A stretch of 35,582 bases of DNA from Thermoplasmata archaeon (GTDB lineage: Archaea; Thermoplasmatota; Thermoplasmata; Lutacidiplasmatales; UBA184), in contig DATKQS010000025.1 of NCBI GenBank assembly GCA_035532555.1, positions 1-35,582 on the forward strand. The letters are read 5' to 3'. The translations under genes were made by a program, and so were the position numbers. Shown piece after piece: positions 1 through 35,582 of the stretch; position 1 is the first letter of the stretch, and each line of letters opens with the position of its first letter. Below the pieces are notes generated by a model. The model was not told the origin of the DNA. It did not search any database and saw only the letters and a program-made list of their open reading frames with translations.

Positions 1-174
1 GCGCGGGGGAGCTCGGGGTGGGGGAGGAGGGAGAGGAATGTGCTGACGGTAGCGGAGGGCCTGAGCGCGGGCTCGGGCCCACTGGAGCTGGTCAGGAGTC
101 GGGGCGAGGACAGGGGCTGGAACTAATTTCCGTACTCCAGAAAGTGGGGTCGGCCCCGAGGGGGCGTCCGCTTC
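1..174. other. No recognisable gene at the left edge
   Basis: This GC-rich stretch has one open plus-strand frame, continuing to about 293. Its translation is low-complexity Gly/Arg/Ser/Pro sequence and matches no family I recognise. I see no promoter, RNA gene or repeat here. It is either intergenic or the end of the region into which the neighbouring acetyltransferase remnant has decayed. Confidence 0.5.
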
Positions 175-385
175 CTACTCAAACTCAAGAAAGTGCTCCG
201 AAAGGGGCATTCCGAAGAAGTCGATCACCCGCCCGGACTTCCGGAAGCCGTTCTTCTCGTAGAAGCTCGAAGCCCGCCGCAACGGTGGAGTAGTGTCCAG
301 CGGGGGTGTGCCGAACGTACTCGTTGTAGAGTTCGATGATACCTTCGAGATCCGAGTGCCGAGCAGGCTGGATGTGGGTCTCCAA
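175..385 (-). pseudogene. GNAT N-acetyltransferase remnant (internal deletion and frameshift)
   Basis: Two pieces of a GNAT acetyltransferase lie head to tail in different minus-strand frames. The N-terminal piece starts at a TTG codon at 385 and reads METHIQPARHSDLEGIIELY, then NEYVRHTPAGHYS. This is the typical opening of the phosphinothricin-acetyltransferase-like branch. After about position 285 the coherent sequence moves to the next frame and reads FYEKNGFRKSGRVIDFFGM, which is a typical GNAT C-terminus, ending at a stop near 175. A normal member has about 150-170 residues. Here only about 65 are represented, so the central acetyl-CoA-binding region (R/Q-x-x-G-x-G/A) is gone. Inference: a dead gene with a deletion at the frame junction. 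It sits downstream of rsmA on the same strand. A sequencing error alone would not explain the roughly 80-100 missing residues. Confidence 0.65.
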
Positions 386-515
386 GGTTCCCAGCGTCCG
401 GAGCGAAGTCTACGGTTCGCGATAACGACCGCCGTTGAATTATCGAGAGTATGACCATGTGAAGTGGACAAAAGTGAGTGGACGACCGGTCAGACTAATC
501 TCCCGCATGCAGATG

Positions 516-540
516 CCAAACCGGATCGGTACCGGTTTGG
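516..540. repeat. 9-bp perfect inverted repeat downstream of rsmA
   Basis: CCAAACCGG at 516-524 and CCGGTTTGG at 532-540 are perfect reverse complements separated by 7 nt, in a 110-bp gap with no gene. The arms contain AAAC/GTTT and so are less GC-rich than the surroundings, which makes chance pairing less likely. It lies about 40 nt past the rsmA stop on the minus strand. It could be a 3' stem-loop of the operon transcript or a dimeric protein site. The sequence does not decide between them. Confidence 0.5.
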
Positions 541-579
541 CCCCCATCGGTAGGCTCGTCGGCCGGGTTCCCGTGTTCC

Positions 580-1464
580 TTACGGGGAGGACCCGGCATC
601 GAGTGCGGTCGCGAGGCGGAAGTACGCCTGGGGGGGGAGTTCTTCGGGCCGCATCCGCTGCCAGTCGGTCGGCCACTCGGCCTCGTGAGCCAATCGTACG
701 AGCTCGATCCTCGGGCGACCCAACCGAGGAAGGAGGTTCGCGAGTTGCTTGCGGCGAGAAGAGAAGAGCGTTCGGACAATCCGTTCGAAGCGATCTACGT
801 TCGGCACCGGGAGAGGGCCCGCGCGTGCCGTGTGGACGAAGATGCGACCCTCGACCTCGGGCACCGGATAGAAGGCCGACCGGGGTACCGTCCGGAACAG
901 CTCGACGTCTCCGTAGAGCCGCGCCACGATCGAGAGGCGACCGTACGTCTTCGACCCCGGACCGGCGGCGAGACGTTCGGCGACCTCCCGCTGTACCATC
1001 GCCACCACGCGCGGCGTGCGGCGGGCGAACAGCGCGAGGAGGATGGGCGTCGCGACGGAGAACGGCAGATTCCCAACGACTGTCGCACCGGGGGGAAAGG
1101 CGTAGGTTTCCGCGTCGGCCTCCTCCACCATAATCCATCCGCCGAAGATCGAGCGGAGGAAGGCGACGAGGCGCGGATCGCGTTCGACCACGGTCAGCGG
1201 ACGGATTCCGCGCCGGAGAAGGGCCGCGGTCAGCATCCCAAGACCCCCTCCGATCTCGACGACGGCATGGCCGGCGGGCGCCTCGACCAGCGCGGCCTCG
1301 GCATCGGCCGCGAATGGATCGATCAGGAACGATTGACCTAGACGGCGCGACGGGCGGATCCCGAGACGCTTGAGCGTCGCGTCGATGGCCCGCGCTCCCT
1401 CGGGAACGGCGAACGGGTCCGCCAGACTATGGGGCGACGAAGATGCGGTAGTTGTCCTCGGCAC
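580..1464 (-). CDS. rsmA: 16S rRNA dimethyladenosine transferase RsmA/KsgA
   Basis: This SAM-dependent enzyme (294 aa) dimethylates two adjacent adenosines in the 3'-terminal helix of 16S rRNA during small-subunit maturation. Visible family motifs are RLGQSFLID (41-49), the SAM-binding loop EIGGGLGMLT (70-79), an acidic VVERD at the end of the second strand (92-96), and the catalytic GNLPFSVATP (131-140) that holds the target adenine. The C-terminal FSSRRKQLANLL is also typical. The length is normal. The first codon used is GTG at 1464, which puts the first 38 nt inside the 3' end of the DUF655 gene. No ATG is available nearby, and about 13 low-complexity residues precede the conserved region, so the exact start is soft. 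It is the last intact gene of the operon. The prmC/hemK gene often found after ksgA in archaea is not seen here. Confidence 0.95.
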   Translation of the reverse strand: MPRTTTASSSPHSLADPFAVPEGARAIDATLKRLGIRPSRRLGQSFLIDPFAADAEAALVEAPAGHAVVEIGGGLGMLTAALLRRGIRPLTVVERDPRLVAFLRSIFGGWIMVEEADAETYAFPPGATVVGNLPFSVATPILLALFARRTPRVVAMVQREVAERLAAGPGSKTYGRLSIVARLYGDVELFRTVPRSAFYPVPEVEGRIFVHTARAGPLPVPNVDRFERIVRTLFSSRRKQLANLLPRLGRPRIELVRLAHEAEWPTDWQRMRPEELPPQAYFRLATALDAGSSP

Positions 1465-1969
1465 CGATGAGCTCCTGCTCGATGCGGCCGACCACGAGCT
1501 TCTCCGAGCTCTTGAGGTGCGCGCGCGTGTTGAGGTCCTCGAAGCTCGTGAACGGGCCGCGCCGGCGTTCCTCGAGGATCGTCTCCATCGTCTTCTTTCC
1601 GATGCCCGGCAGCAGTTCGAGCAGGTGCGCTCGTCGAGAGATCGGCTGCGCCTCGTTGAAGAAGCGCAGATACTTCGTGGGGTTCGCCCGGACGATTTCC
1701 TCGAGCGCCGGGGCGAGCTCCGAACGTGCCGTAGCCGTGAGCTCCTCGAAGCCGATCCGCCGACGGACGTGATCGATCGGGGGGATCGAACCTTCTTCGG
1801 AAAGGAGCGCGATCCGAGCGCCCAGCGCGAGCTGGGCTCCGGGGCGAGGGATCAATTCGAGAAGCTTCAGTTCGCTTTCGCCGACGGCGATCGCGACCGG
1901 TTCGCGGTGGAAGCCCCGGTCCACCGGGCGGCCGTTCGGCAGATAATCGAGGACACGGGCGTAGCTCTC
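1427..1969 (-). CDS. DUF655 family protein with helix-hairpin-helix
   Basis: This 180-aa archaeal protein of unknown precise function is usually encoded between rpoF and ksgA, as here. The first half carries YARVLDYLPNG and other conserved family segments. The second half contains a helix-hairpin-helix-like segment, LELLPGIGKKTMETILEERR, followed by FTSFEDLNTR, which suggests nucleic-acid binding. I chose the GTG at 1969 because it gives the usual family length, begins just before the conserved YARVLDYLP block and has GGGAG about 7 nt upstream. The open frame continues upstream, but that part is only the shadow of rpoF. The rpoF stop is about 22 nt upstream and the rsmA start lies inside this gene, so co-translation is likely. 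The association with ribosome and RNA polymerase genes suggests a role in RNA metabolism, which is inference. Confidence 0.88.
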   Translation of the reverse strand, partial: ESYARVLDYLPNGRPVDRGFHREPVAIAVGESELKLLELIPRPGAQLALGARIALLSEEGSIPPIDHVRRRIGFEELTATARSELAPALEEIVRANPTKYLRFFNEAQPISRRAHLLELLPGIGKKTMETILEERRRGPFTSFEDLNTRAHLKSSEKLVVGRIEQELIGAEDNYRIFVAP

Positions 1970-1991
1970 CACGGCATTCTCCCGACCGACC

Positions 1992-2306
1992 TCACTTGTG
2001 CTGCGCGACCACGTCGAGCAATTGAGCGATCTGGGCTTCCTCGAGGACCATCCGCTCCTTCGCGAAGAGCAGGCGGATCTCTTCCGGGTACTGAGGCAGC
2101 ATGTCGGCGATCTTGATCGCGAGCGGTACATCGATGAACGGGAGCTTCGTCAGCTCGGCGATCAGCTTGTTCGTCTGTTCGACCGTCAGTCGGGCGAATA
2201 GCTCCGCGTGCTGCTGGGCGAGCAGGGCCTCGCGCGGCAGCGGGCGGAGCGCGGCCTCCTCGGCGAGCATCTGCTTGACCGAGGCGAGTGGTAGGGGTTC
2301 TGGCAT
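1992..2306 (-). CDS. rpoF: DNA-directed RNA polymerase subunit F (Rpb4-like)
   Basis: This 104-aa protein matches archaeal RpoF, the counterpart of eukaryotic Rpb4, which pairs with RpoE (Rpb7) to form the stalk of RNA polymerase. The stalk helps open-complex formation, processivity and termination. The sequence is all-helical and charged, with family-like segments LTVEQTNKLIAELTKLPFID and then LPQYPEEIRLLFAKER, equivalent to the HRDC-like C-terminal half of Rpb4. The start ATG at 2306 overlaps the rpl21e stop (ATGA), implying translational coupling. The order L21e-RpoF-DUF655-KsgA is a well-known archaeal arrangement. Confidence 0.93.
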   Translation of the reverse strand: MPEPLPLASVKQMLAEEAALRPLPREALLAQQHAELFARLTVEQTNKLIAELTKLPFIDVPLAIKIADMLPQYPEEIRLLFAKERMVLEEAQIAQLLDVVAQHK

Positions 2307-2611
2307 CAGTGTCCTCTCGTATCGGCCGGGGCAAGGTGGACCGGGTTGGCGATGAGCTGCTTGCGCTTGCCTCCATCCAGAAACTCGATGCGGTAAGCCC
2401 GACCGACCGAGGCGACGACCGTGCAGACGCGGCCCTGGTAGCGAGGATGCGGCACGCCGTGGGCGTCCGACGGCTCGATCCGGACGATAACCTTCTGGCC
2501 GATCTCGAACTTGCGCAGGAACCGGGTCACCGGCGGCGAGCCCCGCTCGCGCACGTGCTTCGTGAACGTGCCGCGGCTGCGTGATCGGAACCCCTTCGAA
2601 CTCTTCACCAT
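2306..2611 (-). CDS. rpl21e: Large-subunit ribosomal protein eL21
   Basis: This 101-aa basic protein of the large ribosomal subunit is found only in archaea and eukaryotes. The N-terminus MVKSSKGFRSRSRGTFTKHV and the internal FEIGQKVIVRIEPS are characteristic, followed by an SH3-like barrel region with HPRYQGRVCTVV and RAYRIEF. The length is usual for archaeal eL21 (about 95-100 aa). The ATG at 2611 directly follows the pus10 stop codon with no spacer, and the end overlaps rpoF by 4 nt. Confidence 0.97.
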   Translation of the reverse strand: MVKSSKGFRSRSRGTFTKHVRERGSPPVTRFLRKFEIGQKVIVRIEPSDAHGVPHPRYQGRVCTVVASVGRAYRIEFLDGGKRKQLIANPVHLAPADTRGH

Positions 2612-3853
2612 CTATGTGACCTCGATATCATGAATCTCGAGCACGTCGAGCGATTCCACCTTCAGCGGGACCCCCAGGACCCCGGACAAACTCGGATCGG
2701 TGCGCCCGCCATCTCCTTCCACCCATTCCTTGACATACGTGCCGGCTTCGGTTCGTAGTTGCACCGTGAACCGTCCTGCGTCCCCTTCCACGAGCTCCGC
2801 CTCGACGATCCGACGCATGCGAACGCGGTCGGCTCGGCGGTGGGCGACGCGGGTTGGGGTGCGCTGGGCGATGGCGCGACCGCGGAAGAGCTTCAATGCC
2901 TCCTTAACCTTTGCCACATCCACGGCACCGACCGCGGTGACTCGGTAACTCTTCTCGGGAGAGGCCTCCTTCACGCGGATCACGTCGGCGCCCTCGGCGA
3001 GCGTGAGGTCGGAGATCTCGACCCGTCCGGCCGCTTCCTGGGCGATCGCCGCGGAGATCGCCGCCGGATCGATCGTTCGGTGCCGGGGTCGTACGAGTTC
3101 CAGGACGAACGGCCGTCCTCGACCGAGCATGCGGGCATCGATATCCTCCCGGCCCATTCCATGGAAGCGGCTCTCCTCGGCCTCGGAGGCCCGGATCGCC
3201 GGCGCTGCGACCAGTTCCTCGACGCTCTCGGAGTAGGTCTTCCCGGTCCCGTGGCAGCGATCGCATCCCCGGCCGTGGCACGCGCGGCATGGCCACCGCG
3301 TCTGCGGCAGGGTCCGATCGAGCTTCCGGTACCGACCTTGCAGGTACAGAGGGAGAACCGTGACCCCGACACGACCCACTTCGAGATCCGCGAGGAAGAC
3401 GAGATCGGCCGGGCCGCTGCCGCCGATGGCGCCGGTCCGTGCCTCGACCGCCTTGCCGAGCTCCCGGTTGAACGCCGCACGGGCGCTTTCGCCCCATCCG
3501 GTGCCGACCGTTCTCCAAATCTCCTCCTCGCGCGCGAGGATCTCGGGTTCCCAACGGGACCCGCAGGTGAACCGATGCCATTCGTAGCCCTCCGAGGCCC
3601 GGACGATCCGTTCGACCCATACCGGGATACGGTCGAACGCCCCCGCGCAGAGCCGGCACGACGGACCCGGCGCGAAGTCCACCCCTCCCAGCATCGAGGC
3701 GAGCCTCTCCGCGCGCCCGAGGTTCGTCAGGCCGCGGCCCAAGCGGCCGAACAGGCGCCCGAAACAGTCGGCGCACAGTCCGAGGGCGACGGCCGACCGC
3801 GCGGCGGTCACCGCCTCCTCCGGGGGAGCGAACGGCACCGACGCTTGGATCAC
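2612..3853 (-). CDS. pus10: tRNA pseudouridine synthase Pus10
   Basis: This enzyme (413 aa) makes pseudouridine at position 55, and often 54, in the T-loop of archaeal tRNAs. The N-terminal part carries C27-x2-C30 and C66-x2-C69, the zinc-binding cysteines of Pus10. A second CxxC pair (C189/C192 and C197/C200, in a CHGRGCDRCHGTGKTY context) lies next to the conserved segment before the catalytic domain. The catalytic motif is GREDIDARMLGRGRPFVLE. By analogy with the GRTD motif of TruA-like enzymes, D237 is the likely nucleophile. The start is GTG at 3853. A TATA-like ACTAAA (plus-strand reading) is centred about 26 nt upstream, so the mRNA is probably leaderless and this is the promoter of the whole five-gene operon. 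Confidence 0.93.
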   Translation of the reverse strand: MIQASVPFAPPEEAVTAARSAVALGLCADCFGRLFGRLGRGLTNLGRAERLASMLGGVDFAPGPSCRLCAGAFDRIPVWVERIVRASEGYEWHRFTCGSRWEPEILAREEEIWRTVGTGWGESARAAFNRELGKAVEARTGAIGGSGPADLVFLADLEVGRVGVTVLPLYLQGRYRKLDRTLPQTRWPCRACHGRGCDRCHGTGKTYSESVEELVAAPAIRASEAEESRFHGMGREDIDARMLGRGRPFVLELVRPRHRTIDPAAISAAIAQEAAGRVEISDLTLAEGADVIRVKEASPEKSYRVTAVGAVDVAKVKEALKLFRGRAIAQRTPTRVAHRRADRVRMRRIVEAELVEGDAGRFTVQLRTEAGTYVKEWVEGDGGRTDPSLSGVLGVPLKVESLDVLEIHDIEVT

Positions 3854-3876
3854 GAGCGCGACGACCCCGGGACGCC

Positions 3877-3882
3877 ACTAAA
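3877..3882 (-). promoter_or_regulatory. TATA-like box of the pus10-rpl21e-rpoF operon
   Basis: TTTAGT on the minus strand is centred about 26 nt before the pus10 GTG. That is the archaeal TBP-site distance for a leaderless transcript. The other direction of this 90-bp gap carries a separate box for the DUF6015-like gene. Confidence 0.5.
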
Positions 3883-3908
3883 GCGTGACGCCGCACGGAC
3901 GAGCGACG

Positions 3909-3915
3909 GTTATTG
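3909..3915 (+). promoter_or_regulatory. TATA-like box of the DUF6015-like gene
   Basis: The AT-rich heptamer GTTATTG in a very GC-rich setting is centred about 32 nt before the ATG at 3944. That predicts transcription starting within about 5 nt of the start codon. Confidence 0.45.
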
Positions 3916-3943
3916 GCGCCGGCGCCCTGCGGCGAGCGTCCCC

Positions 3944-4342
3944 ATGCCCCGGATCACCGTGGAGGAGCTGACCCGGGCGATCGAGCGCACCCTCGTCGCC
4001 CAGGGGAAGATCATGCCCTCGGAGGCGCGCCCGACGGCCGAGATGGTGATGGCATACTTCGGCAACGAGGATTCGGTGCTGGACAACACGCTCTCGAAGG
4101 AGGACCGGGACCGGTTCTACTGGCTCGAGGACGCCGGGCTCTTGACGAGCGAAGAAGAGGACGCGACCGTGTCCCGAGGGCGGTCCTGGAGGATCCACTA
4201 CTGGCTCATGCAGAAGGACCGGGTCCACGCCGCAACCGAGGCGCGGGGATCGGACGGAGCCCCCGAAGAATCGGTCTACGAATCGATCTCGGCCCAGTCC
4301 TGGAAGCGGTCCGGCCCCGAGTCGGAGCCGCCGCCGAAGTAG
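3944..4342 (+). CDS. DUF6015-like archaeal protein of unknown function
   Basis: This 132-aa protein begins MPRITVEELTRAIERTLVAQ. A small helical domain contains YFGNEDSVLDNTLSKEDRDR, then FYWLEDAGLLTSEEE and SWRIHYWLM. The pattern of an acidic D-R-D-x-F-Y-x-L-E-D-x-G followed by W-R-I-H-Y-W resembles, from memory, the DUF6015 family found mainly in Thermoplasmata. No catalytic motif, signal peptide or membrane segment is visible. The last 35 residues are Ser/Glu/Pro-rich and probably disordered. The frame stays open far upstream, but that part is antisense to pus10 and has no protein-like character. The ATG at 3944 is supported by the promoter spacing. The C-terminal wing-like segment could belong to a winged helix, but I cannot show it. 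Confidence 0.75.
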   Translation: MPRITVEELTRAIERTLVAQGKIMPSEARPTAEMVMAYFGNEDSVLDNTLSKEDRDRFYWLEDAGLLTSEEEDATVSRGRSWRIHYWLMQKDRVHAATEARGSDGAPEESVYESISAQSWKRSGPESEPPPK

Positions 4343-4343
4343 A

Positions 4344-4361
4344 GCCCCCCTATCCGGGGGC
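4344..4361. terminator. GC stem-loop between two convergent genes
   Basis: GCCCCC at 4344-4349 pairs with GGGGGC at 4356-4361 across a 6-nt loop. It begins 2 nt after the stop of the DUF6015-like gene and ends 1 nt before the stop of the converging dehydrogenase. The position suits a shared 3'-end structure. Archaeal termination mostly depends on T-tracts, and none is present, so a terminator role is inference. Confidence 0.4.
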
Positions 4362-4362
4362 G

Positions 4363-5271
4363 TCAGTGCTCCGGCGCGGGATACCGGAAGAAGCCCTCTC
4401 CGGTCTTTCGTCCGAGGCGACCGGCCGCGACCATCGATTTCAGTAGCGGGCAGACCCGGTACTTCGGATCCCGGTATCCCTCCCAGAGCACATCTAGGAT
4501 CGATACGGCGGTGTCGATCCCGACGAGATCGATCAAAGCGAACGGGCCCATCGGGTGGTGGAACCCGAGCACGTAGGCGGTATCGATGTCCTCCGCGGTG
4601 GCGACCCCTTCGTACAGCATCCACGCCGCCTCGTTCACCAGGACGGCCAGCGCCCGCGTCGTCACGAACCCCGGGGTGTCCTTCGAGAGGACCACCGCCT
4701 TTCCGAGGGCGGCCGCGAACTCCCGAGCGCGGACCACCTCCTCCGGCCGGGTCCGCAGGCCCGGAATGATCTCGACGAGGGCCATCTGGAGGACCGGATT
4801 GAAGAAGTGGATCCCGACCAGTCGCCCCGGGTCCTTCAGGTCCTGACCGATCGACGTGATCGGGAGTGAGGAGGTATTGGACCCGAGGAGCGCGTCGGGT
4901 GCGGCGCCGGCCTCGATCTCGCGGAAGATCTCCCGCTTCAGCGCGAGGTTCTCGGGAGCCGCTTCGACGACGATGTCGGCGGAGCTGATCCGGCGCATCC
5001 CGATCGCCGGGTCGATGCGCGCCACGGCGGCCGCCGCGTCGGCGGCGGAAAGGTGCCCCTTGTGCACCTGGTGCTCGAGGGCGCGCACCGCGTTCGCCCG
5101 CCCACGCTCTGCGAAGGCCTCGGTAGTGTCCTCAAGGGTCACGAAGTAGCCGTGCAGCGCGCACTCCGCCGCGATCCCGCTCCCCATGATCCCGGCACCA
5201 ACCACGAACACTCGACGCCCGATCGAACGGCGCGGATCGCTGGCGGCCGGAGGGGATCCCGGATCGCTCAC
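4363..5271 (-). CDS. 3-hydroxyacyl-CoA dehydrogenase
   Basis: This 302-aa enzyme oxidises (S)-3-hydroxyacyl-CoA to 3-ketoacyl-CoA with NAD+ (beta-oxidation or 3-hydroxybutyryl-CoA metabolism). The N-terminal Rossmann fold shows VFVVGAGIMGSGIA (GxGxxG at 25-30). The catalytic region has GSNTSSLPI (130-138) and GIHFFNPV, with H155 as the likely catalytic base and E167 as its partner. The C-terminal helical domain contains TPGFVTTRAL and ends GRKTGEGFFRYP, all typical. The start ATG at 5271 overlaps the stop of the upstream thiolase gene (ATGA), so both are read from one mRNA although their functions look unrelated. No fused enoyl-CoA hydratase domain is present. It could be a 3-hydroxybutyryl-CoA dehydrogenase, since substrate length cannot be read from the sequence. 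Confidence 0.93.
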   Translation of the reverse strand: MSDPGSPPAASDPRRSIGRRVFVVGAGIMGSGIAAECALHGYFVTLEDTTEAFAERGRANAVRALEHQVHKGHLSAADAAAAVARIDPAIGMRRISSADIVVEAAPENLALKREIFREIEAGAAPDALLGSNTSSLPITSIGQDLKDPGRLVGIHFFNPVLQMALVEIIPGLRTRPEEVVRAREFAAALGKAVVLSKDTPGFVTTRALAVLVNEAAWMLYEGVATAEDIDTAYVLGFHHPMGPFALIDLVGIDTAVSILDVLWEGYRDPKYRVCPLLKSMVAAGRLGRKTGEGFFRYPAPEH

Positions 5272-6209
5272 GGGCGTTCCCCCACGGCCGGCTCGGGCGG
5301 GGAGAGGACGAGCTCCAAGAATTCACAGGTACGGCAGCGCGGACCGCTCGACGGCTCACCGCAAGAGGTGCAGCGCTCGGGGGCGATGGTCGGCTCCCTG
5401 GTCCTCAGTAGGTCGGTGAGGCGTTCCTGGGTTCGCCGGAGCGCCTGGCGGGTCCCCGGGGTGGCTTCTTCCAGCCGCCAGAGCACTTCCCGGAAGACGT
5501 TGCGGTGCGCTCGTCCCGCGTGCGGGCACTCCCCATGGTCGAACGGTAGCCCGGTCAGACGCGCGTAGAGGTACACTTCCCGTTCCGGGATCGCGGCCAG
5601 CGGGGCGATGCGGGGGACGAGCCCGGGTTGACGGCCCCGGTGGGGAGCCATCCGAGTCAGTCGCTCAAGGTCCCCGCGGACGAGGTTCATCAGGATTGTC
5701 TGCGCGAGATCATCGAGGTTGAATCCGAGGACGAGCACGTCGGCTCCCGCGTCGCGGGCGCCTTGATTGAGCAGCCGGCGGCGCCAGACGCCGCAGAACG
5801 AGCAGGGCACCGTCTCGGGGAGCCGCTCGGCGGCCCGGTCGGTCGTCGTTCCGAGCTCCTCTTCGACCCGCACGACCCGGTGCTCGACGCCGAGCCGTTC
5901 GGTCAGGGCGCGGGCCGCCTCGAGCGTGGCCGTTCGGTACCCTTCAACCCCCTCGTCCACGCTGATCGCGACCACGCGCACCGAAGGGCGCCGGAGGAAG
6001 TAGCGCTGCGAGAGCGCGAGCGCGGCCGCGGAGTCCTTTCCGCCGGAAAGAGCGACGGCGATCGTGCGGCCCGAGAATCGGGGAAGCTGTCGATGGATCT
6101 CGCGGCGGACGCGCTCCTCGACCCCTTCGATGAAGTGGCGCTCGCACGCGTGGGCTCCGGCATACGGCTGATCGACCACCGCCGAGGCGTCGCACGAAGA
6201 GCACCGCAC
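5268..6209 (-). CDS. ttuA: tRNA 2-thiolation protein of the TtuA/NcsA (Ncs6-like) family
   Basis: This adenylating sulfurtransferase (313 aa) inserts sulfur into tRNA uridine (s2U54 for TtuA, s2U34 for NcsA), using a ubiquitin-like sulfur carrier. It has an N-terminal zinc knuckle (C3, C6, C22, H25) and the PP-loop SGGKDS (55-60). C136 and C139 (in VPCSFCG) plus C228 (in GECPHA) match the three cysteines that hold the [4Fe-4S] cluster in TtuA. A C-terminal zinc site has C280/C283 and C292/C295. I chose the second in-frame GTG, at 6209, over the GTG at 6218. It puts the first zinc cysteine at residue 3, as is usual, and lies about 25 nt from the TATA-like box at 6231-6236. Which tRNA position is modified cannot be decided here. 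Confidence 0.9.
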   Translation of the reverse strand: MRCSSCDASAVVDQPYAGAHACERHFIEGVEERVRREIHRQLPRFSGRTIAVALSGGKDSAAALALSQRYFLRRPSVRVVAISVDEGVEGYRTATLEAARALTERLGVEHRVVRVEEELGTTTDRAAERLPETVPCSFCGVWRRRLLNQGARDAGADVLVLGFNLDDLAQTILMNLVRGDLERLTRMAPHRGRQPGLVPRIAPLAAIPEREVYLYARLTGLPFDHGECPHAGRAHRNVFREVLWRLEEATPGTRQALRRTQERLTDLLRTREPTIAPERCTSCGEPSSGPRCRTCEFLELVLSPPEPAVGERP

Positions 6210-6230
6210 GCGGGGCACATCCTTCCCGGG

Positions 6231-6236
6231 CTATTT
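6231..6236 (-). promoter_or_regulatory. TATA-like box for ttuA and the hydroxyacyl-CoA dehydrogenase gene
   Basis: AAATAG on the minus strand is centred about 25 nt before the GTG at 6209. It is one of the few AT-rich patches in the gap and supports the downstream start for ttuA. Confidence 0.45.
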
Positions 6237-6295
6237 GAGGAGCGAGCGGCGTTCCGGAGCCGAACGCCGGGCCGGACTCTGCCATTGCGCGCATA

Positions 6296-6305
6296 CGATT
6301 ATTAG
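6296..6305 (+). promoter_or_regulatory. TATA-like box of xerA
   Basis: CGATTATTAG stands out in GC-rich DNA, about 30 nt before the ATG at 6331. It argues that translation starts at 6331 and not at the upstream ATG at 6235, which would lie before the promoter. Confidence 0.5.
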
Positions 6306-6330
6306 GCGAACGGGGACCTACGCGCCGACG

Positions 6331-7260
6331 ATGGGCTCCGCTGCGCTCGCCCGGCTTCCCCGGGCCGGATCGATGCCGCGGGCCATGTCCCGACCGGCCC
6401 TGGCGCCGGTCCCCGACGAACCCGGGAGCCGCTTCTCCACCGAGAGGATCGTCGAGCAGTTCGTCCGGAGCCTTCGGGCCCAGGAACGCAGCCCGTGCAC
6501 GATCAAGCAGTACGCCCATATCGCGCGGATGTTCCTCGCTCGGGTCCCGAAGCCGCTTGACGAGGTCACCGAGCGGGACATCGATCTCTTCCGGGAGCAC
6601 CTCGTCCTGCAGCGGCATTACTCGAAGAATTCCCTCTACACGACGATCCGAGGGCTGACCTGCCTGTTCCGGACGTTCGGACTCACGGTCGCCGATCACC
6701 AGGAACTGCCCCGCAGGCCGGAGCGCCTCCCGCGCTACCTCTCCGAGGAGGAGACGCACCGATTGTTCCAGGCCGCGGCCCGGTCCCCCCGGGACAGCGC
6801 GATCGTGCACGTGCTCGCCTTCTGCGGGCTGCGGGTCGGGGAACTATGCCACCTCCAGCTCGAGGATGTCGAACTCGAGCGCAACATCCTTCATGTCCGC
6901 TCGGGAAAGGGCGACAAGGACCGGGAGGTGGTGATGGACGACCGCGCGCGGGCCGCCGTCGACCGCTATCTAGCGGACCGGGCGACCAATGGCGGTGAAG
7001 GGACGCGGCTCTTCCCGGTCGGTCCGGTGACGGTCGAGCGGATCGTCCGGGAGTGCGCGCGCACGGCAGAGATCCCCCGCCGGGTCACTCCGCACATGCT
7101 GCGTCACACGCTCGCCACGACGCTGCTCGCCCGCGGCTGTGACATCCGGTTCATCCAGAAACTGCTCGGCCACGCCTCCGTGGCGACGACCCAGATCTAC
7201 ACGCACGTCGACACGCAATCCTTGCGGGATGCCTACGAGCGGGCGAAACCTCAGTATTAA
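6331..7260 (+). CDS. xerA: XerA-like tyrosine site-specific recombinase
   Basis: This 309-aa tyrosine recombinase probably resolves chromosome dimers at a dif-like site, as archaeal XerA does. Residues about 36-125 form a SAM-like N-terminal DNA-binding domain (TIKQYAHIARMFL, DIDLFREHL). The catalytic domain has the full active-site set: R168 in CGLRVGEL, K193 in RSGKGDKDR, H255 and R258 in TPHMLRHTLAT, H281 in LLGHASVATTQ, and the nucleophile Y290 in QIYTHV. About 30 extra residues precede the first domain, and internal ATG codons at 6373 and 6388 could be the real start. Nothing around it looks like a prophage or integrated plasmid, which favours a housekeeping recombinase over an integrase. 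The flavoprotein gene follows after 24 nt. Confidence 0.9.
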   Translation: MGSAALARLPRAGSMPRAMSRPALAPVPDEPGSRFSTERIVEQFVRSLRAQERSPCTIKQYAHIARMFLARVPKPLDEVTERDIDLFREHLVLQRHYSKNSLYTTIRGLTCLFRTFGLTVADHQELPRRPERLPRYLSEEETHRLFQAAARSPRDSAIVHVLAFCGLRVGELCHLQLEDVELERNILHVRSGKGDKDREVVMDDRARAAVDRYLADRATNGGEGTRLFPVGPVTVERIVRECARTAEIPRRVTPHMLRHTLATTLLARGCDIRFIQKLLGHASVATTQIYTHVDTQSLRDAYERAKPQY

Positions 7261-7284
7261 CCTCCCCGGGGCCTCGACCGGCCC

Positions 7285-8481
7285 GTGCCCCGAGAGCGAC
7301 TCGCCGTCCTGATCTTCGGTGCCGGCATCGCAGGCTGCTCCCTTGCCTACCATCTCGCGCGACGCAAGGTCGGGTCGATCGGCGTGTACGATCCCCGCAC
7401 GCCGGCCGCCGGGGCGACCGGGCGGGCCGGCGGTGTGGTGACCGAGCAGCTCTGGAACGAATGGGACGTCGAGGTGACACGCGAGGCACACGCGGAGTAC
7501 CGCGCGCTCGCCCGACGTCATCGGCCCGACGCGTACTCCGAAAACGGCTTCGTGCGCTGGACGAAGAATCCGGTCGCCGCGGCGGTGCTTCTCGAAGCGG
7601 TCGAGCGCCTGCGATCCTGGAAGGTCGACGTGGAGGCGGTCGGACCCGCCGAAATCTCGCGCTGGATGCCGTGGGGTCGATTCGAGGATGTGCGCGCGGC
7701 GATCTATAGCCGCCACGACGCGGTGGTCACCCCGAGCGCGATCGCCGAGCTGTACGTCGAAGGGGCCCGACAGCGGGGCGTCGAATTCCATCTGGGACGG
7801 GCCGGGGCCATTGCCCCGGGCCCGGACGGACGACCGGTACTGGAACTTGGCGAGGAACGTTGGGACGCCGAGTCCACGGTCGTCGCGGCCGGCGCTTGGT
7901 CGAAGCGCCTGTTCGCGGACCTCGGCCATCCGCTCCCGCTCGTGCCGTATCGTACGCAGGCCGCGACGCTTCGGCCACCGCAAGCGCCTCCCGACGTCTT
8001 TCCGACCGGCCACGATGTCGATACCGATGTCTACGCCCGGCCGGAGGGTCCCGGCCGCATCCTCGCGGGAGACGGCACCGAGCTCATCGAGGCGGATCCC
8101 GAGCGATTCGTCACGAGCGGAGACGATCGCTTCCGGACCCACCTTGCCGAGGTGTTCAGCGACCGGTTCCCGGGATGGGCGGACTCCGAGATGATCGCGG
8201 CGTGGGCGGGCGTATGCACGGCCACCCCGGATCGCCGACCCCTCGTCGGAGAGGTTCCCGGCGCGCCGGGACTGTACGCTATGACCGGGTTCAACGGGTT
8301 CGGCGTGATGCGCGCCGGTGGCGTGGCACGTCGCCTCGCCGACCGGATCGCCGATGGGCCCGGTTCGCGCGCCGACGAAGAGCTTCGTGTCGTGCGGCCC
8401 GATCGCTTCCACCTACCCCATCCACCCTTCGCTCCGCGTCCCGGGTTCACCTTGGAGGCCGGCGATTCTCCGCGGTTCTGA
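7285..8481 (+). CDS. FAD-dependent oxidoreductase, D-amino-acid-oxidase (DAO) family
   Basis: This 398-aa flavoprotein belongs to the DAO/GlpO/sarcosine-oxidase superfamily. The N-terminal FAD-binding Rossmann motif is LIFGAGIAGCSLAYHLA (GxGxxG). ATGRAGGVVTEQLW matches the region of DAO proteins that contacts the isoalloxazine ring. Near the C-terminus, TPDRRPLVGEVPGAPGLYAM followed by GFNGFGVMRAGGVA is the conserved second flavin-binding segment. The start is GTG at 7285, 24 nt after the xerA stop, so it is probably co-transcribed with xerA. There is no signal peptide, so it should be cytoplasmic. Substrate is unknown: glycine, sarcosine, proline, D-amino acids or hydroxy acids are all used in this family. 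Confidence 0.88.
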   Translation: MPRERLAVLIFGAGIAGCSLAYHLARRKVGSIGVYDPRTPAAGATGRAGGVVTEQLWNEWDVEVTREAHAEYRALARRHRPDAYSENGFVRWTKNPVAAAVLLEAVERLRSWKVDVEAVGPAEISRWMPWGRFEDVRAAIYSRHDAVVTPSAIAELYVEGARQRGVEFHLGRAGAIAPGPDGRPVLELGEERWDAESTVVAAGAWSKRLFADLGHPLPLVPYRTQAATLRPPQAPPDVFPTGHDVDTDVYARPEGPGRILAGDGTELIEADPERFVTSGDDRFRTHLAEVFSDRFPGWADSEMIAAWAGVCTATPDRRPLVGEVPGAPGLYAMTGFNGFGVMRAGGVARRLADRIADGPGSRADEELRVVRPDRFHLPHPPFAPRPGFTLEAGDSPRF

Positions 8482-8533
8482 CGGGTTCGCGGGCCGGCAT
8501 CGACGACGGGTCTCGCTCGAGGATGGGTGCATG

Positions 8534-9442
8534 TCAGAGCGCTTCGCGCACTCGGGCCAGCTTCTCTAGGAACTCCACGCCCTCCCCGGTCGTCATCGGC
8601 GTGCCGTCCTCTCGGGAGAGGGGAAGGCCGGCCGCCGCGCACGCGGCGGCGGGAGTCGATCCCTCGAGCAGGAGGCGGAGGGCCCGCTGTTCCCGTCGAC
8701 CGAGCCCGAGGGCTCCGATCTGGAACTCGTCAAACGCTTCGAACGCGACCGGACAGACGAGCCGGCCGATCTTCGCAAGCTCGGCCGCATACAGCCGGAT
8801 CTCCTCCTGCGCGTGCGGGTCCAGGCGGAGCGACAGGAAGTGGAATAGGTTGTACAGGTTGATCTTCCAGTACCATTGCGTGTAGAAGGCGACGGGAAGC
8901 AGCAGCCGAGCGGTCTCCCGTGCCACGCCCGCCTCCAGCGCGCGCTGGTACGACGCGTACGCGTCGCGGGAGACCCGATCGAGATCCCCACGGAACAAGG
9001 CCACCGCTTCTTCGGGCAAGGGATCGCCCCGGCCCTGGCGATTGCGGCTCGACTGATGGCGGACCTCCTCCGGAACGGGAATCTCATACTCCTCCTCGAG
9101 GACGGAGTACCGAGCGCTGATCTCGTTCAGCGACGCCGTGCGGTGGCGCACCCATTGACGTGCGACGAAAATCGGGAGGCGGACGAGGAACTTGAACTCG
9201 ACCATCTCGAACGGCGTCGTGTGGCGATGGCGCATCAGATATCGGATGAGCCCACGGTCGTCCCGAACGGTCTTCGTGCCCGGCCCGTAGGAGACCCGCG
9301 CGGCCTGAACAATCGCGTTGTCGTTCCCCATGTAGTCGACCAGGACCACGTAGCCGTGGAGCAGCACCGGGTGGCGAACCCCGATCTCCCGATCGGCGTC
9401 CGGGACGCTCGGGCGGCTCATGCGAGGGGGTTCGGTCGGCAC
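8534..9442 (-). CDS. thyX: Flavin-dependent thymidylate synthase ThyX
   Basis: This 302-aa enzyme makes dTMP from dUMP using methylene-tetrahydrofolate and reduced FAD. The ThyX signature RHRxxS is present as RHRTAS (99-104), followed by EISARYS. Other conserved parts are HTTPFEMVEFKFLVR, and the dUMP-binding region with RETARLLLPVAFYTQWYW and LYNLFHFLSLRLDPHAQ. The last 60 residues extend beyond the core of about 220-240 aa. I use GTG at 9442 because a TTTATC TATA-like box is centred about 28 nt upstream, which makes a leaderless start fit. The ATG at 9421 (MSRPSVPDA) is the alternative. Divergent from metG. Confidence 0.93.
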   Translation of the reverse strand: MPTEPPRMSRPSVPDADREIGVRHPVLLHGYVVLVDYMGNDNAIVQAARVSYGPGTKTVRDDRGLIRYLMRHRHTTPFEMVEFKFLVRLPIFVARQWVRHRTASLNEISARYSVLEEEYEIPVPEEVRHQSSRNRQGRGDPLPEEAVALFRGDLDRVSRDAYASYQRALEAGVARETARLLLPVAFYTQWYWKINLYNLFHFLSLRLDPHAQEEIRLYAAELAKIGRLVCPVAFEAFDEFQIGALGLGRREQRALRLLLEGSTPAAACAAAGLPLSREDGTPMTTGEGVEFLEKLARVREAL

Positions 9443-9467
9443 GATGACGCGGGACGGCGAGGGGTCC

Positions 9468-9473
9468 GATAAA
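9468..9473 (-). promoter_or_regulatory. TATA-like box of thyX
   Basis: TTTATC on the minus strand is centred about 28 nt before the GTG at 9442. The metG promoter must lie just to the right, where the GCTTAC patch near 9505-9512 is the best candidate on the plus strand. Confidence 0.5.
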
Positions 9474-9535
9474 GCCGCCGTCACTCCGCCGCCGTCGGCA
9501 GAAAGGCTTACGCTCCGCCTTCGTTCGCACGGCGT

Positions 9536-9541
9536 TGGAGG
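9536..9541 (+). promoter_or_regulatory. Shine-Dalgarno site deciding the metG start
   Basis: GGAGGG lies 5 nt before the ATG at 9547, the best ribosome-binding site in this part of the window. It supports 9547 over an in-frame upstream start at 9535. Confidence 0.55.
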
Positions 9542-9546
9542 GTGAG

Positions 9547-11775
9547 ATGCCCCGAGTGCTCGTCGCGGTGGCCTGGCCGTACGCGAACGGCCCGTTCCAC
9601 ATCGGCCATCTCGCCGGAGCGTACCTCCCCGGCGACACCTTCGCGAGGTATCACCGCCTTCGTGGAAACGAGGTCCTCTTCGTCTCGGGATCCGACATGC
9701 ACGGGACGCCCACGCTGGTGCGCGCGGAAGCGGAAGGGATCGGTCCGGAGGCGGTCGCGAACCGCTACCACGAGATTAACCGCTCCTCGTTCGAGCGGCT
9801 GGGGTTCACGTTCGACACGTACACGACCACGCACACCGCCAATCACGAACGCACCGTCGACGAGGTGTTCCTCCTCCTGCTGGAGCGGGGATACATCCAC
9901 CGTCGGACGGAGGAGAGCCCGTACTGCCCCAAGCACCAGCGGTTCCTGCCCGACCGTTACCTGGTCGGAACGTGCCCGAACTGCGGGTTCGAGGAGGCCC
10001 GGGGGGACGAGTGCGATCGGTGCGGGCGACCGATGGACGCGAAGACGCTCGGATCGCCCCGATGCTCGTTGTGCGGAACTCCCGCGGAGTTCCGGCCGAG
10101 CGAGCACTTCTACCTCGGACTCGACCAGCTCCAACCGAAGCTCGCCGAGTACCTCGATCGACAGACGCACTGGAGGCCCGGTACGCTGCGGGTGGCGCAG
10201 AACTTCCTCGACGAGGGACTCCATCCCACCCCGATCACCCGCGATCTCGAATGGGGCGTTCCGATCCCTCTCGACGGCTACGGCTCCAAGCGATTCTACG
10301 TTTGGTTCGAGGCGGTCATCGGGTACCTCTCGGCGTCCCGGGAATGGGCGATCCGAGCCGATCGGCCCGAGGCGTGGCACCGGTTCTGGGACTCCCGCGA
10401 GCCCGTGCGCCAGTACTACTTCGTGGGGAAGGACAACAAGTTCTTTCACACGATCATCTGGCCGGCGATCCTCATCGGGCTCGGCACGTACGTCCTACCG
10501 TACGACGTTCCGGCCAACGAGTGGCTGCTCATCGCCGGCAAGAAGATCTCGAAATCCCGGCCGGCAGAGCTCGAGGTGTTCATCCCGTCGCTGCTGTCGC
10601 ACTACGCGCCGGACGTCGTCCGGTTCTACGCGGCGCTGCTCGCACCCCAGAACCACGACACCGAGTTCGACTGGGACGAGTTTCATCGGGTCAGCGAAGA
10701 GATCCTCTCCAACCAGTACGGCAATCTCGTTCAGCGCGCCCTCGTCCTCCTTCGAGATCGATGCGACGGCAAGATCCCCGAGGGCCGTGCGAGCGTCGGG
10801 TCGCATTTGCGCTCCGTGCACGAACAGATCACCGAGCGCTACGAGCGGGTGCAACTGAAGGAGGCGCTCGACCTCGCGCTCGGAGAGGTACGCGAGGCGA
10901 ACCGCAGGTTCCACGAGGCCCGCCCCTGGGCGGCGTCGGGCGCGGCGCTCGCGCAAGCACTGAACGACGCCCTCGCGTCGATCCGCGCGATCGCGACGTG
11001 GCTATCGCCCGTGCTGCCGTTCTCTTCGGCGGAGGTCCACCGGATGCTCGGATTTTCCTCGGGGCCGGATCCGGGAGAGTGGGACCGGGCGCTCGAGCCA
11101 CTCATCACCGGGCAGCCTCTGGGAGAGATCCGCCCGTTGTTCCCCCGAGCGAAACGAACGGTTCGTCCCGCACCGACATCGGCGCCAACGAACGCAAGCG
11201 CCCCTCCCCTCGCGATCCGGGCGGGCACCATCCGTTCGGTCGCTCCCCATCCCGATGCGGACCGGCTCTACGTGCTCGGGGTCGACCTCGGTGAGGAAAC
11301 GCCGAGGACGATCGTCGCCGGGATGAGGGCCCACTACGCTCCCGAGGAGCTCGAGGGGCGACGCATCACGGTCCTTGCGAATCTGGCCCCCCGTACGATC
11401 CGCCGCATCACCAGCCAAGGGATGGTGCTCGCGGCCGAAGCGGGAGAGACCGTCGCGCTGCTGGCACCGCCGGAGGGCGTCCCGCCGGGTGCGATCATCG
11501 ACGGGACGGCTCCGGACGCGCCGGTCATCACGATCGAGGAGTTGGCGAAGACCCCGCTCGTCGTTGGCCGCGTCGAGGGCTCGGAGAACGAGGCCACGTC
11601 GCGGGTCGATATCGGAGGGCGTCGCATCGAGGTCGAGGGGGCCTGGCCCCAGGGCTCGATGGTGATCGTCCGGCTGGCAGCCCCCGGAGCCGATCGCGGG
11701 ACGGTGCTGTCCTTCCGCCCGGGGGGCCCGATCCGGCCGTCCGCGGATCTGCCCGCGGGGGCGTGGGTCCGATGA
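9547..11775 (+). CDS. metG: Methionyl-tRNA synthetase with fused tRNA-binding domain
   Basis: This class I synthetase (742 aa) charges tRNA-Met. HIGH is present as HIGH (18-21, in GPFHIGHLAG) and KMSKS as KISKS (333-337). The connective insert has the zinc-binding cysteines of the two-knuckle type (YCPKHQ, TCPNCGFEE, CDRCGRPMD, CSLCGTP). A helical anticodon-binding domain follows (about 390-540). Residues about 556-655 form an OB-fold tRNA-binding domain of the Trbp111/EMAP type (HPDADRLYVLGVDLG, RRITSQGMVLAAE), which in many archaea is a separate protein. About 85 further residues follow, starting PVITIEELAKTPLVVGRVEG, and are discussed as a finding. The stop overlaps the start of the PHP gene by 4 nt. 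Confidence 0.96.
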   Translation: MPRVLVAVAWPYANGPFHIGHLAGAYLPGDTFARYHRLRGNEVLFVSGSDMHGTPTLVRAEAEGIGPEAVANRYHEINRSSFERLGFTFDTYTTTHTANHERTVDEVFLLLLERGYIHRRTEESPYCPKHQRFLPDRYLVGTCPNCGFEEARGDECDRCGRPMDAKTLGSPRCSLCGTPAEFRPSEHFYLGLDQLQPKLAEYLDRQTHWRPGTLRVAQNFLDEGLHPTPITRDLEWGVPIPLDGYGSKRFYVWFEAVIGYLSASREWAIRADRPEAWHRFWDSREPVRQYYFVGKDNKFFHTIIWPAILIGLGTYVLPYDVPANEWLLIAGKKISKSRPAELEVFIPSLLSHYAPDVVRFYAALLAPQNHDTEFDWDEFHRVSEEILSNQYGNLVQRALVLLRDRCDGKIPEGRASVGSHLRSVHEQITERYERVQLKEALDLALGEVREANRRFHEARPWAASGAALAQALNDALASIRAIATWLSPVLPFSSAEVHRMLGFSSGPDPGEWDRALEPLITGQPLGEIRPLFPRAKRTVRPAPTSAPTNASAPPLAIRAGTIRSVAPHPDADRLYVLGVDLGEETPRTIVAGMRAHYAPEELEGRRITVLANLAPRTIRRITSQGMVLAAEAGETVALLAPPEGVPPGAIIDGTAPDAPVITIEELAKTPLVVGRVEGSENEATSRVDIGGRRIEVEGAWPQGSMVIVRLAAPGADRGTVLSFRPGGPIRPSADLPAGAWVR

Positions 11776-12452
11776 CTGGAACGCGCCGATTGGACCTGCA
11801 CGTCCACTCGCAGCACTCGCCGGATTCGAAGATGCGGCTCGAAACGATCGTTGGACAGCTGGGCCGGACCGGCCTGTCCGGGTTCGCGCTGACCGATCAC
11901 AATTCCGTGGCCGGTCACGACGAGCTGCGCGAGCTCCAGCGACGGAATCCGGGGTATCTCTTCGTGCCGGGGGTCGAGGTTTCGGCCCTCGAAGGCCACC
12001 TGCTCGCCTACGGGATTCCAACGGCCCCGCCGGCCCACCGCCCCGTGGCGGAGACGATCGATTGGGTCCTCGCGCACGGAGGCGAGCCGGTCCTCGCCCA
12101 CCCGTTTCGCCGCTCCCATGGGGTCGGGCGTCGGATCGCAGAGACGGCGGCCATCCGGGCGATGGAGGTACGCAACGGGCACAACTCCGAACTCGCTAAC
12201 GCCCGCGCGGAGTTCGTGGCCAGCCAGCGAGGCCTCGGACATATCGGTGGGAGCGACGCTCACACCCCGAACGACGTCGGGCGGGCGTCGACCCTGGTCG
12301 ACGAAACAGCGGACACGGTCGACGACTTGCTCGAGGACATTCGCCGCGATCGGACCGTGGCGGAGGGATCGTCCTTGACCCCCTGGGGTCAGGTCCGGGT
12401 CAGCGTGCGGAACTTCGGCCTCCGGGCGTCGCGCGGGTTCCGGAGAATATAG
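11772..12452 (+). CDS. PHP-domain metal-dependent phosphoesterase
   Basis: This 226-aa PHP-family protein has the four usual metal-ligand motifs: DLHVHSQHSPDS near the N-terminus (H10, H12), TDHNSVAGHDE, GVEVSALEGHLLAY, and the late LAHPFRR and GGSDAHTPNDVG. These ligands form the trinuclear metal site of PHP phosphatases and nucleases such as the YciV/RnaseAM and histidinol-phosphatase types. The ATG at 11772 is inside the metG stop (ATGA), so translation is coupled to MetRS. The substrate is unknown. Small stand-alone PHP proteins of this size often act on nucleoside 3',5'-bisphosphates or RNA 5' ends, but nothing here proves it. Confidence 0.87.
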   Translation: MTGTRRLDLHVHSQHSPDSKMRLETIVGQLGRTGLSGFALTDHNSVAGHDELRELQRRNPGYLFVPGVEVSALEGHLLAYGIPTAPPAHRPVAETIDWVLAHGGEPVLAHPFRRSHGVGRRIAETAAIRAMEVRNGHNSELANARAEFVASQRGLGHIGGSDAHTPNDVGRASTLVDETADTVDDLLEDIRRDRTVAEGSSLTPWGQVRVSVRNFGLRASRGFRRI

Positions 12453-12471
12453 ACGCCGCCGCACTTCAGCA

Positions 12472-12480
12472 CTTTAAGGT
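12472..12480 (+). promoter_or_regulatory. TATA-like box of tRNA-Cys
   Basis: ACTTTAAGG is centred about 27 nt before the first base of the mature tRNA. The same core, in the form CTTAAAGG, stands before tRNA-Val on the other strand, so both tRNA genes share a strong promoter type. Confidence 0.6.
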
Positions 12481-12502
12481 GGACGCTCCTGACCCCTGCC
12501 GC

Positions 12503-12575
12503 GCCAAGGTGGCAGAATGGTTAATGCGACGGACTGCAGATCCGTTTCCTGGGGGTTCGATTCCCTCCCTTGGCT
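12503..12575 (+). tRNA. tRNA-Cys (GCA anticodon)
   Basis: The 7-bp acceptor stem is GCCAAGG/CCTTGGC. A short D stem (GCA/TGC) encloses an A/G/T-rich loop, the anticodon stem ACGGA/TCCGT closes the loop CTGCAGA with anticodon GCA, and the T arm has the loop TTCGATT. The discriminator base is T and no CCA is encoded, so CCA must be added. No intron is seen. It lies about 50 nt after the PHP gene with its own promoter. Confidence 0.95.
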
Positions 12576-12690
12576 CGCCCCCTAACGGAGGCTCCGCTCG
12601 GAAGATGCGCCCATTCCGCGTCCCGACAGGGGCTCGGACGCGGATCCGCGTTCGAGGTCCATTCACGGGACGGACGGAGGCCTCTCCCGG

Positions 12691-12734
12691 CCCCCTCGGA
12701 CGCGGGTCGACCGCCGGTCGGCCCTCCGAGGGGG
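12691..12734. terminator. Large two-part stem-loop between tRNA-Cys and the DUF981 gene
   Basis: CCCCCTCGGA at 12691-12700 is the exact reverse complement of TCCGAGGGGG at 12725-12734. Inside the 24-nt loop, CGACCG (12708-12713) and CGGTCG (12715-12720) form a second perfect 6-bp stem around one base. The rest of 12576-12771 holds no gene. The site lies about 40 nt past the end of the converging DUF981 gene and downstream of tRNA-Cys, so a 3'-end structure shared by both is the simplest reading. Confidence 0.5.
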
Positions 12735-12771
12735 TGCCGTCGCTCCTGCGCGCGTGGCGTGCCTCTACCCT

Positions 12772-13437
12772 CTACGGGGGCGAGTGAAGGTGGGTGATGA
12801 TCGAGTTCGCGAGCGTCCCTTCTACAGCGATTGCGCTGAGCAAGATGACGACCACGAAGAAGAACACGATCGCGGCCTCGAGGTACGACACCGGGTACAT
12901 CGGCCGGCCCAGCCGGTTCTTGGGAGGCTCGACCAGAGTCTCGCCGCTCGCGTGTAGCCACCGATCGGCGATGATCGCGACCGGGAAGGCGAGGATCGCG
13001 GTCACTCCGAACCCGATGTACATGAGGAACATGGCCCAGGGGGTCGATGTGAGGCCGAGTTGGTAGGCCCTCCACCCGTAGGCGATCACGGTGAACCCTG
13101 AGACCAGGCTGAGCACTCCGACGTACTGTAGGCGGAAGTGCAGAACCACCGAGATTCCGAACCCGAGGATGATGATCCCGAAGAGGGTGTAAATATCGTA
13201 GAACAGGATGTTGTACGCGCCCGGTAGGGGCCAGGTCATCATCCCCCAGAATCCCATCACGAGTACGACCACTCCCATGGCGATCAGCGGGATCGCGGTC
13301 TCGTGGAGGGCCACCCCGAGTCCCGCAGGGCCGCGGCGACGATAGGCCAGCGATTCGGCCACCACGATGTAGGCGACCGAAACCGCCACCAAGATCAGCG
13401 TGATCATCACAAACGTCAGCTCGTCGATAAACACCAT
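12772..13437 (-). CDS. DUF981 family multi-pass membrane protein
   Basis: This 221-aa integral membrane protein has about six hydrophobic segments (roughly residues 8-29, 45-68, 80-101, 105-125, 133-158 and 190-215). The opening MVFIDELTF and the central MTWPLPGAYNILFYDIYTLF match what I remember of DUF981, an archaeal membrane family of unknown function often found in acidophiles. Charged loops are short, and no cofactor-binding motif such as paired haem histidines is evident. The ATG at 13437 has a GGGGTGA ribosome-binding site 6 nt upstream. A TATA-like AAATAC lies about 110 nt upstream and not at the leaderless distance, leaving room for a leader region with a 17-codon ORF. Confidence 0.8.
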   Translation of the reverse strand: MVFIDELTFVMITLILVAVSVAYIVVAESLAYRRRGPAGLGVALHETAIPLIAMGVVVLVMGFWGMMTWPLPGAYNILFYDIYTLFGIIILGFGISVVLHFRLQYVGVLSLVSGFTVIAYGWRAYQLGLTSTPWAMFLMYIGFGVTAILAFPVAIIADRWLHASGETLVEPPKNRLGRPMYPVSYLEAAIVFFFVVVILLSAIAVEGTLANSIITHLHSPP

Positions 13438-13449
13438 CTTCGTTCACCC

Positions 13450-13503
13450 CTAGCGCGGTTCGAGCAGGTGCCCCACGACCCGATCAGTTCGACCTCGGTT
13501 CAT
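13450..13503 (-). CDS. Possible 17-residue leader ORF before the DUF981 gene
   Basis: ATG at 13503 opens a 17-codon frame, MNRGRTDRVVGHLLEPR, ending at TAG (13450-13452). It starts about 20 nt after the predicted transcription start (TATA-like box centred near 13549) and has a GGGAG patch about 10 nt upstream. The DUF981 ribosome-binding site abuts its stop codon. This layout would allow coupling or leader-peptide control. The peptide shows no obvious run of regulatory codons apart from several Arg. A short frame can also arise by chance. Confidence 0.3.
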   Translation of the reverse strand: MNRGRTDRVVGHLLEPR

Positions 13504-13546
13504 GGTTCCGCTCCCTGCCGCGACTACGACCCCGATTCGTTGGGGG

Positions 13547-13552
13547 GTATTT
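13547..13552 (-). promoter_or_regulatory. TATA-like box upstream of the DUF981 gene
   Basis: AAATAC on the minus strand is an isolated AT-rich hexamer. It predicts a transcription start near 13523 and therefore a leader of about 85 nt, unlike the leaderless neighbours. Confidence 0.4.
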
Positions 13553-13747
13553 CCACGGTCCGTTCGCTGGACTTGACGGACCGACACGCGACCGCCGATC
13601 GTAGAGGAGGGGATCGCAGGCTCGGCGGCCCCGCGCGGGGCGATCCACGAGCGTTCCGCTCCCCTGGGAGCGAGGATCGGCTCCGGGTCAAGCCGGTTTG
13701 ACGGGGGGACTATCTGCGGGGCCCGGGATGGCGAGAGAGGCCCGCCC

Positions 13748-14800
13748 ATGCGAGCGTTCGTGATGCGGAAGATCGGAGAAGTGGCGGTCATGGACAAGCC
13801 GATCCCGGAGCCGGGACCGAACGATGCCGTGATCCGAACGACCGCGGCGATGATCTGCACGTCGGACACGCACACCGTGCGAGGGGCGATCGGCGAGCGC
13901 TCGAACCTCACGTTGGGTCACGAGTCGGTCGGAGTGATCCATCGGCTCGGGTCGGCGGTCCAGGGACACGGGGTCGGTGACCGCGTCGCGGTGAACGCGA
14001 TCACGCCATGCTTCCGGTGCGACAACTGCCTGCGCGGTTTTCCATCGCAATGCACCGAGATCCTCGGTGGATGGAAGTTCGCGAACACCGTAGATGGAGG
14101 CTTGGCAGAGTACTTCCGGGTGAACGACGCGGAGGCCAATCTCGCCCCGATCCCCGCGGGGCTTCCCGACGACAAGGCGGTCTACGCGTGCGACATGATG
14201 TCCACGGGGTTCATGGCTGCCGAACATGCGGCGATCCCTATCGGCGGGGACGTCGCCGTCTTCGGTGCGGGCCCGGTCGGTCTCATGGCCATCGCAGGGG
14301 CGCGCATGCTCGGCGCGGGCTCGATCATCGCGGTCGAGACAGTGCCGAAGCGCCAGGAGCTCGCCCGGCACTTCGGGGCGGACGCGATAGTCGATTTTCG
14401 CACGGTCGACACGGTGATGGAGGTCCGTCGCCTGACGCACGGTACCGGCGTCGACTCTGCGATCGAAGCGTTCGGGTCGTCCGCCACGTTCGCGAACTGC
14501 GTTCGCGTCACGCGGCCGGGCGGCACGATCTCGAACGTCGGATACCACGGAGAGGGAGAGTTCGTCGGAATCCCCCGCCTCGATTGGGGGGTCGGGATGA
14601 GCGACCAGACGATCCGTACCGGTCTGTGCCCGGGCGGGCGGGAGCGGATGGGCCGGTTGCTGCGCCTACTCGAGCGCGGAAGGATCGATCCCACGCCCCT
14701 GACGACCCACCGGTTCCGGTCCGATGAGATCGAACGGGCGTTCGGGATGATGGCATCCAAATCCGACGGGATCATCAAGCCGCTCATCGAATTCAAGTGA
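13748..14800 (+). CDS. Zinc-dependent secondary alcohol dehydrogenase (TbADH/CbADH-like)
   Basis: This 350-aa medium-chain dehydrogenase aligns along its length with my recollection of Thermoanaerobacter brockii secondary ADH. Shared features are CTSDTHT with catalytic zinc ligand C37, LGHESVG with H58, the third ligand D149 in ACDMMSTGF, then GWKFANT, FRVNDAEANLA, GLCPGGRERM and IKPLIEF at the end. These enzymes interconvert secondary alcohols and ketones. Unlike the T. brockii enzyme it keeps a four-cysteine structural zinc site (C88, C91, C94, C102). At the end of the second Rossmann strand it has E197 (AVETVPKR) where T. brockii has the Gly-Ser-Arg used for NADP, so NAD is the likelier cofactor. 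It stands alone. Confidence 0.92.
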   Translation: MRAFVMRKIGEVAVMDKPIPEPGPNDAVIRTTAAMICTSDTHTVRGAIGERSNLTLGHESVGVIHRLGSAVQGHGVGDRVAVNAITPCFRCDNCLRGFPSQCTEILGGWKFANTVDGGLAEYFRVNDAEANLAPIPAGLPDDKAVYACDMMSTGFMAAEHAAIPIGGDVAVFGAGPVGLMAIAGARMLGAGSIIAVETVPKRQELARHFGADAIVDFRTVDTVMEVRRLTHGTGVDSAIEAFGSSATFANCVRVTRPGGTISNVGYHGEGEFVGIPRLDWGVGMSDQTIRTGLCPGGRERMGRLLRLLERGRIDPTPLTTHRFRSDEIERAFGMMASKSDGIIKPLIEFK

Positions 14801-14801
14801 G

Positions 14802-14816
14802 GCCCACGCCGTGGGC
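14802..14816. terminator. GC stem-loop directly after the alcohol dehydrogenase stop
   Basis: GCCCACG (14802-14808) and CGTGGGC (14810-14816) form a perfect 7-bp stem, with 14809 as the only unpaired base (5 bp with a sterically normal loop). It starts 2 nt after the stop codon. A 3'-end role is inference from position. Confidence 0.4.
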
Positions 14817-14873
14817 GCCTCCCCCCTACCGGCATCTCCACCCGGGAGGGTCTAGGCTCACGGCCCGGCAGCG

Positions 14874-14880
14874 TCAATAG
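14874..14880 (+). promoter_or_regulatory. TATA-like box of the sensor kinase gene
   Basis: TCAATAG is centred 27 nt before the ATG at 14904, fitting a leaderless transcript and supporting that start codon. Confidence 0.5.
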
Positions 14881-14903
14881 AGCTCTCCGCCTCGCTCGAT
14901 CCG

Positions 14904-16355
14904 ATGCCCGACTTCCCCCACTCCGGCCTGTGGTTCGAGGCGCTCGTCGGCGCGCTCCCGCTCGGGCTGGCCACGGTCGGGCCGGACGGTCAGTTGCGGT
15001 GGGCGAATCGAACGTGGCACATGCACACGCGCCTCGAGACCCACCGCCCGGCAAGCCGGGTGGACGAAGCACTCGGAATCGCGGGAGCCCCGCATCGAGA
15101 GACCCTGCTCCGCTGGATCCGGGACGGCACGGCCGGGGTGCTCCGGTCGGTCCCGCTCGCGCGAGCGGGGTCGGCCGGGGTGACCTACGCCGACATCGAA
15201 GTTCGCCTTGTCCCCCCCATCGCACCGGACTCCGACCGTCTCGTCGTCATCCACGACGTGACCGATCGGGCGATCGAGCACGACCGGGCGCGCCTGTTCT
15301 ACGAGTCGTTCCTGACCTCGACGAACGCGATCGAGATTACGGACGACAAGGGGATCCTCGTCGACGTGAACCCCGCGTTCGAACGAATCTACGGGTATTC
15401 GCGGGCCGAGTGCATCGGAAGAAGACCGAACATGGTCCGAAGTCATTCGACCCCGGCGGAGGTGTACTCGCGTCTCTGGGCGGATCTCCTCGATCCCTCC
15501 CGCGGATACTGGTCCGGAGAGATCATGAACCGGGACCGGTGGGGGCACGAACGTCTCGTCCTGCTCACCATCAGCGCGGTCCGGGATGATCGGGGGATCA
15601 CCACCCACTACCTCGGGGTCGCGGTGGATCTGACCGAACAGCGGATCTGGCAGCGCAGCGCGGCCCACGCCGACCGCCTGGCCTCGATCGGGCAGCTCGC
15701 GGCTGGAGTCGCCCACGAGATCAACACCCCCCTGACGAACGTGATGCTGGTCGCGGAATCCCTCCGTCGGCGGAGCAAGGATCCGTGGGTGCTCGCCCGG
15801 GTCGATGCAATCACCGGTCAGATCGACATCGCCGCGAAGATCGTGCGGGGACTGCTCGACTTCGCCCGTCGGTCCGAGCCCCAGATCGTCGCCCTCGATC
15901 TCGTCGAGGTCAGCCGCTCGGCGGTCGACTTCCTCCGGGGAAAGCAGTCGGCGAACATCGAGCTCGAGGAGGTCTACCCGGCGACCCCCGTCCCGGTCGC
16001 AGGGGATCGTGGCCAGCTCATCCAGGTGCTCACGAACATTCTCAACAATGGCTACGAGGCCATGGACGGAGCTCCCGGCGGTCGTCTGCGGATCGAGGTC
16101 CGGGCGGTGGACCGCCTGGCCGAGGTCGAAGTGACGGACTCGGGGCCGGGGATCCCTCCGGAGGTGATCGAGCACCTGTTCGAACCGTTCTTCACCACGA
16201 AGCCGGAGGGGCGCGGCACCGGGCTCGGACTCGCGATCAGCGACGGACTCGTCCAGGCGAATCACGGTCAACTCCTGGCGCGGAACCGGCCCGAGGGAGG
16301 AGCGAGCTTTCTCGTGCGGTTGCCCCTTGCGACCTCCCCTCCACCGGACACCTGA
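14904..16355 (+). CDS. Soluble PAS-domain sensor histidine kinase
   Basis: This 483-aa kinase has no transmembrane segment, so it should sense a cytoplasmic signal. Residues 8-120 form a first, divergent PAS-like domain (ALPLGLATVGPDGQLRWANR). Residues 130-245 form a clear second PAS domain with associated PAC segment (NAIEITDDKGILVDVNPAFE, RIYGYSRAECIG). The dimerisation/phosphoacceptor helix has LAAGVAHEINTPLTNVM with H271 as the phosphorylated histidine. The ATPase domain has the N box (LTNILNNGYEAM, 376-387), G1 (DSGPGI, 412-417), F (EPFFTT, 427-432) and G2 (GRGTGLGL, 436-443). All catalytic motifs are intact. The response regulator follows after 83 nt, making a cognate pair likely. Confidence 0.95.
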   Translation: MPDFPHSGLWFEALVGALPLGLATVGPDGQLRWANRTWHMHTRLETHRPASRVDEALGIAGAPHRETLLRWIRDGTAGVLRSVPLARAGSAGVTYADIEVRLVPPIAPDSDRLVVIHDVTDRAIEHDRARLFYESFLTSTNAIEITDDKGILVDVNPAFERIYGYSRAECIGRRPNMVRSHSTPAEVYSRLWADLLDPSRGYWSGEIMNRDRWGHERLVLLTISAVRDDRGITTHYLGVAVDLTEQRIWQRSAAHADRLASIGQLAAGVAHEINTPLTNVMLVAESLRRRSKDPWVLARVDAITGQIDIAAKIVRGLLDFARRSEPQIVALDLVEVSRSAVDFLRGKQSANIELEEVYPATPVPVAGDRGQLIQVLTNILNNGYEAMDGAPGGRLRIEVRAVDRLAEVEVTDSGPGIPPEVIEHLFEPFFTTKPEGRGTGLGLAISDGLVQANHGQLLARNRPEGGASFLVRLPLATSPPPDT

Positions 16356-16438
16356 GAGGTCGGCCGAGGGGAACCTGGGGCGGCGGCCCCGGGACGGGAC
16401 CCAGAACGGCTTTGTCGTTCGCGGTTCCTCGCGGTGGC

Positions 16439-17476
16439 ATGCGTCTGTTGCTCGTGGACGACGATTCCGTGATCCGAGAGGAACTCGGCGAGCTGCTCCG
16501 CGACGATGGCCACGAGGTCCGGGACGCCCCCTCGGTCCCAAAAGCAATCGAGATCCTTGAGCGAGAAGCGATCGATCTCGTTCTCACGGATCTCAAGATG
16601 CCGCGACACAGCGGGCTCGAGCTCCTCGGGGAGGTGCGCCGCCGCTGGCCGGAGGTCCTCGTCGTCGTCGTGACGGGGTACGCGACGGTGGAGACCGCGG
16701 TCGAAGCGATGAAGCTCGGAGCCTTCGATTACGTCCGCAAGCCGTTCCGCTTCGAGCAGATACGATCGATGCTCGACCTCGCGGCCCAGGCGATCCAGTT
16801 CCACGGCGACGGAGGCCGCGTTCAGGACATCGACCGCACGCTCGAGGCGTGGACGACCACGGACGACCTGGACGTGCTTCACCTGACGGACCGGACGGTC
16901 CGCCCGCGTCCCCGGGTCACCGTGGTCTCCACGGGGCTCGATCAGCCGGCAGAGATCCAAGCCCACCTTGAGACGTTCCTCGCGGACCGACCCCACGGCG
17001 CCCTGCTCCTCGAGGGCGCGGATCGCCTCTTCCGAGCCCATCGGCGTACTGAGGTCATCCAGTTCATCGAACGGCTGCGGCAGGAGCTCGAAGGCCGAGG
17101 TCCATTGATGGTGACGTTCGACCCGGGCTCGATCACGGTCGCGGACGTGGTCGACCTGCGGGCCCGAGTGCTCGCGGAGACGACGCGGGCGACCCTCGAG
17201 GCACTCTCGAACCCGCTGCGCCGCTCGATCCTGCGTCGCGCCTCGCAGGGCCCGTGCACGTTCACGGAGGCGATGAGCGCGGCCGGGATCGATGAGACTC
17301 CGAAGGTCTCCTTCCACCTGCATCGCTTGGAGGAGGACGGGCTGCTGGTCCACTCGGCGGATGACTACCGGATCACTCCGCGCGGCCGGGAGGCGATGGC
17401 CCTCCTCGTGGAGATGGACGCGATCGCGACCCGAGGACTCAGTGGGAACCGGGTCCTCGCCGTGGGCCCGAACTGA
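16439..17476 (+). CDS. Response regulator with DUF835-like middle and winged-helix C-terminus
   Basis: This 345-aa protein has three parts. Residues 1-118 are a complete receiver domain: acidic pocket D7/D8, phosphoacceptor D51 in VLTDLKMP, T79, and K101 in YVRKPF. Residues about 145-245 resemble the archaeal DUF835 domain (VSTGLDQPAEIQAHLETFL, GALLLEGADRLF, EVIQFIERLRQELEGRG, MVTFDPGSI). Residues about 248-322 form an ArsR-type winged helix (LEALSNPLRRSILRRAS, KVSFHLHRLEEDGLL, YRITPRGREAM). Inference: a phosphorylation-controlled archaeal transcription factor partnered with the upstream kinase. The ATG at 16439 begins exactly at the receiver's first strand. The frame stays open upstream, but only as a shadow of the kinase gene. 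The flavoprotein gene starts 55 nt after the stop and is the nearest possible target. Confidence 0.9.
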   Translation: MRLLLVDDDSVIREELGELLRDDGHEVRDAPSVPKAIEILEREAIDLVLTDLKMPRHSGLELLGEVRRRWPEVLVVVVTGYATVETAVEAMKLGAFDYVRKPFRFEQIRSMLDLAAQAIQFHGDGGRVQDIDRTLEAWTTTDDLDVLHLTDRTVRPRPRVTVVSTGLDQPAEIQAHLETFLADRPHGALLLEGADRLFRAHRRTEVIQFIERLRQELEGRGPLMVTFDPGSITVADVVDLRARVLAETTRATLEALSNPLRRSILRRASQGPCTFTEAMSAAGIDETPKVSFHLHRLEEDGLLVHSADDYRITPRGREAMALLVEMDAIATRGLSGNRVLAVGPN

Positions 17477-17498
17477 CGTCGCGACCCTCCGGGTAATC

Positions 17499-17505
17499 GA
17501 TATCC
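17499..17505 (+). promoter_or_regulatory. TATA-like box of the NDH-2-like gene
   Basis: GATATCC within GGTAATCGATATCC is centred about 30 nt before the ATG at 17532. The gene may therefore have its own promoter and be a target of the regulator encoded just upstream. ATCGAT and GATATC palindromes overlap the box. Confidence 0.45.
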
Positions 17506-17531
17506 CTCGCGGCCGCTCCTCTCCGGATGGC

Positions 17532-18734
17532 ATGGTGGCCGCTCCGTCACCGGCTCCCGCACCGCCGCTGGTCATCCTGGGCGCGGGCTACGCAGGGCTC
17601 ACGCTCGCTCAGCAGGTCCACCGGCTCTCCCGGGGAAAGATTCCGATCGTCCTCGTCGACCGAAGCCCCGCCCACATCTTGCGGACCCAACTCTACGAGA
17701 TCGATCGGATCGCCACCTCAGGAGGGAACCTCCGCCGATGGGCCGTCCCCCTCGCCTCGGTGCTCGAGAAGACCCGCGTCCAGATCCGGACCGCCCGGGT
17801 CGAGCGCGTCGATCTCGCCGAGCACACCGTCCAGCTCGACTCGGGCACGATCGAGTTCGGCGCGCTCGCACTGTGTCTCGGATCCGTCGCCGCGTACTAC
17901 GGAGTCCCGGGGGCGGCCGAGCACACCCACAGCGTCTACCGGCTCTCCGCGGCGCAACGCCTCGCGACAGCGATCCGAGAGATGGAGATCGCCTCGGTCG
18001 CGCTCCCCGGGGAGCGACGACCCCGGGTGCTCGTCGTCGGCGGGGGGTCGACCGGCACCGAGATCGCGGCCGAGATATCGACCACCGACTGGGCGGCAAT
18101 CACGAAGCCGGGGGCGCGCCGTCCGGACGTCATGCTGCTGACCGGTTCTCTACCGTTCCTCGTGGGCTTCCCTCCCCAACTCATCGAGCACGCGCGGGAA
18201 CTCCTGGTCCGGGCCGGGGTCTCGATATTCTACGGTTGGAACGTAACTCGGGTGGAGCCGCATCGGCTGCACTTGGAAGACGGGAGCGTGCTGCGCTTCG
18301 ACATCGCCGTGTGGTGCGCCGGTCTCCAGGCGCCCCCTGCGGTCGCGGAGCTTCCGGTCCGGCATGGACGGGGAGGCCGCATCACGGTCGAGCCGACACT
18401 CGAGATCCCCGGCCATCCCGGGATGTTCGCCGTCGGCGACGTGATCGAGTTCCAGGATCCGAAGACCGGACTTCTCGTCCCCAGCACCGCCCAGGCGGCC
18501 CTCGCCGAGGCCCGCGTGGCGGCGGCCAACATCGTGGCGCGCTGGAAGGGCACCGAGCTCCAGTCGTTCTCCTACCGAGAGCGAGGCGCCGCCGTGTCCG
18601 TCGGCCATGGGGCCGGGGCCGCCGCGCTCGATCGACTGACGCTCTGGGGAAGCCCGGCGGCGCTCCTCAAGCGACTCATCCAGCGGGACTACTCGCACGC
18701 CGTGGAGCAGGGAGAAAGCAGCCGAGTCCTGTAA
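17532..18734 (+). CDS. NAD(P)/FAD-dependent oxidoreductase, type II NADH dehydrogenase-like
   Basis: This 400-aa two-dinucleotide-domain flavoprotein has an FAD-binding motif near the N-terminus (LVILGAGYAGLTLAQQV, GxGxxG at 17-22), LCLGSVAAYYGVPGA, and a second Rossmann motif for NAD(P)H in the middle (VLVVGGGSTGTEIAAE). The flavin-contacting GMFAVGDVIEF and ending PSTAQAALAEARVAAANI are as in NDH-2 and related quinone reductases. No redox CxxC is present, so it is not a thioredoxin-reductase type. The C-terminal part (LWGSPAALLKRLIQRDY) could be an amphipathic membrane-contact helix, as in NDH-2. The likely role is electron transfer from NADH to quinone or another acceptor at the membrane, but sulfide:quinone reductase-like relatives exist. 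The start is set by the promoter and by homology beginning at about residue 12. Confidence 0.87.
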   Translation: MVAAPSPAPAPPLVILGAGYAGLTLAQQVHRLSRGKIPIVLVDRSPAHILRTQLYEIDRIATSGGNLRRWAVPLASVLEKTRVQIRTARVERVDLAEHTVQLDSGTIEFGALALCLGSVAAYYGVPGAAEHTHSVYRLSAAQRLATAIREMEIASVALPGERRPRVLVVGGGSTGTEIAAEISTTDWAAITKPGARRPDVMLLTGSLPFLVGFPPQLIEHARELLVRAGVSIFYGWNVTRVEPHRLHLEDGSVLRFDIAVWCAGLQAPPAVAELPVRHGRGGRITVEPTLEIPGHPGMFAVGDVIEFQDPKTGLLVPSTAQAALAEARVAAANIVARWKGTELQSFSYRERGAAVSVGHGAGAAALDRLTLWGSPAALLKRLIQRDYSHAVEQGESSRVL

Positions 18735-18754
18735 CGGATGGTGGCGAACGAAGC

Positions 18755-18760
18755 CTTAAT
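18755..18760 (+). promoter_or_regulatory. TATA-like box of the sugar nucleotidyltransferase gene
   Basis: CTTAAT lies about 36 nt before the ATG at 18794. A strong purine-rich ribosome-binding site (GGAGGAGGA, 18782-18790) sits between, so this transcript has a short leader. Confidence 0.5.
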
Positions 18761-18793
18761 CGCGGGTACCCAATCGCCGGTGGAGGAGGAACG

Positions 18794-19768
18794 ATGAAGG
18801 CGATCGCGCTCGTGGGGGGCCTCGGGACCCGCCTGCGCCCGATCACGTACGATCTTCCCAAGCAGCTGATCCCGCTCGCCGGACGTTCGATGCTGTATCG
18901 GGCGCTCGATGTGCTCCCGGACGATCTCGAGGAAGTGGTCCTCGCGACCGGGTACAAGGCCGACCAGATCGCGGCGTACGTGCACGAGCACCCCTACCGG
19001 CTCCGGATCCGCACGGTCCCCGAGAGGCAACCGCTCGGGACCGGAGGCGGGATGCGCAACGTCGCCGACGGGATGTCCGACCCCTTCTTCGTGATCAACT
19101 CCGACATCGTCTCGGCGGCCTCCGCGGCCGAGGTCCTCCGGGTGCACGAACAGCGGAACGGGATCGGTGCCCTCCTCCTCGCACGGGTCGAGGAGACCCA
19201 GACCTTTGGCGTCGCCGCGCTCGGCGAGAACGACCGGATCACGCAATTCGTGGAGAAACCCGCGCCGGGAGAGGCGCCCTCCCCGTGGATCAACGCCGGC
19301 ATCTCCGTGTGGCGACGCGAGGTGCTCGATCGGATCCCGACCGGCCGCGAGGTCAGCTTCGAGCGCGAGATCCTTCCCGGTCTGTTGGACCGTGGGGTGT
19401 ACGGAGCGCGACTCGAGGGGTACTGGCAGGATGCGGGCACGCCGGAACGCGTGCTGTACGCCCAGCGGCTCCTCTTCGAAGCCGGAAAGGGGGTCGAAGT
19501 CTACCTACCGTCCGGCGCGTCGGGGACGGGCCCGGTCTCGGTCGGACCGGGCGCACGTGCGGTCGGCGCGACGTTCGGCCCGCTCGTCACCCTCGGAGCG
19601 GGCGTCGTGGTCGGAGAAGAGGCCCGTATCTCCAATTCGATCGTGATGGACGGGGCGCGGATCGACTCCGCCGCCACCGTGATCGGTTCGATCCTCGGTC
19701 CGCGCGCACACGTCGCGGCCGGGCACCGGGTCGCCGATCAGGTCCTCGGCGCCGGCGGGGAAGCCTGA
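18794..19768 (+). CDS. NDP-sugar pyrophosphorylase with left-handed beta-helix tail
   Basis: This 324-aa enzyme joins a sugar 1-phosphate to a nucleotide. The N-terminal nucleotidyltransferase signature is ALVGGLGTRLRPITYDLPKQ (GGxGTRLRP with the following PKxL lysine), then ERQPLGTGGGMRN and FVINSDIV, in which the Asp binds metal, and VEKP. From about residue 235 the protein turns into hexapeptide-like repeats (VSVGPGARAVGATFGPLVTL, GAGVVVGEEARISNSIVM), a left-handed beta-helix of the kind seen in mannose-1-phosphate guanylyltransferases and GlmU-like proteins. The sugar cannot be fixed: mannose, glucose or glucosamine 1-phosphate are candidates. No second acetyltransferase active site is evident. 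It ends 1 nt from the stop of the converging dehydrogenase. Confidence 0.9.
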   Translation: MKAIALVGGLGTRLRPITYDLPKQLIPLAGRSMLYRALDVLPDDLEEVVLATGYKADQIAAYVHEHPYRLRIRTVPERQPLGTGGGMRNVADGMSDPFFVINSDIVSAASAAEVLRVHEQRNGIGALLLARVEETQTFGVAALGENDRITQFVEKPAPGEAPSPWINAGISVWRREVLDRIPTGREVSFEREILPGLLDRGVYGARLEGYWQDAGTPERVLYAQRLLFEAGKGVEVYLPSGASGTGPVSVGPGARAVGATFGPLVTLGAGVVVGEEARISNSIVMDGARIDSAATVIGSILGPRAHVAAGHRVADQVLGAGGEA

Positions 19769-19769
19769 G

Positions 19770-20807
19770 TCACCGCGCCGGGCCCGTCACCACAACCTTC
19801 AGCGAGTCCTGGGGCCGCTGGGCGAGCCGGAACGCTTCCTCGATCTCCTCGAGCGGGATCCGGTGGGAAACGAGGTCATTGAGCGCGAGCCGGCCGTCCA
19901 CGACGAGCTGCTGGACGGCGGCGATGTCGGCCTCGGTCGTCGCGTAGGAGGGCACGAGCCGGATCCCGCGCAGGTAGATCTCCTGAAGATCGGCGTCAAG
20001 GCGGCTACCGCTGGGTGGGACCCCGAAGAGGTTCACGGTACCCCCTCGACGGGCGATCGTCGTGGCGAGGGTCACTGCGGAGGGGGCGCCCGTCGCGGCG
20101 ACCGCGAGATCGACCCCCCGTCCATCGGTCGCTCGATCGATGAGGTCGCGGACGGCGGACCCGTCGGTCGGATCGATCGCGGCATCGATCCCACCCCGCT
20201 CGGCCGCGAGGCGGCGCAACGGAGCGAGTTCGGCCCCGCCGACCCAGGCCGCGCCCCGGGCGCGGGCAAGGCGTGCGTAGAGAAGGCCGGCCGGTCCAAG
20301 GCCGATGACGAACACGGACGCCTCCGGAGGAAGCGCGATCCGTCGCAGGGCGGTCGCAACGCAGCCCCCCGGTTCGAGCAGGGCGCCGGCGTCCCACCCC
20401 ACGCGCCGGTCGAGCGTCAGGACGGCTCCCTTGCGGACATGATCGGCGGAGACCCGGAACGCCTCTGCGAACCCGCACGGATCGAGGTTCGTCTTCGCGT
20501 ACGCCGGGCAAAACATGTAGTCCCCCCGGGCGCAGACGGGGCAAGCGAGGCAGGGGACGTGGTGATGGACGAACACCCGGTCTCCGACCTCGTGGCCCTC
20601 CACGCCCGTGCCGACCGTCTCGATGGTCCCGACCGGCTCGTGACCGAGGATCGCGCTCGCGGTGTAGCCACCACGCACCTTCTCGAGGTCCGTCCCGCAC
20701 AGGCCGCACTCGGCCATCCGGACGACGATCTCACCGGGGCCGGCGACCGGCCGAGGAGTGTCGGCGAGGCCCACCCGCCCCGGGGCCTCGAGCCGAGCGT
20801 ACTTCAT
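19770..20807 (-). CDS. Zinc-dependent dehydrogenase (threonine/polyol dehydrogenase-like)
   Basis: This 345-aa medium-chain dehydrogenase carries the catalytic zinc ligand C37 in CGLCGTDLEK, H56 in LGHEPVG, and a structural zinc site C86, C89, C92, C100 (VPCLACPVCARGDYMFC). The Rossmann segment is FVIGLGPAGLLYARLA. E in LLEPGGC is the usual third zinc-region acid. It resembles L-threonine 3-dehydrogenase, sorbitol dehydrogenase and archaeal glucose dehydrogenases. The ATG at 20807 overlaps the stop of the upstream aminotransferase gene (ATGA), so the two products are made together and may act in one pathway. Substrate unresolved. Confidence 0.88.
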   Translation of the reverse strand: MKYARLEAPGRVGLADTPRPVAGPGEIVVRMAECGLCGTDLEKVRGGYTASAILGHEPVGTIETVGTGVEGHEVGDRVFVHHHVPCLACPVCARGDYMFCPAYAKTNLDPCGFAEAFRVSADHVRKGAVLTLDRRVGWDAGALLEPGGCVATALRRIALPPEASVFVIGLGPAGLLYARLARARGAAWVGGAELAPLRRLAAERGGIDAAIDPTDGSAVRDLIDRATDGRGVDLAVAATGAPSAVTLATTIARRGGTVNLFGVPPSGSRLDADLQEIYLRGIRLVPSYATTEADIAAVQQLVVDGRLALNDLVSHRIPLEEIEEAFRLAQRPQDSLKVVVTGPAR

Positions 20808-22195
20808 CGGGCTCGGGCCGCGAGGATGGCGGCATCGAGGATCTCGACGCCCTCGTCGATCTCCTCGCGCTGGATGATGAGGGGAGGGATGTACCGGATC
20901 GAGGAGCGGCCGCACGGTAACAGGATCAGGCCGCGCCGATACGACTCCTGAAGGATCCGGTCGCGGAGCCGCACCGCGGGCTCCTTGGTCGTCCGGCTCG
21001 TCACGAACTCGGTCGCGACCATGAGCCCGAGCCCGCGGACGTCGCCGATCTCCTCGTACTTGGCCTGCAGCTCGCGCAGGCGCGTCTGAAGATACGCGCC
21101 TTGGGTCCGCGTGTTCTCGAGTACATGCTCGCGCTCGATCACGTCGAGCGTCGCGAGGGCCCCGGCGACTGCGACCAGATTTCCACCGAACGTGTTGGAG
21201 TGGGCCCCCGATTTCGTGTAATCGAGGTCCCCGCGGAAGATGATCGCCCCGATGGGAAGCCCGCTCCCGAGCGCCTTCGCGGTCGTAACGATGTCCGGGA
21301 CGATCCCGTGGTGCTCGATCGCGAACCAGTGTCCCGTGCGTCCGATGCCGGACTGCACTTCGTCATCGATGAAGAGGATCCCGTGCTCGTCCAGGATCGA
21401 CTTGATCGCCGCGTGCCATCCCTTCGGGGGAACGATGTACCCACCCTCCCCCATGACCGGTTCCGCGATGAACGCCGCGACGTCGTCCGGCGGGATCGAG
21501 GTCTCGAAGTAGAGCTCCTTCAGGATCTTGGCGCAGTACAGATCGCAGCTCGGATACTCGAGCTTGTACGGGCATCGGTAACAGTAGGGAGAGGGGATGT
21601 GCTGTCCGCCTCCGGTGTAGGCATTGAACCGCGAGCGCTGGACCGGCTTGGACGTGGTCATCGTGAGCGCGCCCAGGGTGCGCCCGTGGAAGGCCCCGAG
21701 TAGACCCACCGTCAGCGGTCGCTGGCGGTTCCATCGCGCGAGCTTCAGCGCTGCCTCGGCGCTTTCGGTCCCGCTGTTGGTGTAGAAGACCTTCTTCGCG
21801 TGGGTGCCCGGCGTGATCGCCGCGAGACGTTCGGCGAGCCGCGTTTGGTTTTCGTAGTAGAAGTCCGTCCCGGCGAAGTGGGAGAGCCTTCCCGCCTGTT
21901 CCCGGACCGCTTGAACGACCGCCGGATGGGAGTGTCCGACGTTCAGGACCGATATACCCGCGGCAAAATCGAGCAGCCGGTTGCCGTCCACGTCGGTGAC
22001 CCAGACCCCGAGCGCGCTCTCCGCCACGATCGGGGAGGTCTTGGTGGTCGTCGCCATCGAGGCCTCGTCGGCCCGGATGATGCGCTGCGCCTTCGGTCCC
22101 GGGATCGGAACCCGAATCATCACTCCTCGATGGGGCGGCTTCGATGGGTCGCGAGGAGGGAGATCGGCCGTGGGGGACGCCCGGCTTTCGCTCAT
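20804..22195 (-). CDS. Class III (PLP-dependent) omega-aminotransferase
   Basis: This 463-aa enzyme belongs to the acetylornithine/ornithine/4-aminobutyrate aminotransferase family. The PLP lysine is K307 in VTTAKALGSG. Asp 278 of the FIDDEVQSG motif contacts the pyridine ring, and NSGTESAEAALKLAR is the phosphate-binding region. A four-cysteine insert (C205, C208, C217, C221 in PSPYCYRCPYKLEYPSCDLYC) resembles that of archaeal ornithine/GABA-type enzymes and related broad amino-acid racemases, as I recall from Thermococcales. ATG at 22195 is used because a TATA box lies about 35 nt upstream. An ornithine, GABA or lysine-type substrate is plausible, and the family also contains racemases. Confidence 0.9.
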   Translation of the reverse strand: MSESRASPTADLPPRDPSKPPHRGVMIRVPIPGPKAQRIIRADEASMATTTKTSPIVAESALGVWVTDVDGNRLLDFAAGISVLNVGHSHPAVVQAVREQAGRLSHFAGTDFYYENQTRLAERLAAITPGTHAKKVFYTNSGTESAEAALKLARWNRQRPLTVGLLGAFHGRTLGALTMTTSKPVQRSRFNAYTGGGQHIPSPYCYRCPYKLEYPSCDLYCAKILKELYFETSIPPDDVAAFIAEPVMGEGGYIVPPKGWHAAIKSILDEHGILFIDDEVQSGIGRTGHWFAIEHHGIVPDIVTTAKALGSGLPIGAIIFRGDLDYTKSGAHSNTFGGNLVAVAGALATLDVIEREHVLENTRTQGAYLQTRLRELQAKYEEIGDVRGLGLMVATEFVTSRTTKEPAVRLRDRILQESYRRGLILLPCGRSSIRYIPPLIIQREEIDEGVEILDAAILAARAR

Positions 22196-22226
22196 GAACG
22201 CTCCGCGCGGCCCAGTTCTCCCGTGG

Positions 22227-22233
22227 GGTATAG
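22227..22233 (-). promoter_or_regulatory. TATA box of the aminotransferase-dehydrogenase operon
   Basis: CTATACC on the minus strand, in the context GGCTATACCCC, is one of the clearest TATA boxes here. It predicts a start of transcription near 22203, about 8 nt before the ATG at 22195. Confidence 0.55.
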
Positions 22234-22348
22234 CCTTCTCGGTGCCACGGGCGGCGGTGCGTCGGGCCAAGGATCACGGCCGACCGGACCGGGGCCCCGC
22301 GGGCGCACCTTGGAACCGTTCTGCACGGGGACCGGACGATCGCCGCGC

Positions 22349-23662
22349 TCATAGGCCGATCCAGAGCGCGGCGAACGTGAGGCCGATGGACAGCGCGGCG
22401 ATAGGGAGGCCGTAGCGCATGAATTCGGCGAGCCGGATCGGGATGCCGGTGCGTTCGGCGCGATCCACCAGGATCAAGTTGCTGGCCGCTCCCAGGAACG
22501 TCACGTTCCCGGCGAGGGTGCTCGCCGCGCCGAGCGCGACCCATGGGATCGGGGTCGAGGCCCCGTACCCGAGGCCTGTGAGCACGGGGATCTGGAGGGC
22601 GACCCACGGGACGTTGCTGACGACCTGGGAGGCGACGACGCTCGTGGCGAAGATCGACGGGAGGGCGGAGGTGCTCGAGCTGCCCGTGGCCGGGATGGGA
22701 AGCAGGGTCTCGAGGGAGCCGATGACGCCGCCGGCAACGGCTCCCCCGACGACCACGAACAGCCCCGCGAAGAGCACGAGGATCCGCGCGTCGACCGCGC
22801 GCAGCATCGCGAGCCGCTCCTGGGACACGAAGAGCGTCGCGAGTGCCCCGCCGAGGGCGATCTCCCAGATCGGGATCGCCGGGAGGCCGAAGGAGGCCCC
22901 GCCCACATCGAGAGTGATGAGGAGGACCATCGTCGCCGGGAACAGTACGATCACCGGACGCCGCAGGATGCGGCCGCTCCACTCCCCATCCGGGAAGAGC
23001 GGCGGGGCCTCCGCGCGAAGTCGGTCGTACTCCGGCGTCGCGGGTCCCATCCGGGCCGCGAATGCCCAGCGCACGAACAGGGCGCCGAGCACGATGCTGG
23101 CCGCGATCGGAAGGAGGAGGTAGCGCAGATAGGTGCCCACGGGGGCCTGGAGCCCGCTCGAGATCGAGATCAACAGGTTCTGGGGATTTCCCATCGGGGT
23201 CAGCGCGCTGCCAATCGTGACGGCGAACGCGACCGCGAGCAGCATCGGCTTCGCGTCCATCTTCGTCCGCTTCGCGACGCCGTAGAGGAGAGGTACGGCG
23301 AGCAGCACGAGGGCGTCGTTCACGAGGAACGCAGCGGCGATGGAGAACCCCACGAAGATGACGAACGGAAGGTCCGCCGGGGAGCGCGCTTGGCCGATCA
23401 ACCAGCGGGCGGCGTGATCGAGGATCCCCTGCCGTTCGAGCGCCCCCGCGAAGACGAACAGTGCGAACAGGAACAGGAGGACGGGGGCGGCCTGGGTCAG
23501 CGCGGAGTACGTGCCGCCGAGCGACAGAGTGCTCGAAACGACGGTCCCCGCCGCCCCCACCGCGAAGATCCCCCAGATGGGCGGTCCGCGGCCGAAGAGC
23601 TGGCGCACCACGATGGCGCCGAACACCAGCGCCAGGATTGCGACGGCGACGTCGTTCGTCAC
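22349..23662 (-). CDS. ArsB/NhaD-type ion transporter (SLC13-like permease)
   Basis: This 437-aa integral membrane protein has roughly 11-12 hydrophobic segments in two similar halves. It belongs to the ion transporter superfamily that includes ArsB, NhaD and SLC13 carriers. The conserved hairpin motifs are visible: FLVNDALVLLAVPLLYG and ALTPMGNPQNLLISIS in the first half, VSNVPWVALQIPVL and NVTFLGAASNLILVD in the second. The N-D and N-P-x-N patterns form the paired ion/substrate sites. The substrate is not predictable: arsenite, Na+/H+ and dicarboxylates all occur. No arsenic-resistance genes are nearby, which weakens an arsenite assignment. The start is GTG at 23662 with GGGGTGA upstream. 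Confidence 0.87.
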   Translation of the reverse strand: MTNDVAVAILALVFGAIVVRQLFGRGPPIWGIFAVGAAGTVVSSTLSLGGTYSALTQAAPVLLFLFALFVFAGALERQGILDHAARWLIGQARSPADLPFVIFVGFSIAAAFLVNDALVLLAVPLLYGVAKRTKMDAKPMLLAVAFAVTIGSALTPMGNPQNLLISISSGLQAPVGTYLRYLLLPIAASIVLGALFVRWAFAARMGPATPEYDRLRAEAPPLFPDGEWSGRILRRPVIVLFPATMVLLITLDVGGASFGLPAIPIWEIALGGALATLFVSQERLAMLRAVDARILVLFAGLFVVVGGAVAGGVIGSLETLLPIPATGSSSTSALPSIFATSVVASQVVSNVPWVALQIPVLTGLGYGASTPIPWVALGAASTLAGNVTFLGAASNLILVDRAERTGIPIRLAEFMRYGLPIAALSIGLTFAALWIGL

Positions 23663-23695
23663 GGATCACCCCGAGGAGACCGCACGGAAGACCGG

Positions 23696-23705
23696 CTACA
23701 TATCC
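23696..23705. promoter_or_regulatory. Possible bidirectional TATA element (transporter / HNH gene)
   Basis: CTACATATCC reads as a TATA-like box on both strands (ATATGTAG on the minus strand). It is the only AT-rich patch in the 98-bp divergent gap. It would give a 14-nt leader for the transporter and a leader of about 30 nt for the HNH gene. Confidence 0.4.
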
Positions 23706-23760
23706 GACCGCCGCCAGTGGAACCGAGGGCTCATGAACCGCGAGCGACCCCTTCACGCTG

Positions 23761-24219
23761 ATGCGTCGCCGCCCACCGACCGTTCCATCCGTGACCGTCG
23801 CGCCGGGCGGGCGGATCCTGGCGCTCTCCGCGGCATGGTACTCCGACGGAGCCGACCGCCGACGGGAGGCCCGACGTGACCGACACTGCGTCGAGTGCCA
23901 CTCGGCGCTCGCCACATCGCGGACCCCGTATTGCTCTCGGGTCTGCCGATGGAAGTTCCATGGGCACTACTTCTGGGATGCGGCCCGCATCTACGTCATG
24001 CGTCGCGACCGGTACACGTGCGCGGTGTGCCGATCGCGCCGGCGGGCGCGCGAGCTCGAGGTCGATCACATTGTCGAGATTGCGCGCGGTGGAGCCGCGC
24101 TGGAGTACTCGAACCTGCAGACGATCTGCCGACCGTGCCATCGTTCGAAGACCCGAGCGTTCCTCGCATCGGTCGACCGCCGGGCAGGGCCGAGCGCAGA
24201 CGCGGTCCCCGCGGCGTAG
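23761..24219 (+). CDS. HNH endonuclease-family protein with extra zinc knuckle
   Basis: This small 152-aa protein has an HNH nuclease core at residues 87-130: C87-x2-C90, the EVDHIVEIARGG motif with D102/H103, N118, and C123-x2-C126-H127. The Cys pairs bind structural zinc, and H103, N118 and H127 supply the metal-dependent nicking site. A second cysteine set, C43, C46, C58 and C62, precedes it and looks like another zinc knuckle (HCVECHSALATSRTPYCSRVC pattern). It stands alone with no restriction methylase, transposase or reverse transcriptase beside it, and there is no group I intron context. The function may be a solitary defence or repair nuclease, or a domesticated mobile-element nuclease. 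Confidence 0.82.
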   Translation: MRRRPPTVPSVTVAPGGRILALSAAWYSDGADRRREARRDRHCVECHSALATSRTPYCSRVCRWKFHGHYFWDAARIYVMRRDRYTCAVCRSRRRARELEVDHIVEIARGGAALEYSNLQTICRPCHRSKTRAFLASVDRRAGPSADAVPAA

Positions 24220-24259
24220 CCGAGATGCGGGCCGAGGACGGCAGGCACCTCGGGTTCGA

Positions 24260-24332
24260 TGGGCTCGGCCGGATTCGAACCGGCGATCTTCGCTGTGTGA
24301 GAGCGACGTCTTAACCGCTGGACTACGAGCCC
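24260..24332 (-). tRNA. tRNA-Val (CAC anticodon)
   Basis: On the minus strand the acceptor stem GGGCTCG pairs with CGAGCCC, with discriminator A. The D arm has GTC/GAC, the anticodon stem TCGCT/AGCGA closes the loop CTCACAC with anticodon CAC, and the T arm is GCCGG-TTCGAAT-CCGGC. There is no intron and no encoded CCA. The gene lies between the HNH gene and lysO and reads GTG codons. Confidence 0.95.
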
Positions 24333-24357
24333 GCGCGCCGACGCGAGGGTCGTCCGA

Positions 24358-24365
24358 CCTTTAAG
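24358..24365 (-). promoter_or_regulatory. TATA-like box of tRNA-Val
   Basis: CTTAAAGG on the minus strand is centred about 30 nt before the tRNA's 5' end. It sits a few bases beyond the lysO stop codon and closely resembles the box before tRNA-Cys. Confidence 0.55.
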
Positions 24366-24369
24366 ACTG

Positions 24370-25236
24370 CTACAGAGGGAGCAGGAGGAAGGCAGGCACG
24401 AGGAGGCTCGCCACGACCGTCAGGATGAGGCCGCTCCCAAGCGCGAGGCTTCCGGCGTCGGCCTCTCCGTAGCGCACCACGAAGTACAGCGTCGTGTCCA
24501 TCGCGGTCGCGCCTCCCATCGCGGCCAGTCCCTCTCCCTTCACCCGTCGCCCCACGACCGGAGCGAGCACCATCGTCAGGTTCTCGCGGAGGAAGTTGGC
24601 GAGGAAGGCGACGAGCCCCAGGGTCGCGCCGAGTCGCGCCGCGACGAGGGGGCCATCGAGCGTGTACCAGCCGAACCCGGAGGACATCGCGAGGCTCGCC
24701 GCGGCGCCGGTGCCGGTTGCGAGCGCATAGATTCCCCCGGCGATGAGCGCACCGGTGATGGCTGCGACCACCGGCACCCACACCCGGCGCAGGGTCTCCC
24801 AATGCAATCGGATCCCGAGGCCCACCAGGGCGAGGAGGATGTACAGGGCGTACGGGATCGCGCTAGCTGCGGGCAGCGGGAGGACGAGCGCCACGGCGTA
24901 ACCGGCGAACAGCGCCCCGATCAGGACGACGGAGAGCGGAACGCGTTCGGGTGCCTGGGGCAGCGCGCGAGCGGGACCGACGACCGTGCGATGCGGCAAT
25001 ACCGCGTAGATCGCGAGCGTGCAGGCCAGGATGAGGCCGGCGAACCCGATCGCCAGTACCACGCTCGGAGCGAGCGTGGCGGGGCTGACGTCGGTCAGCG
25101 AGGCACCGAGGAGGAAGACGAGCGCGACGATGGTGGCGATCGTGGCGCGCAGGATCCATGGAGTGCTCGGGCGCCAACGCCATCCTACGAGGTAGCCCGC
25201 GACGAACGCGACGTAGAGGAACGGATCGAACTCCAC
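24370..25236 (-). CDS. lysO: LysO-family (DUF340) lysine exporter
   Basis: This 288-aa membrane protein matches LysO (formerly YbjE), which exports L-lysine and its toxic analogues. About eight hydrophobic segments are visible. The diagnostic part is the second half: SSGFGWYTLDGPLVAARLGA, then FLANFLRENLTMVLAPVVGR and GGATAMDTTLYFVVRYG, which carry the conserved acidic and small residues of the family. As in many archaea and bacteria, both halves are in one polypeptide. The start is GTG at 25236, 7 nt after the purA stop, so it is likely co-transcribed with purA. Substrate assignment rests on the family. Confidence 0.87.
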   Translation of the reverse strand: MEFDPFLYVAFVAGYLVGWRWRPSTPWILRATIATIVALVFLLGASLTDVSPATLAPSVVLAIGFAGLILACTLAIYAVLPHRTVVGPARALPQAPERVPLSVVLIGALFAGYAVALVLPLPAASAIPYALYILLALVGLGIRLHWETLRRVWVPVVAAITGALIAGGIYALATGTGAAASLAMSSGFGWYTLDGPLVAARLGATLGLVAFLANFLRENLTMVLAPVVGRRVKGEGLAAMGGATAMDTTLYFVVRYGEADAGSLALGSGLILTVVASLLVPAFLLLPL

Positions 25237-25243
25237 CGTCGGC

Positions 25244-26587
25244 TCAGCCCTTCCATCGACGGACGCTCGGTGAGGGCGGCGCGCCGGGGACTCCTCGGCC
25301 GAGACGGACGGTGGCGTCGCGCGCGGCCCCGAAGCTGACGAACTCGATCGGGACCCCCGTCTCCTCGGTCACAAAGGAGAGGAAGGCGCGCAGCTCCGCG
25401 GGCAGCGCCCCGGCGCCTTCCTCACGGAGGCGCTCGAGCAGTCGCGGGTGAAACTCCCCCCACGCGGGCAGTCGCTCGTAGACGGGGTGGACCTCGCCGA
25501 GATCGTCCGCGGAGGTCGGCGGCCGATCCGTGAGCGACGAGCCATCGGGCAGCTCGTATCGCACGCACACGGGGACCTCGGGGAGGCCTCCGAGCACATC
25601 GACCTTCGTGATCGCGAGAGCGGTGAACCCGTTCAGCCGGGCCGCATAGCGCAGCAGGACGAGATCGAGCCAGCCGCACTCGCGGGGCCGACCGGTCGTG
25701 GCGCCTCGCTCGCCGCCGACACGTTGCAGGTACTCGCCGAGCTCGCCCTCCACTCGCGTCGGGAACGGTCCTGCCCCGACCCGCGTCGAGTACGCCTTCG
25801 AGACGCCCACGATCCGGTCGACGGCGAGCGGAGGGATCCCGCTGCCGACCAGGGCTCCGGCGCTCGTGGGATGGGAGCTCGTGACGTACGGATAGGTGCC
25901 GAAGTCGATGTCGAGGAGGGCGCTCTGGGCGCCTTCCAACAGGATCCGGTCGCCCCGGCCGATCGCCTCCCATAGGATCGGTTCGGTGGGCCCGATGTAC
26001 GGGGCGAGCCGGCTACCGACCTCGATCAGGGTCGACGCCAACTGTTCGCGCGGAGGAAGGTTCGGGAGCTGGGTCTTGCGAGCGTAGAGCAGTTCGAGGC
26101 GTTGACGCAGAGTCGCGGGGCGGTCGAGGTCTCCGAGCCGAATCCCCCATCGACCGTACCGATCGGAGTACGCCGGGCCGATGCCGCGTCCCGTCGTGCC
26201 GAGACCGGCCGCGGGGGATTGCTGGGTGCGAAGCTCATCCTCCCAGGCATCCTCGATCTCGTGGAGGGGGAGCAGCACATGGGCCCGATCGGAGAGCAGG
26301 AGTTTTCCGCGGAACAGACCGCGCTCCTCGAGAGCCCGAAGCTCCTCCTCGAGCTTCATCGGCTGAACGACCATCCCGGGCCCGCTGATCCCGGTCACTC
26401 CACGCCGCAGGACCCCGCAGGCGAGCTGGTGCAGGACCACAACGCCTTCGGGCAGGTGAATGGAGTGCCCCGCGTTGGGGCCACCGCCGGTGCGCACGAC
26501 GTACTGGGCGTCGGCCGCGAGAAAGTCCGTGATCTTGCCCTTCGCTTCGTCACCGAACTGGGCACCCACCACGATGGTGACCGGCAT
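25244..26587 (-). CDS. purA: Adenylosuccinate synthetase
   Basis: This 447-aa enzyme joins IMP and aspartate using GTP, the first committed step to AMP. The N-terminal active-site loop is VVGAQFGDEAKGKI, with D13 as catalytic base and the GDExKGK phosphate loop. GGGPNAGHSIH carries the catalytic histidine. Further on are GTTGRGIGPAYSDR, LEGAQSALLDIDFGTYPYVT and STRVGAGPFPT, all diagnostic. The length is normal for the full-size type (about 430 aa). The ATG at 26587 starts at the first strand. An upstream in-frame GTG at 26602 is less likely because it would add five residues with no homology. First gene of a purA-lysO unit. Confidence 0.96.
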   Translation of the reverse strand: MPVTIVVGAQFGDEAKGKITDFLAADAQYVVRTGGGPNAGHSIHLPEGVVVLHQLACGVLRRGVTGISGPGMVVQPMKLEEELRALEERGLFRGKLLLSDRAHVLLPLHEIEDAWEDELRTQQSPAAGLGTTGRGIGPAYSDRYGRWGIRLGDLDRPATLRQRLELLYARKTQLPNLPPREQLASTLIEVGSRLAPYIGPTEPILWEAIGRGDRILLEGAQSALLDIDFGTYPYVTSSHPTSAGALVGSGIPPLAVDRIVGVSKAYSTRVGAGPFPTRVEGELGEYLQRVGGERGATTGRPRECGWLDLVLLRYAARLNGFTALAITKVDVLGGLPEVPVCVRYELPDGSSLTDRPPTSADDLGEVHPVYERLPAWGEFHPRLLERLREEGAGALPAELRAFLSFVTEETGVPIEFVSFGAARDATVRLGRGVPGAPPSPSVRRWKG

Positions 26588-26659
26588 GGAACTTGGACCC
26601 ACTGAACCGGGAGGGGAGAAAGTAGATGGCCCTTGTGCCCCGGCCGCGGCGCGCTCCGT

Positions 26660-27745
26660 TCAGCCGAATCCCTGGGCCGCTCGTGCGCGCTCGATCTGGG
26701 TGTCCCGGAGCTGACGGACCCGTCGCGCCAATTCGGGCGAAACGAGGTAGGCCCCGGCGAATAGCTCGATCCCCCATGTGAGGGCTTCGAGATCGCGTTC
26801 TTCGGGGTGCCGACCGAGGAAACGGAGATATTCGAGGGCGCGCTCGGCGACCTCACGGCGCGGTGCGCCGCCGCGGATCCCGGCCCCGATGGTGTCGATC
26901 CGTACGAGCTTCTCGAAGTGATCGGCGAGGTGTTCGAGCCAGTCCGCGTACGCGGGCGGGCCTCGGCTCCGGGCGATGACCGCGAGCCGCCGTCGATCTT
27001 CCTCGGCATCCCGCAGCCAGCCGAGGTCCATCGTGCGGTTCCGGCCATGGTGACGGTAGCAGGTCAGCCGCTGACCGTCCACAAAGATCCCACGAGGAGA
27101 AAGGAGGCCGATCATGAATGCGGGCAGGTCCGGGACGTACTGCGCGGCGTCGAGGATCGACGCGAGTTCGCCCACGGCATCCTCGCGGCGCAGCGCCATC
27201 GAACTGAGGTTGAAGTCCGACTGGGCCTGGATCAACTGGGGAAGTCGCTCGATCTTGTCCGCCGAAGGGATGTACCACCCCTCCTCGGGGACATCGAGCG
27301 CAGACTCGTGGAGCCGCCACAGCTCCGGTGGCACCGGGGCGCCCTCCCGGTCGATCACCACCGATCGGTTGTGGTAGAAGCCGAGGTCGGGATGAGTCCG
27401 GTACACGTCGATCAGGCGTTCGAGGCGCTGCGGAGCGTAGAGATCATCGTCGTCCAGGAACGTGACGATCGGCGCTCGTGCGTCCCGGATCGCGCCGAGC
27501 ACCCAGCGCCCGATGTGCTGTTGTGGATCGAACCGGCGCCGGACCCCCTCCTCATCGAGCCAGCGGTCGAGCGCAGGATCTTCGAAGTTCTTCAGCACGA
27601 GCACTTCGAAAGAACCTCGGGGGAGTCGCTGGTCCAGTACCGAACGGACCGCCGAAGCGAGGTAGGTTCGGCGCGAGTACGCGCCGACGATGACGCTGAC
27701 CGACGGGGCCGGCGCACGTCGCTCCGTCTCGCTCGGGCTCGTCAT
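26660..27745 (-). CDS. Family 2 glycosyltransferase
   Basis: This 361-aa GT-A fold glycosyltransferase starts with SVSVIVGAYSRRTYLASAVR (residues 15-34). It has the metal/nucleotide-sugar-binding acidic run FLDDDDLY (97-103) and continues with RLERLIDVYRTHPDLGFYHN. No transmembrane helix follows, so it is probably a soluble or peripheral cytoplasmic enzyme acting on a lipid-linked or nucleotide-activated sugar. The C-terminal 120 residues are helical and Arg-rich. ATG at 27745 is preferred because a TATA box lies about 33 nt upstream. It stands alone on the minus strand, a few kb from the larger glycan gene block. Donor and acceptor are unknown. Confidence 0.85.
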   Translation of the reverse strand: MTSPSETERRAPAPSVSVIVGAYSRRTYLASAVRSVLDQRLPRGSFEVLVLKNFEDPALDRWLDEEGVRRRFDPQQHIGRWVLGAIRDARAPIVTFLDDDDLYAPQRLERLIDVYRTHPDLGFYHNRSVVIDREGAPVPPELWRLHESALDVPEEGWYIPSADKIERLPQLIQAQSDFNLSSMALRREDAVGELASILDAAQYVPDLPAFMIGLLSPRGIFVDGQRLTCYRHHGRNRTMDLGWLRDAEEDRRRLAVIARSRGPPAYADWLEHLADHFEKLVRIDTIGAGIRGGAPRREVAERALEYLRFLGRHPEERDLEALTWGIELFAGAYLVSPELARRVRQLRDTQIERARAAQGFG

Positions 27746-27773
27746 ACCGGCCCTCTCCGACGTGCGATACGTG

Positions 27774-27781
27774 CCATATAC
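27774..27781 (-). promoter_or_regulatory. TATA box of the GT2 glycosyltransferase gene
   Basis: GTATATGG on the minus strand is a near-ideal archaeal TATA box about 33 nt before the ATG at 27745. The divergent aminotransferase has its own box at 27854-27860. Confidence 0.6.
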
Positions 27782-27853
27782 CCTCGCTCCGACAACTGGG
27801 CAGGTTCGTGCGGGCGAAGGGCCGAGTGAGACCCCGCACGGTCTTGCCAAAGG

Positions 27854-27860
27854 GTAAATG
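27854..27860 (+). promoter_or_regulatory. TATA-like box of the class I aminotransferase gene
   Basis: GTAAATG is centred 26 nt before the ATG at 27883, exactly the spacing expected for a leaderless mRNA. Confidence 0.5.
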
Positions 27861-27882
27861 GTAGGCCGACCGTCGCGCGAGA

Positions 27883-29016
27883 ATGGTCGCGCATCGAGCG
27901 CGCGAGGTCGACATCTCGGGCATCCGACGGATGTTTGAGGCCGCTCCCCCGACGGCGATCAACCTCGGGCTCGGCGAGCCGAACTTCGAGCCCCCCGGCG
28001 CCGTGCTCGATGCCTACTGCCACGCTGTCCGCAATGGAGGGAACCACTACGGCCCCTCCGCGGGTCTTCCGGCGTTGCGGCAGAAGATCGCGGAGCGATA
28101 CCGCGCCCGGGCTCCCGAGACGAGCCGAGACAATGTAATCGTCACCGCGGGCGGATCGGAGGCGCTGATGGCGACTGCGTTCGCGCTGTACGACCCCGGG
28201 GACGAGATCCTCGTCCCAGACCCGGGCTTTGTTCTGTACGCGCCCCACGCCCGACTCCTCGGAGCGGAACCGGTGGCGTACGCGCTCGACGAGAAGCGTG
28301 CCTTCCTGCCCGACATCGGATCGATCGAGCGGCTCGTGACCGCACGCACCCGGGTGATCGTGATCAACAGCCCATCGAACCCGACCGGCGCGGTCCTTCC
28401 GGAGAAGACGGTCGAGGAGATCATCGCGCTCGCGGAACGGCACGATCTGCACATCGTCTCCGATGAGGTGTACGATCAGATCGTCTACGACAGACCGGCG
28501 ACGTCGTTCTGGGGCCGAACCGATCGCGCGGTCGTGGTGAACTCCTTCAGCAAGACACTCGCGGCGACCGGATGGCGGGTCGGGTTCCTCATCGCTCCGC
28601 GCGCCCTCGCGGTCGAGATCAACAAAATGCACTACCACATCGTAGCCTGCGCCTCCACGCCCGCCCAGAGCGCCGTCCTCGCCGGGCTCGAGGGCGGACT
28701 GAGCTCGACGCGGGCGATGACCCGGGAGTTCCAGGCGCGACGGGCGATCGTGCTCCGCGAGCTCGCACGTTGCCCAGGAATGACGTGCGTTCCGCCGGCC
28801 GGCGCGTTCTACGCCTTCCCTCGATTCTCTTGGCCGGAGACCGCGACGGAAGCGGCGCAGGCGCTCCTCTCCCGGGGCCTCATCACGACGCCAGGCGATG
28901 CCTTCGGGTCACGGGGGGCGAAGCATCTGCGCATCTCCTTCGCGGCATCGCGCACGGATCTTACGCGTGGGCTCGCCATCCTCCGCGAGTACGCCCAGGA
29001 GGCGAACCGCGCTTGA
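27883..29016 (+). CDS. Class I/II PLP-dependent aminotransferase (aspartate-type)
   Basis: This 377-aa fold-type I aminotransferase has INLGLGEPNFEPP near the N-terminus, NHYGPSAGLPALRQKIA, the PLP-phosphate region VTAGGSEALMATAFAL, and NSPSNPTGAV with the Asn that contacts the cofactor ring. SDEVYDQIVY follows. The PLP Schiff-base lysine is K224 in NSFSKTLAATGWRVG, and the substrate-carboxylate Arg is in LRISFAAS. It resembles archaeal aspartate and aromatic amino-acid aminotransferases, so the exact amino acid cannot be told. The C-terminal stop overlaps the start of a small downstream ORF (TGATG). Confidence 0.93.
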   Translation: MVAHRAREVDISGIRRMFEAAPPTAINLGLGEPNFEPPGAVLDAYCHAVRNGGNHYGPSAGLPALRQKIAERYRARAPETSRDNVIVTAGGSEALMATAFALYDPGDEILVPDPGFVLYAPHARLLGAEPVAYALDEKRAFLPDIGSIERLVTARTRVIVINSPSNPTGAVLPEKTVEEIIALAERHDLHIVSDEVYDQIVYDRPATSFWGRTDRAVVVNSFSKTLAATGWRVGFLIAPRALAVEINKMHYHIVACASTPAQSAVLAGLEGGLSSTRAMTREFQARRAIVLRELARCPGMTCVPPAGAFYAFPRFSWPETATEAAQALLSRGLITTPGDAFGSRGAKHLRISFAASRTDLTRGLAILREYAQEANRA

Positions 29017-29150
29017 TGCCCCGCCTCATCGCGTTCGGGCTGCGGACCCTATCGATCATGCGCCCGGAGCCGGTGCGGCGCGATATCGAGCATATCGCGG
29101 GAGAGCTCGAGCGGCTGGATCGAATGGGCCCGCGATCAGTCCAGCACTGA
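29016..29150 (+). CDS. Small coupled ORF of unknown function (44 aa)
   Basis: ATG at 29016 shares its A with the aminotransferase stop codon (TGATG), and the frame runs 44 codons: MPRLIAFGLRTLSIMRPEPV, then RRDIEHIAGELERLDRMG. An N-terminal hydrophobic/basic stretch and a charged C-terminal helix are visible, with no known motif. Termination-reinitiation would make it along with the aminotransferase. Its last 15 nt overlap the 3' end of the opposite-strand glycosyltransferase gene. It could be a chance frame, but the exact stop/start overlap and helix-like composition favour a real small protein. Confidence 0.4.
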   Translation: MPRLIAFGLRTLSIMRPEPVRRDIEHIAGELERLDRMGPRSVQH

Positions 29151-30284
29151 CCGGTAGAGCGCGCGGTGGCGATCCGTCACGACGTTCCAGTCGTACGCTC
29201 GGACGCGTTCGGAAGCAACGACGGTCCGGCGTCGGGTGTCCTCGGATCCGACGAAAGCCTCCCGAAGACCGTCAGCGAGACGTTCCGCGTCGCCGTACGG
29301 AACGAGGCAACCCGCGCGGCCCCCGTCGAGGACCTCGGGAACTCCTCCGACGGCGGTCGCGACGATCGGCACCCCGGCGGCCATCGACTCGAGGAGGACG
29401 AGCCCGAAGGCCTCCCACTCGGACGGAAGCACGAACACGGACGCGCCCCGGACGATGGCGCGGTAGTGATCCGCATCGTTGACGTGCCCGAGGAAGCGTA
29501 CGATATCGGCGACCCCGCGCTCGCGGGCCCGTGCTTCCACCGTCGCCCGTTCCCCCCAGTCCGATCCCATCAAGAGGAGCGGTCGCCGCTCGCTGGGAGG
29601 GAGCCGGGCCAACGCGTCCACCAGCAGAGGGAGCCCCTTGTTCGGCGCGATCCGACCGACGAAGAGGAAGTAGCCGCTCGGCAGATCATCGATGGATCGT
29701 GCCGACGTCTTCCCCCACAGTGACAGATCGATCCCGGGCGGAATGATGTGGATGCGATCGGCGGGGGCGAACTCCCCGACAAGCCTCGCCTCGAGTCTGG
29801 TCTCGACCACCAGAGCGCGAGCGACCCGATAGGCGCTCGCCCCGAAACCGACGTCCTGGACTCGCAACAGGCCCCGACGCAACGCGTTCTCGCTCGCGTC
29901 GGCCGGGTGATAATGCGTGGACACGACGAGCGGCACCTGTCGCTCCCACGCGACGAGCGCGCTCTGCAGGACGTGTCCATAGCGATGCGAATGCGCGTGG
30001 ATCACGTCCGCATCGCTACTCGCGAGCGCATCGATCAGGCCGATCATCGAGGGCATGCTGACACCGGGGACCGGGTAGCGGCGCAGTCGGAATCGCTCTA
30101 CCGGCATGCCGTCGACGACCGGCGCCCAGTCGGTCCGACGCTCCCAACGCCCTTCGTCGTAGAGGTCACTCGCGTAGACGCGCACTGGGTCCCCGCGGGC
30201 GACACAGCGCCGCCCGACCTCGCGTACGCAGGTCTCCACGCCTCCCGGTGCGTCGAAGCGAAACGTCACCTGAGCGATCTTCAC
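29136..30284 (-). CDS. Family 4 glycosyltransferase (distal gene)
   Basis: This 382-aa GT-B fold retaining glycosyltransferase begins KIAQVTFRFDAPGGVETCVR, the usual GT4 opening with a Gly-rich loop. The acceptor domain ends near 180. The donor domain has FLFVGRIAPNKGLPLLVDAL and the E-x7-E motif with E291 and E299 in PSEWEAFGLVLLES, then AVGGVPEVLDGGRAGCLVP. The start GTG at 30284 overlaps the stop of the upstream GT4 gene (GTGA), so they are translationally coupled. The two GT4 proteins are clearly related, probably by an old duplication. Donor sugar unknown, cytoplasmic. Confidence 0.92.
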   Translation of the reverse strand: MKIAQVTFRFDAPGGVETCVREVGRRCVARGDPVRVYASDLYDEGRWERRTDWAPVVDGMPVERFRLRRYPVPGVSMPSMIGLIDALASSDADVIHAHSHRYGHVLQSALVAWERQVPLVVSTHYHPADASENALRRGLLRVQDVGFGASAYRVARALVVETRLEARLVGEFAPADRIHIIPPGIDLSLWGKTSARSIDDLPSGYFLFVGRIAPNKGLPLLVDALARLPPSERRPLLLMGSDWGERATVEARARERGVADIVRFLGHVNDADHYRAIVRGASVFVLPSEWEAFGLVLLESMAAGVPIVATAVGGVPEVLDGGRAGCLVPYGDAERLADGLREAFVGSEDTRRRTVVASERVRAYDWNVVTDRHRALYRSVLD

Positions 30285-31459
30285 GCGTTGCGCGCCTCCG
30301 TATAGATCGCCTCGAGCCGGTCGGCGACGAGCCCCCAGCGGTACTGAGGAACGATGCGATCGCGCCCGTAGGTTCCCAGTGCCTCCGTGCCGGCGGGATC
30401 CGCCCATAGCCGTTCGATCGCCTCGCGCAATCGCCCCGGGTCCCCCGGCGGAACGAGGAGGCCCGCACGCCCGTCCTCCACGAACTCCGGGATCCCGCCG
30501 ACGCGGGTCGCGATGACCGCCGTTCCCTGCCCCATCGCTTCGAGGAGCACGAGGCCGAACGCCTCGTACTCGCTGGGGAGGACGAAGAACCGAGCCTCGC
30601 GGAACGCGGCAGCGAGCAGTGCCTCGTCGGAGACCCATCCGAGCAGGCGCACCTGGCCTGCGATGCCGAGCTGACGGACGCGAGCCTGCAGGACCGCCTG
30701 CATGCCCCCGTCCGGTCCGATCAGCACGAGCGACGCGGTCGGCTCGCGGCGGGCGAGCGGGACGAACGCCTCGAGCAGCGCGCCCAGTCCTTTGTTCGAT
30801 GCGAGGCGCCCCACGAAGAGCACGTACGGGCCCGAGATCCCGTAGCGGGCCCGGAACTGCGCACCGTCGGCCGGTGCGGGGAACGGGGTGTACCCTGGAG
30901 GTACGATCCGTACGGGAGGCAGCGAAATCGAGAGCCCGCGGAGGAGCCGCTCCTCTTCTTGGCTCTGGACGATCAGGCGCGCCGCGTCCGCGACGATCGG
31001 CGCGGCGAGTCGCCGATCGTAGAACCCGCGCAGGCGGTGTCGAAACCAGCCACCCTCGATCGAAGTGATCGGGTGGAAGTGAGCGGTCAGGATATACGGG
31101 GTCCCGGTCCGCCGGTGGTATCGATGGGCGACCGCGACCTGATGGGTGCCGTAGGTGTGGGCGTGCACGACGTCGACCGGGTCGGCTTCGAGGGCCCGCA
31201 TCAGTCCTCGGAAGAAAGGATAGTGGAGTCCGCCCGGGAGCGACCATACGGGAAGCCTCTCGACCGTCCCGAACGCGGTCCGCTCCTGTCGGGGTACGCT
31301 CGCCGGAAGTCGCTCCCACGGATACTCTCGGTACAGATCGCTCGTTAGGACGCGCAGGGTGTGCCCGCGTGCGCCGAGTTCCGCGCTGATCTCGGCGACG
31401 TGCCGCTCAACGCCGCCCAGGCCCGGGGGATAGCGTGTGGACAGTTGCGCGAGCTTCAC
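30281..31459 (-). CDS. Family 4 glycosyltransferase (proximal gene)
   Basis: This 392-aa GT-B glycosyltransferase begins KLAQLSTRYPPGLGGVERHV. HAHTYGTHQVAV and LTAHFHP belong to the acceptor domain. The donor domain has LFVGRLASNKGLGALLEAF and the E-x7-E motif at E299/E307 in PSEYEAFGLVLLEAM, with TRVGGIPEFVEDGRAGLLVP after it. The start is GTG at 31459, 7 nt after the stop of the M20 hydrolase gene, and the end overlaps the next GT4 by 4 nt. The pair may add consecutive sugars to a lipid-linked oligosaccharide. Confidence 0.92.
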   Translation of the reverse strand: MKLAQLSTRYPPGLGGVERHVAEISAELGARGHTLRVLTSDLYREYPWERLPASVPRQERTAFGTVERLPVWSLPGGLHYPFFRGLMRALEADPVDVVHAHTYGTHQVAVAHRYHRRTGTPYILTAHFHPITSIEGGWFRHRLRGFYDRRLAAPIVADAARLIVQSQEEERLLRGLSISLPPVRIVPPGYTPFPAPADGAQFRARYGISGPYVLFVGRLASNKGLGALLEAFVPLARREPTASLVLIGPDGGMQAVLQARVRQLGIAGQVRLLGWVSDEALLAAAFREARFFVLPSEYEAFGLVLLEAMGQGTAVIATRVGGIPEFVEDGRAGLLVPPGDPGRLREAIERLWADPAGTEALGTYGRDRIVPQYRWGLVADRLEAIYTEARNA

Positions 31460-31466
31460 GTGCGAA

Positions 31467-32546
31467 CTACGTGGCGGCCCGGGGAGAGAGCAACCGCTGG
31501 GCGTACTTCTTGTAGACCTCGGTAGCGCGCGCGACGGATTCGATCTTGACGTACTCGTTCGCCTGGTGGGAGAGTTCCTCCTCGCCGGCGCCGTAGATGA
31601 CCACGCGCGGATTGACCTGCGTGTAATGGACGGCTTCGGACGCATGTACGAGGACGGTCGTCTCCCCACCGGAGACCTCCCTAAGGAGTCGAACGTGGGG
31701 AGCGTTCGGATCGATCTGGATCGACGGAAGAGAGACGAGCCGGCGCAGCGTGAACGGGGTCTTGATCCGCCGCAGATGCTCCTCGATCTCGCGGTAGAGC
31801 TGATCGGGGGAGTACGGTGGCGGGAAGCGGATATCGACCTCGGCGGTCGCCTTGTTCGGCACCACGTTGAGCCGGTTCCCTCCGTGGAACGTCCCGAGGT
31901 TCATCGTCACGGTCCCGAGCTCCGGGTGCGCGATCCGGCCCTTGAACGACTCCAGCCCCCGAACGATCCGCATCATCTTGGAGATGGCGTTCTCCCCGAG
32001 ATGAGGCATCGCGCCGTGCGCGGCCTTCCCCCGCGTCTCGATCGCGATATCGAGGACTCCTTTCTCCGCGTGGGCCACCCGCAGTCCGGTCGGCTCCCCG
32101 ACGACGATCGCCTTCGCTCGGCGCATCGGCAACGTCTTGGAAAGCGCCGCCGCCCCTTGCATCGTCGTCTCCTCGTCGGTGGTGAACGCGAGCACCACCG
32201 GCACCTTCCTCAGCACGAGGTCCGCCGCGGCCTGCAGCATCGCGACGACCGTTCCCTTCATGTCGGCCGCGCCGCGACCGTACAGTCGCCCGGAGGCGAC
32301 CTGGCTCTGCGAGAAGCTCCAGTAGTCCCCGATCGGGGGAGTGTCGAGATGGCCGGAGAGGACCAGTCCGCCCTGCCCGTACTCCGCGAGCAGCGCCGGG
32401 GATTGCGCATCCCCGAACAGGGTGTTACGCATGTGGATCTGGTCGGTGAACGACTGAACGTAGTCGAGGACCTCTTGCTTGTCGGAGAATGGGTCGCTCG
32501 GGATCTTGACGAGCTCGGCGAGCATATCGACCATCTGACGTTTCAT
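31467..32546 (-). CDS. M20-family metallohydrolase (ArgE/DapE-like)
   Basis: This 359-aa zinc hydrolase has the M20 catalytic pattern: LSGHLDTPP (H66, D68), GRGAADMKG with bridging D95, the general-base pair in FTTDEETTMQ (E125/E126) and VVGEPTGL. A dimerisation domain is inserted in the middle (KAAHGAMPHLGENAI). Members remove acyl groups from amino acids or cleave peptides (ArgE, DapE, LysK, carboxypeptidases). ATG at 32546 is used because the homology starts immediately after it, although the frame stays open upstream. It lies between glycan genes and is 7 nt from a GT4 gene, so an amidase step on a glycan or peptide of the same pathway is conceivable. A link to lysine or arginine biosynthesis is the conventional alternative. 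Confidence 0.88.
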   Translation of the reverse strand: MKRQMVDMLAELVKIPSDPFSDKQEVLDYVQSFTDQIHMRNTLFGDAQSPALLAEYGQGGLVLSGHLDTPPIGDYWSFSQSQVASGRLYGRGAADMKGTVVAMLQAAADLVLRKVPVVLAFTTDEETTMQGAAALSKTLPMRRAKAIVVGEPTGLRVAHAEKGVLDIAIETRGKAAHGAMPHLGENAISKMMRIVRGLESFKGRIAHPELGTVTMNLGTFHGGNRLNVVPNKATAEVDIRFPPPYSPDQLYREIEEHLRRIKTPFTLRRLVSLPSIQIDPNAPHVRLLREVSGGETTVLVHASEAVHYTQVNPRVVIYGAGEEELSHQANEYVKIESVARATEVYKKYAQRLLSPRAAT

Positions 32547-32578
32547 GGGGAATGAGCCACCTGGCCCCTCGACGCGGG

Positions 32579-32588
32579 CGGAATACGC
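32579..32588 (-). promoter_or_regulatory. Possible TATA-like box of the M20-GT4-GT4 operon
   Basis: GCGTATTCCG on the minus strand lies about 37 nt before the ATG at 32546, inside the 97-bp gap after the nucleotidyltransferase. A second AT-rich patch (GATTAAGC, near 32626-32635) is the alternative. Either would make M20-GT4-GT4 a separate transcript. Confidence 0.3.
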
Positions 32589-32643
32589 GCGCGCGGTCGG
32601 ACCGTCCTCCCCCACCGCTCGGCGGAGCTTAATCTCTCTCCTC

Positions 32644-33534
32644 TCAGGAATGGGGGCGAGCGTGGAGCGCGCGCGTTCGGGTCGCTTGGAGCGCGGCGGC
32701 ATATCCTTCCGGCGACCCGACGGATTTCCATAGGCCCATGCCCGGATCGAGCACGAGGGCCGAGATCCGTCCCCCCGCAACGAGGAGGGCCGCGATCCCA
32801 TCCGTCACTTCGAGCTCGCCGGATCCCCGGTGGCGCGCGCGTTCGCGAAGCACCCTCCAGATCGCCGGTCCGAAGGCGTAGACCGCCGTCGCCGCCCAGT
32901 GCGAGCGGGGACGCGCCGGCTTTTCGAGCATCGCGCGCACGTCGATGCGGCGCACCCCCGCGAACGGTCGGCTCGTGCTTCCCTCGATCACTCCGTACCG
33001 TCTCGGGTCCGCGACCCGGCGGACCAGAAGGACTGCATCCAGGTCTTCGCGTTCTCGGAGCCGGGCCATCGTCCTGACAACGGCTCCGCGCTCCGGCTCC
33101 AGGAGCGCGGCATCCCCCGCGTGGAGGACGAAGGGGCGATCGCCCACGGATCGCGTCGCGCACAGGACGGCGTCCCCGAACCCGCGAGGGTGGGGTTGGA
33201 CCGCGAACCGAATGGTCAGCCGCTCGAGCGTCCGGTAGAGCCTCCGGGTCTCTCCGAGGCGCTCCGGCTGGTGGGCATGGCGGCGCAGGAGCGCCGAATC
33301 GACTCGGAAGTACCCGCGCACGAATGCGAGGTCCTCCGGCCGGACGACCAGGGTAAGGTCCTCAATCCCAGCGCTGGCCAGCGTCTCCACCGAGAGCAGG
33401 GCGACGGGCTTCAGCACCGGCGGGCCGCCCCGGACGGCGGCGCGGTCGAACAGCGGAAGGAACTCCTTGCGCAAGCCGTGCGTCCAAGGGAGCATCCGGC
33501 TCCCGTCGCCCGCGAGGGTCACGACACCGCGCAC
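32644..33534 (-). CDS. UTP-glucose-1-phosphate uridylyltransferase-like protein
   Basis: This 296-aa nucleotidyltransferase of the GalU type opens MRGVVTLAGDGSRMLPWTHG and then LRKEFLPLFD, equivalent to the GxGTRxxPxT...PKExLP signature, with Ser instead of Thr and LRKE instead of PKE. The lysine (K23) and both glycines are kept. HPRGFGDAVLCA and VLHAGDAAL match the uridine-binding and metal-binding segments, the latter with Asp in HAGDA. The substitutions raise some doubt about specificity, not about the fold. The start is GTG at 33534, 4 nt after the stop of the sulfoquinovose synthase gene, so it most probably supplies UDP-glucose to that enzyme. Confidence 0.85.
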   Translation of the reverse strand: MRGVVTLAGDGSRMLPWTHGLRKEFLPLFDRAAVRGGPPVLKPVALLSVETLASAGIEDLTLVVRPEDLAFVRGYFRVDSALLRRHAHQPERLGETRRLYRTLERLTIRFAVQPHPRGFGDAVLCATRSVGDRPFVLHAGDAALLEPERGAVVRTMARLREREDLDAVLLVRRVADPRRYGVIEGSTSRPFAGVRRIDVRAMLEKPARPRSHWAATAVYAFGPAIWRVLRERARHRGSGELEVTDGIAALLVAGGRISALVLDPGMGLWKSVGSPEGYAAALQATRTRALHARPHS

Positions 33535-33538
33535 GCGC

Positions 33539-34780
33539 TCACCGGTCCTGGACGGGAGGTGGCGGCTCCGCGCTCGGCGGTGCCGAGGAAGCGGCGACCC
33601 GAGCGTTCAGCGCCGCCGGGTTGTCCGCGCGACGCCAGCCGATCGTCGGCATCACCACGTGGCGGCGGGCTTCCAGGCGATGCCGGTAGCGAAGCAGGTC
33701 GGTGAACATCTCCCGCATCACCTCGGAGAGCTCGCGCGTGCGCTGGTATCCTAGAGCGTAGAGGCGTTCGTGGATCGGGGCGTAGTAGTGCTGCTCGGCC
33801 TCGATCCGGGGATCCGGGGGGTGCTCGATCCGGGGGGAGAGCCCGAGCTCGGTCGCGATCTGGTGCGTGGTCTCAGCGAGCTGGTTGATGGAGTACGCTG
33901 CGTCGAACTGATTGAACACGCGGTACTCGCCCCGGTCTGCGGGGTGCTCGACGGCGAGCCGGAGAGATTGGACGGAATCCTCCAGCGCGATGAACCCGCG
34001 GATCTGCTCGCCCTTGCCGTAGGGAGTGATCGGGAGCCCGAGTACCGCTTGCGCGATGAACCGGTTGAGGGCGGTCCCCCACGTCTCGTCGAAGTCGAAT
34101 CGGGTCAGCAGCCGTCGATCGGTCATCTCGGCCGTTCGGATCCCGTAGATGACCCCCTGCATGACGTCGGTCGCGCGCAGATCGAAGATCTTCGACGCGA
34201 ACATGACGTCCCCGGAGTCGAAGACCTTGCTCCAGTGGTACCACGACCCCGCCTGGCGGGGGAACGGCAATCGGTCCTTGCGCCCCCGGTACTCGATCTC
34301 GAAAAATCCTTCGGGGATGTCGACGTTGGGGGTTCCGTACTCCCCCATCGTTCCCATCTTGACGAGGTGGGCGTCCGGGCAGTGATCGCGCATGGCGTAG
34401 ACGAGATGGAGCGTGCCGACCACGTTGTCGACTTGCGTCGTGACCGCGTGGTGGACGTCGATCATCGAGTACGGGGCGCTTCGTTGCTCCGCGAGATGTA
34501 CGATCGCGTCGGGGTGCTCCTCTTCGAGCACGCGGGCGACGAAGTCATACCGCCCTAGGTCGCCTCGGTGGAAGGGGAGCTCCTTGCCGAGGAGCTGGTT
34601 CACGAGCCTCTGGCGCTGAGCGAACGACGGGATGGGGGTGGCCGACCAGCTGCCGACCTCTCGGACCCTGCGACGGGTGACGAAGTTGTCGACGCCGACG
34701 ACGTCGTGCCCCCGGGACAGTAGATGGAGCGCGAGGGGCCAGCCGGAGTAGCCGTCGATCCCGGTGATGAGGACCTTCAT
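33539..34780 (-). CDS. agl3: UDP-sulfoquinovose synthase (SQD1/Agl3 family)
   Basis: This short-chain dehydrogenase/reductase-fold enzyme (413 aa) turns UDP-glucose and sulfite into UDP-sulfoquinovose. It is the branch to which plant SQD1 and Sulfolobus Agl3 belong. The NAD-binding motif is LITGIDGYSGWPLALHL (G7, G10, G13). The family-specific VVGVDNFVTRRRVREVGSWS, KMGTMGEYGTPN (T144) and SWYHWSKVFDSG with the Y181-x3-K185 catalytic pair are present. So are YGKGEQIRGFIALEDSVQ, GEYRVFNQF and PRIEAEQHYYAP. All are diagnostic for SQD1-type proteins and set it apart from ordinary sugar epimerases. The product would enter an N-glycan or a sulfolipid. A TATA-like box lies about 37 nt upstream. Confidence 0.92.
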   Translation of the reverse strand: MKVLITGIDGYSGWPLALHLLSRGHDVVGVDNFVTRRRVREVGSWSATPIPSFAQRQRLVNQLLGKELPFHRGDLGRYDFVARVLEEEHPDAIVHLAEQRSAPYSMIDVHHAVTTQVDNVVGTLHLVYAMRDHCPDAHLVKMGTMGEYGTPNVDIPEGFFEIEYRGRKDRLPFPRQAGSWYHWSKVFDSGDVMFASKIFDLRATDVMQGVIYGIRTAEMTDRRLLTRFDFDETWGTALNRFIAQAVLGLPITPYGKGEQIRGFIALEDSVQSLRLAVEHPADRGEYRVFNQFDAAYSINQLAETTHQIATELGLSPRIEHPPDPRIEAEQHYYAPIHERLYALGYQRTRELSEVMREMFTDLLRYRHRLEARRHVVMPTIGWRRADNPAALNARVAASSAPPSAEPPPPVQDR

Positions 34781-34815
34781 GCGCTCCTCTCGACGCGCTC
34801 CGATGCGAACCGCCG

Positions 34816-34821
34816 CTTAAT
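34816..34821 (-). promoter_or_regulatory. TATA-like box of the agl3-galU-like operon
   Basis: ATTAAG on the minus strand is centred about 38 nt before the ATG at 34780, predicting a 10-nt leader. It is the only AT-rich patch in the gap before the mobile-element region. Confidence 0.5.
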
Positions 34822-34893
34822 GGCTCCGGGGAGCTCCGCCGGCGCCGAGCGGGCCCGAGGGCGGGGCCCGGGGTAGTGTGAAAGAATCGGTTG

Positions 34894-35319
34894 ATGGCGG
34901 GGGAACCTCTCCCCTGGTGGGGACCGCAAAGAACCCAACAGGAGGAGAGGCCCACGAAGCTACAGGAAATCGCACCGATAGAGCTTGGCCATCTGCTGAA
35001 CCGTGCCTACCACATCGGGAGGGACGCTCTGCGTGCCCTCTTCGAGGAGGCGGAGGTCTCCCTCTGGGAGAATCTCCGCCGACAGGAGCTCTCCGACGGT
35101 AGACCTCGGTTTGTCGGGCACGGCACACGACCCCGTACTCTGGTCACCCGCATGGGTCGGGTCGACCTGCGAGTCCGACGGATCCATGATCGCCTCGAGG
35201 GAGGAACCTTCGTCCCTCTTCTCGCGGCTCTCGGTATCGGCAAGCGGAGATACACGCCCGAGCTGCGGGTGGCGGCGGCCGAGCTAGTGGAGCGGCCGGC
35301 GGGGTTGTTCGGAATCTGA
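34894..35319 (+). pseudogene. Transposase fragment (ISLre2/ISH6-like N-terminal part)
   Basis: From about 34954 the translation looks like the front of a DDE transposase: KLQEIAPIELGHLLNRAYHI, then GTRPRTLVTRMGRVDLRVRR and RRYTPELRVAAAELVER. The pattern of a basic segment, a short strand repeating the motif of a GxVxxxRxR core and YxxxLRxxAxELV resembles ISLre2/UPF0236 and ISH6 transposases. It stops at 35319 after only about 120 residues, with a foreign-looking tail PAGLFGI, so the catalytic domain is missing. A strong ribosome-binding site (GGAGGAG, 34941-34947) is followed at good spacing by ACG (34954) and not ATG, so the original start may also be mutated. The ATG at 34894 gives an atypical N-terminus. 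The left end GGGTAGTGTGAAAGAA (34870-34885) may be the element's terminus. Confidence 0.6.
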
Positions 35320-35344
35320 GGCGATAGTACTTTCCGGTCGAGCT

Positions 35345-35361
35345 CCATGCCCTGGGCATGG
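35345..35361. repeat. 8-1-8 perfect inverted repeat over the IS630 start codon
   Basis: CCATGCCC (35345-35352) and GGGCATGG (35354-35361) are exact reverse complements around one base, and the second arm contains the transposase ATG (35358). Such a site could bind a dimer or fold at the start of the mRNA and limit transposase production. It is also found at a codon level in coding sequence, so the role is inference. Confidence 0.4.
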
Positions 35362-35582
35362 TCGTCCGAGTTCGAGAGATATCTGACGAAGAGGGGAACA
35401 AGCTGCGCCGAATCGTTCGGCACGGACAGAATGCCATCGAGGTGAAACGGGCCCAAGTGATCATGGCCTCCGCTCAGGGATTCACGCCACCCAAGATCTC
35501 CGTGATTGCCCTGATGAGCGACGACTACGTCCGTCAGCTGATCCACGCGTTCAACCTGCACGGCTTCAAGATGCTCAAACCC
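35358..35582 (+). CDS. IS630-type transposase, N-terminal part, runs off the window
   Basis: The frame from ATG at 35358 is open to the last base, giving 75 codons. The protein VVRVREISDEEGNKLRRIV, RRAQVIM-like (KRAQVIMASAQGFTPPKIS) and SDDYVRQLIHAFNLHGFKML is the helix-turn-helix DNA-binding domain of IS630/Tc1-mariner transposases, in which this opening is very conserved. The catalytic DDE domain lies beyond the window. G+C is somewhat lower and codon use less extreme than in neighbouring genes, consistent with recent transfer. The element sits directly against the broken transposase and may have truncated it. Confidence 0.82.
   Translation, partial: MVVRVREISDEEGNKLRRIVRHGQNAIEVKRAQVIMASAQGFTPPKISVIALMSDDYVRQLIHAFNLHGFKMLKP

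Follow-up and report, generated by a model that had tools for sequence, protein, structure and literature searches.

A putative redox-sensing two-component activator and its candidate operator in UBA184 archaea of the order Lutacidiplasmatales

We find that the window, meaning the whole 35,582-nucleotide stretch of DNA analyzed here, probably encodes a redox- or energy-sensing two-component activator of archaea of the UBA184 group (order Lutacidiplasmatales), with a putative operator, GTCAA-N6-TTGAC, and a predicted ADH1-kinase-regulator operon. The hosts are soil archaea, in which the pair appears to activate genes for stress and redox functions by way of a 16-base signal; the group is described as lacking a cultured representative in 2022 (PMC9287336). 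Archaea are described as having few DNA-binding response regulators (PMC5847659), and little is known of how archaeal response regulators act on TBP/TFB promoters. Here, sequence alone yields a regulator, a probable operator, its TATA spacing, a list of targets and genomes from which the entire system has naturally been lost, and with these in hand the mechanism and the signal can be tested in vitro, culture or not.

The kinase and the regulator

The three genes of the original prediction, a kinase (14904-16355), a regulator (16439-17476) and a flavoprotein (17532-18734), are real: all are open on the + strand from the starts proposed. The first encodes a PAS-PAS-HisKA-HATPase histidine kinase with Pfam matches to HATPase_c (1e-24) and HisKA (8.5e-11), and H271, N378, N382, D412, G414, G440 and G442, representing the HisKA histidine and the N and G boxes of the HATPase, are invariant in 25/25 kinases. 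No 19-residue stretch exceeds the Kyte-Doolittle threshold of 1.6 (maximum 1.44), so the claim that the kinase has no membrane segment holds. Pfam places a PAS domain at residues 142–247 (PAS_4, 5.3e-14; two stretches at a setting of E≤1). For this second PAS domain (PAS2; 15327-15644, + strand), the closest solved sequences in phmmer searches include NifL (2gj3, 3.7e-13), MmoS (3ewk, 1.1e-12) and Aer (8dik, 2.1e-7). A FAD-type PAS is marked by a Trp in F-alpha, the main FAD determinant, plus an Asn or His (PMC10468136); in PAS2 the F-alpha Trp aligns with W192, and W192 and N209 are each kept in 24 of the 25 kinases (the exception for W192, L064, lies outside the genus), with H181 not conserved among them. 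The suggestion of a redox-sensor-like PAS is thus borne out as a resemblance of PAS2 to the FAD redox sensors NifL, MmoS and Aer, and we infer that the kinase reads cytoplasmic redox state through a FAD-type PAS domain.

The regulator (16439-17476, + strand; model pLDDT 83.5) had been described as a receiver, a DUF835-like domain and an ArsR-type winged helix. All three parts are present, the middle one in a degenerate form without a direct Pfam match. The receiver (Response_reg, 3e-29) retains its acidic pocket, phospho-Asp, Thr and Lys, with D7, D51 and K101 found in 33/33 family members and D8 and T79 in 32/33. The ArsR/HTH_20-type winged helix (17192-17398, + strand) matches DUF7347 (1.1e-7) and HTH_20 (7.6e-7), both above the Pfam cut-offs (32.4 bits against 27.6, and 29.4 against 27, respectively). 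Between them lies a linker domain of the inactivated KaiC type (residues 141–237; 16859-17149, + strand), for which a search with the DUF835 profile (PF05763) gave no match in the window's own regulator (Pfam, E≤1), and a paralogue from the same genome scored 14.2 bits, below the Pfam cut-off of 33.1. However, 9 of the 33 family members did match (best 1.7e-17), two distant outgroup relatives surpassed the cut-off (84.7 and 60.1 bits), and profile-profile comparison of the middle domain with DUF835 gave an hhalign score of 41.4 (E 1.8e-6), as compared to at most 16.7 for 50 column-shuffled controls and 11.7 and 12.4 for the REC and HTH parts of the regulator. We thus conclude that the label DUF835-like is right, though the domain is degenerate in this protein. 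A full-length Foldseek search was dominated by the receiver and uninformative on the middle domain.

Kinase and regulator form a conserved unit: the flank is 1.3 kb or longer at 28 loci of the genus, and at 27 of these the kinase precedes the regulator in the same orientation (gene calls in part of the genomes came from a custom codon model). Among the 31 genomes having the regulator, 27 have the pair; of the remaining four, three are cut off by a contig end and one, G008, is a true exception, its regulator having neither a kinase nor an operator site beside it. An outgroup genome, G040, carries a related pair. Conservation of gene order in relatives, a check set in advance, was therefore found for the kinase-regulator pair but not for the flavoprotein.

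The candidate operator and its targets

The best-scoring site of the window (PWM 20.6) is the palindrome GTCAAGCCGGTTTGAC at 13687-13702. It lies outside the span first noted (14904-18734), 45 nt before the alcohol dehydrogenase gene, and it faces the DUF981 gene. The strict pattern is expected 0.02 times in shuffles. No operator lies directly before the kinase (14800-14904) or the regulator (best score 4.4) in the window; instead, the site precedes a zinc-dependent alcohol dehydrogenase family gene (ADH1; 13748-14800, + strand; ADH_N and ADH_zinc_N), the first gene of the inferred operon. ADH1 orthologues (74–77% identical) bear the operator at three loci (L284, L288 and L289) and stand upstream of the kinase at two others (L046 and L047). 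The first reading missed these recurring partners, namely the operator, the alcohol dehydrogenase and the DUF981 protein.

Across the genus, a de novo motif search of the DNA before the kinase recovered the operator with a score of 362.6, versus 154–172 in shuffles; 19 of 21 loci score at least 15, and 8 of 9 held-out named loci have it as well. At L046 and L065 no site directly precedes the kinase, and the score at L087 is only 11.8. The window's genome holds six strict sites (reversed-pattern control, 0). Strict sites occur in 29/32 system-positive genomes (94 sites versus 3 in the reversed control), the other three (G005, G016 and G034) having only variant sites at the kinase, as compared to 0/5 genomes that lack both proteins (Fisher p 1.3e-4). 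Four of these system-negative genomes could be placed in the tree, requiring three changes, at least two of them forced by well-supported branches. Of 79 strict sites across the genus, 78 are intergenic, although the DNA in which they were sought is 80% coding (sites were deduplicated by flanking sequence and genes were not; facing genes of two loci may represent one promoter region seen from either side). The relaxed pattern includes chance matches, 11 of 24 non-strict sites lying within coding sequence. Outgroup genomes show no enrichment (21 sites versus 17 in the control; for G040, 4 versus 2). In 44 operator-facing promoters, the AT fraction is 0.73, 0.93 and 0.95 at positions +9, +10 and +11 after the operator and about 0.2 at most other positions; the operator thus sits at a fixed spacing of 8 nt from a downstream TATA-like element, whose core in the window falls at 13711-13713 (+ strand).

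Genes associated with the operator include those for POR, ferritin, OsmC, AhpD-like, Hsp20, Cpn60, Usp and CBS proteins, a set that is spread over many pathways and suggests a redox- and stress-related regulon. The mycobacterial DosR regulon offers parallels (Usp, alpha-crystallin, CBS, P-type ATPase), from which we conclude nothing. The DUF981 membrane protein gene of the window (12772-13437, − strand; Pfam DUF981 4.5e-38), divergent from the operon with the operator 250 nt upstream, is probably a regulon member. In relatives, all seven DUF981 genes found between kinase and regulator have an operator-like site upstream (17.1–18.5 bits). The window's protein is of a shorter type, matching the Pfam profile in its entirety, whereas in most inserted copies the match is confined to the first 150 positions of the profile, and because of this difference we call it a regulon member and not an orthologue of the inserted gene. 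DUF981 as a fixed third component was rejected, the gene occupying that position in only 7/27 loci; within the limited collection searched, no literature on DUF981 was found and DUF835 appeared in one paper.

A gene for a putative pseudo-receiver, divergent from the kinase, precedes it in 18 of 23 loci of relatives. The model of its product (pLDDT 83.8) has alternating strands and helices, and its Foldseek matches are mostly receivers (TM about 0.6–0.68), with another Rossmann protein as the top match; the consensus lacks the acidic DD pair (other residues were judged by eye). The window's genome has no such gene beside the kinase and only a weak match (26.8 bits) elsewhere.

Proposed mechanism and alternatives

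The reading we favor is of a soluble kinase that senses cytoplasmic redox state through its FAD-type PAS and, its catalytic residues being intact, phosphorylates D51 of the regulator, which would then dimerize and bind GTCAA-N6-TTGAC through its winged helix, as the phylogenetic footprints suggest. The operator's position upstream of the TATA-like element is that expected of an archaeal activator, which would aid TBP/TFB binding. In the window, the operator would place the ADH1-kinase-regulator operon under positive autoregulation and would probably also drive the divergent DUF981 gene; at other loci it would drive redox and stress genes, and in most relatives the operator-controlled pseudo-receiver, divergent to the kinase, may damp the kinase. 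More tentatively, and with somewhat less than an even chance of being right in full, these elements could constitute a genus-wide redox regulon under one two-component system, combining a FAD-PAS kinase, coupling through a decayed KaiC-like (DUF835) domain, a TATA-spaced activator operator and feedback from a self-induced pseudo-receiver. If true, an archaeal response regulator with a REC-DUF835-winged-helix architecture would gain both a defined operator and a list of its targets.

Alternatively, the operator, though real, could be the site of another transcription factor, one that would control the kinase-regulator operon as well, and the pair itself would act elsewhere. Co-occurrence does not amount to binding, other factors too may be missing from the negative genomes, and the targets are scattered over many pathways. 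Nevertheless, we regard this as unlikely, as nearly every genome has the operator at its kinase locus, several lineages have lost it together with the pair, and the palindrome suits a dimeric winged helix. In addition, just four genomes (G000, G004, G006 and G018), far fewer than carry the operator, showed the other close paralogue of the regulator. The winged helix itself raises another question: ArsR-type winged helices are often repressors, and the regulator could be one whose phosphorylation frees the operator. A repressor has a similarly low probability in our estimation, given that the operator lies upstream of the TATA element at a fixed spacing, not over or downstream of it, and that a single operator serves divergent promoters (POR and aminotransferase type). 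As for the signal, PAS similarity alone leaves the ligand unfixed, and PAS2 might sense a non-redox cue (a small ligand, or oxygen by haem) or hold no cofactor. A minority chance, though an appreciable one, falls to such readings, against which stand the three FAD redox sensors among the nearest solved PAS sequences and the alignment of W192, in 24/25 kinases, with the main FAD determinant named in PMC10468136.

It had also been proposed that the pair controls the flavoprotein gene (17532-18734, + strand), and hence respiratory electron entry. The identification of its product as an NDH-2-type flavoprotein finds support in a Pfam match to Pyr_redox_2 (7.3e-30) and in similarity over its length to solved chains, the closest being NADH dehydrogenase-like YjlD (1.6e-37, residues 13–383), with NDH-2 4nwz at 2.1e-34. 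Its claimed TATA-like box corresponds to an AT-rich stretch (about 17495-17506) kept in a 91%-identical neighbor species, but the surrounding bases are also kept, leaving the box unproven. In the window the gene follows the regulator in the same orientation at a distance of 55 bp, and in G001 the two are again neighbors, so read-through is possible; in G008 it lies within 0.7 kb of the regulator, but divergently. However, these adjacent cases are 3 of the 25 genus genomes encoding the flavoprotein (G000, G001 and G008, whose regulators form one small clade), leaving 22 in which the two are apart; no operator was found in 23 flavoprotein upstream regions (best score 11.7); and in 15 of 21 other loci the gene sits with a nucleotidyltransferase, three of these in genomes without kinase and regulator. 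Such control thus appears very improbable, membership of the flavoprotein in the redox unit was rejected, and its gene is probably a neighbor from another conserved block.

Comparison with known systems

The flavoprotein matches NDH-2 (YjlD, 4nwz) over its length and is judged a neighbor rather than part of the system. PAS2 resembles the FAD-PAS domains of NifL, MmoS and Aer in sequence and in its F-alpha Trp and Asn positions, but here it belongs to a soluble archaeal kinase with a putative cognate DNA-binding regulator. The putative archaeal pseudo-receiver may be likened to Osp, a receiver-like inhibitor of CckA in Rhodobacter (PMC9430884), in being small, apparently receiver-like and encoded by a gene that has a candidate site for its own system's regulator; it differs in that its effect on a kinase is a guess and that the kinase locus of the window has no such gene. 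Like LtrK/LtrR and FilI/FilR1 (PMC5847659), the present system joins an archaeal histidine kinase to a receiver/HTH regulator. According to the same source, however, LtrR is HTH-REC and FilR1 consists of a wHTH, DUF1724 and a C-terminal REC, whereas here the REC is N-terminal with DUF835 between it and the DNA-binding domain. The archaeal REC-DUF835 regulators are a further comparison; Galperin et al. (2018, PMC5847659) report them from Methanomicrobia and Thermoplasmata and tabulate REC-DUF835 and REC-PAS-PAS-DUF835 as typical architectures. Like our regulator, these have a receiver at the N terminus and a DUF835 (iKaiC) domain attached to it; as compared to the tabulated REC-DUF835, the regulator described here adds a C-terminal ArsR-type winged helix and its DUF835 domain is degenerate. 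The system also lets one ask what role an inactivated KaiC-like domain plays between a receiver and a DNA-binding domain.

The kinase-regulator pair and its likely signal

The three open reading frames of the original prediction are present where it placed them on the plus strand, encoding a histidine kinase (14904-16355), a response regulator (16439-17476) and a flavoprotein (17532-18734). The genome holding the window (1.6 Mb, 27 contigs) has Thermoplasmata MAGs as its named relatives, including UBA184 and AcS1-3, which have been assigned to Ca. Lutacidiplasmatales (PMC9287336). We searched 61 genomes, 37 of them in the genus, for the regulator family; 31 of the 37 encode a full-length or near-full-length member, and in 27 of these the kinase gene precedes it in the same orientation, so that the order of this pair is indeed conserved in relatives. 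Three of the remaining four reach a contig end within 1.3 kb, leaving G008 as the true exception; one additional genome, G013, contains the kinase. Of 23 loci with sufficient sequence 5' of the kinase, 18 have a divergent gene there for a receiver-like protein (consensus GETPSLGRSI...), one match covering only 29 residues where the contig ends; the window, G001, L046, L058 and L065 have no such gene before the kinase. A DUF981 membrane protein gene separates kinase and regulator at 7 of 27 loci. By eye, arginine deiminase-like and amino-acid permease-like genes lie between or beside the pair at L057, L063 and L044, with a carbamate kinase-like gene close by at the latter two, and these neighbours suggest a link to acid or energy stress.

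Pfam matches in the kinase are to HATPase and HisKA, plus a strong one to its second PAS domain, and a hydropathy scan of the protein reveals no membrane segment, as had been claimed. Among solved sequences, NifL, MmoS and a NifL-like histidine kinase chain (9qq6) come closest to this second PAS domain (PAS2, 15327-15644), and Aer is also significant. For FAD binding in PAS domains, an F-alpha Trp is described as the main determinant, with Asn and His secondary (PMC10468136). W192 and N209 of the kinase are kept in 24 of 25 family members, the single exception (L064) coming from outside the genus, and H181 in just two of the 25. The similarity to NifL, MmoS and Aer, taken with conservation of W192 and N209, makes it likely that PAS2 binds FAD.

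The regulator was expected to combine a receiver, a DUF835-like domain and an ArsR-type winged helix (wHTH). Its receiver and winged helix both exceed Pfam cut-offs; a Pfam DUF835 search of the window's protein gave no match, and it is comparison across the family and between profiles that supports the middle domain. Pfam DUF835 matches 9 of 33 family members, and is above cut-off in two distant relatives, from a Hadesarchaea and a Thermoplasmatales MAG, which share the order REC-DUF835-wHTH. Aligned by hhalign, 31 middle-domain rows (L062 and L064 omitted) scored 41.4 against nine DUF835 rows, as compared to at most 16.7 in 50 column shuffles. An orphan regulator paralogue in the same genome (L060:9285-10340; C9:75308-76339), 39% identical and with close copies in G004 and G018, has neither a kinase alongside nor the operator described below upstream.

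A probable palindromic operator and its candidate targets

A palindromic motif search on 21 upstream-of-kinase regions (window and G001 excluded) returned a motif of width 16 with 362.6 bits, shuffles giving 154-172. Sites scoring at least 15 occur in 19 of the 21 regions, L046 (10.9) and L065 (2.0) being low; nine held-out named loci, which share no sequence with the 21, scored 15.8-20.5 in eight cases and 11.8 in L087. The strict form, GTCAA-N6-TTGAC, is present in 29 of 32 genus genomes with the system (94 sites; reversed-pattern control, 3) and in none of the five genus genomes that lack both proteins (G010, G017, G023, G024 and G025). A flavoprotein tree placing four of these five (G010 is missing) requires three changes, two of them forced by well-supported branches. 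Across 24 outgroup genomes the strict operator is not enriched (21 vs 17 for the reversed control). Coding sequence makes up 80% of the DNA in the fetched genus loci and contains only one of the 79 distinct strict sites there. Forty-four promoters face a site that lies 25-60 nt away, and in these positions 9, 10 and 11 past the site are A/T in 73, 93 and 95%, as compared to mostly ~20% elsewhere; the spacing is a TATA element's, and the site lies upstream of it. In G012, a stop splits the regulator (L063:9007-10487), yet operator sites persist.

The sole strong site in the window (13687-13702; 0.02 expected by chance) lies 45 nt from the start of the alcohol dehydrogenase gene ADH1 (13748-14800, plus strand) and 250 nt from that of a divergent DUF981 gene (12772-13437, minus strand). 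Orthologues of ADH1, sharing 74-77% identity with it, precede the kinase at L046 and L047, and those in G030 and G008 bear the operator, as do all seven DUF981 genes found between kinase and regulator. The genome has six strict sites, which face ADH1/DUF981, 4HFCP synthase, a CMD protein and small proteins that are secreted or membrane-bound; one has an ICMT-like gene on one side and a DUF302 gene on the other. The most frequent target is a small membrane protein family, Pfam-negative in the members scanned (11 genes: L201, L229, L230, L233, L238, L241, L244, L252, L255, L277 and L301). A single operator is often flanked by divergent POR-type and aminotransferase genes (L209, L222, L223, L237, L245, L250 and L259), with most start codons 36-48 nt away. 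Among 30 operator-facing proteins scanned with Pfam, eight had no match; the genes facing strict or relaxed sites include those for POR subunits, a class IV aminotransferase, malic enzyme, ferritin, OsmC, CMD (AhpD-like), Hsp20, Cpn60, Usp, P-type ATPase, CBS, DsrE, DoxX, amino-acid permease, 4HFCP synthase and an amino-acid kinase that by eye looks like carbamate kinase, flavodoxin matches being weak or marginal.

The neighbouring flavoprotein

The closest matches of the flavoprotein are NDH-2 chains, as predicted, and its proposed membership in a unit with the kinase and regulator is what the data do not support: it is encoded in 25 of the 37 genus genomes and adjoins the regulator in three only, and a search upstream of 23 flavoprotein genes found no operator. 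Because the three flavoprotein-linked regulators share one small clade, into which L034 also falls, their contact with the flavoprotein gene seems to have arisen by local rearrangement. At 15 of 21 further flavoprotein loci the next gene on the same strand is a nucleotidyltransferase (18794-19768 in the window), often followed by ADH2 and an aminotransferase, and loci L167, L176 and L177 join flavoprotein and nucleotidyltransferase in genomes without kinase and regulator. These four genes (17532-22270) form a separate conserved block in the genus.

Regulatory model and known systems

The kinase-regulator system is most economically explained as a redox two-component activator under its own positive control; the regulator is predicted from sequence to bind the operator. 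The receiver-like (pseudo-receiver) protein could, by analogy, inhibit the kinase as feedback; we liken it to Osp, described as an inhibitor of CckA (PMC9430884). DUF835 has been classed as an inactivated KaiC-like domain, and the usual archaeal REC-DUF835 regulator described in the same source is without a wHTH (PMC5847659), whereas the window's regulator has one.
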